Assembly: GCA_021805735.1 (NCBI GenBank)
Contig: JAJZEE010000012.1
Coordinates: forward strand, 1-52,088
Length of the DNA stretch: 52,088 nucleotides
Source: Bacillota bacterium
GTDB lineage: Bacteria; Bacillota; Bacilli; Alicyclobacillales; SLC66
Direction: 5' to 3'
This document shows, in pieces, positions 1 through 52,088 of this stretch (its first letter is position 1; each line of letters begins with the position of its first letter). The translations under genes and the position numbers were made by a program. The notes beneath the pieces are model-generated. The model was given only the letters and a program-made list of their open reading frames with translations, did not search any database and was not told the DNA's origin.

Positions 1-43
1 GATCTTTGATCCTGAAAAATGTTCCTGCTCTGAAAACGTGCGT

Positions 44-127
44 GCTCTGCCGGGATCGTATGCTGTTCCGCTGCTCAGACACGGCGCGCCGAACTCGCCT
101 CGGAACAGCATACGATCCCGGCAGAGC
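44..127. repeat. Long hairpin A (27-bp perfect stem, 30-nt loop)
   Basis: Positions 44-70 are the exact reverse complement of 101-127. The loop 71-100 begins CTGCTCAGACA, contains a small palindrome CGGCGCGCCG and ends GAACTCGCCT. The same loop, apart from a few bases, caps hairpin C at 257-322, while the outer stem there differs. Confidence 0.95.
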
Positions 128-163
128 GAGTCTTCCAGAATGGATAGAAATGACTCGCCTGGA

Positions 164-242
164 CGGATCATGCCTTGCGCTGCCGCGAGATTTGCGGCCT
201 TTAGGCTGCACCTGTTTGAGCGGCAGCGCAAGGCATGATCCG
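164..242. repeat. Long hairpin B (23-bp perfect stem, 33-nt loop)
   Basis: Positions 164-186 pair perfectly with 220-242. The loop 187-219 carries TGCGGCCTTTAGGCTGCA, an inner near-palindrome, followed by CCTGTTTGA. Read on the other strand this loop matches hairpin D at 13536-13628. The outer flank AATGACTCGCCTGGA at 149-163 also recurs beside hairpin D. Confidence 0.95.
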
Positions 243-256
243 TCGCTGCCAGCCAG

Positions 257-322
257 ATTCATATGCTGTGCCCCTGCTCAGACACGGCTACGCCGAACTC
301 GCGACGGGCACAGCATACGAAT
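257..322. repeat. Long hairpin C (17-bp stem, one mismatch)
   Basis: Positions 257-273 pair with 306-322 except at 261. The loop 274-305 is nearly that of hairpin A (CTGCTCAGACACGGC, then GCCGAACTCGC). Compared with A, stem bases next to the loop changed in both arms so that pairing is kept. Confidence 0.9.
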
Positions 323-378
323 CCTGACGCTGACGGGCGGGTTGGCCATCTCTGCGGTTGCGTTTCATTGGATCGCAT

Positions 379-2277
379 CTAGCGATTCAGAAGGCTGCCC
401 GTATACTGCAACAACTCATTGGCGCAACTCGCGCAATAGCCGTATTCCTCCATAAGCCGCCTGCTCACTTCGTTGATGCGCTTCAACTGATTGGTATCCG
501 GCGTCTTTGTCGATGTGGTGATCTTGACAACATCTTTTAGGTCCGCAAACAGTTTCTTCTCGATCGCCTCGCGCAGCCGTTCGTGAGAATGATAGTCGAA
601 CCGCTTTCCGCGCCTCGCATACGTCGAGATGCGAATGAGAATTTCTTCCCGAAACGCCTTTTTTGCATTCTCCGAAACACCGATCTGTTCTTCGATCGAC
701 CGCATCAATTTTTCATCGGGGTCCATTTCCTCGCCAGTGATCGGATCCTTCATACGCTGCCAGTTGCAGTACGCCTCGACATTGTCCAGATAGTTGTCGA
801 GCAGTGTCTTTGCCGACTCTTCATACGAGTAGACAAACGCCTTTTGCACTTCCTTTTTCGCCATGTCGTCGTACTCTTTACGGGCGATTGCCACAAAGTT
901 CAATAGACGTTCCCGATCTTCCTTGCTGATGGACGCGTGCTGATCGAGGCCGTCCTTGATGGCGCGCAAGACATCAAGCGCGTTAATGCAACTGGTGTCA
1001 CGCCGAATCAGCGCGCTTGAAATGCGGTTGATCACATACCGCGGATCGATGCCGCTCATGCCTTCATCGGGAGTTTCCGTTCGCAACTCCTGCACGTCTT
1101 TGTCCTTAAAGCCCTCGACGTTGCGTCCATCGTAAAGATACAGTTTCTTGAGCAGGTCCATGCCTTGCTTTTTGGACTCCTTAAGCCTCGTCAATACTGA
1201 GAAGACCGCCGCAGTCATGAGCGTGTGCGGAGCAATGTGGACATCGCACAGATCACTCTGCTGCACAAGCTTGTCGTAGATCTTGACTTCGTCTGAAACG
1301 CGCAGATTGTACGGAATCGGCATCACGATCATCCGTGACTGCAACGCCTCATTGCGCTTGTTACTGACAAATGTCCTGTACTCCGTTTCGTTGGTATGAG
1401 CGATGATCATTTCATCTGCAGAGATTAGCGCAAATCGACCGGCCTTAAAATTACCCTCCTGAGTCAGCGACAGCAAATTCCAGAGGAATTTTTCGTCACA
1501 TTTCAACATTTCCTGAAATTCCATCAGACCTCTGTTGGCCTTGTTCAACTCTCCATCAAAGCGATAGGCCCTTGGATCGCTTTCGGAACCATACTCCGAG
1601 ATCGTGGAGAAATCGATACTGCCAGTCAGATCGGCGATGTCCTGAGACTTCGGATCCGACGGACTGAATGTACCGATGCCAATGCGATCGTCTTCCGATA
1701 ACAGGATGCGTTCGACCGCGACATTCTCCATATGGCCGCCGTACTCACTCTGCAGTCTCATGCGGCAACTCGGACAGAGATTGCCATCGATGCGGACCCC
1801 AAGTTCTGAGGCCAACTCCGCCCGCAGCTCGGAAGGCACCAAATGCAGCGGTTCTTCATGCATTGGGCATCCCCTGATGCCATAGAGGGCGCCTTCGGGT
1901 GTGCGGGAGTATCGTTCAAGGCCCTGTTTGAGCAGCGTCACTATGGTGGATTTGCCGCCGCTGACCGGCCCCATGAGCAGTAAAATCCGTTTGCGCACAT
2001 CCAGACGTTTGGCGGCCGAGTGAAAGTACTCTTCGACCAGTCGCTCCAACGCCAGTTCGAGTCCAAATAACTCTCTGGAAAAGAAACGGTAGCGTTTGTG
2101 ACCACTCGCGTCCTCGTCGATGCCTGCAGACTCGATCATGCGAAAAACGCGCGAATGAGCTGTCTCCGCAATACTTGGTCGTTTACGCACCAGTTCAATG
2201 TAATCGACAAATGACCCGTTCCATGCCAGTTCCTCTTCCTTGGCCCGATAGGCGGCCAAGCGGTCCACAATGTCCAC
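379..2277 (-). CDS. prkA: PrkA family AAA+ serine protein kinase/ATPase
   Basis: Full-length PrkA (632 aa; the B. subtilis protein has 631). The N-terminal AAA_PrkA domain has a Walker A motif GPVSGGKST at residues 103-111. A possible metal-binding set follows (C137, H140, C168, C171), then the C-terminal PrkA kinase-like domain from about residue 370. In Bacillus PrkA sits on the sporulation inner coat and supports sporulation; it has been described both as a kinase and as an ATP-dependent protease. The GTG start is fixed by an AAGGGGGGAT site 7-8 nt upstream. It appears monocistronic, and no yhbH or spoVR follows; the hairpin cluster lies downstream instead. The family call is firm, the exact activity is not. 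Confidence 0.95.
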   Translation of the reverse strand: MDIVDRLAAYRAKEEELAWNGSFVDYIELVRKRPSIAETAHSRVFRMIESAGIDEDASGHKRYRFFSRELFGLELALERLVEEYFHSAAKRLDVRKRILLLMGPVSGGKSTIVTLLKQGLERYSRTPEGALYGIRGCPMHEEPLHLVPSELRAELASELGVRIDGNLCPSCRMRLQSEYGGHMENVAVERILLSEDDRIGIGTFSPSDPKSQDIADLTGSIDFSTISEYGSESDPRAYRFDGELNKANRGLMEFQEMLKCDEKFLWNLLSLTQEGNFKAGRFALISADEMIIAHTNETEYRTFVSNKRNEALQSRMIVMPIPYNLRVSDEVKIYDKLVQQSDLCDVHIAPHTLMTAAVFSVLTRLKESKKQGMDLLKKLYLYDGRNVEGFKDKDVQELRTETPDEGMSGIDPRYVINRISSALIRRDTSCINALDVLRAIKDGLDQHASISKEDRERLLNFVAIARKEYDDMAKKEVQKAFVYSYEESAKTLLDNYLDNVEAYCNWQRMKDPITGEEMDPDEKLMRSIEEQIGVSENAKKAFREEILIRISTYARRGKRFDYHSHERLREAIEKKLFADLKDVVKITTSTKTPDTNQLKRINEVSRRLMEEYGYCASCANELLQYTGSLLNR

Positions 2278-2534
2278 GAATCATCCCCCCTTCTCCGAGA
2301 CGCAAAGCGTCCGTCCTCCGGTGTCAGGCGCGATGTTGCCCAGGATCTCAGCAGTTGGAAAAGAATTGCCCAGCGTGCGCGGCATAGTCGCCTGTGCCGA
2401 TATTTTGCGCAGGAGTGTGATACTATGCTTATGCAACGGCCTTTCGCTCGTTGCTCCCAAGTTTTCTCCCTTACCTGACGTTACTGCGATTGCTGCCACA
2501 ATGAGACACGAAAACCAGTCAAAGAAGGTGACCT

Positions 2535-3116
2535 ATGATGCGCGCTCCGAAGACTCGACTTATTTTTGACGCCGCCATCGACACGTTTTCGGAACGGGGA
2601 TTCGAGAAAGCGACGATGGATGAAATTGCCGCGAAGGCAAACGTCGCAAAGGGAACGATTTACTACCATTTCAAGAGCAAAGAGGATCTGTTTGTCTTCC
2701 TTGTTGAGGAAGGATCGCAGTTGTTGCGGGAGCGCGTGCTCGAAAAACTTCCGGAAGAAGCCACCGCCGCCGAACGACTGCGCCTTGTCATTCGAGAGCA
2801 ACTTGCCTTCTTTAAAGAATATAGGGATTTCTGCACCATTATTCTACGTGAGGCTTGGGGAGAGGAAGAGCGGCAACGACAATTCAGGCGCATGCTTGTG
2901 CACTATGTGCGCGAAATCGAAGCGCTGGTTGCCGACGGCGTGGCAAACGGGGAGTTTTTGGTCGAAGACGCGCAGACCGCCGCCTGGTCAATCTTTGGCG
3001 GTCTGAGCATCGCCGCTCTGCACCACCTGTTTGCGGATCCGGAGTTTGACCTCACGGTGTTGTCTCCGGGATGTGAGACTCTTTTCATTGGGGGGCTCCA
3101 ATCCGGTCGACCCTGA
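2535..3116 (+). CDS. TetR/AcrR family transcriptional regulator
   Basis: The protein has 193 aa. An N-terminal TetR helix-turn-helix spans about residues 10-56 (GFEKATMDEIA, then VAKGTIYYHFKSKEDLF), followed by an all-helical ligand-binding domain of the length usual for the family. A GAAGGTGA site precedes two tandem ATGs (2535 and 2538); either could be used. No efflux pump or enzyme is adjacent, so the target and ligand cannot be inferred. It is transcribed divergently from prkA across a 257-bp gap, where an operator would be expected. Confidence 0.9.
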   Translation: MMRAPKTRLIFDAAIDTFSERGFEKATMDEIAAKANVAKGTIYYHFKSKEDLFVFLVEEGSQLLRERVLEKLPEEATAAERLRLVIREQLAFFKEYRDFCTIILREAWGEEERQRQFRRMLVHYVREIEALVADGVANGEFLVEDAQTAAWSIFGGLSIAALHHLFADPEFDLTVLSPGCETLFIGGLQSGRP

Positions 3117-3153
3117 TTCAGTCAACGAAGAACAGCGTTCCAAAGACTGCGCT

Positions 3154-3618
3154 CTACTCCAGGCCAGGGAAATCCTGCTGACGCAAGGCCTCATAAATGG
3201 CGATGGCCACGGTGTTTGACAGATTGAGCGAGCGCATGGCCTGGCCCATGGGCATGCGAACAGACTGATTGCGATGCTGTTCATGCACCCAGGGCGGCAA
3301 TCCCGTGGTTTCTTTGCCAAAGATCAGGTAATCTTTCTCTGCGTACCGCACATCGGTGTAACGGCGTGTCGCCTGTTTTGTAAAGAAATACGCTCGCGCC
3401 GCCTCCCGTTCCACCTCGTCGAGCACCTCAGACAGGCTGTCGTGCACGCGGATATCGACCAAGTGCCAATAATCGACGCCCGCGCGGCGCAACGAACTGT
3501 CATCAATCTGGAACCCGAGTGGTCGCACCAGATGCAACACCGTGCCAGTGGCCGCGCAGGTCCTGGCCACGTTTCCTGTATTTGGCGGAATTTGCGGTTC
3601 AAACAGCACTACATGCAT
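3154..3618 (-). CDS. trmL: tRNA (cytidine(34)-2'-O)-methyltransferase TrmL
   Basis: A SPOUT-class methyltransferase of 154 aa, the minimal TrmL length. It methylates the 2'-O of the wobble pyrimidine in tRNA-Leu using S-adenosylmethionine. Family motifs are all visible: EPQIPPNTGNVART at the N-terminus, FGKETTGLP in the middle, and RSLNLSNTVAIAIYEALRQ forming the C-terminal knot that binds the cofactor. ATG start with an AAGGATG site upstream. It converges with the TetR gene (37-bp gap) and stands alone. Confidence 0.95.
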   Translation of the reverse strand: MHVVLFEPQIPPNTGNVARTCAATGTVLHLVRPLGFQIDDSSLRRAGVDYWHLVDIRVHDSLSEVLDEVEREAARAYFFTKQATRRYTDVRYAEKDYLIFGKETTGLPPWVHEQHRNQSVRMPMGQAMRSLNLSNTVAIAIYEALRQQDFPGLE

Positions 3619-3657
3619 ACGCGCACATCCTTACACTCTTCATTACGCCATTGTACC

Positions 3658-4659
3658 TCAATCTTCTAGGCGACACAGCAGATAACGGGTCTTTGGCGTC
3701 CACGCGTCGCTGTCTTCATACGCATAATGTCGCTTGCGACTGCTTGCCGTGTGCGCGTTCACCAATGGATCGCCCCTGCTGTCGTGATCGGTGACAATCG
3801 TCGTGTGTCCGTAGCGACCGGTTCCGTTCCAGTCGTATTGGATGATGTCACCGGTTTGCAGTTCCGCAGGATTGGCGACGATCTCAACCCGAATCCCGCC
3901 GGCGGCACTTTGCAGCATTGCCGCAAGCGCGTTGGCGACAGTCCATGAATAGCTGAAGTCCGGATGCTTCCCGTGATGATACCACCAGCCTGTTTCCTTT
4001 TTCCCCGTATGAATCATGGGCAATCCTCCAGCATACAAAGCTTGAGAGACAAAGTTGGTGCAATCCTGGTCGAAATGACTGTAGTCGGGATTGTAGCGAT
4101 CCCACCACAGTTCCGCGTAGCGCACGGCGCGCGTACGATCGTAACGGTGATCCCGATTCCCGGAAAAGCCTGCTGTTGGAGCGGATCTCCCGACACTATG
4201 CGCGCCTTCGACCCTGCGATCAGTCCACGAAGCGCCTGCTTTCCGGTCAACCGAGCCTTGCTCCCAGTCAGAAACGGCTGCCTCCCCTTCCTGCCAGCGG
4301 TCCACCAGATCGACCGCATAACCTTGATGTACCCGCCAAATCTGGTGGTGGAGGCACACCCGCTGCTCCTGTTCCACACGACCGTTCAACTCGTACAGGA
4401 AACGGATCATTTCAGTTATTTTTGCGGTCACACAGTCCTCACGCGACCGACCGTTCCTCTCCATGATGTGGACGCTGATATCAGTGATCACTTTGCGATC
4501 GACTGCCCCCCTGTGTTTTTGCATGGCCGCCCGCCGCCTGATGTCCAGCGCCCCGGCAGGATCAACTGAACTCCATACGCCATCTGCGCCTTCTACGCTC
4601 AACCATGCTCTGCTCCTGGCATCGAACCACTCGCGTACAGCCTCCAATACTCCCTTCAT
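3658..4659 (-). CDS. Amidase_6-type cysteine amidase domain protein
   Basis: The C-terminal half (from about residue 173) is an Amidase_6 domain: DQDCTNFVSQ supplies the probable catalytic Cys (C200) and RYGHTTIVTDHD the catalytic His (H285). Such domains occur in Gram-positive peptidoglycan or spore-cortex-associated proteins. The N-terminal half is charged and unrecognised. I see no signal peptide, so export is unclear. The start was moved to the ATG at 4659, which has GGGGAGGGG 4-5 nt upstream, rather than the ATG five codons earlier inside that site. Substrate unknown. Confidence 0.8.
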   Translation of the reverse strand: MKGVLEAVREWFDARSRAWLSVEGADGVWSSVDPAGALDIRRRAAMQKHRGAVDRKVITDISVHIMERNGRSREDCVTAKITEMIRFLYELNGRVEQEQRVCLHHQIWRVHQGYAVDLVDRWQEGEAAVSDWEQGSVDRKAGASWTDRRVEGAHSVGRSAPTAGFSGNRDHRYDRTRAVRYAELWWDRYNPDYSHFDQDCTNFVSQALYAGGLPMIHTGKKETGWWYHHGKHPDFSYSWTVANALAAMLQSAAGGIRVEIVANPAELQTGDIIQYDWNGTGRYGHTTIVTDHDSRGDPLVNAHTASSRKRHYAYEDSDAWTPKTRYLLCRLED

Positions 4660-4819
4660 ATTGCCCCTCCCCATGATGACGCCGACTCTCCGTTACAAGA
4701 GTATGCCGGAATGTCCCGAAAAGGGGGCCCTGCCTGGTGAAATATCCATCTGTACACATGTGTTACACTAACTCTGGAGATCTTCTGGAACACTTCAAAA
4801 TTGCGCGAGGGGCTATGAG

Positions 4820-5608
4820 ATGGATCGAAAGAAAACAGCTTTGCAGGCAGGTGAACGGGGCTCCGTGCGGTCCGTTGACCGGGCTCTTGACATTCTTCTG
4901 TGTTTTGGCTCAGAGAGAGATCTTGGACTCACCGAAATAGCGCGACGGGTCGATCTTCACAAGAGCACGGCGCACCGTATGCTCGCGTCGCTGGAACGCC
5001 GCGGTTTCGTTGAACGCCACCCTCTTACTGACCGCTATCGTTTGGGTTGGCTGATCGTGGAACTCGCCTCCCAAGTCTATCAGTCCGACAACCTGACGTC
5101 CCTCGCTCTGGCAGAGATGACACACTTGCGCGACGCCATCGGTGAAACAATCAGTCTCTACGTCCGTTCAGGCTATGAACGCATCCGCGTCGGCGCAGTC
5201 GAAGGCACCCACCCTGTACGCCGAGCCGCCAACATCGGCAAGCGATTCCCTCTCTATGTGGGGGCGTCTGGTAAAGTCCTGCTGGCATTTTCAGATGAGG
5301 ACATCCTCGATGAGTTGCACCTGGCGCAATCCGTTCCCCGGGATTTTGACATTGATGAACTTCGCGCGCAGTGTAGTCAGATCGCCGCGCAGGGGTATGC
5401 GGTCAGCATTGAGGAACGCGAAGCAGGCGCGGCAGCGGTGGCGGCGCCAATCCTCAATCGCCAGGGGATATGCGTGGCGGCCCTTTCCGTATCCGGTCCG
5501 GTGGACCGTTTCACCGCGCAACAGGTCACACACTATGGGGCGGCCTGCATGGCTGCGGCAAAACAGATCAGCAAAACACTCGGAGCCTACCCCGGAAGTC
5601 CGAGTTAG
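4820..5608 (+). CDS. IclR family transcriptional regulator
   Basis: The protein has 262 aa, the usual IclR size. A winged HTH at residues 15-75 (DLGLTEIARRVDLHKSTAHR, then LERRGFVER) is followed by the GAF-like effector domain with the typical KRFPLYVGASGKVLLAF stretch and a C-terminal AALSVSGP segment. ATG start with GCGAGGGG about 7 nt upstream. IclR proteins usually control catabolic genes beside them; here the neighbours (an amidase domain protein and a CotS-like gene) give no clue to the ligand. Confidence 0.92.
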   Translation: MDRKKTALQAGERGSVRSVDRALDILLCFGSERDLGLTEIARRVDLHKSTAHRMLASLERRGFVERHPLTDRYRLGWLIVELASQVYQSDNLTSLALAEMTHLRDAIGETISLYVRSGYERIRVGAVEGTHPVRRAANIGKRFPLYVGASGKVLLAFSDEDILDELHLAQSVPRDFDIDELRAQCSQIAAQGYAVSIEEREAGAAAVAAPILNRQGICVAALSVSGPVDRFTAQQVTHYGAACMAAAKQISKTLGAYPGSPS

Positions 5609-5697
5609 CCTGCTCTGTTGCACACCGGCCACACCACACCGAATACAATAACTCCTAAGGAGCATAATCCGTCCGCGCTCCTGTGGAGGTATACATC

Positions 5698-7167
5698 ATG
5701 GATACTCGATCAGTTCCACCGTGGCTCAGGCAGATCTGGCATGAATTGACCAAACCGCCCGCAGTATTGCGCCAGAGTCAGAAATCTGCACGACAAAGAC
5801 CAACCAGAACCGATGAGTCACGAGATGACGAACGCGAAGATTCTCTCGCCAAGGACAACGATGGCGAAGAAAGCCCCACTGATCCTCCGTTCGCGACGCG
5901 ACGACCATATGGATCGCCAAAGACGGCGGAGCGGCTGACGCGCAAGTATTTTGTGCCGCGTCCAACCCGCCATCCCACAAAAACCAGACCGAGGCCCCGA
6001 AGGACTGGCAAACGGACTGCCCATCACGCTGATTCTGCGCGGCTGGACCGCTCGATAGTCCAAACGGCGCAGTCAACGCCTGCACCCGTTCGCGTCCAAA
6101 CGCTGCGGGTCGCCTCTGCGGAACAAAAAGCCGAAAAACCGTCGCGCGCGTCAGACACCGATACGACTCGGGCCAAAGCCTATGACGAGCGCATTCGCAG
6201 CGTAGAGCTCGTGCACGGAGTCTGGCGCATCGTCACGGGCGACGGGCGGGCCATAGCGCTCAAAGAAACTGCCCTTTCACCAGAGCGCATCCGCTTCATG
6301 GCTGACACCCTGGATGAACTGCACCGCCGCGGATTCACACACCTTGCCCGCATCGTGCGCACACGTCAGGATCAGGAACCGTACCTCATGGATCATGGGC
6401 GAATCTATTACGCATCAGAATGGTTGCCCGGGCACAGTGTTCAGTATGGTTCAACGGCGCAATTAGGCGCTGCGGCGCGAACACTGGCCCGATTCCATGA
6501 AAAATCATGCGACTATGAGCCTTTGGGCTATCAACCTCCACACGCGTTTCACGTGTTTGAACAACTGCTGAACCGCAAACAGGCATTGGACCAACTGCAA
6601 AAGCAGGTGGAAGCGAAAGCGAGCAAGGATAGCTTCGATGAGCTTTGTCTATCGTTTTTTCCCCGAACAGCCATGCATTCGACAGAATCCCTGTCGCTGC
6701 TGAAACTGCCCGACGTCGAAACACACCTAAAACAAAGCCTCAACCACCCTGGCCTGTGCCATCTGGACGTAACGCGGCGCAACCTGATCATGCATCCAGA
6801 GGGCCACGCTCAGTTAATCGATTTTGACCTGATGACATTTGCGCCGCGCGTGCTGGATTTGTCTCATCTGATCCGCAGGGGCATGCAGGCGCATGGAACA
6901 TGGACGAGTGAGATCGCAATCGCGCCGCTCATTTCCTACAATCGCGTACGGCCGCTGACACAAGGTGAATATCTGCTGCTTGAAGCACTGTTGACATTTC
7001 CCCATCGCTTCTGGCGACTCACGCAAAACCATTACGCAAATCCGCCGACCAAGCCTGAGGATCTGCAACAGCGCATCACGCAACTCGAAGATACGCTCGC
7101 CCTAGAACAGGAACGCGCCGCGTTTTTGCAGACCTTTTCCCGGCAGGTCACCAGACGCGGCCAGTAA
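5698..7167 (+). CDS. CotS/YutH-like spore coat kinase-fold protein
   Basis: The protein has 489 aa. Residues 15-150 are a disordered, Arg/Lys/Pro-rich stretch. The rest is an aminoglycoside-phosphotransferase/CotS-type kinase fold: the catalytic loop CHLDVTRRNLIMH (HxD...N) and LIDFDLM (the DFD metal motif) are intact, followed by a C-terminal helical region matching CotS/YsxE. CotS relatives are spore coat proteins, so a coat-assembly or sporulation role is likely. The ATG at 5698 follows GTGGAGGTAT at good spacing; an upstream in-frame GTG lies within that site and is rejected. The long basic N-terminal extension is unusual for the family. Confidence 0.82.
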   Translation: MDTRSVPPWLRQIWHELTKPPAVLRQSQKSARQRPTRTDESRDDEREDSLAKDNDGEESPTDPPFATRRPYGSPKTAERLTRKYFVPRPTRHPTKTRPRPRRTGKRTAHHADSARLDRSIVQTAQSTPAPVRVQTLRVASAEQKAEKPSRASDTDTTRAKAYDERIRSVELVHGVWRIVTGDGRAIALKETALSPERIRFMADTLDELHRRGFTHLARIVRTRQDQEPYLMDHGRIYYASEWLPGHSVQYGSTAQLGAAARTLARFHEKSCDYEPLGYQPPHAFHVFEQLLNRKQALDQLQKQVEAKASKDSFDELCLSFFPRTAMHSTESLSLLKLPDVETHLKQSLNHPGLCHLDVTRRNLIMHPEGHAQLIDFDLMTFAPRVLDLSHLIRRGMQAHGTWTSEIAIAPLISYNRVRPLTQGEYLLLEALLTFPHRFWRLTQNHYANPPTKPEDLQQRITQLEDTLALEQERAAFLQTFSRQVTRRGQ

Positions 7168-7191
7168 AATCGCCAAGTCGCGATGTTCCGA

Positions 7192-8367
7192 TTACGGCGA
7201 CAACGCCCACTCCATTTCACGTCTCACGGCCTCGTCGCGTTCGCCGTCGTACGCGGCGCGTACTGCATCCCGGGCCTTCGCGACAGTCACCCTGGAGAGC
7301 GCCCACGCTGCGCTCGCCCTTATCTCTGGTCGTGTATCATACAATAGCGGCAATAGCAGCGGCAGCGCCTCGGGATCGCGCGCATTGCCAAGCGCGATGA
7401 CCGCGTTGCGGCGCCACACATGAAAGCCCCGCCAGGCGGCGGCAGTGTGCCCGAATTCCCGCATGAAGGCCCGCCTGGACAGCGTTACAATACGTTTCAG
7501 GTCAGGGAAGCTAAGCTCCGGATCGGGTGTAAACGCCATTTCTTCCGCCAGCAGGCTGACGCGATTTTTTGGACACACCGTCTGGCACGTGTCGCAACCC
7601 CAGACCCGCCTCCCAAGGGCCTCCCGATATTCACCCGCTATGATTCCTTTTGATTGCGTGAGATAGGAGAGACAGCTTTGCGAATCGAGAACAAACGGTT
7701 CACGAAGGGCGCCGGTAGGGCACGCGGTCAGGCAGAGGTCACAGTCGCCGCAGGAGTCAGCGGGAATCAACAATGGCCGCGGTTCGATGCGAAGATCAGT
7801 CAATAAGGCGCCGAGAAATACCCACGATCCGTGAGTCTCGGTAATCATCATGCAGTTCTTTCCAATGAACCCAATTCCGGCGCGCTGCGCAACAGCCCGG
7901 TCCACCAACGGAGTCGTGTCGACGCAGGACAGACTGCGGATCGTACGCCCGGATGCGCGTTCCAGCAAGTCTGCGATCAAGAGTAACTTCTCTTTAAGAA
8001 CAGGGTGGTAATCGCGACCCCAGGCATAGGTTGAGACCACGCCGCGCCTGCCCTTGGGTCTTCGCATGGCGACGGCCTTTCGCGTCCGGTAAGGTACGGC
8101 GATACTCACTATGCTGTGCGCTCCGGGCAGCAATGTGGATGGATCGATTCGCTGCCGTCCAAGGGGATGTTCAAACCCGGATGACCGACCTTCTTCGTAG
8201 TATCGACGCAGAATCGGCGTCAGATCGTGAAACGGCTCGGCGCTGGCAACACCAATCGCTCCCACTGCAGCCTTCTGGCCGATGGCCTCGAGCGCAGCGA
8301 ATGATACCTCGTATCCGCCTGTTTGCACGATCCTCGAGTCTCCTTTCCCGCAGCGGTTCTCCGACAT
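7192..8367 (-). CDS. queG: Epoxyqueuosine reductase QueG
   Basis: Catalyses the last step of queuosine synthesis, reducing epoxyqueuosine in tRNA with cobalamin and two [4Fe-4S] clusters. Visible are the probable catalytic Asp (CVDTTPLVDRA, D150), cluster ligands C206-C209-C212-C216 (CGDCDLCLTACP) and C258-C261-C265 (CDTCQTVCP) with C232, and C-terminal HEAT-like repeats. The ATG at 8367 lies 3 bp after the rnhA stop, giving a two-gene operon. A GTG at codon 14 has an AAAGGAGA upstream and is a credible alternative start. Confidence 0.95.
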   Translation of the reverse strand: MSENRCGKGDSRIVQTGGYEVSFAALEAIGQKAAVGAIGVASAEPFHDLTPILRRYYEEGRSSGFEHPLGRQRIDPSTLLPGAHSIVSIAVPYRTRKAVAMRRPKGRRGVVSTYAWGRDYHPVLKEKLLLIADLLERASGRTIRSLSCVDTTPLVDRAVAQRAGIGFIGKNCMMITETHGSWVFLGALLTDLRIEPRPLLIPADSCGDCDLCLTACPTGALREPFVLDSQSCLSYLTQSKGIIAGEYREALGRRVWGCDTCQTVCPKNRVSLLAEEMAFTPDPELSFPDLKRIVTLSRRAFMREFGHTAAAWRGFHVWRRNAVIALGNARDPEALPLLLPLLYDTRPEIRASAAWALSRVTVAKARDAVRAAYDGERDEAVRREMEWALSP

Positions 8368-8370
8368 TTA

Positions 8371-8829
8371 TCAGGTCTTTGGAACCGCGGCCCTCGCCAA
8401 CTGATCACACCGTTCATTATAGTGATGTCCGCTATGCCCTTTGACTTTCCCAAACGCGACTCGATGTCGGCCCAATTCGGCAATGAGGGCTTCCCATAGG
8501 TCGCGATTTTTTACCGGTTCTCGACTGCTGTTCACCCATCCCGATTGCTGCCATTTCACATACCATTTCTGTGTCATACAGTTGACGACATACGCTGAAT
8601 CGCTAAAAACGGTGACTTGGCACGATCGCGAAAGCACCCGCAGTCCCTCGACCACGGCCTGGATCTCCATCCTCTGATTTGTCGTGTGCGACTCACCGCC
8701 CGACACCTCGCGTTCGTGTTCCCCGGCAACCAGAATGGCTGCCCAACCGCCGGGACCGGGGTTGCCGCTGCACGCCCCGTCGGTATAAATGTCTACACTC
8801 GTCAACGCTTTCGCCACTTTGGCACACAT
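8371..8829 (-). CDS. rnhA: Ribonuclease HI
   Basis: Cleaves the RNA strand of RNA-DNA hybrids. All four catalytic acidic residues are present in their motifs: IYTDGACSGNPGPGGW (D), QRMEIQAV (E), FSDSAYV (D) and ERCDQLA (D). From the ATG at 8829 the protein is 152 aa, matching the family's usual 150-155. The open frame continues 63 codons further upstream, but that part has no family similarity and would make the protein too long. It is the first gene of an operon with queG. Confidence 0.93.
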   Translation of the reverse strand: MCAKVAKALTSVDIYTDGACSGNPGPGGWAAILVAGEHEREVSGGESHTTNQRMEIQAVVEGLRVLSRSCQVTVFSDSAYVVNCMTQKWYVKWQQSGWVNSSREPVKNRDLWEALIAELGRHRVAFGKVKGHSGHHYNERCDQLARAAVPKT

Positions 8830-9216
8830 TCTTTCTGTAAGACATATCACTGTCTCCGTATTATCCGCGAGGTTCGTGGTGGTGACAAGCTTTGCCGCAA
8901 CACATATTTGTCCGCCTGATATTGGCATACTACATAGACATTGCGCCGCGGTGGAAGCCAACTGCGTCTCCCTGCCAATCCGCCGCAAACATTTTACCCG
9001 AAAGGAAGCGTGTGTCATTATCGTTGAAAAATTGTCTGAGTTGACACCTTCGGCATGCGTCGACTTCGCTGAACACGCGCGCGAACTTCATAAAACCGGA
9101 ATAGACTTTCATGCTGCTGTGCAGCACGAACTACCGGGAAGAAAAATACGCCTGCGGCGATTTTTCGGAATAAAGAGCCTCAGCGACAGCGCGGACGCTG
9201 CCAGGCACGGACGCTG
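8830..9216. other. 387-bp stretch without a supported gene
   Basis: It separates the leftward rnhA-queG operon from the rightward deacetylase gene. An open frame ends in a TGA overlapping the deacetylase ATG (TGATG at 9215-9219), but it has no normal start behind a ribosome site and no recognisable family. A compact hairpin at 9141-9166 is the only structure I can point to. Confidence 0.5.
9141..9166 (+). terminator. Compact hairpin with A-tract and T-tract
   Basis: GAAAAAT, then CGCC-TGC-GGCG, then ATTTTTC: a short GC stem extended by A/T pairs with one bulged base. The shape is that of a small bidirectional intrinsic terminator, but the GC stem is only 4 bp and it lies just 50 bp ahead of the deacetylase gene, so it may be fortuitous. 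Confidence 0.3.
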
Positions 9217-9996
9217 ATGCTTCGCTTGCTGCCGCTGGCACTGGCGGCATTCCTCCTGTTGCCGCCTGACGCGCTGACACAAAAAATCGCGAGAGACGGC
9301 CAACTCTACTGGGAACACCACGCGCCGGGCCGCATTTTGTACTCGGTGCAGACAAAAAAACGGTGGATCGCCTTCACTTTTGACGATGGTCCAGACCCGA
9401 TCTATACTCCGCAGATACTTCGCGTCCTGAAACGTCATGCCGCTCACGCCACCTTCTTTGTCGTGGGTCAGCAGGCGCGAGCGTATCCCAAACTCCTCCG
9501 GGAACTGGTTGACGAAGGAAACGAGATCGGAAATCATACTGAGCACCATCCACAGGAGGGGCGACTGACAGCGGACGAGATCACCTCCTGCGACTCGGTC
9601 GTTCACGGCGTACTCGGAATCACTCCCATTCTGCTGCGTCCGCCAGGGGGGCGGCTGTCAGATCGCATCGTAGACCTGGCGGAACGCACTCACCACATTA
9701 TCGTCATGTGGACATGGGACGTCGACCCCCGCGACTGGTCACAGCCGGGCGTCACTCGCATTTTCTCCAGAATAGTTGAAAACGCGGACCCGGGAGACAT
9801 CGTCATCTTCCACGATGGCGGAGGACCGCGAACGCAAACTGTCAAGGCGGTCGACATGATCCTGGAGACGTTGTCGCGGCAAGGCTACAAATTCGTGACA
9901 GTCGGACAGATGATCAAAGAATGGAAAGACTACCGGCCATATCGCAATCCTTCACAACTTCACACTGAAATAAACCAACGCGCCGCCGACCGATAG
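9217..9996 (+). CDS. Secreted polysaccharide deacetylase (NodB domain)
   Basis: A carbohydrate esterase family 4 protein of 259 aa with an N-terminal hydrophobic signal segment (residues 1-20). NodB motifs in order: TFDDGPD (D56/D57), NHTEHHP (H107 and H111, metal ligands), LRPPGG (R141), WDVDPRDW (168-174) and IVIFHDGGG (H199). It should remove N-acetyl groups from peptidoglycan or another cell-wall glycan outside the membrane; PdaA/PdaB-type members act in spore cortex formation or germination. The neighbouring gerA operon fits a spore role, but this is inference. The ribosome site before ATG 9217 is weak. Confidence 0.88.
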   Translation: MLRLLPLALAAFLLLPPDALTQKIARDGQLYWEHHAPGRILYSVQTKKRWIAFTFDDGPDPIYTPQILRVLKRHAAHATFFVVGQQARAYPKLLRELVDEGNEIGNHTEHHPQEGRLTADEITSCDSVVHGVLGITPILLRPPGGRLSDRIVDLAERTHHIIVMWTWDVDPRDWSQPGVTRIFSRIVENADPGDIVIFHDGGGPRTQTVKAVDMILETLSRQGYKFVTVGQMIKEWKDYRPYRNPSQLHTEINQRAADR

Positions 9997-10128
9997 GACC
10001 AGCAACAGGAATCCTCCCGTGGCGCCTAGCCTGTTTTGGCGGCGCCACAGCCACATGGAGAAGTTGAAAAGATAGACGCCAATCCCAAGCGAAACCAGAA
10101 ATGCTACGACAAATGTTCCGAGGCCCAC
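9952..10128 (-). CDS. Small two-helix membrane protein, candidate Ger receptor D subunit
   Basis: A 58-aa gene. GTG start at 10128 with a strong AAGGGAGAAGG site about 5 nt upstream. The product has two hydrophobic helices (residues 2-25 and 38-56) joined by a basic turn WLWRRQNRLG. It follows the gerB stop by 18 bp on the same strand, so it is the third gene of the gerA-gerB operon. Small two-helix D subunits are known next to gerA-type operons in Bacillus and modulate germination; size, topology and position fit. Its 3' end overlaps the convergent deacetylase gene by 45 bp. I have no sequence match to a named D subunit. Confidence 0.7.
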   Translation of the reverse strand: MGLGTFVVAFLVSLGIGVYLFNFSMWLWRRQNRLGATGGFLLLVLSVGGALVYFSVKL

Positions 10129-10146
10129 GTTCGCCTTCTCCCTTCA

Positions 10147-11352
10147 CTATGATCGCAAAAGCGTTCTGCCGCGCTTGCTCCATCGTCCACTGCCTTTGGT
10201 GGATGTCTTTGGCTGCTCCGATACGCTCCTGCCGTTTTTACGGCGCTTTCGCCACCAGTCCCCAAGCACCGCAGCCACCGCTAACAGCACAGGCAATGCG
10301 ACGCCCACAAGCCAACCGTAGGGCTCAAACACGGACGCCGACAGGGCAAGTACAGCCGGGAAATCGGGAGGCAAGAACGACAGCACATACAGTTGCAACG
10401 TGACGGGCGCCAGCAGAGGTCGGTACAGCGGCATGCCAAAACCCAGCGCGTACAGATACGCGACCATCCACAATCCGAATCCCATTTTAATCACTGCCGC
10501 AGCCGTCCACAGGAAGACAAAAATCGCTTCGAGACGCTGCACAAACCTGCCCACGTAAATCACTCTGGCGAGTTGATACATGGGAAAAGGCACCTTGCCG
10601 GAAACCGCTGGAGCAAATGTGCCAAGAAATACCACCAACACGATGCTGAATATCACGGCGGTGACGATCGTGCTGATGACCCCTACATAGAGAAAGTGGT
10701 CCCGATTACGCAGCGTCGGGTAGAGAACGGACAGAAATAGCACATTAAAAAACAGGCTGGAGTTGATGGCGCCAAACCATAACGTATTTCCTATGCCACG
10801 ACCCCAGATCGGCAAGAGAAGGCGAACATCAAACCACGATAGCGGCAGGATCAGCAGCAGCGCTACGCCGACAAGACAAAAATACGAAAACAGCAGGGCA
10901 GTTCTGCTGAGCCCCTCCAGTCCTTTATAGGCGTAGTAAAACGCAGCCAGCAGAAACGTAAAGGCAATGACCGCCGACGGAGTGGCGGGAAGCACGGTGG
11001 TCACGACAGTCTCCGTAAATTCCCGCGTAACCAGAGCTGTTTGCGCAAGCAGCAAAACTGCAAACACCAATGCGATCGGCAACGCCGTAAACCGCCCAAA
11101 CAGGCGACTGATCACCTGCAGAAGATTTTCGCCAGGAAAGCGCTTCAAACAGAAATGCACGATCAGAAACGCAATCGTGACAAGCGTTCCTGACACAAGT
11201 GGAATCGCCCATGCGAAACCTGCGCCCTCCACGGCAATTCGCGAAGGCATGCTCAGGAAGATCTCCGTTGACGAGTACACTGTCATCAGCGCTGTCAGTT
11301 CCACCACGCCAACGCGGCCTGTATGGATCAGGGGCAACCGTTTCGCGTTCAA
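10147..11352 (-). CDS. GerB-family spore germination permease (GerAB-like)
   Basis: An integral membrane protein of about 401 aa with ten hydrophobic segments, belonging to the APC-like GerAB/YndE family. In the GerA-type receptor this subunit binds the germinant in the spore inner membrane. The C-terminus is a basic Ser/Thr/Arg-rich tail. AAAGGAG lies 7 nt before the TTG at 11352 and directly abuts an earlier in-frame TTG (11358), so 11352 is preferred. It lies between gerA and the small two-helix gene. No GerC lipoprotein gene is present in the operon. Confidence 0.92.
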   Translation of the reverse strand: MNAKRLPLIHTGRVGVVELTALMTVYSSTEIFLSMPSRIAVEGAGFAWAIPLVSGTLVTIAFLIVHFCLKRFPGENLLQVISRLFGRFTALPIALVFAVLLLAQTALVTREFTETVVTTVLPATPSAVIAFTFLLAAFYYAYKGLEGLSRTALLFSYFCLVGVALLLILPLSWFDVRLLLPIWGRGIGNTLWFGAINSSLFFNVLFLSVLYPTLRNRDHFLYVGVISTIVTAVIFSIVLVVFLGTFAPAVSGKVPFPMYQLARVIYVGRFVQRLEAIFVFLWTAAAVIKMGFGLWMVAYLYALGFGMPLYRPLLAPVTLQLYVLSFLPPDFPAVLALSASVFEPYGWLVGVALPVLLAVAAVLGDWWRKRRKNGRSVSEQPKTSTKGSGRWSKRGRTLLRS

Positions 11353-11432
11353 TGGCAATCTCCTTTCGCATCTTGCACACCTATAGGACGTCGTGTTCGT
11401 CGAGCGCGTGGCGGCGATCGAAACACTGCCAT

Positions 11433-13400
11433 TTACGCGTTTCCCCTCGATCGCCTGCGTCGCCGACCCCGCGGCAGGTCGGACTCGTGAGCGGCGCCAC
11501 TCCAGGGTCTGGTTACGGGGGCCTGACGTCGCGAATCAACGGGCATGTAGGAACCTGGTCTGTCTTCCATGGTAAACACCTGTCCACGACCAATCACATC
11601 TTTGGACGATTTTCTTCGGGGTGCGATCGGCGACAGGATGGGCACGCCAAAACTGCGCACGGAGACTGCATGCATAATCAGCAGCATCAGGCCCAGAGTG
11701 ACGCCGTAGAAGCCAAACAGCGCAGACGCTACGATAAACCCAAACCGGAGCACCCGAACGGTAAACGACAGATTGTAGTTCGGCATGGTAAATGAACCGA
11801 GCGCCGTCACTGCCACAATGATGATCAGCAAGGGACTGATAATACCCGCCGCAACCGCCGCCTGACCGAGAATCAGAGCGCCCACGATGCCGATCGTGGG
11901 TCCGATGACAGAAGGAATGCGAATACCCGCCTCGCGGATGAGTTCCAGCGAAAATTCCATAATGAGCACCTCAGACACGACGGGAAACGGAACCCGCTCC
12001 CGAGAAGCCGCGACGGCAAGCATCAGATCCGTGGGAATCATCTCGGGATGGTAATTGGTGACTGCGATATAGAGGGCCGGCAGGAGCAGACCTATTGCGA
12101 GCGCCATTACCCGAATCAAACGGATGAATGAGCCAAATGGCCAGCGCAGATAAGCATCCTCCGCAGTCTGCAACAGCGACCAAAAGAGCACTGGCGCCAC
12201 CAGAACATGCGGACTGTGCCCCACGAAAATGGCGAACTGTCCTTCCGTCAGCGCCTGAGCTACGCGATCTGGTCTCTCTGTCGACAAAAATTTCGGAATA
12301 ACGCCAATCGGATCATCTTCAATGAACTGTTCCATGATTCCACTGTCAGCCAAATAATCGACCTGAACCGCCGCGATGCGCCGTTTCACCTCTTTGATCA
12401 GCTTGGGGTTGACAATCCCCTGAATATACATCACGGCCACATCGGTGACAGCCAGTGTACCTACCTGCATCATCTCTGTAATAAGGTGGCTGGAGCGAAG
12501 CCTGGCGCGAATCAGTCCCGTGTTGGCCCGAAAATTCTCCGTGAACGCGTCGTGAGGTCCGCGCACAACCGCCTCAGTCTGTGAGTTCGATACCGTACGA
12601 TGTTCCCAGCCCTTTGTTTCCACGGAAAGCGCGGCGTTTACGCCTTCGAAAAAAACCAACGTGCTTCCCGCCAGAATGTTTTCGACAGCGCCTTTCCACA
12701 TGGACACTTCCATCACCTGATTGCCGGGCAGCAAAGCACGCCGCACCCACTCGATCCATTCGATATCGCCCTGCGCATCATCGAGTTCCGTCAGAATCAT
12801 GAGGGGTTCCAAAATATGAGTATTGATAATGTTTTTGTCAGCCAACCCATCGACAAATACGGCCAGCGCAGCGATCGGATGGCGACCGCCTACGCGGAAA
12901 TCACGCACGACCAGATCCGCATTCAGGGGCAAGTGAAAGACCCGGTCAAGGGTCTTGCGGTTGCCTGCCAGATCATGCGCTATGTATGCGGCTTCTCTGT
13001 CTCCTCCCGCTGTCTTCTCTGCTCGCCTCCTCGCTTGCTGCAGAGGGATCGCGCGCGCCCGCAAGGCCGCGTAGGTTGGCGCGCTCACCCGTCTGCTGCC
13101 GGAAAGACGTCTCGCGTACACCTTCCCCTGACCATCAACCCACTGCTCCCCGTACTCTGCGCTCAGCGCCTTCAGCCGCTGTCTTGAAGGTCCGCAGGGG
13201 CGTCTGACGCGTCTCTTTCCGGCGCCTTGCTCGGCGCCTTGCCCTCCGCCCTGCTCTCCGCCTTGCCCTCCGCCTTGCCCTCCGCCTTGCCCCCCGCCCT
13301 GCTCGGCGCCTTCATCTTCATCCTCTGGTGTCAATTCAAACTGCTTATCCATGATTGAATCATCGACAGTTAGCAGGCGCACCCAGTTACCCCAATGCAT
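11433..13400 (-). CDS. GerA-family spore germination protein with Gln/Gly repeat N-terminus
   Basis: The protein has 655 aa, longer than the usual 480-520. Residues 22-30 are acidic, 31-60 are a tetrapeptide repeat (GGGQ/GGEQ type), 61-140 are basic, and the standard GerA domain follows from about residue 150 with FVDGLADKNIINTHIL, VVRGPHDAFTENFRANTGLI and the C-terminal membrane block. GerA subunits form the ion channel of the germinant receptor. ATG 13400 has AGGGAGGAG 8 nt upstream. It heads the operon gerA-gerB-small protein. Repeat-bearing N-termini also occur in some Bacillus and clostridial GerA proteins. The upstream region is the second hairpin cluster. Confidence 0.93.
   Translation of the reverse strand: MHWGNWVRLLTVDDSIMDKQFELTPEDEDEGAEQGGGQGGGQGGGQGGEQGGGQGAEQGAGKRRVRRPCGPSRQRLKALSAEYGEQWVDGQGKVYARRLSGSRRVSAPTYAALRARAIPLQQARRRAEKTAGGDREAAYIAHDLAGNRKTLDRVFHLPLNADLVVRDFRVGGRHPIAALAVFVDGLADKNIINTHILEPLMILTELDDAQGDIEWIEWVRRALLPGNQVMEVSMWKGAVENILAGSTLVFFEGVNAALSVETKGWEHRTVSNSQTEAVVRGPHDAFTENFRANTGLIRARLRSSHLITEMMQVGTLAVTDVAVMYIQGIVNPKLIKEVKRRIAAVQVDYLADSGIMEQFIEDDPIGVIPKFLSTERPDRVAQALTEGQFAIFVGHSPHVLVAPVLFWSLLQTAEDAYLRWPFGSFIRLIRVMALAIGLLLPALYIAVTNYHPEMIPTDLMLAVAASRERVPFPVVSEVLIMEFSLELIREAGIRIPSVIGPTIGIVGALILGQAAVAAGIISPLLIIIVAVTALGSFTMPNYNLSFTVRVLRFGFIVASALFGFYGVTLGLMLLIMHAVSVRSFGVPILSPIAPRRKSSKDVIGRGQVFTMEDRPGSYMPVDSRRQAPVTRPWSGAAHESDLPRGRRRRRSRGNA
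13221..13310 (-). repeat. Tandem 12-bp repeat inside gerA coding Gln-Gly tetrapeptides
   Basis: About seven imperfect 12-bp units (plus-strand form TGCCCTCCGCCT with variants) encode residues 31-60 of the GerA protein. A tract of this kind can change in unit number by slippage while keeping the reading frame. Confidence 0.85.
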
Positions 13401-13489
13401 CGTGGCGTCTCCTCCCTGCGCTGGATCAGCTCTTTCCCGAAGGTCCGGTCATCCCTGCTGTAGCTCGACGGATCATGCATGGCACAACC

Positions 13490-13536
13490 CCTGGAACATG
13501 CGCCTGCCCAGCACCTGGAATATGCACCTGCCCAGC
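13490..13536. repeat. Two tandem 23-24 bp units next to hairpin D
   Basis: Units 13490-13513 and 13514-13536 share CCTGGAAYATGCRCCTGCCC and differ at a few bases. The left arm of hairpin D continues directly from the second unit. An unpaired arm-like copy, CGGATCATGCATGGCAC, lies at 13469-13485. Confidence 0.85.
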
Positions 13537-13628
13537 CTGGATGGATCATGCATTGACACTGCCGCTCAAACAGGTGCGGCCTAAAGGCCGCAAAACTCGC
13601 TGCAGTGTCAATGCATGATCCATCCAGG
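13536..13628. repeat. Long hairpin D (27-bp perfect stem, 39-nt loop)
   Basis: Positions 13536-13562 are the exact reverse complement of 13602-13628. The loop 13563-13601 holds GCTCAAACAGGTGC, an inner palindrome GCGGCCTAAAGGCCGC and AAAACTCGC. Hairpin B at 164-242 has the same loop in reverse orientation. The flank after the stem (TGAGTCATTTT on the plus strand) also matches the flank of B. It lies 136 bp upstream of the gerA start. Confidence 0.95.
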
Positions 13629-13776
13629 TGAGTCATTTTCATTGCACTGACGGCGCCGTGCAGTGGCATTTGAGCCTATCCATAAATATGCCAAAAAGCA
13701 TGTGTCTATATGCAAAGCGGCGGCTGCCATCAGCCCATCAGCCGTCGCCTTGCGAACACATACCGGGCAGTGTAGG

Positions 13777-14151
13777 ATGAAAATGATCAGAGAAGCTCTG
13801 GAGGTCCTTGGATTGAAGTTGAATCGGCTGCGCAGTCTTGCGCTCGGATTATTGTTTCTCGCATTCATTATCATGTATTTGAGCAGTTATAGCACACTGG
13901 CGACGGCGTCACGGTTCCTTCTGCCCATCGGGCTCATCATGGGTACCACCATCCTGCTGGCGTCAGTAGCAATCTATTTTCGTCTTGGGGTCATATCGAA
14001 GCGTTTACCGCAAGTCGAGTGCCCGCATTGTGGGCGGCTCACGAAAATGCTGGCCAAAAAGGACGGTTGCATGCACTGCCAACAGCAGTTGCGTCCAGCC
14101 GTCGCCGAACATGGTGAACATGCCGCCGAAACCACAGATCCAGTGCACTGA
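13777..14151 (+). CDS. YgzB-like zinc-ribbon membrane protein (DUF2614)
   Basis: The protein has about 124 aa. Two membrane helices (roughly residues 15-37 and 42-65) are followed by a zinc ribbon CPHCG...CMHC, as in B. subtilis YgzB (117 aa, similar layout and spacing). Function is not established for the family. The open frame extends 38 codons further upstream, but that part is unlike YgzB and overlaps the repeat region. Two ATGs (13777, 13783) follow GTAGG; the second has better spacing. Confidence 0.85.
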   Translation: MKMIREALEVLGLKLNRLRSLALGLLFLAFIIMYLSSYSTLATASRFLLPIGLIMGTTILLASVAIYFRLGVISKRLPQVECPHCGRLTKMLAKKDGCMHCQQQLRPAVAEHGEHAAETTDPVH

Positions 14152-14194
14152 GATCACATCTATATGTGCATGGCGGGCCATCCGTGGATTGCCT

Positions 14195-14869
14195 TTATAC
14201 CCCGCCGCCAACCGTTTTCTTGCGAATGGCTCTGGCCTGCGCCTTGAAATACCGACAGTGGACCGCCAGAGCGCACATTTCACAACGTGGAGAACGCGCC
14301 GCGCACACTTGCCGTCCGTGGTCAATGAGCCAGTGGTGCGCTTGTGACCACAGTTCTCGGGGAATGCGTCTCATAAGCTGACGTTCCGTCTCAAGCACAT
14401 CGTCGCTGGCAACAAGTCCAAGGCGATTCGCCACTCGCTGAACATGCGTGTCAACCGCGATGGCAGGGATTCCATACGCGTTTGAGAGCACCACGTTGGC
14501 TGTCTTGCGCCCCACGCCGGGCAGGTCCACCAGGTCTTCCATGGTGCTCGGGACTTCTCCGGCATAGCGCTCCACGATTATTTTGCTGGTTCCCACGATA
14601 TTTTTCGCTTTCATTTTAAAGAGCCCGCACTCGCGAATCAGTTGTTCAACATCCTCAATGGCCGCATCCGCCAGTTGCCCGGGAGTCGCATAGCGGACAA
14701 ATAGTCGCGGCGTTACCTCGTTGACCCTTTTATCAGTACATTGGGCGGACAGGATCGTCGCAACAAGCAGTTCAAAAGCATTTCGATGTATGAGCGCGCA
14801 GTGAGCGTCCGGGTACAAATCCTCCAGACTACGAAGTACATCTGTCGTCGCAATGCGCGGCAACGCCAT
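14195..14869 (-). CDS. nth: Endonuclease III
   Basis: A bifunctional DNA glycosylase/AP lyase for oxidised pyrimidines in base excision repair. From ATG 14869 it is 224 aa, the family size. Visible: HhH motif LPGVGRKTANVVLS with catalytic K122, catalytic D140 in AVDTHVQRV, and [4Fe-4S] ligands C189-x6-C196-x2-C199-x5-C205. GAGAGGTGG lies 8 nt upstream of this ATG. An earlier in-frame start 14 codons up lacks a good ribosome site. The 5' end of the gene region lies 31 bp past the yunD stop. Confidence 0.95.
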   Translation of the reverse strand: MALPRIATTDVLRSLEDLYPDAHCALIHRNAFELLVATILSAQCTDKRVNEVTPRLFVRYATPGQLADAAIEDVEQLIRECGLFKMKAKNIVGTSKIIVERYAGEVPSTMEDLVDLPGVGRKTANVVLSNAYGIPAIAVDTHVQRVANRLGLVASDDVLETERQLMRRIPRELWSQAHHWLIDHGRQVCAARSPRCEMCALAVHCRYFKAQARAIRKKTVGGGV

Positions 14870-14900
14870 AGCCAATCCACCTCTCCTCTCGCATAGCGCA

Positions 14901-16337
14901 TCAGATGGCATGATAGCGGCGGAGCCTGGCCTGATTTACAAGATCTCCGCGTGTGAGGGCGCGCTCCAAAATGGCGCGCAGCGTTGGAACTCCGTAGCTG
15001 AACTCCCGTTCCTGAAGCTCCGCGTACAGTGGGGACAGCGCCACGTATTCCGACGTGGTTACGTCGTAGATGCGATCTTTATCGAGCGCCTCCCCGCCAA
15101 TTTCCACGGTTTCAATGCTCTCCCGACCACACCCTTCTCCAGCAGAACGAATCCGCGTGTACACATCCGCGCCGGAAACATGCAGACGACCTACAAAGTG
15201 GCCGCGAAACCCGAAACCAAAGCCTTGCCGACTCACCAAGTCTGCATCAAAGCCCCGAGCCAACAGGCGCAGGATTGTCATGCCGTCAAGGCGCATATTG
15301 ACAGGTCGCATGGGTGTCGCGCAAACGGCGAGCAGATCCCGGCGACGGATGACGCCAGCCAAATAACCCCCGGTGATGACTCCTCCGTTGAGAATGGCGA
15401 CGTCAGAACCGTACTCAGACCGCAACTGATCGCATAGCAAATTGACCAATTCCGACTCGCCGAGCAAAGAATGGTCCAGATGTTCCGCAACGACTGCCAC
15501 AGGCTCCTCCAGCCAGGCGCTCGCCTCGCGTTGCGCCGCGCTGATGACGCTGTCCACCGCCTCATCAGGAGAATCCTTGAGTTCACTGTACACCAGGCGC
15601 GACGTGACGCGGCGCACTGAACCGCCCTGCACGTCCAGCACCGCATGGCCGAAAGCATGACCGTGTTTCCCGGCCTGCAAAATCCACGAGTTTCCGCGCC
15701 GTTCCCCGCCGTCCAAAAAATGGTGCGTGTGCCCGCCGACAATCAGATCTACCGGCAACCCATCATCCGCCAGTTCCTGATCGGCCCGCAGACCAAGATG
15801 GGAGAGCATGATGACGATATCAGCTCCCCGCCCGCGCAAGTTTCGCGCGATCTCCCACGCTGTTTGCGCGGGATCGGCGGACTGCACGCCAAGCGTTTGC
15901 AGGAGCTTCTGATACGTGACAGTCACCCCAAACACGCCGACATCCACGCCGTCCATGCGGTAAATGTCTCCCGACCGCCGATGCAAAGCCGCGGTATGAT
16001 CCGTAAGAGGGGGTACACTGATATTGGAGCAGTAGAGGGGTGTGTCGGCCTCCTGGAGGAGATCAGGCCACACTTTCCTGTCGACGGTAAGTGTTTCATT
16101 GTTGCCAAACACCCAACCGTCGTAGGGGAGCTCTCTGATCATGCGCGCATTGACTCGACCTTCTGTAGCGTTTGTCAAGGGATTGGAAACATCAATATGA
16201 TCGCCTAACTCAAAGCAGAGCACGCGCTCACCCTGCGCGCAAAGTTGCGCATGAACGCGGCGCAGGCGTGAGGCCAAACGGACGTATCGATCAAATTCGC
16301 TGTGCACATCGTTGGTATGCAAGATGTGAACGTCCAC
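14901..16337 (-). CDS. yunD: YunD-like metallophosphatase / 5'-nucleotidase
   Basis: The protein has 478 aa. An N-terminal calcineurin-like phosphoesterase domain carries ILHTNDVHS, ELGDHIDVSNP, FGNNE, LSHLG and GGHTHH, followed by a 5'-nucleotidase C-terminal domain from about residue 290. The GNNE variant of GNHE is, as I recall, also seen in Bacillus YunD. There is no signal peptide, so it should act in the cytoplasm, unlike secreted 5'-nucleotidases. The GTG at 16337 is preferred because GGAGG is 8 nt upstream; the GTG three codons earlier overlaps that site. Substrate not known. Confidence 0.88.
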   Translation of the reverse strand: MDVHILHTNDVHSEFDRYVRLASRLRRVHAQLCAQGERVLCFELGDHIDVSNPLTNATEGRVNARMIRELPYDGWVFGNNETLTVDRKVWPDLLQEADTPLYCSNISVPPLTDHTAALHRRSGDIYRMDGVDVGVFGVTVTYQKLLQTLGVQSADPAQTAWEIARNLRGRGADIVIMLSHLGLRADQELADDGLPVDLIVGGHTHHFLDGGERRGNSWILQAGKHGHAFGHAVLDVQGGSVRRVTSRLVYSELKDSPDEAVDSVISAAQREASAWLEEPVAVVAEHLDHSLLGESELVNLLCDQLRSEYGSDVAILNGGVITGGYLAGVIRRRDLLAVCATPMRPVNMRLDGMTILRLLARGFDADLVSRQGFGFGFRGHFVGRLHVSGADVYTRIRSAGEGCGRESIETVEIGGEALDKDRIYDVTTSEYVALSPLYAELQEREFSYGVPTLRAILERALTRGDLVNQARLRRYHAI

Positions 16338-16364
16338 TCGCTTCACCTCCGAATGGCCAGCGTG

Positions 16365-16940
16365 CTAGGCGGGGGTTCCCCGCAGTTCGAGCGCATCCGC
16401 GGCATTTTGCAAGGCAGCGATCACAAAAGCAATGTGATCATCCAGCGTTATGCCTAGTTCCTCTGCCCCGCGATAGACATCCTCCCGATTCACTCCTTTG
16501 GCAAATGCCTTGTCTTTCAATTTCTTCCTGACACTTGCGACATCCACGTCCAATACGCTCTTCCCCGGACGCACAAGCGCAACAGCCATCACGAAACCAC
16601 TGAGTTCATCACAGGCATACAAAGCCTTGTCCAAAAGTGCCTCGCGACTGAGATGATTGTAGTCTGCGTGCGCCGAAATGGCGTATATCAGATGTTCCGG
16701 ATACCCCGCCTCGCGCAGGATACTCGCGCCTACAATCGTATGCTCCGCAGGCGTCGGATATTTTTCATAGTCAAAGTCATGCAATAAACCGACAACGCCC
16801 CATTCGTCCGGGTCCTGTCCATAGTGTTCAGCATAGGTTCGCATGGAAGCCTCAACGGCGAGCGCGTGCTTGATGAGGCTCCTGCTCTCCGTATAATACG
16901 TTAACAGACGATAAGCGGTATCCCTATCTTTGAAATTCAT
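16365..16940 (-). CDS. HD-domain phosphohydrolase
   Basis: The protein has 191 aa. An HD domain with H in SLIKHALAVEASM, GLLHDFDYEKYP (the HD doublet) and HTIVGASILREAGYP supplies the metal-binding set of a nucleotide or phosphoester hydrolase. ATG 16940 follows GGAGG by 7 nt; the frame continues 36 codons upstream without similarity. It lies 27 bp upstream of yunD on the same strand, so co-transcription is likely. Substrate unknown. Confidence 0.88.
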   Translation of the reverse strand: MNFKDRDTAYRLLTYYTESRSLIKHALAVEASMRTYAEHYGQDPDEWGVVGLLHDFDYEKYPTPAEHTIVGASILREAGYPEHLIYAISAHADYNHLSREALLDKALYACDELSGFVMAVALVRPGKSVLDVDVASVRKKLKDKAFAKGVNREDVYRGAEELGITLDDHIAFVIAALQNAADALELRGTPA

Positions 16941-16992
16941 CCGGCATCCTCCGATGACTGAGATCTGCGTGAGGCGCGCCCGTTTCGCGCCC

Positions 16993-17655
16993 TCACGGAG
17001 CAGGCGCAACAAACGGATACACTCTCGCCAGAGTTTGGCCCGCCGCATGAATGACTGTCAGCAGTTCGCCGGCGCCCATGAGCAAGGCCACACTGCGAGG
17101 AATCTCCAGTCCAAACAGCAGGTCCGCCTGTTTACGGTCGATCAGACGCTGGGCCGCCGCCAGTAAATCACCCCTGGATACGTCAGAGAGGGCTGTTCCA
17201 TCGGGTCTGGTATGATCAAGGTACAGGACGAAGTCCGACGGAAGCTCCCTGCGGATCTCGGCATAATGGCGGATGACCGCTCTTCCGAAATCCGCCTTCT
17301 GCGGCGATTCGTAAATCACGCCAAACTGCACAAATAGATGAGTGTACCACATGCCCACCATAAATGTTGGCCATTTCTTGTATCCCCGAGCGTCTTTAGA
17401 AAACGCAACCCACGAATCGTTTGGGGGGTTTGTTTTTCGTCGCGCGTGTTTCGCTATGTGGGGATACATCGTGCGACCCGTCGCGTTCGAGAGTACGGGA
17501 GCCATATAGTTGCCGATCTCCGACAATTTGGGTCGCACTCGTTCCTTCAAAGCAAGCATGCGCGGATCCAGCCCTGGCACAGAAAAAACATCGAAATCGC
17601 TGGCAGTAAATCCGGAAAACGCTTCCGCCCCGGTGATCACGGTCTCTAGCCTCAC
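16993..17655 (-). CDS. yktB: YktB family protein (DUF1054)
   Basis: The protein has 220 aa, with clear family blocks: FTASDFDVFSVPGLDPRM, RVRPKLSEIGNYMAPVLS, MYPHIAKHARRKTNPPNDSW, VAFSKDARGYKKWP. Bacillus YktB has the same layout and length; the function is unknown. The GTG at 17655 overlaps the TGA of the upstream pseudo-receiver gene (GTGA), which suggests translational coupling. A GTG five codons later is also possible, with GTGAGG upstream. Confidence 0.88.
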   Translation of the reverse strand: MRLETVITGAEAFSGFTASDFDVFSVPGLDPRMLALKERVRPKLSEIGNYMAPVLSNATGRTMYPHIAKHARRKTNPPNDSWVAFSKDARGYKKWPTFMVGMWYTHLFVQFGVIYESPQKADFGRAVIRHYAEIRRELPSDFVLYLDHTRPDGTALSDVSRGDLLAAAQRLIDRKQADLLFGLEIPRSVALLMGAGELLTVIHAAGQTLARVYPFVAPAP

Positions 17656-18014
17656 TTCGCTGCGAGCCACTGCGCGATAATGGCTTCTGTATCCATCTTG
17701 AACTTGGAATTGCGATACACCGCGTCACACCCCGCTCGCTCCGCGTTGGCCAGGAGGTCCTTCTGAACATGCGGTCCAAACGCAATGATCCTGCTACCGC
17801 TCTGCTTGCTGGCGCGCACCAGCGCCTCCACCTGGGCGCCTACGGTCACAAGATCAAGAATCACAAGCGCCGGATCAACCTGCGGCAACCGATCGGAAAA
17901 ATCCGCAGGATTATCGACAAAAGCAATGGTACAGCCCTGCTTGCCTGCCGCCTCACGCAGTTGCACAGAGAACATCAAGTCGGGAACAAACGCCAGAATC
18001 GCTTCGCCAGCCAT
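17652..18014 (-). CDS. Stand-alone receiver-like (pseudo-receiver) protein
   Basis: A 120-aa protein with a CheY-like alternating pattern. LVILDLVT (D54) sits where a phospho-acceptor Asp would be. The usual acidic pair near the N-terminus is absent (only D12), the Thr/Ser of beta-4 is replaced (IIAFGPHV), and the conserved Lys is not in a clear KP motif. It is probably not a normal phosphorylated response regulator. ATG with GGAGGGATAAGGA upstream. It is coupled to yktB by a 4-bp overlap, so the two may work together. Confidence 0.6.
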   Translation of the reverse strand: MAGEAILAFVPDLMFSVQLREAAGKQGCTIAFVDNPADFSDRLPQVDPALVILDLVTVGAQVEALVRASKQSGSRIIAFGPHVQKDLLANAERAGCDAVYRNSKFKMDTEAIIAQWLAAK

Positions 18015-18080
18015 TCCTTATCCCTCCAATTGACACGTTGTTTTAGCGTAGTGTATCACAATTCCACACAAAGCACAGAG

Positions 18081-19076
18081 CTATGACGCGCTTTCCTCAA
18101 TTTCAAATCCAAGATCCTCAATCATCTGCCAGTCGGCTGTTGGTTCCTGCCCGACGGTAGTCAGATAGTCACCGACAAAAATGGAGTTGGCGGCATACAA
18201 CGCGAGCGGTTGCAAACTCCGCAGATTCACCTCGCGCCCCCCAGAGACACGAATTTCCTTGGCGGGATTTACAAAACGGAACATCGCCAGCACCTTTAGA
18301 CAGTACCGGGGATTCAGATGGCTGTACCCTGCCAATGGAGTTCCGTCAATCGAGTTCAGGAAATTCACCGGGATGGAATCGACCTTGAGATTGCGCAATG
18401 AAAAAGCGACATCCACCACATCCTGAGGTGTTTCCCCCATGCCGACGATCAGGCCGGAACAAGGGGACATACCCGCATGTTTGACATGTTCAATACTTGC
18501 CACTCGATTATCGTATGTGTGAGTATGGCAGATCTCGGCGTAGCGATTCTCGCTCGTATTTAGATTGTGGTTGAAGCGATGCACTCCAGCCTCCGCCAAC
18601 CGTTCTGCGTCTTCCGAAGTGATCAGGCCCAGGGACGTGCAGATTTTGAGCGTTGTCGTCGCGCGAATCTCCTTCACCGCGTCAACCACTTCGTCGAGTT
18701 CGTGTTTACTTGGTTTGCGACCCGACATCACGATGCAGTACGTGCCGGCTTTTCGACGAAGCGCTTCCTGCGCCCCCTCCACAAGCTGATCCCTCTCCAG
18801 CAAAGCGTACTTCTCGATGGGCGCTTCTGAGACGATTGATTGTGAGCAGTACCCACAGTCTTCCGCGCACAGTCCGCTCTTGGCATTGACGATCATGTTA
18901 AGCTTCACTTTATTGCCAAAGTGAAAGCGTCGGATTTTGTAGGCTGCCGCCAGCAGGTCCAGCAGGCGCTCGTCCGGAGTATCGAGCAGCGCCAACGCCT
19001 GCTCCCCGCCGATTGCCTGACCTTCGATCACCCGTTGTGCAAGCGCAGCCAATTGATCCAATTCCATGGTAGCCAT
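18081..19076 (-). CDS. bioB: Biotin synthase
   Basis: A radical-SAM enzyme inserting sulfur into dethiobiotin, the last step of biotin synthesis. 331 aa. The SAM-cluster cysteines are C70, C74 and C77 (GLCAEDCGYCSQS). Further family blocks include FNHNLNTSENRY and GLIVGMGETPQD. ATG 19076 follows AAGGAG by 7 nt, within the last codons of bioD, so bioD-bioB is an operon with a 4-bp gap. No bioF, bioA or bioW is in the window. Confidence 0.97.
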   Translation of the reverse strand: MATMELDQLAALAQRVIEGQAIGGEQALALLDTPDERLLDLLAAAYKIRRFHFGNKVKLNMIVNAKSGLCAEDCGYCSQSIVSEAPIEKYALLERDQLVEGAQEALRRKAGTYCIVMSGRKPSKHELDEVVDAVKEIRATTTLKICTSLGLITSEDAERLAEAGVHRFNHNLNTSENRYAEICHTHTYDNRVASIEHVKHAGMSPCSGLIVGMGETPQDVVDVAFSLRNLKVDSIPVNFLNSIDGTPLAGYSHLNPRYCLKVLAMFRFVNPAKEIRVSGGREVNLRSLQPLALYAANSIFVGDYLTTVGQEPTADWQMIEDLGFEIEESAS

Positions 19077-19080
19077 TCTT

Positions 19081-19794
19081 TCACTCCTTCATCACAAACA
19101 TATGCTTCCCTGACAGGAACTCACTAGGTCTCCACTGACGATCAAGCGCCAGTGTCTGCTCTACGCTGCCTGTCTCCGGAGCGAATAGCGGCAACACAGC
19201 CAATACCGGGCATTTGGCCGCCTCTTCGATCATGGGAATATTGGCCCACTCCAGACAGTCCTCATCATGCGGCATTCCCGACACGATGACACCTGCAACG
19301 GACAACCCTCTGCTACGGGCGTAATGCACAGTCAGAGCGGTGTGATTGACCGTGCCGAGACCGGAACGCGCCACTATCACGACAGGCAGTCGCACCGTAC
19401 AGGCGAGATCTGCAACCGTCAGGTCTTCCGTAAGCGGCACGCACAATCCGCCAGCGCCTTCTATGAGCATATTCGCATGGCGTGCGCTGTAGGCTGCCAA
19501 ATGATCGAGAAGGGCATCGCGCGTGACGGAGACGCCAGCACGCGCCAGAGCAAGGCCCGGGGCCAGCGGTTCCTCCAGCGCCCGAAAACACATCTGCTCC
19601 GGAGCATCCGTGATGCCACCTATCCGGCGCAACCGCATGACGTCGCCATCCGGGTGACCAAGGGGATGACCGCTTTGCAGCGGCTTATACGCGCCCACAT
19701 CCAGGCCGTCCTGTGCAAGAGATCTCGCAATCAGCGCTGTGACCAGCGTTTTTCCGACACCCGTGTCGGTTCCCGTGATGAACATGCCCTGCAA
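19081..19794 (-). CDS. bioD: Dethiobiotin synthetase
   Basis: An ATP-dependent enzyme closing the ureido ring of dethiobiotin from 7,8-diaminononanoate and CO2. 237 aa with P-loop GTDTGVGKTLVT (8-19), substrate block YKPLQSG and GAGGLCVPL. The TTG start is supported by AGGAGGG 8 nt upstream; the nearby in-frame ATG at codon 4 would be 17 nt away. The ribosome site lies in a small hairpin (19791-19811). First gene of the bioD-bioB operon. Confidence 0.96.
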   Translation of the reverse strand: MQGMFITGTDTGVGKTLVTALIARSLAQDGLDVGAYKPLQSGHPLGHPDGDVMRLRRIGGITDAPEQMCFRALEEPLAPGLALARAGVSVTRDALLDHLAAYSARHANMLIEGAGGLCVPLTEDLTVADLACTVRLPVVIVARSGLGTVNHTALTVHYARSRGLSVAGVIVSGMPHDEDCLEWANIPMIEEAAKCPVLAVLPLFAPETGSVEQTLALDRQWRPSEFLSGKHMFVMKE

Positions 19795-19811
19795 GGAGGC
19801 ATCCCTCCTGC
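19791..19811 (-). promoter_or_regulatory. Hairpin enclosing the bioD ribosome binding site
   Basis: On the minus strand GCAGGAGG-GATG-CCTCCTTGC forms at least 6 GC-rich pairs, with AGGAGG paired to CCTCCT. The TTG start codon is in the 3' arm. Folding would hide both the ribosome site and the start. Confidence 0.55.
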
Positions 19812-19834
19812 TCGAACTCTCAATTTACGATTCC

Positions 19835-19851
19835 CTGCTATACTATAGCAG
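19835..19851. promoter_or_regulatory. 17-bp palindrome between divergent bioD and Dabb gene
   Basis: CTGCTATA-C-TATAGCAG is a perfect 8-1-8 inverted repeat in the 93-bp divergent intergenic region. Position suggests an operator, and the TATA-type core may also serve as a -10 region. It does not resemble the BirA operator I know, so the regulator is open. Confidence 0.5.
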
Positions 19852-19887
19852 AAAGTGGACAGCAACTTAACGAAAGGGGTTACCACG

Positions 19888-20184
19888 ATGATAGAACATG
19901 TGGTTTTGATCAAATGGAAGGCTGAGACACCGGCAGATGAGAGAGAGGGGATTCTACAGCAGGCCATCTTGTTAAAAGAGCAGATTCTCGGCATCATCAG
20001 TTTCCATGCTGGTCACAACATATCATCCCGCAGCCTTGGATTCGACGCTGCACTGTTAGGCGTTTTTGTAGACAGAGACAGCCTCGCGGCTTATGGCCCG
20101 CATCCAGACCACCAACGACTGGCAACGCGGTTGACCGCCGCCGCCGAACAGCTGCTGGTCGTTGATTTCGAACCCCTCGAGTAA
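19888..20184 (+). CDS. Dabb-type stress-responsive A/B barrel protein
   Basis: A 98-aa protein opening MIEHVVLIKWK, followed by the GHNISSRSLGFDAALLGVFVD and HPDHQRL blocks that define the dimeric alpha/beta barrel (Dabb) family. Family members range from stress proteins to small enzymes; no specific reaction can be assigned. ATG 19888 follows AAAGGGG by about 9 nt. It is divergent from bioD, and no gene follows on the same strand. Confidence 0.88.
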   Translation: MIEHVVLIKWKAETPADEREGILQQAILLKEQILGIISFHAGHNISSRSLGFDAALLGVFVDRDSLAAYGPHPDHQRLATRLTAAAEQLLVVDFEPLE

Positions 20185-20225
20185 CCCAGACGTTCACGCT
20201 CTCCAGACTGCACCACTCTCCCTGA

Positions 20226-20266
20226 ACAGGCAGAGCAATGAGCCAACTCGCCCCTTCTCTGCCTGT
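20226..20266. terminator. Inverted repeat between convergent genes
   Basis: ACAGGCAGAG (20226-20235) pairs perfectly with CTCTGCCTGT (20257-20266) across a 21-nt loop. It lies between the convergent Dabb and HAD genes. There is no T-tract, so a terminator role is only suggested by position. Confidence 0.35.
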
Positions 20267-20299
20267 GCCTGCTCCGGACTTATGAACGGAGGACTCGAA

Positions 20300-21124
20300 C
20301 TATAGCCGAGACGCTGTTTCGGCCAGCACGTGCAACTCTAAAAACTTGGCGATACCATCGCGATCGCAGGTGTCCGTGACAAAGTCAGCCACGCTCTTGA
20401 CCGCATCCCGAGCGTTTCCCATAGCCACGCCAATCCCTGCATACAGCAGCATTTCAACATCATTCAGTTCATCGCCAAAAGCAATGATCTGCGAAGCGTC
20501 GTATCCCAGAAGGTCAGCCACCTGCATCAGGCCGCTGGCCTTTGACGCGCGGTTGCTCATCACTTCGATCGTCTGGTGCGCGCCGCCCCACGCCCGCACC
20601 GTGAGAGTATCGTGAAACTGCGTCCTGAGGGCCTCCGCCAATTCGGCGGCTCTGTCCAGTAGAGGATTGATGACAAAACTCGTCACTTGCGAAGCGATTA
20701 ACGTGCGGACATCACCAATGGCGATTGGAGCGCGGTCGCCCACATCCATTAGCGGATCCACCACGCAGGCGTCTGTGTGCAGATAAAACTCGTCCCTGAC
20801 TTCCGCCATCAAATTCCGAATCCCAATCCCATAGCATACATCCAGCGCCGCCATGGCCACCTCATGATCGATAGGAGTGTGAAGATTAACATCCACCACG
20901 CCATGTCCGTGCACCAAAGCGCCATTAAAATTTATCAGAGGAGTTGTAAGCCCAAGTTCCCTGACAAAGGGAATACTGGTACGCGGAGGTCTTCCCGTAG
21001 CTATGGCCACTTTTCCTCCAGCCTTCATGACAGTTTGCAAAACTTCCTTGGTCCGAGCAGAGATGCGTTTATCACTGGTCAGCAGTGTTCCATCGAGATC
21101 AAGCGCGATCAAGTATTGTTCCAT
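20300..21124 (-). CDS. Cof-type HAD phosphatase
   Basis: The protein has 274 aa with all four HAD motifs: DLDGTLL near residue 8, IATGRPPRT in the second motif position, a conserved Lys in NRASKASGLM, and FGDELNDVEML. The large C2-type cap places it in the Cof/YidA group, which dephosphorylates sugar phosphates or flavin/PLP-type substrates. ATG 21124 follows AGGAGG by 6-7 nt. The open frame continues 74 codons upstream through the promoter region and is not coding there. Confidence 0.92.
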   Translation of the reverse strand: MEQYLIALDLDGTLLTSDKRISARTKEVLQTVMKAGGKVAIATGRPPRTSIPFVRELGLTTPLINFNGALVHGHGVVDVNLHTPIDHEVAMAALDVCYGIGIRNLMAEVRDEFYLHTDACVVDPLMDVGDRAPIAIGDVRTLIASQVTSFVINPLLDRAAELAEALRTQFHDTLTVRAWGGAHQTIEVMSNRASKASGLMQVADLLGYDASQIIAFGDELNDVEMLLYAGIGVAMGNARDAVKSVADFVTDTCDRDGIAKFLELHVLAETASRL

Positions 21125-21259
21125 AGGCCGCCTCCTCACGCATATGCACACCCCGGGTCTATAAACATACCATATCTTATTGACGATGTCTGCAACATGT
21201 ATCTTTCTTCCAAAAATCGGACATAAAGATATTATCAAGGTTTGGAGGGATAGTGACAC

Positions 21260-21895
21260 ATGGAACTCATGGAGCGGTGGGCGTCTAGATCCGATGCGTG
21301 GACACCCGAAGACGACGTAACACTCGCCGAACTTGTGCTGAGGCACATCCGTGAAGGAAGCACCCAGTTGGTTGCGTTTGACGAAGCCGCGGCGCTGCTT
21401 GGCCGAACGTCAGCGGCGTGTGGGTATCGCTGGAATGGGGTTGTAAGACGACACTACGAGGACGCGATCCGCGAAGCAAAGCAGGTGCGCCGCCGCACTC
21501 TCGAAGATCGCCGTAACCGTCGGCCCAATCGCACACAGATCACGCTCGGCGCAGGGGACGAACACGAATTTACCCTGGACTTGCTGATACGGGGACTGCG
21601 AGATTTTGAACGGCGATATCACGAATTGCAAGACGAAATTGAAGTTTTGGCGCGCCAGAAAAAGGAACTCGAAGATCGCGTGTCTAAGGGGGATGCGAGG
21701 ATTCCGTCAGGGCTTATCCTGCGCGAAGTCAAATCCATCCAGGCAACGCCCGAGCAGTTGGAGGAAGATTCCCGCATGCTTCTGGAAATCATGGAGCGTG
21801 CACGGCGAATCATCGAAGCCGAACACGAACCGCAAAAGCCCAGATTCCGCCTGGATCCAGAGGGCAACGTGGAACGCGTTACGCACCAGGAATAA
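21260..21895 (+). CDS. RsfA-type prespore-specific regulator (Myb-like DNA binding)
   Basis: A 211-aa protein with an N-terminal SANT/Myb-like domain (WTPEDDVTLAELVLRHIREG, FDEAAALLGRTSAACGYRWN), then a basic linker and a coiled coil (about residues 110-140, LQDEIEVLARQKKELEDRV). This is the RsfA/YlbO layout; in B. subtilis RsfA tunes sigma-F-dependent transcription in the forespore. GGAGGG lies about 10 nt before the ATG. It is divergent from the HAD gene. Confidence 0.88.
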   Translation: MELMERWASRSDAWTPEDDVTLAELVLRHIREGSTQLVAFDEAAALLGRTSAACGYRWNGVVRRHYEDAIREAKQVRRRTLEDRRNRRPNRTQITLGAGDEHEFTLDLLIRGLRDFERRYHELQDEIEVLARQKKELEDRVSKGDARIPSGLILREVKSIQATPEQLEEDSRMLLEIMERARRIIEAEHEPQKPRFRLDPEGNVERVTHQE

Positions 21896-21898
21896 CGA

Positions 21899-22465
21899 TC
21901 AGCCATTGGCGCCGCGAGAGGGCCACCCCTGCTTGTGGCGCCAATCATATCGTTTGGAAGAAAACACGCCCTGGCGCAAACGGACCGACTTCTTTAGCTC
22001 CTCCAGGTCAGCCTGAACTCGCAGACTGACGTAATCAGGATAATGAAAGAGCACCCGATTCCGCTCAAACTCGTTTTGGTCGACCACGCGCACGGCGCCT
22101 GTGTGATCTACCAGCAAATCGAGATCCATGTCTGCAAAACGCACCTCCCTGTGAATCTCATCAATGTCCGCGATCGTGCAACTGTTGCAATAATACTCCG
22201 TTCCGGTCTCTTTGTAGAGAACCATCACCTGATAATATTTGGCAGCATAGAAGCAGGCAACGACATCAAACGGACTGCTCCAGTGATCTCCGTTTCCCTC
22301 CTCAACGATCGTGTGCGCAGGAACCACTAATGTGAAATAGGGGGTAACGTCATCACGGTATTGCGGGCGATCCTGCACTGGATAGGCGCATGTCCAGAGT
22401 CGATGACGGGTACCATCGTATTTGCTGCTCCTGATTTGCCACGGATTGCGATAGTCATTCGCCAT
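21899..22465 (-). CDS. DUF402 protein (NtdP/YgaC-like nucleotide phosphatase fold)
   Basis: The protein has 188 aa. The DUF402 core is visible in YFTLVVPAHTIVEEG, YCNSCTIADIDEIHREVRF and DMDLDLLVDHTGAVRVVDQNE, which contain the acidic metal-binding residues of this FomD-like family. The Bacillus relative YgaC/NtdP hydrolyses nucleoside tri- and diphosphates. ATG follows GAGAGGAACTGTGA. Its 3' end nearly touches the convergent RsfA gene (3 bp). Confidence 0.85.
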   Translation of the reverse strand: MANDYRNPWQIRSSKYDGTRHRLWTCAYPVQDRPQYRDDVTPYFTLVVPAHTIVEEGNGDHWSSPFDVVACFYAAKYYQVMVLYKETGTEYYCNSCTIADIDEIHREVRFADMDLDLLVDHTGAVRVVDQNEFERNRVLFHYPDYVSLRVQADLEELKKSVRLRQGVFSSKRYDWRHKQGWPSRGANG

Positions 22466-22490
22466 TCACAGTTCCTCTCCCGTCTTTTCC

Positions 22491-23618
22491 CTATGGCTTG
22501 TTTGGATGGCGGTCTGTCTGCGGCGACTGCGCAGACTCGCGCTCCGGGAAAAAATCCACAAACATACGCGCGCGAATCAGTGAACGAATTGCGATGAGAA
22601 TTATGGGCCCGAGCAGCAGCCCCAAAAACCCGATACTCGTCAGACCCACATACATGCCAACCAGTGTCGGGAACGTTCCGAGCCCCATATTGGAAGCAAG
22701 AATTTTGGGTTCAATCGTATGTCTGACCAATGACGCAATGGCCTGCAAAAGGATAATTTTTATCGCCACCACATAGTTGCCAAAGATGAACGCGCCGACG
22801 GCCCAAGGGATCGTGATGACTCCCGATCCAACTATGGGCACCCATCCTGTAAGACCAATGGCAAGACCTAAAATGATCGCGTAATGCATGCGCATCAAAG
22901 ACAGACCGATGATACAGATGACACTGGTGACCGCGATGAGAACCAACTGCGCCCGCAGCAGTCCCGCAACCGCATGCGCCACATCGCTAGCCACGCCTTC
23001 CAGTTTTGACGTCCATCCTGGGGGCAAGAGACGCCGAAGTCCACTCATCATAAGGGTTCGATCCGCCATGAAAAAGTATGCCGAAATGACGGAAATGACG
23101 GTGATCACGATAAGATCGGGAAGCAGCGCCACGCCTCCAAATATACTGCTGACCGCCGCCAGGGCGAACCCGCGCAGTTGGGTGACCGCAGAAGTTGTCG
23201 TGCTTTGCATGGCAGCCAGCATCTTGGTTGGCAGGTGCGCGTACATGGCAAAGCCCCGATTGACGGTTCCCTCAATCCACTGGCGCCATGAAGAAAAGTA
23301 ATGAGGAATCGCCTGCGACAGACCTGCCGCCTCCTCCGCTCCCTGAACGACAAGAAGCGACAACAGGGCGAGCAGGGCGCCCAACACAAGGACGAGCGTG
23401 ACCACGATTGACACTCGCCGAGACAGTCCGGACCGTTCCAGCCGACGGGCCAGCGGCAACAGGCTGACGGCAATGAGAAAGCCGATCACAAATGGCAGGA
23501 TATAGTCGATTATACGTACAAACACGAAGGCGCCCACAACCAGAAAGGCAAGCAAGACTGCCACTTCCAGCAGGTCCGACAGATACTGTCGCAAATCTTT
23601 ACGCCCATTCATCAGCAT
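22491..23618 (-). CDS. ytvI: YtvI-like sporulation membrane protein (AI-2E transporter family)
   Basis: The protein has 375 aa with about seven membrane helices: two near the N-terminus, a long soluble stretch (about residues 95-150), then the C-terminal block with GWVPIVGSGVITIPWA and the family's hydrophobic repeats. It belongs to the UPF0118/AI-2E exporter superfamily, sub-branch YtvI, annotated as a sporulation integral membrane protein; the transported substrate is unknown. It is the third gene of a response regulator-kinase-ytvI operon, with a 3-bp gap after the kinase. GGAG 8 nt before ATG. Confidence 0.85.
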   Translation of the reverse strand: MLMNGRKDLRQYLSDLLEVAVLLAFLVVGAFVFVRIIDYILPFVIGFLIAVSLLPLARRLERSGLSRRVSIVVTLVLVLGALLALLSLLVVQGAEEAAGLSQAIPHYFSSWRQWIEGTVNRGFAMYAHLPTKMLAAMQSTTTSAVTQLRGFALAAVSSIFGGVALLPDLIVITVISVISAYFFMADRTLMMSGLRRLLPPGWTSKLEGVASDVAHAVAGLLRAQLVLIAVTSVICIIGLSLMRMHYAIILGLAIGLTGWVPIVGSGVITIPWAVGAFIFGNYVVAIKIILLQAIASLVRHTIEPKILASNMGLGTFPTLVGMYVGLTSIGFLGLLLGPIILIAIRSLIRARMFVDFFPERESAQSPQTDRHPNKP

Positions 23619-23621
23619 TCG

Positions 23622-25085
23622 CTATTCTCCTTGTCGCGGCAATTGAATGATGAACCGTGCTCCGTGTCCTTCCGCGTTCTCTGCGGAGATCTGCCCTTTG
23701 TGCTTTTCGATGATGGCCTTTGCAATTGGCAAACCAAGCCCAGTATCGCCCTTGGCGCCGTGAAAGAAACGTTCAAACACCCGTTCCTCGTCCTGATCGC
23801 GAAATCCGTCGCCGTCGTCCTCTACGATGAGTTCGATGGAGTTCCTGAGCGTGAGTCGGATAAAAATCTGATGATGCGCGTGCCGAACCGCGTTGGCCGC
23901 CAAATTTAGCAGCGCCTGTACCATTTTGTCGCGATCGACCAGCGCGTAAAGCGGTTCTTCGGGAACATCGGGCAAAATGAGAATACCCCGATCCTTGGCA
24001 AGCGGATGGACCCGTTCAATCGTCTTATAGATAATCAGCGATACATCATATTGCACGAAAGTATACACTTCGTCTAAAGTTTCAAGTTTTGACAGATAAA
24101 TGAGTTCATCGACCAGACTCTTTAGCCTTACACTTTCCTGAGCGATAATGTCCAGAACCCGAAATGACTCACTGGGCTGAAAGACGCCGTCGCGCAAACC
24201 TTCCGCATAGCCGCGAATGGCCATCAGGGGCGTCTTCAATTCGTGGGAGGCGTTCTGCAGAAAGCGTTTCTGTCCCTCATCAAACGCCTGCAGCGCCTGT
24301 ACCATGTCTCCGAACGCGGTTGCGAAATCTTCCCATTCATCTCCGGTGTCAACCACGGGAACCGCTGTAAAATCGCGCTCGCGGACGCGGTCAATCGCTG
24401 TTTTTATGATTCCGACAGGGCGCATCAGCCGACGGACCAAGAGTAGTCCCACCAGGGCCGTAATCAGACTTGAGATCACCAGACCCTGAGCGACAGCTCG
24501 CCATATTTCTGACGTGATGCGCTGTATGTCTGACACACGCGCAAAGAGCGCGACAACCTTGGTGTCTGCATGAGGGTTTTTCGTCTGAGGCAAAGCCAGA
24601 ATGTCGGACGGTCCTGAATGCACAGCGTCAAATGGCAACCGCAAGGAGTAGTGAAACGGGATGGCGACAAATTCAAACACCGGATTGCTGCGCGGATATA
24701 CACCGACAGCAACATTCCCCTCCAGGGCTTTCACAACGACGTCACTCACTTTAGACAGCAGATGATAGTCTGCCTTCGAGAACGTGTTCCAAAGAATCGA
24801 ACCCGCTGGATCAACCACCACGTATTCGGGCATGATGGTTTGCGCTGCCACGGTCAGACTCGCAACGTTGCTTTGGGAAGCTTTGTCGTGAACGCTTCCC
24901 GCCGCCCGGCCATTGTCTTCAAACCGCGTAATGACCTGTTCACCGTACTTGACGAGACTTGCTCTGGTCATGTCGATCACGTAGTTTTTGATCGCGCGAT
25001 TGGTGAGCAGCCCCGCCAAAATCAGCGATCCCATGACGATCACAAGATAGACCGAAATGACCTTGACGGCGATCGACGTTTTCAC
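23622..25085 (-). CDS. Sensor histidine kinase, CssS-like
   Basis: The protein has 487 aa. TM1 at 8-28, an extracellular sensor of about 170 residues, TM2 at 198-218, HAMP at 219-271, HisKA with phospho-accepting H281 (NASHELKTPLMAIRGYAEGL), and HATPase with NLAANAVRHAHHQ, DDGDGF and GLGLPIAK. It most resembles CssS, which senses misfolded secreted protein, but that link rests on the paired regulator and general layout. GTG start with TAGGAGA upstream. The gene directly follows the response regulator (9-bp gap). Confidence 0.88.
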   Translation of the reverse strand: MKTSIAVKVISVYLVIVMGSLILAGLLTNRAIKNYVIDMTRASLVKYGEQVITRFEDNGRAAGSVHDKASQSNVASLTVAAQTIMPEYVVVDPAGSILWNTFSKADYHLLSKVSDVVVKALEGNVAVGVYPRSNPVFEFVAIPFHYSLRLPFDAVHSGPSDILALPQTKNPHADTKVVALFARVSDIQRITSEIWRAVAQGLVISSLITALVGLLLVRRLMRPVGIIKTAIDRVRERDFTAVPVVDTGDEWEDFATAFGDMVQALQAFDEGQKRFLQNASHELKTPLMAIRGYAEGLRDGVFQPSESFRVLDIIAQESVRLKSLVDELIYLSKLETLDEVYTFVQYDVSLIIYKTIERVHPLAKDRGILILPDVPEEPLYALVDRDKMVQALLNLAANAVRHAHHQIFIRLTLRNSIELIVEDDGDGFRDQDEERVFERFFHGAKGDTGLGLPIAKAIIEKHKGQISAENAEGHGARFIIQLPRQGE

Positions 25086-25094
25086 CTGGTTCTC

Positions 25095-25799
25095 CTACTC
25101 TCCACTCTCAAGCTTGTAGCCGAATCCCCAGACCGTCACAATCTCCGCATGAGATTCGGCCACCCCCAGTTTCTTGCGAAGTCGTTTTACAAGGTCGTCA
25201 ATAGCCCGTTCATCCCCGATAAATTCGTATCCCCACACTTGCGTCAACAACTGTTCACGAGTAAAGGCGCGGCCCCTGTGCTTAATCAGATACGCCAGCA
25301 ACTCAAATTCTTTGGTTGTAAGCACCATATCCTTGTCTGCGCACAGAATGCGGCGTTCCTCATCACGCAGCACGAGATCTCCACAAGAGGGAAATGAGAG
25401 GGGCGGCTGTCTCTCCTCCACAGTTGCGGGCCGCAATCGCCGAAAGACCGTCCGCACGCGCGCGACCAGTTCACGAGGAGAAAACGGCTTCGCCAGATAG
25501 TCATCAGAACCAAGTTCCAACCCCAGGATACGGTCCACTTCTTCGTCTCTTGCAGACACCATGATGATAGGCACATCGCTGTGGGTGCGAATCGATTTGC
25601 AAAACTCGTAGCCGTTCATCCCGGGAAGCATGATATCGAGAATCACCATATCAGGGAAAACTTGATCGATTTCCGCAAGCGCCTCTTCTGCGCGTACAAA
25701 GCTCTTCACTTCATACCCTTCGCGAAGCAGATAACGCTCGACGACTGTGCGCACACTCTCGTCATCATCGATCACATAGATCAAACGGCGTACATCCAT
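25095..25799 (-). CDS. OmpR/PhoB-type response regulator, CssR-like
   Basis: The protein has 234 aa. A receiver domain (acidic pocket DDD 11-13, phospho-acceptor D55, K104) and a C-terminal winged helix (FELLAYLIKHRGRAFTREQL, ERAIDDLVKRLRKKLG). SARDEEVDRILGLELGSDDY closely matches the corresponding stretch of B. subtilis CssR. It is the first gene of the operon with the kinase and ytvI; the pair probably controls an envelope or secretion stress response, by inference from CssRS. Confidence 0.9.
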   Translation of the reverse strand: MDVRRLIYVIDDDESVRTVVERYLLREGYEVKSFVRAEEALAEIDQVFPDMVILDIMLPGMNGYEFCKSIRTHSDVPIIMVSARDEEVDRILGLELGSDDYLAKPFSPRELVARVRTVFRRLRPATVEERQPPLSFPSCGDLVLRDEERRILCADKDMVLTTKEFELLAYLIKHRGRAFTREQLLTQVWGYEFIGDERAIDDLVKRLRKKLGVAESHAEIVTVWGFGYKLESGE

Positions 25800-25872
25800 A
25801 CTGCATCACCCCCAATTGCCATGAAGTTGGCGCCATCCCCCTGACATGAGGGCCGATCACGCGCATGTAGAG

Positions 25873-26592
25873 TCATGAAGCATCCGGATTCCACGCGGTC
25901 ATTTTACGCGCCTCGTACACACGATCCTGCAAAGCGACGCGGTACATTTCGATCTGACGACTCGCAGCCTCTCCGTCCATCCTGACGATACTGTCATACA
26001 GAGCTCGATGCACCGTCATAATTAACTCCTCAAGCTGCGTATCGGCGGTCAATAGCGACATGACACTGGACATTGGGTGATAGAGAACTCTGAGCAGGTT
26101 GCTCGCCATCACGTTGGCAGAGGCATCGGCCAGCGCGACATGAAACATCCGCTCCCCTTCCAGCACGACAGCGATATTGCCTCGTCCGGAATCCATATGA
26201 ATCAGCGCCTGGACAAGGTTCGCGCAGTCTGCCTCCGTGCGTCGTTTCGCCGCCGCCACGGCTATACCCCGCTCCATCCAGAGTCCCACTTCCAGGAGCG
26301 CTCGCAAATCCGACTGTCCCAACAGCAAAGCCGCCTGCAGCGGACGCAGCACCGTGTCAAGGGACAACTGCTGCACATAGATTCCATCTCCGTGGCGAAT
26401 CTCCAGCAGCCCCGCTCCCATCAGAAGACTGCAAGCCTCTCTGACAACAGCCTTTGAAACGGCAAAACGCGCGGCTAACTCAGCCAAGGGGGGAAGTTTC
26501 TGTCCCGAGGCCCATTCGCCGCGCATGATTGCAGTTTCAATTTGCTCAGCAATGTCACGATACAGCACCTTGCCCGTGGGTTCTCTGCCCAT
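25873..26592 (-). CDS. GntR/FadR-family transcriptional regulator
   Basis: The protein has 239 aa. An N-terminal GntR winged helix (GQKLPPLAELAARFAVSKAV, VREACSLLMGAGLLEIRHGD) and a C-terminal FCD helical ligand domain (residues 85-225) with metal-binding-type His positions. Many FCD regulators bind organic acids. The gene follows the BI-1 membrane protein by 9 bp and may be co-transcribed with it, but no catabolic genes are adjacent. Confidence 0.9.
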   Translation of the reverse strand: MGREPTGKVLYRDIAEQIETAIMRGEWASGQKLPPLAELAARFAVSKAVVREACSLLMGAGLLEIRHGDGIYVQQLSLDTVLRPLQAALLLGQSDLRALLEVGLWMERGIAVAAAKRRTEADCANLVQALIHMDSGRGNIAVVLEGERMFHVALADASANVMASNLLRVLYHPMSSVMSLLTADTQLEELIMTVHRALYDSIVRMDGEAASRQIEMYRVALQDRVYEARKMTAWNPDAS

Positions 26593-26601
26593 CGCCTCTG
26601 C

Positions 26602-27252
26602 CTACCGTCTGCTCGCGCGAGCATTCAACCCAAAGAGTTGCAGGATAAACAAAAACAGGTTGACAAAATCAAGGTACAGAGAGAGCACCACGCCGGGAAC
26701 CTGTTCAGGCGTCACGCCATAACGAGTCAGACGATTGACATCGAACAGCATGAAGCCCACAAACAGGGCAATGCCCAGATACGTATAGCCAAACGAGATT
26801 CCGGTGGAAAACGGAATAAACAGACTCAGGAGCCCCATGCCAACCAGCACGATGATGCCGGCGAACAAAAATTGCCCTAACCAGCTAAAGTCAACGGACT
26901 TGCGCGAAGCGACAAACGACGTGATCGCAAACGTGCCGGCGGTGACCAGAAACGCTTCCTGCACCAGCCTGACGCCGATCATTTGCGTATACGCAGTTAG
27001 AATAGGCGTCAATGTCATCCCGGAAACGAGAGTGAAGCCCAGCACGAATGCCCAGCCCACGGCCTTCCTGCGACGTAGAAAAGTGGCTGCGAAAAACAGG
27101 ACCAACTCGCCGATAACGAGCGGCATGTAGAATGCAGGCGGAATGAACTGCCCTATATAAGTGCCGACGCCAGCTGACAGGAGCGTAGCGAAAAGGCCCA
27201 GAAACACGCGGCTCTTTAACGAGCGCCCTTCGATATCCGAGTAACCGTACAC
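26602..27252 (-). CDS. Bax inhibitor-1 family membrane protein (YetJ-like)
   Basis: A 216-aa protein with seven membrane helices. The two acidic residues that form the pH-sensitive latch of Bacillus YetJ are present in the last two helices (FMLFDVNRL and LYLDFVNLF), so a calcium-leak function is plausible. The GTG start follows AAGGAGGAA. The next gene, a GntR regulator, follows 9 bp downstream. Confidence 0.9.
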   Translation of the reverse strand: MYGYSDIEGRSLKSRVFLGLFATLLSAGVGTYIGQFIPPAFYMPLVIGELVLFFAATFLRRRKAVGWAFVLGFTLVSGMTLTPILTAYTQMIGVRLVQEAFLVTAGTFAITSFVASRKSVDFSWLGQFLFAGIIVLVGMGLLSLFIPFSTGISFGYTYLGIALFVGFMLFDVNRLTRYGVTPEQVPGVVLSLYLDFVNLFLFILQLFGLNARASRR

Positions 27253-27361
27253 GGTCAGTTCCTCCTTAAAACAGTGTGTCTCATGTCTATTTTACATCGT
27301 TTGCGGATGGCTGTCACGGTGTCCTCCCAAACGGCTCCTCATAAACGGTTATTTCGGATCG

Positions 27362-27667
27362 CTAACAGTTACTCGCCGCGACGCCGCCCGCCGATACGGA
27401 AAAACTGTCGTACTCCGGATCATAATCAATCTTGACTCTTTGTTGAACAAGAGCCGCCGTAAAGGGATCCAGAACAAATGAAACCCCATGCGTCTCAAAT
27501 TGTCTGTCCCGTTCTGCCCGCTCATCCAGAGCGAGTGAGAAGCGCACGCCCCCTCACCCAGGGGAAGCCGCAATGCGAACCGAAAGCGTCTCAGCCTGTT
27601 CTTCCCGCAAAATGTCCTTGATACGGCGCGCGCCATCTTCGCTGATCATAATCGCCGCCTGTGTCAT
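27362..27667 (-). CDS. HesB/IscA-like protein with an in-frame UGA at the conserved Cys position (candidate selenoprotein)
   Basis: From ATG 27667 (AAGGGGG 7 nt upstream) the frame reads 37 codons, meets TGA at 27556-27554, and continues 63 codons in the same frame to TAG. Both parts match the A-type Fe-S carrier fold: the first ends LSVRIAASPG, the second begins GGVRFSLALDE. Aligned to IscA (GCSGMAYVLEFVDE) the UGA falls exactly on the conserved cysteine. A HesB-like family with Sec or Cys here is known (TIGR01911, as I recall). With UGA read as Sec the product is 101 aa, family length. A 7-bp hairpin follows. The C-terminus keeps one Cys (SNC) and lacks CxC. The gene follows mutY by 18 bp. 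A nonsense mutation is the alternative. Confidence 0.6.
27517..27556 (-). promoter_or_regulatory. SECIS-like hairpin after the in-frame UGA
   Basis: After UGA (27556-27554) come 18 nt, then CTCGCTC (27535-27529), loop TGGAT (27528-27524) and GAGCGGG (27523-27517): 7 pairs with one G-U. The loop begins 25 nt after UGA and has G at its second base, within the loose rules described for bacterial SECIS elements. There is no bulged U as in E. coli fdhF. Confidence 0.45.
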
Positions 27668-27685
27668 CCTTTCGCCCCCTTCCTG

Positions 27686-28774
27686 TTACTGAGTCAGATG
27701 TTCCATAAATATTTTATTAAACACCTGTCCGAAAGTGCGCGTCGTTCTTTCCTGACGATCCACCCAACGGTACGGTTCCCCGCATGGGGATCGCGCGTCG
27801 ACTTTCACATAGTACACCGACATAATCCACCTTCGATGTGAAAATGTATGCGTGTACTCCCCCAAGCAGCGCATTCCTTCCGGACGCCAAATGCCAAGAG
27901 CATCCACGCACGACAACGCGTGAGAATGATCGCCCGGCCCGGCCGTCGGCTCTGCATCGCCACAGTCGGTCTCAAGCTTAGCCCAGTTGGGGAGTTCCCA
28001 CAAGCCGGCGAGCAACCCTGCAGCTGGGCGCCTACGCACGAGAATCGATCCATCCGCTGCTTGAGCCAGCACCGTCGTGAGGTATACCTCTTCAGGCGCT
28101 CTTTTCCGGGTTCTGACCGGCAATGAGGTCTGCAATCCACGTTGTCTGGCTGCGCAACTATGTGCTACGGGACACTCATCGCACCGGGGAGTCTTTGGTA
28201 TACACACCAAAGCGCCAAGCTCCATTAATGCCTGATTGAACGCCGATGGCCGATCAGCAGGGAGCAGTTCGGACACGATGCCGACTACTGATTTTCTCGT
28301 CGTTTGTGACATGATATCATCAGGAATCGCGAACAACCTTGCGATTACCCGCAAAACATTGCCATCGACGGCGGGAAGACGCTGATTGTAGGCGATAGAG
28401 AGGACTGCGCCGGCGGTATACTCCCCAACACCCGGAAGAGAGCGAAAGTCGTCATAAGACGAAGGGACGGCTCCTCCATACCGTTCGCATACTTCACGCG
28501 CGGCGCTGTGAAGATGCCTTGCTCGCGAGTAGTAGCCAAGCCCCTCCCACAATTTGTCGACTTCATCTCCATCCGCTTGGGCCAGGGCATATACCGTTGG
28601 AAAACGACCGATGAACCGATCGAAGTAAGGAATGACCGCCTCAACACGCGTCTGCTGCAGCATGACTTCGGACACCCAGATTTTATACGGATCACTGTCG
28701 CATCGCCAGGGGAGATTCCTGCGAACTGCGTCGTACCAGAATACAAGATCCTCAGTGATGCCGCCTGCCTTCAT
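27686..28774 (-). CDS. mutY: A/G-specific adenine DNA glycosylase MutY
   Basis: Removes adenine mispaired with 8-oxoguanine. 362 aa: catalytic E36 (VSEVMLQQTRV), HhH motif LPGVGEYTAGAV, catalytic D137 (AVDGNV), [4Fe-4S] ligands C191-x6-C198-x2-C201-x5-C207, and a C-terminal NUDIX-like 8-oxoG-recognition domain (LLAGLWELPN, GEYTHTFSHRRW). The HesB-type gene follows 18 bp downstream, likely co-transcribed; an Fe-S assembly factor beside an Fe-S enzyme makes sense. Confidence 0.96.
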   Translation of the reverse strand: MKAGGITEDLVFWYDAVRRNLPWRCDSDPYKIWVSEVMLQQTRVEAVIPYFDRFIGRFPTVYALAQADGDEVDKLWEGLGYYSRARHLHSAAREVCERYGGAVPSSYDDFRSLPGVGEYTAGAVLSIAYNQRLPAVDGNVLRVIARLFAIPDDIMSQTTRKSVVGIVSELLPADRPSAFNQALMELGALVCIPKTPRCDECPVAHSCAARQRGLQTSLPVRTRKRAPEEVYLTTVLAQAADGSILVRRRPAAGLLAGLWELPNWAKLETDCGDAEPTAGPGDHSHALSCVDALGIWRPEGMRCLGEYTHTFSHRRWIMSVYYVKVDARSPCGEPYRWVDRQERTTRTFGQVFNKIFMEHLTQ

Positions 28775-28810
28775 AAAAGTATCCCCTTGCCGCGCCGTCG
28801 CATCACATGT

Positions 28811-29926
28811 TCAGATTAGATGTTCCGGATTGAGAGCAAGCAGCTCAGGAACCACGAACCTGCCATCTTTTCGGATCAGCCGATCATCGAACCAGATTTC
28901 GCCGCCGCCATAGTCCGGGCGTTGAATGGAAACCAGATCCCAGTGAATCGCGGAATGGTTGCCGTTATATGCCTCATCGTAGCAATTTCCTGGTGTAAAG
29001 TGGAAACTTCCGTCGATCTTTTCATCAAAGAGAATGTCCTTCATAGGTTCTTTAATATACGGATTGAGTCCTAAGCTGAACTCACCCACGTACCGCGCGC
29101 CCTCGTCGGTATCAAACACTTTGGCGATGCGGCCATTATCGTTAGCCTCCGCCTTGACAATACGACCTTTGTCAAACGTGAGTCGGATATTCTCGAACAC
29201 GTAGCCACGATAGGGAGATGGCGTATTGAACTGAATGACACCCCTGACCGAGTCGCGAACGGGCGCGGTGAAGACTTCCCCATCAGGAATATTGCGTTCG
29301 CCAGCGCAAATGATCGCCGGGATTCCTTTGATGCTAAATGTCAGATCGGTTCCGGGTCCTTTGACGCGCACCACATCCGTGGCTTCCATCAGAGATTTCA
29401 GCGCCTTCATGGCGTTGCCCATACGGACATAATCGAGAGTACACACGCGATAGTAAAAATCTTCAAATGCTTCAGTGCTCATATTCGCCAACTGAGCCAT
29501 CGAATCGTTCGGATAGCGAAGCACGCACCAACGTGTTCCCTTGACCCTTGCTTCGCTATGAACAGGCGTGTTGTACCTTGCGTCGAACAGCGCCAGCCGA
29601 TCACTCGGCACATCCGCGTATTCACTGATGTTGTCACTGCCCCGCAATCCCACATAACAATCCATCTGTTCCATCAAGGTCCGATCAATACCTGCCGCCA
29701 CATCCAATTGCTCTGCCGTGATGTCTCTTAGCCATGAACGCCATACATGCTGATCCCTGATGTGTACAAAGGGCAGTGCGCCTGCCTCATACGCGGCCTC
29801 GACGATCTCCCGTCCGAGATCGCCTGAGGAACCGAATATCTCAATCAGGATTTTGTCCCCGTCTTTGGCGGCGCAAGCGTACTGAACGATGGTGCGGGCC
29901 AGTTGTTGGGCCCTGTGATCACGCAC
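28811..29926 (-). CDS. M29-family metalloaminopeptidase
   Basis: A 371-aa leucine-type aminopeptidase of family M29 (AmpS/PepS-like), which removes N-terminal residues from peptides in the cytoplasm using two metal ions. Ligand motifs: PDGEVFTAPVRDSVRG (Glu), RYVGEFSLGLNP (Glu), DGSFHFTPG (His), NHSAIHWDLV (His, Asp). The GTG at 29926 follows AAGGGGGAA; the much longer open frame upstream crosses the intergenic region and the divergent small gene and is not coding. It lies 36 bp upstream of mutY. Confidence 0.92.
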   Translation of the reverse strand: MRDHRAQQLARTIVQYACAAKDGDKILIEIFGSSGDLGREIVEAAYEAGALPFVHIRDQHVWRSWLRDITAEQLDVAAGIDRTLMEQMDCYVGLRGSDNISEYADVPSDRLALFDARYNTPVHSEARVKGTRWCVLRYPNDSMAQLANMSTEAFEDFYYRVCTLDYVRMGNAMKALKSLMEATDVVRVKGPGTDLTFSIKGIPAIICAGERNIPDGEVFTAPVRDSVRGVIQFNTPSPYRGYVFENIRLTFDKGRIVKAEANDNGRIAKVFDTDEGARYVGEFSLGLNPYIKEPMKDILFDEKIDGSFHFTPGNCYDEAYNGNHSAIHWDLVSIQRPDYGGGEIWFDDRLIRKDGRFVVPELLALNPEHLI

Positions 29927-30002
29927 TCTGCAATTCCCCCTTAAAGAGCAGTCATGTTCCATAAGACCAGTGTACCATATCGCGTATGCGCTGGAACAAT
30001 AA

Positions 30003-30066
30003 GCCCCCGGTTGCGGACGCATGCGAGCCGGACATGGGCGCATGCTATAACCGGGGGTGATGAGAC
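30003..30066 (+). promoter_or_regulatory. Leader hairpin whose 3' arm holds a ribosome binding site
   Basis: CCCCCGGTT (30004-30012) pairs with AACCGGGGG (30049-30057), 9 perfect pairs, with GCATGC elements inside that can pair again. The GGGGG of the 3' arm is the ribosome site of the small gene at 30068, so folding would block its translation. Confidence 0.5.
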
Positions 30067-30067
30067 C

Positions 30068-30256
30068 ATGTGGGAGTTGATGCAAAACGTCACGCGTGGT
30101 TTTGGGAAACCGGACCGCAGACAATCGGCGATGGGTGCATTGCCAGCCCTGCTTCTTGGGGCAGGAGTGGGCATCGCAACATGGGAGATCGTCCGGCGAA
30201 GAACAGGACCAGTTTCTGAGTACCTGCCCGTTCCTGGACCTTCCCGCACTGAGTAG
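30068..30256 (+). CDS. Small single-helix membrane protein, function unknown
   Basis: A 62-aa protein starting MWELMQNVTRG. It has a basic stretch (KPDRRQ), one hydrophobic helix (about residues 21-39, ALPALLLGAGVGIATWEIV), then RRR and a Pro-rich tail. ATG 30068 follows GGGGGTGATG, which lies in a stable leader hairpin, and an intrinsic terminator follows 5 bp after the stop. This makes a self-contained transcription unit between the divergent aminopeptidase and the GntR gene. Size and pattern resemble short Bacillales membrane proteins of the DUF3918 kind, but I cannot confirm that. Confidence 0.65.
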   Translation: MWELMQNVTRGFGKPDRRQSAMGALPALLLGAGVGIATWEIVRRRTGPVSEYLPVPGPSRTE

Positions 30257-30261
30257 CAACT

Positions 30262-30283
30262 GAGACCCGCTAACGCGGGTCTC
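30262..30283 (+). terminator. Intrinsic terminator
   Basis: GAGACCCGC-TAAC-GCGGGTCTC: 9 perfect pairs with a 4-nt loop, followed by TTAAATATTT. It ends the transcription unit of the small gene at 30068. Confidence 0.85.
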
Positions 30284-30396
30284 TTAAATATTTCACAAAT
30301 TCGACAAGTGACGCGAATCAACGTTCGAGTACAATAGAAGCAAACATCATAACAATGTAACGTCGTAACCACCCTGAATGCCACGGAGGCGAGATC

Positions 30397-31125
30397 ATGA
30401 CAATGGCACGGGTCGGTTTTCCGCTTTATCTGCAGTTGAAGTCATGGCTGCTCGAAAAGATCGAGTCCAATGAATGGCCTGAAGGCACCATGATTCCAAC
30501 GGAACAGGAACTCATGACAGCCCACGGTGTCTCGCGAACCACAGTACGACAGGCAGTTCTCGATCTTGTAGCTTCTGGTGACCTTATCAGGCGTCAGGGT
30601 CGGGGCACATTTGTAGCCAGACCGGAGCACTTGCTGTCTTCCTCGCCCTTGTATGGGTTCAAGGAAGAATTGGATTTTTTGGGGCGCCCGGTCTGTCTGC
30701 TTGATTTGACAATCGGGATAGTGGCGGCTGACATCGCCGCCGCAACCCACCTCCGCATCCCAGTCTCGACGGCCGTCCTGAAAGTAGCCCGCACGGTGGG
30801 AGAACACGATGAACCGATTTTCTTTGACGAGAGTTATCTGCCTCAGACCATGCACCAGCTTTTGTCTGAGGACCGTCTGAGACACTCGTCGATCTATTCG
30901 GTCCTTGAAAGTGAAGGAGTGACCATCGCGTCTGGGGAACAAGTTCTTCGGGCGGAGATGGCGACGTCGGATATTGCGCACAAACTCGGATGTTCAGTCG
31001 GCAGCCCCATCATCCAGATTACGCGCACGACCAAGGATCGCAGCGGCCGCCCTGTCGAGTACTCCGTGGCGAATTACCGCGGGGACGCTTACGAATATAG
31101 AGTGCGATTGACCAGAAAGCCGTAA
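30397..31125 (+). CDS. GntR/HutC-family regulator (UTRA domain)
   Basis: The protein has 242 aa. A GntR winged helix (PEGTMIPTEQELMTAHGVSR, TTVRQAVLDLVASGDLIRRQ) is followed by a UTRA effector domain (residues 90-235) with the typical DESYLP and RTTKDRSGRPVEYS blocks. These regulators usually sense sugars, amino acids or their phosphates. The MFS exporter gene lies 70 bp downstream on the same strand and may be its target. Confidence 0.92.
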   Translation: MTMARVGFPLYLQLKSWLLEKIESNEWPEGTMIPTEQELMTAHGVSRTTVRQAVLDLVASGDLIRRQGRGTFVARPEHLLSSSPLYGFKEELDFLGRPVCLLDLTIGIVAADIAAATHLRIPVSTAVLKVARTVGEHDEPIFFDESYLPQTMHQLLSEDRLRHSSIYSVLESEGVTIASGEQVLRAEMATSDIAHKLGCSVGSPIIQITRTTKDRSGRPVEYSVANYRGDAYEYRVRLTRKP

Positions 31126-31156
31126 GTCCGGTCCATAAAAACATTCCAAACTCGTT

Positions 31157-31195
31157 AAAGGGGGGATCCCAAGCGGATAAGCTTGGGCCAACACA
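31157..31195 (+). promoter_or_regulatory. Ribosome site separated from its start codon by a hairpin
   Basis: AAAGGGGGGAT (31157-31167) is the only good ribosome site before ATG 31196, but it is 28 nt away. Between them CCCAAGC (31168-31174) pairs with GCTTGGG (31181-31187). Folding this 7-bp hairpin leaves only 8 nt between site and start, a normal distance. Confidence 0.5.
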
Positions 31196-32689
31196 ATGAA
31201 TGAACTGTTCAGTGCGCAACGACATGTGATGCCTTTGTCATTTTTCACAGAAAAACGCAATTATCACTGGTTTGTGGTGGCGACGGTGTGCATGGGCGCG
31301 TTTATGGCGGCGCTTGATGGAAGCATCATCACAGTGGCGCTTCCCACCATCGATCAGCAGTTTAATGTAAACGTGAGTGCCAGTGCCTGGGTCGCGCTCG
31401 CCTATTTATTGACCCTCACCGCGCTGCTCGCGATGTTTGGCCGAATCGCCGATATCGTAGGTCGAAGACCCCTATATACAATCGGGTTTACCGTGTTTAT
31501 CGTTGGTTCGGCGCTCTGCGGCGCGTCCCCCACTCTTGGATTCCTGATTGCGGCGCGGGTTCTGCAAGGCATCGGCGCCACCATGCTGCAAGCCAACAGT
31601 GTGGCCATCGTCACCGCGGCCGTTCCGGAACGAGTGCGTGGAAAGGCAATCGGAATTCAGGGTTCTGCCCTGGCAGTGGGCTTGTCTCTGGGCCCGGCCA
31701 TCGGAGGGCTGCTTATTGGACTTTTCGGCTGGCGTTCCATTTTTTATGTCAATGTGCCGGTCGGCATTATCGGAACCACGCTTGCTTCCATGATCCTTCC
31801 CCGGGACAAAGAACTGAAAGCAAACACAGCAGAACTGTGGAGCAAATTCGACTTTGTGGGAGCAGTCATTATGGCTGTCAGTCTGGTGCTGTTGCTGCTC
31901 GGACTGAATCAGGGAAATGATCAGGGGTGGGGATCGCCCTTGATCATTGGGTATTTTGCGGTTGGCATTGCGCTGGCATTCCTGTTCGTCTATCAGGAAA
32001 AACGCCATCCCTCGCCTCTGATTGACTTGAGTCTGTTCAGGATTCCCCAACTTACATGGGGCAACATCACTGGTTCGCTGTCTTATGGAGTTATGTATGG
32101 CGTGCTGTATGTCATTCCCTATTTCTTTGAACTCGTTCTCAAGAAGCCATCGTCGCAATCGGGTATCCTGACGACTCCCCTGCCCATCGGAATGATGTTG
32201 CTAACGCCAATAGCGGGAACCATCGCCGACAGACTGGGGTCCAAAATCCCTACTGTCGCCGGAATGGCCATTGCTACCGTGGGCACGGTGCTGCTTGCCT
32301 TTATTAATGATCAGACAGGGCTCCCGTACATTATCGTCGCGTTATTTTTTGTCGGTGTAGGAATGGGCGTGTTCACTCCTCCCAATAACAGTTCAGTGAT
32401 GGGCAGTACACCCCGCAACCGATTGGGAGTATCTTCAGGCATGTTAAATATGGCCCGGTCATTGGGGCAGAGTGTGGGCATCGCCTATGCATTTGCCATT
32501 TTCCAGGGCGTCATTCTGATCTATCATTTTACGCCTCATAACGCCCCTCCCATGCCGCTTGTCACTGGTTTTCGCTGGACGTTCATCGGAGTGACGCTGT
32601 TTGGAGTCGTTGCTTTGCTCATATCCCTGTTTCGCGGCAATGTAGAAAAGGTCAAACTGCCTGACGAAATGAATGTGATTGAAGTATGA
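31196..32689 (+). CDS. MFS drug exporter of the DHA2 (EmrB/QacA) family
   Basis: The protein has 497 aa with 14 hydrophobic helices. Family motifs: LDGSIITVALPTI in helix 1, FGRIADIVGRRP (motif A), RVLQGIGATMLQANS (motif B) and ALAVGLSLGPAIGGLL (motif C), all typical of proton-driven multidrug exporters in the cytoplasmic membrane. A hairpin separates ribosome site and ATG; the internal ATG at 31229 lacks a site. The upstream GntR/HutC gene may regulate it. The substrate cannot be told from sequence. Confidence 0.92.
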   Translation: MNELFSAQRHVMPLSFFTEKRNYHWFVVATVCMGAFMAALDGSIITVALPTIDQQFNVNVSASAWVALAYLLTLTALLAMFGRIADIVGRRPLYTIGFTVFIVGSALCGASPTLGFLIAARVLQGIGATMLQANSVAIVTAAVPERVRGKAIGIQGSALAVGLSLGPAIGGLLIGLFGWRSIFYVNVPVGIIGTTLASMILPRDKELKANTAELWSKFDFVGAVIMAVSLVLLLLGLNQGNDQGWGSPLIIGYFAVGIALAFLFVYQEKRHPSPLIDLSLFRIPQLTWGNITGSLSYGVMYGVLYVIPYFFELVLKKPSSQSGILTTPLPIGMMLLTPIAGTIADRLGSKIPTVAGMAIATVGTVLLAFINDQTGLPYIIVALFFVGVGMGVFTPPNNSSVMGSTPRNRLGVSSGMLNMARSLGQSVGIAYAFAIFQGVILIYHFTPHNAPPMPLVTGFRWTFIGVTLFGVVALLISLFRGNVEKVKLPDEMNVIEV

Positions 32690-32718
32690 ACGATCTGAGC
32701 CTGTGAGGAGGAACCGGC

Positions 32719-33642
32719 ATGGCCAAGACCAGTTCAGACCGCGACCCGGACAAGGCTCCATGGAAAAAAACGGCGTCGCAGCTTGTTCTGTTGATCATTG
32801 TGGGTGTTCTCATCACTATCCTGGTAGGGCCTGAGGCGGGTCTGCTCAAAGATGTGCCGCTCGGATTTGTGCAGATCTTCCGGTTGGCCCTCGTGCTGAC
32901 AATCGGAATTGTCGTGTCAAAGGTTTTGGAACGGCATGTCTTTCGCCTGTCGGTCGACAGGCTCGGCGCTCAGTCGGCAACAACCGTTCGTTATGCCACT
33001 CGATTGATTCTCTACGTGACCATTGCCCTTGCCGCATTGGGCGCCGTGGGTGTTGGTCTTTCCAGCGTTGTCTTTGGCGGCGCGTTTCTGACCGTCATTG
33101 TGGGGTTGGCGGGACAGACGATGTTTTCGAATCTGATCGCCGGAATATGGATCGTAATCTTCCATCCATTTCGCGTAGGCGATTCGATTTCCTTTATCAC
33201 GTGGCAGTACCCGATTCTGATGCCAAGTTTCCCACACGAAGCCATGCGCCCCATATATTCTGGACGCGTAAAGGACATCAACCTCATGTATACGTTACTT
33301 GAAACAGTCGAAGAATACCCTCAGGTAATCCCGAACGGCATTCTCGTACAGGCCATCATCGAAAACCGGTCAAAGCCAGATTCGCATCTGTTGCGCGTGC
33401 GCTTTGACGTGTCTTTCGACTATGATCCGAGCGCCCTGGTTGAACGTCTTGAAGCGCTCCTTGCGCGGGAGTTCCCGGATCAAGGCGCGTCCGGTCCAAA
33501 AATCATGGTGGCAGACCTCTATCCCACCGCCTATTCGATCGTTGTCATCCTGCAGGTGTTTGGCCGGGACGACGACGCGCGTCACCGCGTACTGACACAG
33601 GCAGCAAAGACAATGCGGGAGCTGCGCCCTCCGAACGCCTGA
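32719..33642 (+). CDS. MscS-family mechanosensitive channel
   Basis: The protein has 307 aa. Three to four membrane helices in the first 135 residues; the pore helix region GGAFLTVIVGLAGQTMFSN and the beta-domain entry IVIFHPFRVGDSI are typical of MscS. The beta domain holds an insert (WQYPILMPSFPHEAMRPIYS) not usual in short MscS proteins. It should act as a pressure-relief channel. AGGAGG 7-8 nt before ATG. It lies 29 bp after the MFS gene, possibly co-transcribed. Confidence 0.88.
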   Translation: MAKTSSDRDPDKAPWKKTASQLVLLIIVGVLITILVGPEAGLLKDVPLGFVQIFRLALVLTIGIVVSKVLERHVFRLSVDRLGAQSATTVRYATRLILYVTIALAALGAVGVGLSSVVFGGAFLTVIVGLAGQTMFSNLIAGIWIVIFHPFRVGDSISFITWQYPILMPSFPHEAMRPIYSGRVKDINLMYTLLETVEEYPQVIPNGILVQAIIENRSKPDSHLLRVRFDVSFDYDPSALVERLEALLAREFPDQGASGPKIMVADLYPTAYSIVVILQVFGRDDDARHRVLTQAAKTMRELRPPNA

Positions 33643-33735
33643 TATCCCCCGCCCCGCCCTCCATCATGCCCCCTGTCCCGAAAAATCGACCGTCTCTGCC
33701 CACCGGAATCGTATGCTGAGGCGGTCGATGATTCT

Positions 33736-33765
33736 TTGACAGCATGTAGAAGAATACGGTAGAAT
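33736..33765 (+). promoter_or_regulatory. Sigma-A-type promoter for the phospholipase-D-type gene
   Basis: TTGACA (33736-33741), 18-nt spacer, TAGAAT (33760-33765): a consensus -35 and a five-of-six -10. The -10 ends 37 nt before the start at 33803. Confidence 0.75.
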
Positions 33766-33802
33766 AGTGTAGTTCAGGATTGCGTTAAGGAGCGATGACA
33801 AC

Positions 33803-35029
33803 GTGTCACTCACTGCGCGCCTCGAAGACGGCTTTTTTATAGCTGTGGCCATCATATTGACCCTACAGATCATCGTCATTGCAAGTTCGGCCGTCAGCAC
33901 ACGGTTTCGCCGACGTCGAACCAGTGTTAGCCTGGGACATCTGCGTCTTCCGGAAATAACCATCGGGCACAGTCGCGTGAGAGTCTATACATATGGAGTC
34001 AGCCTATATGAATCGATGCTCACCGATATTCGTGCGGCCCATGATTCGATTTGCATTGAATCATTCATATGGAAGAGTGACACAATCGGTTCCGAGATTA
34101 AGGAAGCCATCCTCCGCAAGGCCCAGGAAGGCGTTAAAGTTTACGCCATCTTCGATGACTTCGCGAATCTTGTGGTGCCGCGACAATTCAAAAAATTCCC
34201 GTCGACTGTCCACCTGCTTCGCTACAAGGCGTGGACGCGTCTCTGGGATATCTTTGATCCGCGCAACCTGGCCCGCGACCATCGTAAACTCTTGGTGATC
34301 GACGAAAAAATCGGCTACAGCGGCGGTTATAACATCGGTGACCTGTATGGGGCAAAGTGGCGGGATACGCATGTACGCATCGAAGGAGAAGCGGCCAGAA
34401 ATCTATATTCATCATTTGTTGAATTTTGGAATGAGCATGCGCCCGAGAGCCGGCAACCGCTCAAATCGTCGGCGTCTCTTCTTCCGTATATGAGAATGTA
34501 CTCCAATGATCCAAAGCGGCTTATGTTCCCTATCCGCTCCATGTACATAGAGGCAATCGACCTGGCAAAAGAACGGGTGCTCCTCACCACCCCGTACTTT
34601 ATCCCGGATCGCTACGTACTGAGTTCATTGGTGCGCGCTGCCCGTCGTGGAGTAGATGTGCGCCTTATGGTGCCGGAAGAATCCAATCATCTACTTGCTG
34701 ACTGGCTGGCGCGCACCTACTTCACCGATTGTCTGCGGCAGGGAATTCGCGTCTTTTTGTATCAGGCCGCCATGATTCACGCAAAAACGGCGACGATCGA
34801 CGGCGCCTGGACCACTGTCGGCACGGCTAACCTGGATCGCCTGAGTTTGGTCGGCAACTACGAGCTCAATATGGAATTTATCCATCCAGTCCTGGCAAAA
34901 CAGATGGAGCAGGTTTTTACGGACGATCTGCAGCACTGTCGCGAACTGCATCTGGACGAGTGGCTGCGTCGGCCGCTGGCGCAAAAACTGGGAGAGCTTG
35001 TACTGTCGCCCCTGTGGCCATTTCTATAA
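33803..35029 (+). CDS. Phospholipase D-type protein, probable cardiolipin synthase
   Basis: The protein has 408 aa. One N-terminal membrane helix (residues 10-30) and two HKD motifs: RDHRKLLVID and MIHAKTATIDGAWTTVGTAN, each followed by the usual NLD/GGYNIGD-type block. The two-motif layout and single anchor match bacterial cardiolipin synthase-like enzymes that join phosphatidyl groups at the membrane. GTG start with AAGGAG 11 nt upstream and a good promoter at 33736. Other PLD-type phospholipid enzymes are possible. Confidence 0.85.
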   Translation: MSLTARLEDGFFIAVAIILTLQIIVIASSAVSTRFRRRRTSVSLGHLRLPEITIGHSRVRVYTYGVSLYESMLTDIRAAHDSICIESFIWKSDTIGSEIKEAILRKAQEGVKVYAIFDDFANLVVPRQFKKFPSTVHLLRYKAWTRLWDIFDPRNLARDHRKLLVIDEKIGYSGGYNIGDLYGAKWRDTHVRIEGEAARNLYSSFVEFWNEHAPESRQPLKSSASLLPYMRMYSNDPKRLMFPIRSMYIEAIDLAKERVLLTTPYFIPDRYVLSSLVRAARRGVDVRLMVPEESNHLLADWLARTYFTDCLRQGIRVFLYQAAMIHAKTATIDGAWTTVGTANLDRLSLVGNYELNMEFIHPVLAKQMEQVFTDDLQHCRELHLDEWLRRPLAQKLGELVLSPLWPFL

Positions 35030-35034
35030 GACGC

Positions 35035-36552
35035 CTACCTGAACACGGGCTCGGCAAACTCCTCCAGTTTCTTCCTGGAACTGTTCAGTACATCGGCATG
35101 CAGACTATTGCCATGCGCATCCATAGTAACGATGGCCGGGAAGTTTTTGACCTGCAGATGCCACATGGCTTCGGGAATGCCAAACTCGTCAAGGAAATGG
35201 ACCCCGTCGACCCCGGTCACACAATGAGCATAGTACTGGGCAGCGCCGCCAATCGCATTAAGATAGACAGCACCCTGCTCACTCAGGGCTTGCAGAGTCC
35301 TGGCGCCCATGCCCCCCTTTCCCATCACGACCCGTAGACCAAACTTGTGGATGATGTCCGCCTGATAAGGCTCTTCCCGAGAGCTCGTAGTGGGGCCCGC
35401 CGCTTTCACGCGCCAACCCGACTCATCGCGCAACATGACGGGTCCACAGTGATACAGTACGCCGCCTTCCAACTCCACAGGCGCGTCGTGATCGATCATG
35501 TATTTGTGCAGCGCGTCGCGCCCCGTATGTATCTCGCCATCGAGAAGAACGACATCGCCGACTTTGAGCGCCCTGATCTGTTCCTCGGAAATCGGCGCCC
35601 GCAGAACGACCGCTCCATCGCCGGCGCTTCCGGAGAGTTTCTCAAGCTTTGCCGCGCCGTCCTTATACAACCACGAAGTGATGACCCCAGTCTGCGCGTC
35701 GATCGTAACTCCCTGCCGTCGAAACGCCCAGCAATTGTAGGCCACCGACACAAAGAAGCTGGCCGGCAGGCGGTTCTGAACGCCGACTTTACATCCCAGG
35801 AGCGTCACGGCGCCGCCAAATCCCATGGTTCCGATGCCCAGTTTGTTGGCATTGTCCATCACATATTGTTCCAGATCGCGCAGTTCAGCAGCCGGGTTTA
35901 CATCGTCCAACGAGCGGAACAGTTGTTCTTTCGCATGCTGGTATCCACTGGTGCGGTCCCCTCCGACAGACACCCCGACAATCCCTGCAGCGCAACCATG
36001 CCCCTGCGCCTGGTACACCGCGTGCATAACACATTTGCGAACGCCGTCGAGATCCCGACCGGCCTTTCCTAATCCCTCCAGTTCCGCCGGCAAGCTGTAC
36101 TGAATGTTTTTGTTCTCACAACCGCCTCCCTTTAAGATGAGCCTGACTTCTATATCGTCTCGCTCCCATTGGCGAAAATGGATCACAGGCGTTCCGGGAC
36201 CAAGGTTGTCGCCGCTGTTCACCCCAGTGAGAGAATCGACCGAGTTTGTACGCAACTTTCCGAGGCGCGTGGCCTCCGCTACCGCTTCCCTGATATCGCG
36301 TTCAAGAGCAAGCTGGTTACAGTTTACTGGCGTATGGACCTCAAATGTGGGCATCCCCGTATCCTGACAGATCGGACCCTGATCCTCCTCTGCCGAAATC
36401 ACATTGTCCGCGATCGTATCGAGCGCCAGCGCAGCCCGCGTACCCGCTTCTTCCTGGAGTTGCGCCCGAGCGAGCGCCCGTCTCACATCCGGCGGCAAAT
36501 TTGTGGAAGTATCAACGATTAATTCCAGCATGCTTTGCTTAAAGTGTTCCAT
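35035..36552 (-). CDS. Class I fumarate hydratase
   Basis: An iron-sulfur hydro-lyase interconverting fumarate and malate. 505 aa containing both the alpha (about 1-290) and beta (about 300-490) parts in one chain, as in FumA/FumB. Cys ligands for the [4Fe-4S] cluster are in GPICQDTGMP, GGGCENKN and LLGCKVG. The beta part has AGPTTSSREEPYQADIIHKF and MGKGGMG. ATG 36552 follows AAAGGTGGGTGG; the 12 codons before it lie between promoter and ribosome site. Tartrate dehydratase is a related alternative, but those are two-subunit enzymes. Confidence 0.92.
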   Translation of the reverse strand: MEHFKQSMLELIVDTSTNLPPDVRRALARAQLQEEAGTRAALALDTIADNVISAEEDQGPICQDTGMPTFEVHTPVNCNQLALERDIREAVAEATRLGKLRTNSVDSLTGVNSGDNLGPGTPVIHFRQWERDDIEVRLILKGGGCENKNIQYSLPAELEGLGKAGRDLDGVRKCVMHAVYQAQGHGCAAGIVGVSVGGDRTSGYQHAKEQLFRSLDDVNPAAELRDLEQYVMDNANKLGIGTMGFGGAVTLLGCKVGVQNRLPASFFVSVAYNCWAFRRQGVTIDAQTGVITSWLYKDGAAKLEKLSGSAGDGAVVLRAPISEEQIRALKVGDVVLLDGEIHTGRDALHKYMIDHDAPVELEGGVLYHCGPVMLRDESGWRVKAAGPTTSSREEPYQADIIHKFGLRVVMGKGGMGARTLQALSEQGAVYLNAIGGAAQYYAHCVTGVDGVHFLDEFGIPEAMWHLQVKNFPAIVTMDAHGNSLHADVLNSSRKKLEEFAEPVFR

Positions 36553-36576
36553 GCGTACCACCCACCTTTCGCATCT

Positions 36577-36582
36577 ATTATA
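36577..36582 (-). promoter_or_regulatory. -10 box upstream of the fumarase gene
   Basis: A perfect TATAAT on the minus strand, 25 bp before ATG 36552, giving a leader of about 18 nt that just includes the ribosome site. A TTGTGA lies 19 bp further up as a possible -35. Confidence 0.5.
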
Positions 36583-36706
36583 CAGCACTTGTAAACAGGA
36601 CTCACAAAGAGACGCACCCGCATAGGAAATGTTTGCACATCCGGGGCGACAAGTGATAAAACACGGCGCCTGGAGATACTATCTTAAGGACAGGAGGGAT
36701 TGTTCA

Positions 36707-36901
36707 ATGACGAAATTCGCGCTGGTTCTTGTTATTATAGGGGCGCTCAACTGGCTGTTGGTTGGTTTGTTCCAATTTGACCTGGTGGTCGCCATTTTTG
36801 GAGGCCAAGCGGCCCTTCTTAGCCGAATCGTATATACTTTAATCGGCTTGGCCGGCATCTACAGCATCGGCTTGTTGTTTCGCGATCGAAGTGAAGCGTA
36901 G
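36707..36901 (+). CDS. DUF378 family small membrane protein (YuzA-like)
   Basis: A 64-aa protein opening MTKFALVLVIIGALNWLLVG, with two hydrophobic helices and a short charged tail (RDRSEA). It matches the DUF378/YuzA family in length and in the N-terminal GALNW signature; function unknown. ATG 36707 has AGGAGGGATT 8 nt upstream, so the longer open frame to the left is not used. Stand-alone gene. Confidence 0.9.
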   Translation: MTKFALVLVIIGALNWLLVGLFQFDLVVAIFGGQAALLSRIVYTLIGLAGIYSIGLLFRDRSEA

Positions 36902-36930
36902 ACGGGGGTAACCCGCACATCCTAACGCAT

Positions 36931-36971
36931 AGGAGCGTTGCACCGCTTTCCGGCGCGCTGCAGTCGCTCCT
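36931..36971. terminator. Hairpin between convergent genes
   Basis: AGGAGCG (36931-36937) pairs with CGCTCCT (36965-36971), extended inward by TGCA pairs past a small internal loop. It lies between the convergent DUF378 and chromate transporter genes. The T-tract is weak. Confidence 0.35.
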
Positions 36972-36976
36972 TCCGT

Positions 36977-37522
36977 CTACTTGGCAGGCGCCAGCCAAAA
37001 CACTCCTAACACCATCGCCGCGACAATAACAATAGGCGTCGACACGCGAAACACGAAAAGGGCAAGCGCAGCAGCAACAGCGATGGCAACCGCCCGCCAG
37101 TCGGGAAAGGAACCTTTCGATGACATCCAGGCAGTCTGCAGCAGCAACACGACCACCACCGGACGAACGGCCGCGATCAATCCCGAAAGATGCGGATTTC
37201 CTTTCAATGCGGCGAGCACATTGACAAGGAGGACAATTCCGATGGAAGTAGGCCCCACCATCCCTACAAGCGCCGCCAATCCGCCTAACAGGCCGCCCGT
37301 CTGATACCCGATAAATGTGGCCAGTTTTGTCGCGATTGGCCCAGGCAGCGTGTTAGCCAACGCCAAGGCGTCGGTAAATTGTTCCTGTGTCATAAAGTGA
37401 TACGTCTCAACGACCTGGGACTGGATGATGGGAATCGACGCCGGTCCACCGCCGTAGCCCAACAATCCTGATTTTAGCATTGCCAGAAAGAGGTTCCCTA
37501 CAACACTTGACACGCGCTTCAC
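36977..37522 (-). CDS. Chromate transporter family, single-domain form
   Basis: A 181-aa protein with the signature of the CHR family N-terminal half: SGLLGYGGGPASIPIIQSQV, ALANTLPGPIATKLATFIGY, and about five helices. Short CHR proteins normally come as adjacent pairs; here only one is present and no partner is in the window. It may work alone as a homodimer or transport another anion. GTG start with a weak ribosome site. Confidence 0.85.
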   Translation of the reverse strand: MKRVSSVVGNLFLAMLKSGLLGYGGGPASIPIIQSQVVETYHFMTQEQFTDALALANTLPGPIATKLATFIGYQTGGLLGGLAALVGMVGPTSIGIVLLVNVLAALKGNPHLSGLIAAVRPVVVVLLLQTAWMSSKGSFPDWRAVAIAVAAALALFVFRVSTPIVIVAAMVLGVFWLAPAK

Positions 37523-37615
37523 TCACTTTCGACACATCCGCCGCAGCCGGTCTTTCTCTATTTTACCCGCAACAGGCCAGAAACGGCAATGAACGCCCGG
37601 CGTTGTCAGGACTTC

Positions 37616-39103
37616 TCAGTCTTTGGGATGAAAGATACGCGATCGGTTTTTGACATTATACAACGGTGGACGAACAATCAGCGACTTCAGACCCCTCCAA
37701 TCGAAAGGAACCACTGGCCACAGATACGGAATCCCCATGGCTCTGGTGCGGCCCAGTACAATGAGAATGAAGATAATGCCTGCTGCATACCCGATACCGC
37801 CAAACAGCCATGCAAGCACAATCAGAAGCGCCCGCATCAACCGATTTGCAGCGGCGAGTTCTCTTGATGACGTGGCAAATTGAGCGATTGCCGCAGTGCC
37901 CATAAACACCAGAACTTCCGGGGTGACCAGGTTCATCATGACCGCAAACTGACCGAATACCAGAGCGGCCACCACGCCTATGGCGGCGCCCAGCGCGGTG
38001 GGCGTGTTGATGACCGCGCGTTCGAAGAGATCAACGCCAAGTTGCGCGAGCAAAAATTGAAACCCTAACGGCAAAGGCAAATTTTTGGGTGTTCCGAGAA
38101 AAGACAATGCTTTGGGGAGATGATTGTGCGCAGTTGCCAGAACAATAAAAAATGAGGGAGACAGCAGGGACAGCAGACTGCCAGTTAAAATGACAACCCG
38201 CATATAAACACCCACAGCGGGATATACATGGTAGTCTTCCGGATGATGGATGTGGTGAAACAGGGTCGTCGGTCCGACAATCGCTTCAGGTGTTGTGTCG
38301 ACAATGACCACCACTTGCCCCTCGAGAAGTCCTGTTGCGGCCACGTCCGGACGTTCAGTAAAGCGAACGATAGGGTATGGATTCCATTTTACTCTGCCCA
38401 GCCATTCCGTCACAGATTGTTCACCCATGGAGACGATGTCGGATGAGATCGACTGAAGTTTCTTTCGAAACTGGGCGACAAGCCTGTCATCGGTCACATC
38501 CTGTAAATATACCAAACTGACGTCGGTTTGTGATCTTGTGCCGATCTGAAGGAGCTCTATCCGCAAGCGGGGGTCCCGCAACCGTCGCCGGATCAGAGCT
38601 ACGTTCATTAGCATGGTTTCCGTGAAACCGTCGCGCGGACCCCGAACAACGCGCTCAACCTCTGGTTCCTCGATACCGCGCATCGGGTAGATCCGGGTGT
38701 CAATAACAAGCGCATCCTCATAGCCATCGATGAATATCACCAGAGGACCGGACAGAATGAACCGCACGGCGTCTTTCATCTTGCTGACGATTTGCACCTG
38801 CACGAAGCCTACTGTGACATTCAGATAATGGGCGAGGTCAGCCATTGCAAACGACCCGTCCGGATGTCGGGCGACAAATTCCTTGATCGTCATCTCCAGG
38901 TTTTCAACAATCAGCACCATATTCATAGTTAGAAAATAGCCGTTCGCCGTATAGGCCGTCATTTTGACATCTGCAAACACAAACGGTTTCGCGATCAGAT
39001 CCCAACTGACCCCGATGCCGAGCAAGTCCTTTAGAAAATCGTCGTTATTCTTCAGGCTGGATGATATAATAATACTCTCCAGAGACTCCATGGCAGTCGT
39101 CAT
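37616..39103 (-). CDS. Orphan GerA-family protein, SpoVAF-like
   Basis: The protein has 495 aa (SpoVAF about 493). GerA blocks are clear: VVRGPRDGFTETMLMNVALI, LLEGQVVVIVDTTPEAIVGP and the C-terminal membrane region ending PYLWPVVPFDWRGLKSLIVR, IFHPKD. The C-terminal WPF-type block is closer to SpoVAF than to receptor A subunits. SpoVAF helps amplify ion release in germination. Here it stands alone: no spoVA genes and no gerB or gerC are adjacent. ATG with GAGGGGTGA upstream. Confidence 0.82.
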   Translation of the reverse strand: MTTAMESLESIIISSSLKNNDDFLKDLLGIGVSWDLIAKPFVFADVKMTAYTANGYFLTMNMVLIVENLEMTIKEFVARHPDGSFAMADLAHYLNVTVGFVQVQIVSKMKDAVRFILSGPLVIFIDGYEDALVIDTRIYPMRGIEEPEVERVVRGPRDGFTETMLMNVALIRRRLRDPRLRIELLQIGTRSQTDVSLVYLQDVTDDRLVAQFRKKLQSISSDIVSMGEQSVTEWLGRVKWNPYPIVRFTERPDVAATGLLEGQVVVIVDTTPEAIVGPTTLFHHIHHPEDYHVYPAVGVYMRVVILTGSLLSLLSPSFFIVLATAHNHLPKALSFLGTPKNLPLPLGFQFLLAQLGVDLFERAVINTPTALGAAIGVVAALVFGQFAVMMNLVTPEVLVFMGTAAIAQFATSSRELAAANRLMRALLIVLAWLFGGIGYAAGIIFILIVLGRTRAMGIPYLWPVVPFDWRGLKSLIVRPPLYNVKNRSRIFHPKD

Positions 39104-39248
39104 TTAGCTCACCCCTCACAGGGCAGTATGCGAACCTGCGAGGATCCATATACAATCGCTGCCAGCGGACCGTTGCCTCAAAAAAAATTACTGTTTCCGT
39201 TTACGAATCGGCAAAAAAGCCGAAACTTTTCCTAACGGGATTCGTCTA

Positions 39249-39254
39249 TATAAT
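39249..39254 (+). promoter_or_regulatory. -10 box upstream of the secreted protein gene
   Basis: A perfect TATAAT, 51 bp before ATG 39305. The -35 region (around 39226-39232, CTTTTCC) is poor, so an activator or another sigma factor may be involved. Confidence 0.4.
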
Positions 39255-39304
39255 AAAGATCTCTACTCACTGCAGCAACGCATCACAACTCGAGGCGATG
39301 ACAC

Positions 39305-39874
39305 ATGTTGACCGATCGTTTGAACCGCAAAATTTGGAGCCGCGCGGCGGTTTTTATGGGTACTATCCTGCTGTGCGCCGGTTTGGCGGTACCGGCGACC
39401 GCGGCAGGCGCGGCCCTGCGCTCTGCGCAAAACACTGTTCCGTGGACCGTGCATACGGTCGGACATGTGGTGACGTTTTCCTATCCCTCGAACTTCGTCG
39501 ATGCGAGCGATGCCGGCCCTAACGTTCAACTGACTGGCGGCGCCCTGCTCAATACCGCGCAAACGGCGTATAAGTTATTGCTCGGAGTGGAGATCAACTC
39601 ACAGCCTGGTATCACCGCGACGCAGGAAGTAAGGCGCCTTAAACTGGCTTTTGCGCAAGACCAGTTGCTCCTGGATCGTAAGACCGCCTATGGCAGAGAA
39701 CTTTCTTTCCTTATGCCAGGCTCCATGACGTATACGCTGTACGTCTCGCCCATTGCTGCTGGAGTTCGTGAGATCATCATCAACAACGAACAGTCCAATC
39801 CCGCGTATCAATCGACGATCGCGCAATTTCTAAGCAGTGTTCACAATCAAACGGTCGCCTCTACAGAAAACTGA
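39305..39874 (+). CDS. Secreted protein of unknown function
   Basis: A 189-aa protein. Signal peptide: basic start (DRLNRK), hydrophobic core (residues 14-31) and an Ala-rich cleavage region (AVPATAAGA, about residue 34). The mature part of about 155 aa has a mixed alpha/beta pattern opening WTVHTVGHVVTFSYPSNFVD, reminiscent of small secreted PsbP/DUF1795-like folds, but I do not recognise a family. No cysteines in the mature part. GAGGCGATGACAC precedes the ATG. A long hairpin follows its stop. Confidence 0.65.
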   Translation: MLTDRLNRKIWSRAAVFMGTILLCAGLAVPATAAGAALRSAQNTVPWTVHTVGHVVTFSYPSNFVDASDAGPNVQLTGGALLNTAQTAYKLLLGVEINSQPGITATQEVRRLKLAFAQDQLLLDRKTAYGRELSFLMPGSMTYTLYVSPIAAGVREIIINNEQSNPAYQSTIAQFLSSVHNQTVASTEN

Positions 39875-39889
39875 TTCCCTATCTGCGCT

Positions 39890-39937
39890 CAGAAGCGAAC
39901 ACGCAGGACTGCATGCGGTCCTGCGTGTTCGCTTCTG
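39890..39937. terminator. Long perfect hairpin (20-bp stem, 8-nt loop)
   Basis: Positions 39890-39909 pair perfectly with 39918-39937 around TGCATGCG. It follows the secreted protein gene by 15 bp. There is no T-tract on either strand, so it may be a processing or stability element, or a repeat, rather than a classical terminator. Confidence 0.6.
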
Positions 39938-40063
39938 AAAATAGTTCCCTTGCCGTTCTAACACATTTTTGTCAAATAACTTTAATGCAATTTTGAGATT
40001 TCACGGTTATACTTGATCTTGCTATGAGGATTTCAATTCACATAATTGCATCAGGAGGCTACA

Positions 40064-40723
40064 GTGGATACCTTTCGCAATTTGACCTGGAACGACAATA
40101 AAGTCTCGAGAGCCGCGCGTGAACGACAACACGGTCACACCAGTTGCGCAGTCTGGTTTACTGGTCTGTCTGGCGCAGGCAAATCGACGATCGCCAACTC
40201 GCTAGAGCTGCAACTCCATAACGCAGGCATCCGTACATATTTACTCGACGGTGATAACGTCAGGCACGGCCTGAATCAGGATTTGGGCTTCTCGATGGCC
40301 GATAGGCGGGAAAATATCCGTCGCGTGGCGCACGCGGCCAAATTATTCGTCGATGCGGGGATCGTGGTGATCGTTGCGATGATCTCTCCGTTGCGCGCTG
40401 ATCGCGATGCAGCTCGCGGACTGTTCACTCCTGACGAATTCATTGAAGTGTTTGTGGAGTGTCCACTTGAAGTCTGCATGGAACGGGATCCTAAAGGTTT
40501 GTACAAGCAGGCGCAGGCCGGCGCCATCAGCGACTTTACAGGCATCAGCTCGCCGTATGAACCGCCGGTCCATGCGGAAATCACCATTCACACGAACAGA
40601 CAGACGGTTGAGGACGCCACGTATTTGATTGCGGATTATGTTGGCGCCAGGGTATCCTTGCAGGACGAGGCGGAGACGAATGCTTCGCGCGCATACGCAG
40701 TTAATTTAATCACCGAGGAGTGA
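40064..40723 (+). CDS. cysC: Adenylylsulfate (APS) kinase
   Basis: Phosphorylates APS to PAPS. 219 aa: P-loop GLSGAGKST (34-42), DGDNVRHGLNQDLGF and RRENIRRVAH typical of CysC, and the lid stretch RDPKGLYKQAQAGAISDFTG. GTG 40064 follows CAGGAGG by about 5 nt; an upstream in-frame start has no site. First gene of the operon with sat; the sat start lies 5 bp past its stop. The C-terminal 25 residues are an extra tail compared with standard CysC. Confidence 0.96.
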   Translation: MDTFRNLTWNDNKVSRAARERQHGHTSCAVWFTGLSGAGKSTIANSLELQLHNAGIRTYLLDGDNVRHGLNQDLGFSMADRRENIRRVAHAAKLFVDAGIVVIVAMISPLRADRDAARGLFTPDEFIEVFVECPLEVCMERDPKGLYKQAQAGAISDFTGISSPYEPPVHAEITIHTNRQTVEDATYLIADYVGARVSLQDEAETNASRAYAVNLITEE

Positions 40724-40728
40724 ACGTT

Positions 40729-41883
40729 TTGACTTTAATCGCACCCCACGGCGGCACACTGGTGAACCGCATGGCGAGCCGTGCGATCGACGAGGTATCG
40801 GTTCTGCGAAAAATCCAGGTAGACGAGATCGCGCTGTCGGATATCCGCCAGATCGGCATGGGTGCGTTTTCGCCTTTGACCGGTTTCATGGAGGAGTCGG
40901 ACTACCGGGAAGTCGTCGAAAGAATGCGTCTGGTCAGCGGACTCCTTTGGTCTCTTCCCGTGGTGCTGCCTGTGTCGCAAGACATCGCTTCGCGCACTGA
41001 ACTCGGGGAACGGCTCGTTCTTTGCGATCAGCACGGTGTCGCGCACGCCGTTCTCACGGTGAACAGCATATACCGCCCGAATCTCCATACGGATGTAAGT
41101 CTGATTTATGGTACAAATGACATGGACCACCCCGGTGTCAATGTCACCTTGCACAGGGGAGATATATACCTGGGCGGACCTGTCACGGTCATCCCCAATC
41201 CGGGCGCTGACCCGTTTTCCGAGTACGCGCACACTCCAGAAGAGGCGCGAAGCTATTTTGAGCAGCGGGGATGGAAGACGATCGTCGGGTTTCAGACGCG
41301 AAACCCAATCCACCGGGCGCATGAATACATCCAGAAATGCGCTTTGGAAACGGTCGATGGTCTTTACATCCATCCATTGGTCGGCCCTACAAAAGATGAC
41401 GACGTGCCTGCCGAACTTCGCATGCGGGCCTATCATGCCGTTATTCACCACTATTATCCGCAGGGTCGAGTGCTGCTTGGCGCCTATACGGCGGCCATGC
41501 GCTATGCAGGTCCGCGCGAGGCAATCCTACACGCGCTGGTGCGCAAGAACTTTGGTTGCACGCATTTTATTGTCGGGCGGGATCACGCGGGTGTCGGTAA
41601 TTACTATGGAACCTACGACGCGCAGCACATCTTTCAGTCGTTTACAGCGGAAGAGATCGGAATCATACCGCTGTTTTTTGAACATGCATTCTACTGCACG
41701 TCCTGCGCAGGGATGGCTACGACAAAAACTTGCCCCCACGGCGAGCAGTCCAGAGTCATTCTCTCTGGTACAAAGGTGCGCTCCATGCTCGTCCAGGGTA
41801 TGGCGCCGCCGCCTGAATTCAGTCGTCCTGAAGTGGTGTCTGTCCTGATGGAGTTTTATGAAAAATTTGCGGCGCAAGTCTGA
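40729..41883 (+). CDS. sat: Sulfate adenylyltransferase (ATP sulfurylase)
   Basis: Makes APS from sulfate and ATP. 384 aa of the homo-oligomeric Sat type: QTRNPIHRAHEY (residues 189-200, active-site QxRN and HxxH), GRDHAGVGNYYG, and ISGT-like SGTKVRSML. The probable TTG start at 40729 has GAGGAG 8 nt upstream; a GTG overlapping the cysC stop (40720) is the alternative and lies inside that site. Second gene of the operon, feeding CysC. Confidence 0.96.
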   Translation: MTLIAPHGGTLVNRMASRAIDEVSVLRKIQVDEIALSDIRQIGMGAFSPLTGFMEESDYREVVERMRLVSGLLWSLPVVLPVSQDIASRTELGERLVLCDQHGVAHAVLTVNSIYRPNLHTDVSLIYGTNDMDHPGVNVTLHRGDIYLGGPVTVIPNPGADPFSEYAHTPEEARSYFEQRGWKTIVGFQTRNPIHRAHEYIQKCALETVDGLYIHPLVGPTKDDDVPAELRMRAYHAVIHHYYPQGRVLLGAYTAAMRYAGPREAILHALVRKNFGCTHFIVGRDHAGVGNYYGTYDAQHIFQSFTAEEIGIIPLFFEHAFYCTSCAGMATTKTCPHGEQSRVILSGTKVRSMLVQGMAPPPEFSRPEVVSVLMEFYEKFAAQV

Positions 41884-41920
41884 TTCGAGAGCGCCGCTCG
41901 GTGATTGAGGTGCTTCCAGG

Positions 41921-42934
41921 GTGACGTACAACGAGGTTGCTGCGAATCTCGCAGCTTCCAGCACCATCCATCTTATCACGCACATACGGGGCGACGCCGA
42001 TTCCGCATCTGTGTTCGCTCTTGCGCTTGCTCTGCGACAACTCGGTAAAACTATCAGCGTAGCACACGATTTGCCGGAGCATCTGCGCTGGCTTCTGCCC
42101 GCCGCGCAGATCCCGGAGCACCCCTTCGCAAACGCTCTGCTGGTGGCGCTTGACACTGGCAATGTCGGTCGCCTCGCGCTCGATCGCGACACCCGTAAGC
42201 GGATCGCCGACCTAATCGCCAAATACGGCAACGAGACGGCGACGCCGCCTGAACTTTTGCGCGACCTGTGCGCCATTGACATTGTGATCGATCACCATAA
42301 GTCCAACTTGGGCTACGGAACTCTGAACCTCATCGACGCGCAGGCCAGTTCCACAGCGGAGATGCTGACGCTGCTGCTGCAGGAACTGGAACGCATCACC
42401 GCCACCCCGCTTTTCACGGAGGAAATATGCCAATATCTATACACCGGCGTCGTCTCGGACACCCAGTGGTTTAAGCGGGATACGGCAACACGCACGTATA
42501 CGACGGCGGCTTTTCTGGAGGCCACGGCGCGCATCGACAAAATCGCGATTGCAGAGCGTTTGGAAACCCGTTCGTCCGGATATTTCAGACTCGGTGAAAC
42601 ACTCCGAAGAAACGCGCGCAGCGATGGCGACCTGATGGCGTCTTATTTGGATCTGGCGGCGATGCGGGAGGCCGGAATCCCTCCCGATGAGGCCGCGCAG
42701 ATGACGGAGGAACTGGAACGGCTCCCCGGCCGGCTCTTCGTGCTCTTCGTGCAGCAGAGTCCGACTGAAATTCGCGTACGCCTGCGCGGGCGCGGTGTTC
42801 CCGTACTGGAACTGGCGCGCCAGTTCGGGGGCGGCGGGCACGAATTTCGCGCTGGCGCGGTGATCGCGACAGAAGCGGACATGGACGCGCTGCTTGCGGA
42901 GGCCAGGAACCTGCTCTCCGCGCCGTCCGCCTGA
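41921..42934 (+). CDS. nrnA: NrnA-like DHH phosphoesterase (nanoRNase / pAp phosphatase)
   Basis: The protein has 337 aa. A DHH domain with ITHIRGDADS, VALDTGNVGRL, IDHHKSN (the DHH motif) and SDTQWFK, and a C-terminal DHHA1 domain with RGRGVPVLELARQFGGGGHE. NrnA degrades 2-5 nt RNAs and dephosphorylates 3'-phosphoadenosine 5'-phosphate (pAp). The gene lies 37 bp after sat and ahead of a sulfotransferase, exactly where pAp removal would be needed. RGDAD replaces the common RPDGD in the first motif. GTG start. Confidence 0.88.
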   Translation: MTYNEVAANLAASSTIHLITHIRGDADSASVFALALALRQLGKTISVAHDLPEHLRWLLPAAQIPEHPFANALLVALDTGNVGRLALDRDTRKRIADLIAKYGNETATPPELLRDLCAIDIVIDHHKSNLGYGTLNLIDAQASSTAEMLTLLLQELERITATPLFTEEICQYLYTGVVSDTQWFKRDTATRTYTTAAFLEATARIDKIAIAERLETRSSGYFRLGETLRRNARSDGDLMASYLDLAAMREAGIPPDEAAQMTEELERLPGRLFVLFVQQSPTEIRVRLRGRGVPVLELARQFGGGGHEFRAGAVIATEADMDALLAEARNLLSAPSA

Positions 42935-42985
42935 AGACGGTGGGGCGGCGCGGAGAGCGCTTCGGGCGCGGGCTGTAGCCGAATC

Positions 42986-43048
42986 ATGTACCCAACTTTC
43001 TTATGGGAGGCGAACCATGTTACCCAACTTTCTTGTGGTGGGCGCCGC
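42986..43048 (+). repeat. Tandem duplication across the sulfotransferase start
   Basis: Copy 1 (42986-43016) and copy 2 (43017-43048) both begin ATGT(T)ACCCAACTTTCTT and continue with a similar G-rich stretch. In copy 1 that stretch reads ATGGGAGG and is the ribosome site for the ATG that begins copy 2. Confidence 0.85.
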
Positions 43049-43910
43049 CAAATCGGGCACCAGTTCCATTGATCGCTACCTTGCCCAGCATCCGGAAGTC
43101 TATTTGCCTGCCAAGAAGGAGGCGCATTACTTCGCGTTGCCAAGCTTTCCGCCCAGGTTCAACGGACGCGGAGACGAGGGCATGAACACCGAGACGATCG
43201 GCTCAAGAGAGCGCTATGAAAGCCTGTTTGACGCCGTGGGCAATGAAATCGCAATCGGCGAATCGTCGGCGTTCTATCTCTATTATCCCGGTACGGCAGA
43301 GCGCATCCACGCTGAAAATCCGGACATGAAGATCGTCATCGTTTTGCGAAACCCTGTGGACCGGGCCTTTTCCGCCTACATGCACCTTGTGCGCGATGAA
43401 CGGGAAACGTTGTCTTTCGAGGACGGATTGCGAGAAGAGCCCAACCGCAAGCGTCTGGATTATGAGCCGCTGTGGCTGTACCGGGAACTGGGCCTGTACA
43501 CGGAACAGGTGCGCCGCTATCTGGACGTGTTTGGACGGGAGCAGGTGAACGTCATCATCTATGATGATTTCAGCCGCGACAACAGAGCCGTCATGTCCGA
43601 ACTGTTTGCATTCCTCGGCGTCAACCCGCGCTTTGCCATTGACAGTTCCATTCGCTACAATGAATCGGGAATGCCAAAATCCAGGGCGTTATTCAACTTC
43701 GTCACGAAACCCAACGCGTTAAAGGAAATCGTCAAGCCATTTGTGTCGGCGGCCCTTCGGGAGCGACTGGGCAACCGCGCGAAATCCATGCTCCTCGAAA
43801 AGACGCAGATGCATCCGGCAACCCGCGCTTCCCTTAAAGAGTTCTACGCCGCCGACATCGCACAGCTGCAGATCCTACTGGAACGCGATCTGTCCGCCTG
43901 GCTGCGCTAA
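43017..43910 (+). CDS. PAPS-dependent sulfotransferase
   Basis: A 297-aa protein of the Sulfotransfer_1/heparan-type family. The 5'-phosphosulfate loop AAKSGTSSIDRYLAQHPEVY and the 3'-phosphate site VLRNPVDRAFSAYMH are intact, with KKEAHYF and a conserved GESS block. It transfers sulfate from PAPS to an acceptor that cannot be named; glycans or lipids are typical for this type. ATG 43017 follows GGGAGG by 7 nt. Last gene of the cysC-sat-nrnA run (82-bp gap), so it is the likely consumer of the PAPS made there. Confidence 0.9.
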   Translation: MLPNFLVVGAAKSGTSSIDRYLAQHPEVYLPAKKEAHYFALPSFPPRFNGRGDEGMNTETIGSRERYESLFDAVGNEIAIGESSAFYLYYPGTAERIHAENPDMKIVIVLRNPVDRAFSAYMHLVRDERETLSFEDGLREEPNRKRLDYEPLWLYRELGLYTEQVRRYLDVFGREQVNVIIYDDFSRDNRAVMSELFAFLGVNPRFAIDSSIRYNESGMPKSRALFNFVTKPNALKEIVKPFVSAALRERLGNRAKSMLLEKTQMHPATRASLKEFYAADIAQLQILLERDLSAWLR

Positions 43911-43963
43911 ATTCGAACTGCGGAATCTTTGAACGGTGAATTTTGATGTTGCGCCCAGAATCG

Positions 43964-43993
43964 CGGACAAAGTCACTGGAGATGCCGTACAAT
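43964..43993 (+). promoter_or_regulatory. Possible sigma-A promoter for the small gene at 44032
   Basis: CGGACA (43964-43969), 18-nt spacer, TACAAT (43988-43993). The -10 ends 38 bp before ATG 44032. Confidence 0.45.
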
Positions 43994-44031
43994 AGTGATG
44001 ACCATGATGAGTTTGTGTGTGGGGGTTGATC

Positions 44032-44295
44032 ATGAACACGAAAGCACGGAGACAGCGACGGAAGATGATGCGGGAAGGCAGACCCGACCCGACGCTGTTG
44101 CGAAACGAATGGAATCGCAAGCCGCAAACGCAGGTGGTTCCGAACCGCAAGGCAGAGCAGCGCCGATCCTGTTGCCGCAATCGAGGCGAGGACGGCGCTG
44201 TTCCTTTTGTCGCGGTCATCTGCCCTGTTGGTGCAAGAGCCAATCACCAAACATGGGCTCGACAAGATGATACTCGCCGCGCCCCTCTCCTTTGA
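44032..44295 (+). CDS. Small basic protein of unknown function, 3' end uncertain
   Basis: Up to 87 aa. The first 45 residues are strongly basic and regular (MNTKARRQRRKMMREGRPDP, then KPQTQVVPNRKAEQRR), which looks like a real small conserved protein. After about residue 60 the composition changes and the frame runs 80 bp into the convergent AAA ATPase gene, so the original 3' end may have been replaced when the accessory DNA to the right was acquired. ATG follows GGGGGTTGATC. No function can be given. Confidence 0.55.
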   Translation: MNTKARRQRRKMMREGRPDPTLLRNEWNRKPQTQVVPNRKAEQRRSCCRNRGEDGAVPFVAVICPVGARANHQTWARQDDTRRAPLL

Positions 44296-45349
44296 CGATG
44301 ATCGATAGCCGTATCAGATTCTGGATGGCCTTCGTCACAACTGAACCGGAGATCGGCAGGGAATACGGCGCCGCTCCCTCTACCAATGCGGCAAATACGG
44401 TGTCCGCATGTCGAAATCGATGCAGTTCCTGCCACTGAACATCGTAAATGGATTGCAGATGCCTCATGGCCTGCTCATACGCATAATCCACCACATCGGC
44501 TGTAATGGTGGTTAAGTGATGCAGGTTCGCATGCAAATGCGCGTTGTAAGCGACGGCCATCAAACAATACGGGTGCCCCCCCGTACGGTCCATCATGAGT
44601 CGAAAGGCGGGATCTGTGAAGTGCATCCGGAAATCCACAAACCGTTTTGACAAATAGTCGTGCCAAGCCTCTGCCGGAATCGACGGTAATTCCATCATAG
44701 TGGCAAACCGATAAAACGCCTGCCCCCGATCCGCAAAAATGGTTTGCATCAGCGTGGTCTGGCTGCCCAAAAACAGATAGACCGTATGTGTTTGCCGCTG
44801 CAAGAGCGCCCGCAACCGCTGCAGAAGCGCCTGTCCGCCAAGGCGTTCCATCTCCTGAAACTCGTCCAACAGAATGACCATCCGGCGATTGTCGCGTTGC
44901 GCTAAACTTTCCGCCAAGGAAATGGCCATCTCAAGTTGCTCCAACGGATCTGTCTCTTCGCGTCCCAAAGATAAGCCCAATTCTAAATCATGGATTTGTG
45001 CGCGGATCTCCGCTTGACCGATCAGGGTTCGCAATCCACGCATCGCCCGAATCGCCTGTCCCAGTACACCGGTGCGGTTTTCCAACACGGATTTCATCAG
45101 CTTTGCAGCAAACTCATCGATGCCGGTCACATAAAAGAGGTCGACGCTGGCTGTGTATGCCCCTGTATCGCGCATTCGCCGCAATACTTCATGAGCGACA
45201 CTGGACTTCCCGATTCGCCTGGGACCTGGCAGCATGAGACTGTGGCCGTCCGACAGACGCTGCTGCATTTCTGCCAGAAATTCTCGACGATCCACAATAT
45301 CACCTGATGTCACCGGCCGACCAAACGGAAAGATCGATTCTACGCTCAT
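44216..45349 (-). CDS. AAA ATPase (archaeal-type ATPase_2 / STAND-like)
   Basis: The protein has 377 aa. Walker A PGPRRIGKSSVAHE near residue 42, Walker B MVILLDEFQEM, sensor-like FLGSQTTLM, then a helical and winged-helix C-terminal part (VVTKAIQNLIRLSIIVKGEG). This is the AAA family often found alone in mobile or defence-rich regions of bacteria and archaea; the function is not established. ATG 45349 follows GGAGGGAAGTCA. An IS4-type element ends 72 bp upstream of its start. Confidence 0.85.
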   Translation of the reverse strand: MSVESIFPFGRPVTSGDIVDRREFLAEMQQRLSDGHSLMLPGPRRIGKSSVAHEVLRRMRDTGAYTASVDLFYVTGIDEFAAKLMKSVLENRTGVLGQAIRAMRGLRTLIGQAEIRAQIHDLELGLSLGREETDPLEQLEMAISLAESLAQRDNRRMVILLDEFQEMERLGGQALLQRLRALLQRQTHTVYLFLGSQTTLMQTIFADRGQAFYRFATMMELPSIPAEAWHDYLSKRFVDFRMHFTDPAFRLMMDRTGGHPYCLMAVAYNAHLHANLHHLTTITADVVDYAYEQAMRHLQSIYDVQWQELHRFRHADTVFAALVEGAAPYSLPISGSVVTKAIQNLIRLSIIVKGEGRGEYHLVEPMFGDWLLHQQGR

Positions 45350-45421
45350 TGACTTCCCTCCACAGGTGCTATCAACGACACTATTCATGTCTATTATATA
45401 CCTGATCAAGAGCAATTATAG

Positions 45422-46943
45422 CTCAACTTTAGCAGAGAGAAATCTGTAGCCACGCCTTATAGCACAACGACTTGCACTGCTTCAAGTATTGGCGTTGACA
45501 AATGAAAAGCACCGCTTCCTTTGGCATAGTAAATGCGTCCAAACACTACTGTACCGGAAGAGGTGCCCTCCTACATGATAGGTCATAAAACGGAAAACAA
45601 CAATCCATTGCCACTCGAAATCCGCCCTGCCTTTGAAGAACTCAAGGTCCTTAAGCATTTGCGCAATGCGGGTATTACCAAGAGGTTTGGTTTTACATGC
45701 TCCTACCTTTTCCAGCTTGTGTTCGTGCTCATCATTTTCCACCACCAAAACTGGTTTCAGATCCTTGAAAGTGAGAGGTCAGAATCGTTTCCTGGAAAAG
45801 ATGCTGTGTATCGTTTTCTCAATCACTCTGGATTTGCTTGGCGCCGATTTCTCTCGAATCTCAGTGCGCAAGCCGTGAACAAAACCAATTCCCTGACGTC
45901 CAGCAAACGTGTGAGTGCATTCGTCGTTGATGACTCCATGTACGAACGAAACCGGAGTAAATCCGTGGAACTCCTGGCACGCTTCAAAGATCACGCCCGA
46001 AACTGCTACTACAAAGGGTTTCGCATGTTAACGTTCGGCTGGTCGGACGGGCATACATTCATCCCTGTTGATTTCTCCCTCCTCAGTTCCGTTAAGTCGC
46101 AGATTCAGGGCCTGAGCCATTCCATTGATAAACGCACACATGGGTACAAGAGGAGGATGGAAGCCCTCCGTCCGGCCCCTGAAATCATCCCCGCCATGCT
46201 GGATCGGGCCTTGGCTGCTGGAATGAGCGCATCCTATGTCCTTATGGATAGCTGGTTCACATACGCTCCGCTGATACGGGCCGTGTTGGACCGAGGGCTG
46301 GACGTCATTGGCATGGTCAAGGCGGACAACAAGCGATACCTGCTGAACGGACGGCGCTTATCCTTGCAAGAACTGTACTACGTTGCCACGCCCGTTATGT
46401 GTCCACAGAAGAAAGGCATTCTACGGTCCATACATACTCAACTGAGCCCAGGCATTCCGATCCAGATCGTGTTCGTTCGTCACAGAAGCAACAAGAAGGA
46501 ATGGTTGGCCATCCTATCCACGGACACGACCCTGACAGTCGAAGAAATCATACAGATTTACGGCATCCGATGGGACATTGAAGTCTTCTTCAAATGCACC
46601 AAGTCGTTGCTGCGCCTACAGAAAGAGTTTCAAGGGCGCTCCTATGACATGCTCGTTAGCCATACGACGATTGTCTTTTCACGGTACATTCTACTGGCTT
46701 GGCAGCACCGCCAAAGTACAGATGACCGCACGTTGGGGAATCTATTTCTAATATTGTGCGACGAAGTGAGCGAATTGGACTGGGCCGTCGCATTGAGTCA
46801 ATTGGTTGAACTAGTCAATGATATTTCCAAGAAGACGAGCAAACGATTCTCAAAATTAATTCGCAGTCAACTACAGCAGTGGATCGACGGATTGCCTAGC
46901 TATATCAAGGCATATCTCCCTGTTTTGGCATGCGAAAGTTGAG
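45422..46943 (+). mobile_element. IS4-type insertion sequence, apparently complete
   Basis: A 1522-bp element bounded by terminal inverted repeats CTCAACTTT-GCA: left end at 45422 (CTCAACTTTAGCA), right end the reverse complement of CTCAACTTTCGCA ending at 46943. The transposase stop codon lies inside the right repeat. The flanking bases (AATTATAG on the left, TTCAATAG on the right) do not form an obvious target duplication, so the insertion may be old or the flanks rearranged. Confidence 0.8.
45533..46942 (+). CDS. IS4 family transposase
   Basis: A 469-aa DDE transposase. First Asp in FVVDDSMYERNRS, second in VLMDSWFTYAPLI, and the IS4 signature YGIRWDIEVFFKCTK with catalytic Glu (Y-x2-R-x3-E-x6-K). 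The N-terminal domain is the usual helical DNA-binding part. No frameshift is seen, so the element may be active. The ATG at 45533 is taken; one 14 codons later has AAGAGG upstream. Confidence 0.92.
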   Translation: MRPNTTVPEEVPSYMIGHKTENNNPLPLEIRPAFEELKVLKHLRNAGITKRFGFTCSYLFQLVFVLIIFHHQNWFQILESERSESFPGKDAVYRFLNHSGFAWRRFLSNLSAQAVNKTNSLTSSKRVSAFVVDDSMYERNRSKSVELLARFKDHARNCYYKGFRMLTFGWSDGHTFIPVDFSLLSSVKSQIQGLSHSIDKRTHGYKRRMEALRPAPEIIPAMLDRALAAGMSASYVLMDSWFTYAPLIRAVLDRGLDVIGMVKADNKRYLLNGRRLSLQELYYVATPVMCPQKKGILRSIHTQLSPGIPIQIVFVRHRSNKKEWLAILSTDTTLTVEEIIQIYGIRWDIEVFFKCTKSLLRLQKEFQGRSYDMLVSHTTIVFSRYILLAWQHRQSTDDRTLGNLFLILCDEVSELDWAVALSQLVELVNDISKKTSKRFSKLIRSQLQQWIDGLPSYIKAYLPVLACES

Positions 46944-47324
46944 TTCAATAGGATAGTATGCAGAGAGAGTATACTAGACACACAAGTTGATTTAATAGAT
47001 TGACTTTTCAACACACTACATATAAATTATTGTGTCAATGACTAAAAATGGATTTGGTGTCGCGATCGCAGTGACTCATAGTATGCTTGATGAAAACATT
47101 CGTTGCGCCTGGTTCTCTTTGATCCGGTCCAACGCCATTGCCAGCATTGCGCACAGCACCAACCGCCAAGGCGCCTTCATCTTTGCGCACCCCGGATCGG
47201 ATGAGCGGGAATGAAGTGCGTTCTCCAAGTGCCGGAGAAATCCTAGCCTATCCGCCTGCCTGTTCCTGTACGGCATTGGCGGATTTCCACCCGTTTGTGC
47301 ACTATCAAGTGCCCATGACGAGTA
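46944..47324. other. 381-bp stretch between the IS and the methyltransferase gene
   Basis: No intact gene. It is AT-rich next to the IS, then contains a short transposase-like remnant on the minus strand (47076-47276). Confidence 0.5.
47076..47276 (-). pseudogene. Possible transposase C-terminal remnant
   Basis: A 66-codon frame containing KMKAPWRLVLCAMLAMALDR followed by IKENQAQRM, a pattern like the C-terminal end of several DDE transposases. No catalytic residues, no ribosome site and no continuation upstream are seen. The call rests on this short resemblance next to a real IS. Confidence 0.35.
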
Positions 47325-48335
47325 CTAGACTATTCGAACGGACACTTTCCACACATCGTTTTCACGTTGGAGGACAGGTCTTAGTCTATCCATACCAAGT
47401 CTACCAGTTGCACGCCACTCTTCAATCCACTCCAAGAGGATCTCCGTTGCATGTTTGTTGCCTGCCTGTGCGTACCCTGTTCCGAATAACGATAGCACCG
47501 CCAATCCATCTGCATCACTGTAACCAAGACTTAACCCCATCGACTTTGTATATATAATTGTAATACCATGTGGACGTTTAGCTAGGAGAAAAGCCCGATA
47601 ATCCCACGGATTTTCCTCAGGAAGTAATAAGAGGTTGCCCTGAACCGAGATTCCTTCAAGTAAATGCGTAAACCTTCGAACAGACGATTCCGATTGTCGC
47701 GCCCATTCGGCGCTTCCCCAAGTAATTGGTATTTCGTTTTTTGTGATGATTACGTCGGCTAAAGGCTTCAAAGGCAGTGGTTCGCTTAACATCGGTATGA
47801 AGGAGCCGACGATCACTCTTTCACCAGCCAACATTTGCTCTTTCTCCATGCGAACTTTGACCACAAGCGTGCTCCCCTCAAATGGTAAGATCTTTATTGG
47901 CAAAACCATAATCGCATCTTCCATCGTTTGGTTACACCAAGCAACGGGAATATGATCCGCTGTACACCAAGCGACAATACGATTGAAGGAAGGGTTCCCA
48001 CTATATCCATTTCGACCATCACTCACAAAAGCATTCACATTGCTCAAACCTTGCTGTGCGAACAGTCTTTGAGCGCGATCAATCAAGTGACTTTCAATGT
48101 CCAGCGATACTACACTGCCTTGGTCACCCACTAGAGTCGCCAGTAGGGCGGTACTATACCCAGAACCAGTTCCTATTTCAAGAACTGAATCACCTTCATT
48201 GATATCTAACAACCGCAACATGTCGTAGATCAGTTCTGGTTTCGTTGTTTGCGGAATTGGTTTTCCGTCGGGCTGTAATACAAACGAATCCCTGTTCACT
48301 TTTTCAATGACTGAGGTGAGCCGATCCACTTTCAC
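47325..48335 (-). CDS. PCMT-like SAM-dependent methyltransferase with C-terminal extension
   Basis: The protein has 336 aa. The N-terminal 190 residues are a protein-L-isoaspartate methyltransferase fold: IPQTTKPELIYDML, SAM-binding VLEIGTGSGYSTALLATLVG and VVSLDIE. The other 145 residues form an unrecognised extension. Housekeeping Pcm is about 210 aa, so this belongs to an extended type; some such proteins act on RiPP precursor peptides, but I see no precursor or lanthipeptide synthetase here. GTG 48335 follows GAGGAAAGG by 8-9 nt; the frame upstream is not similar to anything. Confidence 0.75.
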   Translation of the reverse strand: MKVDRLTSVIEKVNRDSFVLQPDGKPIPQTTKPELIYDMLRLLDINEGDSVLEIGTGSGYSTALLATLVGDQGSVVSLDIESHLIDRAQRLFAQQGLSNVNAFVSDGRNGYSGNPSFNRIVAWCTADHIPVAWCNQTMEDAIMVLPIKILPFEGSTLVVKVRMEKEQMLAGERVIVGSFIPMLSEPLPLKPLADVIITKNEIPITWGSAEWARQSESSVRRFTHLLEGISVQGNLLLLPEENPWDYRAFLLAKRPHGITIIYTKSMGLSLGYSDADGLAVLSLFGTGYAQAGNKHATEILLEWIEEWRATGRLGMDRLRPVLQRENDVWKVSVRIV

Positions 48336-48448
48336 TCTCAACACCTTTCCTCTCGTTAGCGCAGTAAATAAATGATACCAGAATTTAGATCTCCTGCATG
48401 AAAAGTTCCCATCCCTCATTGTCGCAAAACCGCTTGTGATCCCTCGGA

Positions 48449-48727
48449 TTAGGCATGGATCAGACTTACTACGGCATCCTGATTTGCCTGCATCGCGACC
48501 TTGAGCACATAAGGGAAGTGCGCGCGCCGATTAGGGGAGTGGAAATAGAGACGAAAGTTGTCGGTCAAATATTCCTCGGCGTATTCAGCCAAATTGCTGG
48601 CCAAATCGGCAATGACCTCTTGTTCCGTAGCGCCGGTTGCCACGATATCATTGATTTCTTGAAGCGTTCCCACGTAATCTCCATGTTCGTCCTGCCGGAT
48701 GTTGGCGGGATTCACCGGAATACGCAC
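48449..48727 (-). CDS. HicB-like small protein
   Basis: A 92-aa protein with a HicB/RNase-H-like fold pattern: DEHGDYVGTLQEINDIVATG, then an acidic helix ATEQEVIADLASNLAEYAEE and SPNRRAHFPYVL. HicB proteins are usually antitoxins paired with HicA, but no HicA gene is adjacent, so it may be an orphan or a different family member. The GTG at 48727 has GAGG 8 nt upstream and leaves a 16-bp gap to the DinB-like gene; longer starts would overlap that gene. Confidence 0.6.
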   Translation of the reverse strand: MRIPVNPANIRQDEHGDYVGTLQEINDIVATGATEQEVIADLASNLAEYAEEYLTDNFRLYFHSPNRRAHFPYVLKVAMQANQDAVVSLIHA

Positions 48728-48743
48728 ACTTGTTACCTCGGCG

Positions 48744-49253
48744 TTATCTGGTATCTCTCTCGATAATGGCTCGTAAGTTTCGCTCGTTGAGTCCATGTTG
48801 CGCAAACTGGAATGCAATGCCTGTCTTGGTCTGTGTCCGATCTACGATTTGCCCCAGGTGATAACTCGTGTGTTCGACGAGATGGTAAATTCTATGGATG
48901 TCAACTTCTTTCGACGTATCCGCTAAAAACTCTTGAATAGTTCTTTGCCAAACAGAAAATGCTTTCTCAACTTTTTGAAGGAGTTCCTTCGATGACATCC
49001 CCAAATCGGGAAAATAGTCTTCGATCCCGCTCATGGACACGTTTCCTACTTGCTGATACTCAGCGGTATGACGGTCGACCTGCTCGCAAATATGAAACAG
49101 TATTCCGCCGACTGAATTCGCGTGATTAACTTCATGTTCCCACAATTGTTGCGTGTTTAAGGCATCCATACACTGACGAATCTTTGGAAGATGATGATCG
49201 ATCATGCGATGTATAGAGATACGTACGAACAAGTCCATTGTCGCGTCAATCAA
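48744..49253 (-). CDS. DinB-family protein
   Basis: The protein has 169 aa. The four-helix DinB/YfiT-like metalloprotein pattern shows in NSVGGILFHICEQVDRHTAE and HLVEHTSYHLGQIVDRTQ, supplying His ligands in the usual places. Members include thiol-dependent transferases and DNA-damage-induced proteins of unknown reaction. The TTG start has TGGAG just upstream. Upstream of the HicB-like gene on the same strand. Confidence 0.8.
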   Translation of the reverse strand: MIDATMDLFVRISIHRMIDHHLPKIRQCMDALNTQQLWEHEVNHANSVGGILFHICEQVDRHTAEYQQVGNVSMSGIEDYFPDLGMSSKELLQKVEKAFSVWQRTIQEFLADTSKEVDIHRIYHLVEHTSYHLGQIVDRTQTKTGIAFQFAQHGLNERNLRAIIERDTR

Positions 49254-49471
49254 CGCTCCATACCCCCCATTTCGTCTGATAAAATCCCCTTAACAGAGAG
49301 ACCAGTTGCCCTCTTCGACACCATTCTATGGTTACTCCTTCTCGGACAAAACGGCCTGGATGCGCAGCGACATCGGAACATCTGAACTGAATATTCATCC
49401 ATAAATCAGTTTACGAGTTTGCTCAGTTCTTGCGCCACTGGATCAGGAAAGAATCCAAATATCGTGAGCGC

Positions 49472-50080
49472 CTACAGCATGTAACGTTGATTGAACGAGC
49501 TCAGGTACGCCTTGAAGGATTCCAAATCAGTGTATACATGCGTATGAAACCCCAACTGATCCGCGACCAATGTGTTGCGCTCCTTGTCATCAACAAACAG
49601 AATCTCTTGCGGAAGGACTCCCAACCTATCTGCAGCCATCCGGTATATCGCTTCATCCGGCTTCGCCATATGCACATGATGGGAATTGATGACTATTTCA
49701 AATAAATCATAGAAATGAAAATGTCTCAACCTGCGTTCGAGATCAGCTCCTGCATTCGAAAGTGCAGCGACACGGTATTGGGCTCTCAGCGTCTGAACCA
49801 AGCATACAAGTTCTTCATCGACCTCATCGACCAGATCCATTTCATCTCGGAGTGACGCCGGAGTTCCACTGAAGGTGTCGGGCAGTCGGGACACCACTGT
49901 GGACCAGAAGTCATCTTCAACCATATCGCCACATTTGTACCCCTCCCACAAGCCTTTTGCAAAGATGGCAGAAGTCAGCACCTCCGGCGAGATTCCAAAA
50001 TTGTTCGCGAGTAACCTGTATCGTTTTTCCGACCTCAACAGGAAAACGCCGTGGATGTCAAACAGCAGTGTCGCGATCAT
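49472..50080 (-). CDS. HAD-superfamily hydrolase
   Basis: The protein has 202 aa. Motif I is LLFDIHGVFLL: the nucleophile Asp is present but the second Asp is His, as in some HAD proteins with altered chemistry. Motif II is ALSNAG, motif III Lys is in HMAKPDEAIYRMA, motif IV is ILFVDDKERN. The FDIHGV form and C1 cap place it with the YihX/epoxide-hydrolase-N-like group. ATG 50080 was chosen; the frame continues 83 codons upstream into the GNAT gene and is not coding there. Confidence 0.82.
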   Translation of the reverse strand: MIATLLFDIHGVFLLRSEKRYRLLANNFGISPEVLTSAIFAKGLWEGYKCGDMVEDDFWSTVVSRLPDTFSGTPASLRDEMDLVDEVDEELVCLVQTLRAQYRVAALSNAGADLERRLRHFHFYDLFEIVINSHHVHMAKPDEAIYRMAADRLGVLPQEILFVDDKERNTLVADQLGFHTHVYTDLESFKAYLSSFNQRYML

Positions 50081-50222
50081 GACACCGTCGCCTTCGCCGG
50101 TTCTCCAGCCCATTAGCGGCACCCCCTCGTAACGAATATCGGCGTCGTGGATATACCAGTCGGGGGCACATTCCTGGCTGGCCAAACAGGACCGTGGAGA
50201 ATGCGCAGTTGCCCCCGTTTGT

Positions 50223-50789
50223 TCAGCAAGTTCGCGGGCCAGGGGCAGGAATTTCGTTGTTGAGAGCATTCGATAAAAGCATCCAAGCCTCTTCGTCATC
50301 CGGACCGTATGAATGGGGAACAAAACCATACTTGAGATAGATGTTTACTGCTGCCACGCTGGTAGTTTGAGTAGTAAGGAAAATTTCCCGGTGTTCTTTC
50401 GCTATACCCTGCAATGCCAAAGCAACGATCCACTTACCAAGTCCCCGTCCCTGGTAGTACGGACTCACAGCCACCCAGCCAAGACGCCCCATTTTCCGGT
50501 TTGCCAATTGGCCGGACATGGCCGTAGCTGTACCGACGGCCTCTCCGGTGTTATTTTCGACGAACAGGCAACGGCCACGGAGCATGTCTGGGTCAGGAAA
50601 GTCGCTTAAGAATTGTTCCCTCGCTGCCATCTCAGATGTAAACTCTCCGGCTAGACACTCAATTTGAGCCCAAGTGTTTTCGTCTCCTTCTCGAAACCAT
50701 CGAATACGAAATCCATCTCCCAATATGGACGGCGCCGGCAAATTATCGATGTTCGGTCGAAACATGGCCACCATGAGTCGTTTCAACAA
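50223..50789 (-). CDS. GNAT-family N-acetyltransferase
   Basis: The protein has 188 aa. The acetyl-CoA-binding segment GWVAVSPYYQGRGLGKWIVA (Q/RxxGxG/A) is intact, followed by the usual NIYLKYGFVPHSYGPDD block. The substrate cannot be inferred. The TTG start at 50789 has AAGGTGA upstream. It lies 142 bp upstream of the HAD gene on the same strand. Confidence 0.88.
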   Translation of the reverse strand: MLKRLMVAMFRPNIDNLPAPSILGDGFRIRWFREGDENTWAQIECLAGEFTSEMAAREQFLSDFPDPDMLRGRCLFVENNTGEAVGTATAMSGQLANRKMGRLGWVAVSPYYQGRGLGKWIVALALQGIAKEHREIFLTTQTTSVAAVNIYLKYGFVPHSYGPDDEEAWMLLSNALNNEIPAPGPRTC

Positions 50790-50873
50790 TGTTCACCTTC
50801 GTGTTCGTTATGAAATTTCTGTTCCTGTTTGTTTGCAGCCGTTAGGAAGTTATTGGACATGTCTCTTCGCACA

Positions 50874-51284
50874 TTACCACGCGACAAAAAACGGATGCTG
50901 ACTGTCATCCAGCGCCAATTCAATACGCTGACGGAAGGTAGGCCAAGTCACCATTTCCAAGGCTTGTTCAATCGTGAAATAGCCGACCTCCAAGCTCTCT
51001 TCAGACGTTTGCGGTTCTCCGCTTATTGGTTTTCCCAACCAAATTGTGTTGACCACCCCAACAGTGACATTTTGAAATATGCCGCAGAATTTGACAATCT
51101 CAATACCGATTCCTGTTTCTTCTTTGACTTCACGAATAGCGGCTAGTTCAATGGATTCACCCTGCTCCACGACGCCTCCAGGTGGTTCCCACCCTCTTCG
51201 CGGGCCTTTGATAAGCAAGATTTCCCTGTGTGAATTCAGAACCACCACGCCCGCAGAGACGAAGTGCTTGGGGAACTCAGACAT
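50874..51284 (-). CDS. Nudix hydrolase
   Basis: The protein has 136 aa from ATG 51284. The Nudix box GGVVEQGESIELAAIREVKE-ETGI (G-x5-E-x7-RE-x2-EE-x-G) is complete. It hydrolyses a nucleoside diphosphate linked to some other group. An earlier in-frame ATG at 51323 would add 13 residues (RDYSRFFEPGSG) unlike the family start. Downstream are GNAT and HAD genes on the same strand; upstream is the TnpB-like element. Confidence 0.88.
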   Translation of the reverse strand: MSEFPKHFVSAGVVVLNSHREILLIKGPRRGWEPPGGVVEQGESIELAAIREVKEETGIGIEIVKFCGIFQNVTVGVVNTIWLGKPISGEPQTSEESLEVGYFTIEQALEMVTWPTFRQRIELALDDSQHPFFVAW

Positions 51285-51323
51285 TCCACTACCTGGTTCA
51301 AAAAACCTACTATAATCTCTCAT

Positions 51324-51533
51324 AGGTCTTTTCGACTCTTTCGAGCCCGCAGTCTTGCAGGATTCATCCGCTTGGAGGCTGCTCTCGCACCACCGAAGAT
51401 GAGCCGGACCAGAGAACGGAAAAGTCGCCCTTTCCTATGTCTGATTCGTGTTGCCATCTTCCCGGGTGTTACCCGGTCCCGATAAGATTTCCCGCCGCGC
51501 CTTTCTCCACGTGTACACGGCAGGAGCCTTTCG
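51324..51533 (-). ncRNA. Region 3' of tnpB, possible guide-RNA (omegaRNA) and element end
   Basis: In TnpB elements the guide RNA overlaps the tnpB 3' end and runs to the element boundary. Here the 210 bp after the tnpB stop (minus strand) contain short GC hairpins, e.g. CCGGGT-AAC-ACCCGG (51462-51476) and CCTGCA-AGAC-TGCGGG. No gene is visible. The boundary and any guide cannot be fixed from this sequence. Confidence 0.35.
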
Positions 51534-52088
51534 TTACCCTTGGAGCAGTTCCTTACGTTGATCCAACCACGAAACCAGGTTGCCTCCTCTCTCCTTTATG
51601 GTTTTCTCAATGATTTTCTTCGCTTGATTCCACGTGCTCCAATCATTCTTGCGATAGGCTTCTTCATTGAACTTACCCAGCATCGCAAGCTTACGCTTCA
51701 ATGTTTTCGGGACATTCTCGCGGCGGATCTTCAGACCGCCCCGCCGCGCAATCACGAATGCAGCGGACTCGTGAACACTGATTCCAAACTGCGGCTGGTA
51801 TTTCAATCGACCAATCACCGATGTGTACGCGGGATGTACTTTCCGAACCTCCACGCCTTCCCGCTTAGCTTCGCGTTCCACCGCGACCAATATCTTGCGA
51901 TAGACAAACTGATGGGTGATCCGGCGAAACTTCGTACTCACTTCCTGATCCTTTACAAATCTCAGATCTTCCATGACCAATCCCGCACCGCGTTCCTTCG
52001 CGTACCCGACGACTTGCCGTGCCAGATTCCCGGTCAACCAATCGCGGCGCTGACTTCGCGCATCGTACAGTTGTCCTTCTCGATAGCA
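51534..52088 (-). CDS. TnpB-like protein (IS200/IS605 OrfB family), C-terminal part, cut by window edge
   Basis: The frame is open to the right window edge (184 codons here, with YREGQLYDARSQRRDWLTGN before the first possible start), so the N-terminus lies outside. RuvC-II is visible as GLVMEDLRF (Glu). After VHPAYTSVIGRLKYQ the usual two CxxC pairs of the zinc ribbon are missing, and the RuvC-III position reads GISVHESAAFVIARR, with His-Glu where ADxNAAxNIARR has Asp. So the standard nuclease centre is altered. A helical tail of about 70 residues follows. It belongs to a TnpB-related branch that may be nuclease-dead or use another residue. Confidence 0.85.
   Translation of the reverse strand, partial: CYREGQLYDARSQRRDWLTGNLARQVVGYAKERGAGLVMEDLRFVKDQEVSTKFRRITHQFVYRKILVAVEREAKREGVEVRKVHPAYTSVIGRLKYQPQFGISVHESAAFVIARRGGLKIRRENVPKTLKRKLAMLGKFNEEAYRKNDWSTWNQAKKIIEKTIKERGGNLVSWLDQRKELLQG

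Follow-up and report, generated by a model that had tools for sequence, protein, structure and literature searches.

A dispersed hairpin family of Bacillota with a near-constant internal loop and stems that change in both arms

The window, by which we mean the whole 52,088-nucleotide stretch of DNA analysed here, is contig C121 of a 3.76-Mb draft genome, G000, of a Bacillota bacterium. Three of its hairpins, A to C, lie past the 3' end of prkA, and a GerA spore germination protein gene is among the genes near hairpins. The features are as follows, with matches to the covariance model R1 given in bits.

44 to 127, plus strand: hairpin A, short-loop type A; arms 44-70 and 101-127, 27 bp, pairing perfect; loop at 73-98, plus strand, GCTCAGACACGGCGCGCCGAACTCGC; model match C121:52-120, 77.6 bits.
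151 to 255, minus strand: hairpin B, long-loop type; arms 151-186 and 220-255, 36 nt, 86% complementary; loop at 185-221, minus strand, GCTCAAACA...AAATCTCGC; model match C121:163-242, minus strand, 69.5 bits.
256 to 323, plus strand: hairpin C, short-loop type C; arms 256-273 and 306-323, 18 bp, 94% complementary; loop at 276-302, plus strand; model match C121:255-325, 83.6 bits.
379 to 2277, minus strand: prkA, with PrkA AAA and C-terminal kinase domains; a neighbour gene given for context, not part of the element.
9096 to 9170, minus strand, ends approximate and set by hand: solo unit, the outer module without a large hairpin, CCGAAAAATCGCCGCAGGCGTATTTTTC...GCAGCATGAAAGTCTATTCC.
13536 to 13628, plus strand: hairpin D, long-loop type; arms 13536-13565 and 13599-13628, 30 nt, 97% complementary; loop at 13564-13600, plus strand; model match C121:13542-13623, 65.3 bits.

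A sequence-only reading of the window had described A and C as sharing the loop CTGCTCAGACACGGC..GCCGAACTCGC on differing stems, which the sequence confirms, and the pairs it gave next to the loop, TTCCG/CGGAA in A and TGCCC/GGGCA in C, are exactly as claimed. B and D are indeed longer-loop versions, but the 3' loop strand of B, given as AACTCGC, reads ATCTCGC on the minus strand, and the span 44-322 assigned to all four holds A to C, with D 13 kb away at 13.5 kb. Among its outer 14 stem pairs, hairpin C has two A.C half-changes. The pattern GCTCARACAN{4,34}CTCGC matches four times in the window against 0.04 expected, a count that none of 100 shuffles reached. Separately, positions 39889-39938 form a 25-nt inverted repeat with zero spacer, 96% complementary.

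A loop pattern ending in AACTCGC matches 92 times in the whole of G000 (49 forward, 43 reverse; reversed control zero), and once in each of seven other genomes among 299 searched. Ending the pattern in ACTCGC and running it on 18 genomes of the family gave 95 matches in G000, 72 in G001, 131 in G002, 17 in G010, 8 in G005 and 0-3 in the remaining genomes, with 0-3 per genome for the reversed control. The covariance-model search suggested by the sequence-only reading likewise found the family genome-wide and in several genomes. Model R1, of length 72 and built from 34 copies, has at least 136 matches in G000 (150 of 2947 candidates scored) and 134 in the sister species G001 (150 of 2970 candidates scored), at least two of the latter being the opposite strand of a listed copy. 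In G000, 131 of the 136 score above 52 bits and five below 43 bits, and decayed copies are thus few among the 150 candidates scored. Bacillota MAGs with loop matches are, among the matches listed, JA1.bin52, DX2.bin20 and WH4.bin32; those of WH4.bin32 (G341) lie at the same contig coordinates as those of G005. Four loci of G005/WH4.bin32 (L087, L092, L096, L266) have a different outer flank, CTTTTTGAGCAAATTTGTG or relatives, on either side. At L059-L065, L072-L075, L077, L080, L082, L083 and L088 the loop matches and a stem is absent by eye; these matches are treated as chance. Gene placement used a simple ORF caller that drops ORFs centred on a copy, and put 35 of 134 classified copies between divergent genes. 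Three ORFs of at least 250 aa hold copies centrally; with ORFs from 70 aa, 66 of 105 copies overlap an ORF, a count later replaced by the stricter placement.

Covariation of the stems was measured on 34 distinct sequences. Paired cells make up 95.3%, against 74.0% after shuffling, and 164 cells have changed on both sides, against 48.8. Double changes occur at 17 of 20 pairs, that is, at 17 of the 18 outer pairs; of the others, one varies on one side and the two loop-closing GC pairs are invariant. The covariation score is 0.641, compared with 0.227 shuffled and at most 0.094 slid. The number of further pair types, a weaker measure, is 35 versus 31.4 shuffled and was reached by 23 of 500 shuffles. 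At stem pair 5/82, AU, CG, GC and UA all occur. With paired changes far above both the shuffled and the slid controls, what is kept is the fold rather than the stem sequence, as the sequence-only reading had supposed; stem changes are neither random nor unpaired, and the copies are not just four local duplicates. The R1 copies were chosen by their loop, which makes loop constancy within that alignment partly a matter of construction, and it was therefore measured on model matches instead. Both loop strands, CTCARACA and ACTCGC, are exact in 156 of 169 (116 of 126 places and 40 of 43), and the other 13 have a changed loop strand, mostly by one or two letters. The base preceding CTCARACA is often T in type A. 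Between the loop strands, the inner hairpin varies in both length and sequence.

The same loop occurs in gammaproteobacteria. It is found six times (control zero) in MAG SS_bin_65 (G339), the only one of 369 genomes of the class with the narrow loop pattern, and in further genomes of that family once in G709 and twice in G765. MAG 21_Jan_SF_Bin68 (G340) has two loop matches and two control matches, and rests on one copy, L272, the only one with a stem. Loop matches were present in three of 59 genomes of the order and four of 40 of the family; in G712 (L283) and G764 (L305) the loop matches and the stem is absent. The ten stem-bearing copies have stems mostly unlike those of Bacillota, and their distal stems are copy-specific: arms score 23.2 with their own partner and 14.7 when swapped between copies, and none of 90 swaps reaches the own-arm mean. 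A long distal stem of its own is seen at L271, L277, L279, L281, L282, L284, L306, L307 and L272. Beside the proximal stem, on the strand proposed below to fold, the ten hairpins read by eye GCAG (4), GGAG (3) or GGGG (3), and some GGATT/AATCC recall Bacillota type C, also by eye. ORFs next to these copies, recognised by eye and without taxonomy tools, include a DNA-3-methyladenine glycosylase, a citrate synthase and a methylisocitrate-lyase-like protein. As stems, inner hairpins and neighbouring ORFs all differ, contamination by this Bacillota lineage was rejected as the source. An ORF between two G339 hairpins, considered as a possible RAYT, is by eye the glycosylase.

In Bacillota the hairpins can belong to larger units. 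Flanks of 30 short-loop copies are partly conserved, with CCTGCCagCC upstream and TGACGAGCGGGtTTTtCATtCc downstream, and part of the copies have outer flanks with CGGAAAAT on one side and CATGnnnGTCTATCC on the other. The right-end motif matches 38 times against 105 hairpins in 1.03 Mb, and a solo form of ~69 bp occurs without the large hairpin. We compared 250 kb of G000 stretches, the window and shorter G000 loci with 725 kb of G001, the two having a median identity of 94.3% in blocks of at least 500 bases. This comparison of syntenic sites, also suggested by the sequence-only reading, yielded both occupied and unoccupied sites. L163 of G001 has ~155 bp more than L111, and L102:10983-11264 of G000 has ~155 bp more than L158; L106 and L178 differ by the presence or absence of a B-type copy; and L104 has a 69-bp solo unit between two CTATCC where L154 has a single CTATCC. 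At L104/L154 and L111/L163 the edge of the unit is CTATCC or CTGTCC, shared by the empty site, and from these two sites we infer that this motif could mark the unit edge. Such sites are compatible alike with insertion beside a target, target duplication and deletion. Orthologous sites were found for 22 of 64 queried. True absences are the second copy of L017 and L044, and the second copy of L105 has one arm left; among sites first scored empty, L024, L028, L029 and L071 hold a hairpin missed by the motif, and the first copy of L017 lies just outside the mapped gap. The earlier suggestion of a small mobile hairpin thus gains occupied and unoccupied orthologous sites, differences that are unpolarised as to insertion or deletion, and precise deletion between short direct repeats is a possible source of them. 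Since the solo unit, without the large hairpin, is polymorphic too, the large hairpin is not needed for that event.

Solo units of ~69 bp with two small hairpins and CTATCC-like ends are located at L104:2092-2276, L157:4769-4900 and window 9096-9170, and such units are once arranged in tandem; at the one in the window the sister species (L152) has an extra hairpin adjoining. Both arms of their second hairpin covary by eye (GGCGC/GCGCC, GCTGC/GCAGC, GCCGC/GCGGC). An alternative second hairpin, TTTTGCTTCGCAAAA inside TGAGATTTTGCTTCGCAAAACTCA, lies ahead of the right end at L106, L107, L158 (for example L158:11001), L175, L180 and L186. At L149, compared with L105:4361-4437, the second hairpin of the pair is down to one arm in the sister species, possibly a trace of deletion.

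The genus has Y1 transposase domains, two of them in G004 and one in G006, genomes without a loop match. At the 34 places covered by all 36 Y1 hits in five hairpin-bearing genomes, several hits being at contig ends where one flank is not visible, none has a hairpin on both sides of the Y1 gene; a hairpin loop lies near Y1 at five, on one side only, at about 0.14 to 5.6 kb. The nearest case, L298 (G002:C129:14500-18000), has a hairpin unit about 0.14-0.4 kb from the Y1 gene, on one side. A motif scan of the same 34 places found no paired unit ends around a Y1 gene; unit-end motifs are on one side at L298 and L167, a unit is several kb off at L301, and there are scattered single-motif matches. 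Non-autonomous IS200/IS605 derivatives, which are palindrome-associated elements, have hairpins near both ends, a short fixed edge motif and possibly a lagging-strand bias, and our units resemble them in these respects; unlike them, they enclose no checked Y1 gene and share no ends with an autonomous Y1 element. Rfam gave no match in the window, and permissive scans of window 1-400 and six gammaproteobacterial loci gave none at gathering score. Each of two patterns had zero matches in viral_contigs, and blastn of window 1-360 found no match in phages and plasmids. Literature searches covering Bacillus repeats, IS200 derivatives, REP hairpins and repeats with a conserved loop turned up related families and no name for this loop, and the papers listed as containing two of six loop strings are unrelated by their titles.

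In the portions of Di Nocera et al. 2013 (PMC3733652) drawn on here, REP/BIME repeats are 20-40 bp long, carry a GTAG or CGTC tag and have stems of 5-13 bp. Like our hairpins, they are dispersed palindromes occurring singly and in clusters with spacers, fall into subfamilies with alternative complementary stem bases, have some loops common between species and, in some, inner self-complementary loops. Unlike those described there, hairpins A-D span 68-105 nt, no constant tag was noted by eye in Bacillota, the internal loop recurs on other stems in another phylum, and an associated Y1 transposase was not found. The family consists of high-copy dispersed extragenic palindromes, as REPs do (136 and 134 model matches, simple ORF caller), whereas both A-D and the model, at 72, exceed the about 20-60 nt given in part of a 2011 account (PLoS Genet, PMC3116915), and at the 34 places no RAYT (Y1) gene is flanked by repeats. 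In the REPINs of that account, as far as it is drawn on here, two conserved REPs enclose a variable spacer hairpin; in our family conservation is inverted, the apical loop being fixed while the stem varies, and a RAYT link was not found. On grounds of length, flanked Y1 gene and conserved ends, we do not class the hairpin as a REP, although it may work like one. Cozzuto et al. 2008 (PMC2267715) reported 92 families of intergenic repeated stem-loops, many with a common predicted fold; by the part of that description used here they are similar, and may include this loop.

The reading to which we give about even weight is a REP/BIME-like non-autonomous mobile hairpin whose loop would be the recognition site of a putative trans-acting factor. 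One strand, 5'-GCGAGTT-inner hairpin-TGTYTGAGC-3', would fold when single-stranded, as a transcript or as lagging-strand template. The internal loop would then be recognised by the putative factor, most likely an enzyme excising or inserting the unit. With recognition carried by the loop, the stem would need only to pair, and so its sequence could drift through compensatory change, arm-to-arm copying and conversion between dispersed copies. That a protein recognises the loop is suggested by conservation, as seen with a model built from loop-selected copies.

Half-changed pairs and gene orientation together lead us to propose the complement, GCGAGTT...TGTYTGAGC, of the canonical strand (the loop as written, CTCARACA...ACTCGC) as the one that folds. 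Where a copy lies between two genes of the same direction, the canonical strand is antisense rather than sense to them 16:2 in G000, 28:7 in G001 and 12:3 in G002, with 2:2 in G010; none of the few classified copies of G005 and the gammaproteobacteria lies in a tandem gap. In convergent and divergent gaps it runs opposite the regional majority gene strand 42:21 in three genomes, whose tandem pairs against the majority strand show no trend (6:5), and transcription and replication strand are thus confounded. Half-changes on the canonical strand are A.C in 36 cases and G.T in 14 (outer 14 pairs, 120 distinct sequences); with even-handed scoring of 176 sequences they are 105 and 37, or 92 and 24 when flanked by paired bases. 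Neither orientation nor half-change counts are independent, copies being related and G000 and G001 of common ancestry. In gammaproteobacteria, from few copies, A.C and G.T stand at 11:3 flanked by pairs and 20:8 in all, or 7:1 by rows (p 0.07). These asymmetries point to folding of the complement, as RNA or lagging-strand DNA, and strand-biased C-to-T deamination could mimic that of the half-changes. Both other suggestions of the sequence-only reading, a structured RNA and a protein-binding DNA site, are compatible with them.

The same data bear on a structured RNA element, the rival that fares best though we think it rather unlikely, in which the hairpin, untranslated or intergenic, is selected in transcripts as a stabiliser, processing site or protein-binding site and mobility is incidental. 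It would account for the folded strand being in sense orientation to flanking tandem genes and for its half-changes in Bacillota, where G.U outnumbers A.C, as it also does in the few gammaproteobacterial copies; the 42:21 bias fits replication-strand DNA as well and the deamination just mentioned could yield identical half-changes. RNA folding energy is lower on the proposed folded strand in nine of ten gammaproteobacterial hairpins and equal in one; this test is weak, as a perfect type C stem differs by ~3 kcal/mol from the loop alone and the stemless L305 differs by 10 in the same direction. A kink-turn is a bulge next to tandem sheared G.A pairs, kinked in solution. On the folded strand, GA on either loop side adjoins the closing GC pair (GC-GA...GA-GC) and could give tandem G.A pairs in a kink-turn-like form. 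Against the RNA reading, no Rfam family reached gathering score in the scans given above.

Neutral upkeep, in which template switching and gene conversion keep the arms complementary without selection on the fold, draws on changes at the orthologous sites and seems improbable as the whole explanation. At five of the 22 sites G000 has type C where G001 has type A, orientation unchanged; at four of these the near flanks are partly common and the outer flanks well matched, and at the fifth, L003/L158, the entire unit differs. The L143/L172 cluster mixes types and was left out of this count. In 14 same-type pairs (224 stem pairs), three of them from the window locus and 99% identical, double changes number 6 against 0.8 expected and single changes 10 against 25.3, the expectation using an independent 6% change assumed from the median identity. 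One of the six double changes ends as T.G, and two are A-T to C-G transversions in a hairpin otherwise little changed (L035/L178, L028/L166). Such in-place changes fit selection on pairing, arm copying and conversion from another copy alike. The whole-type differences, the double transversions and the copy-specific yet complementary distal stems of gammaproteobacteria all suit neutral upkeep, and template switching, which the sequence-only reading had named as well, may contribute to the paired changes. What it leaves unexplained is a near-constant pair of loop strands on different stems in two phyla, and also the A.C/G.T asymmetry, because arm copying is strand-blind; the deficit of single changes speaks against it too, though arm correction could remove them as well.

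Intrinsic terminators, possibly bidirectional and carried on a mobile unit, are a very unlikely reading. Of 145 copies, 66 have TTTT after the hairpin within the scanned range when the canonical strand is read and 85 when the complement is read, and REPs are reported mostly downstream of coding regions in the part of PMC3733652 used. The orientation bias, however, is alike with a T-run (29:5) and without (27:7, both summed), by which terminator avoidance was rejected as its cause; no terminator-like site was called in window 1-500 by a scan restricted to loops of 3-8, and 35 of the 134 classified copies lie between divergent genes. That the four hairpins are local duplicates or chance palindromes, as the clustering of A-C within 300 bp might suggest, is ruled out for practical purposes by the 92 exact genome-wide loop matches with a control of zero, the covariation, the model matches, and the same loop with stems in other genera and another phylum.

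Returning to the mobile hairpin with a recognised loop, a broader form of it is tentative: what would define such a class of mobile hairpins is neither the ends nor the stem but a single internal loop (TCARACA/AACTC), which a putative protein in distant phyla would read single-stranded, the loop having moved onto, or grown, entirely different stems. As each gammaproteobacterial copy has a different distal stem, such an element would insert into existing palindromes or make its own by arm copying. In this family the fixed part, the loop, and the free part, the stem, are separate; the folding strand can be proposed from the sequence alone; and sister species supply occupied and unoccupied sites, which allows separate tests of recognition, of mobility and of arm correction. 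If the gammaproteobacterial loop is the same element, it would argue for a common factor or for transfer between phyla.
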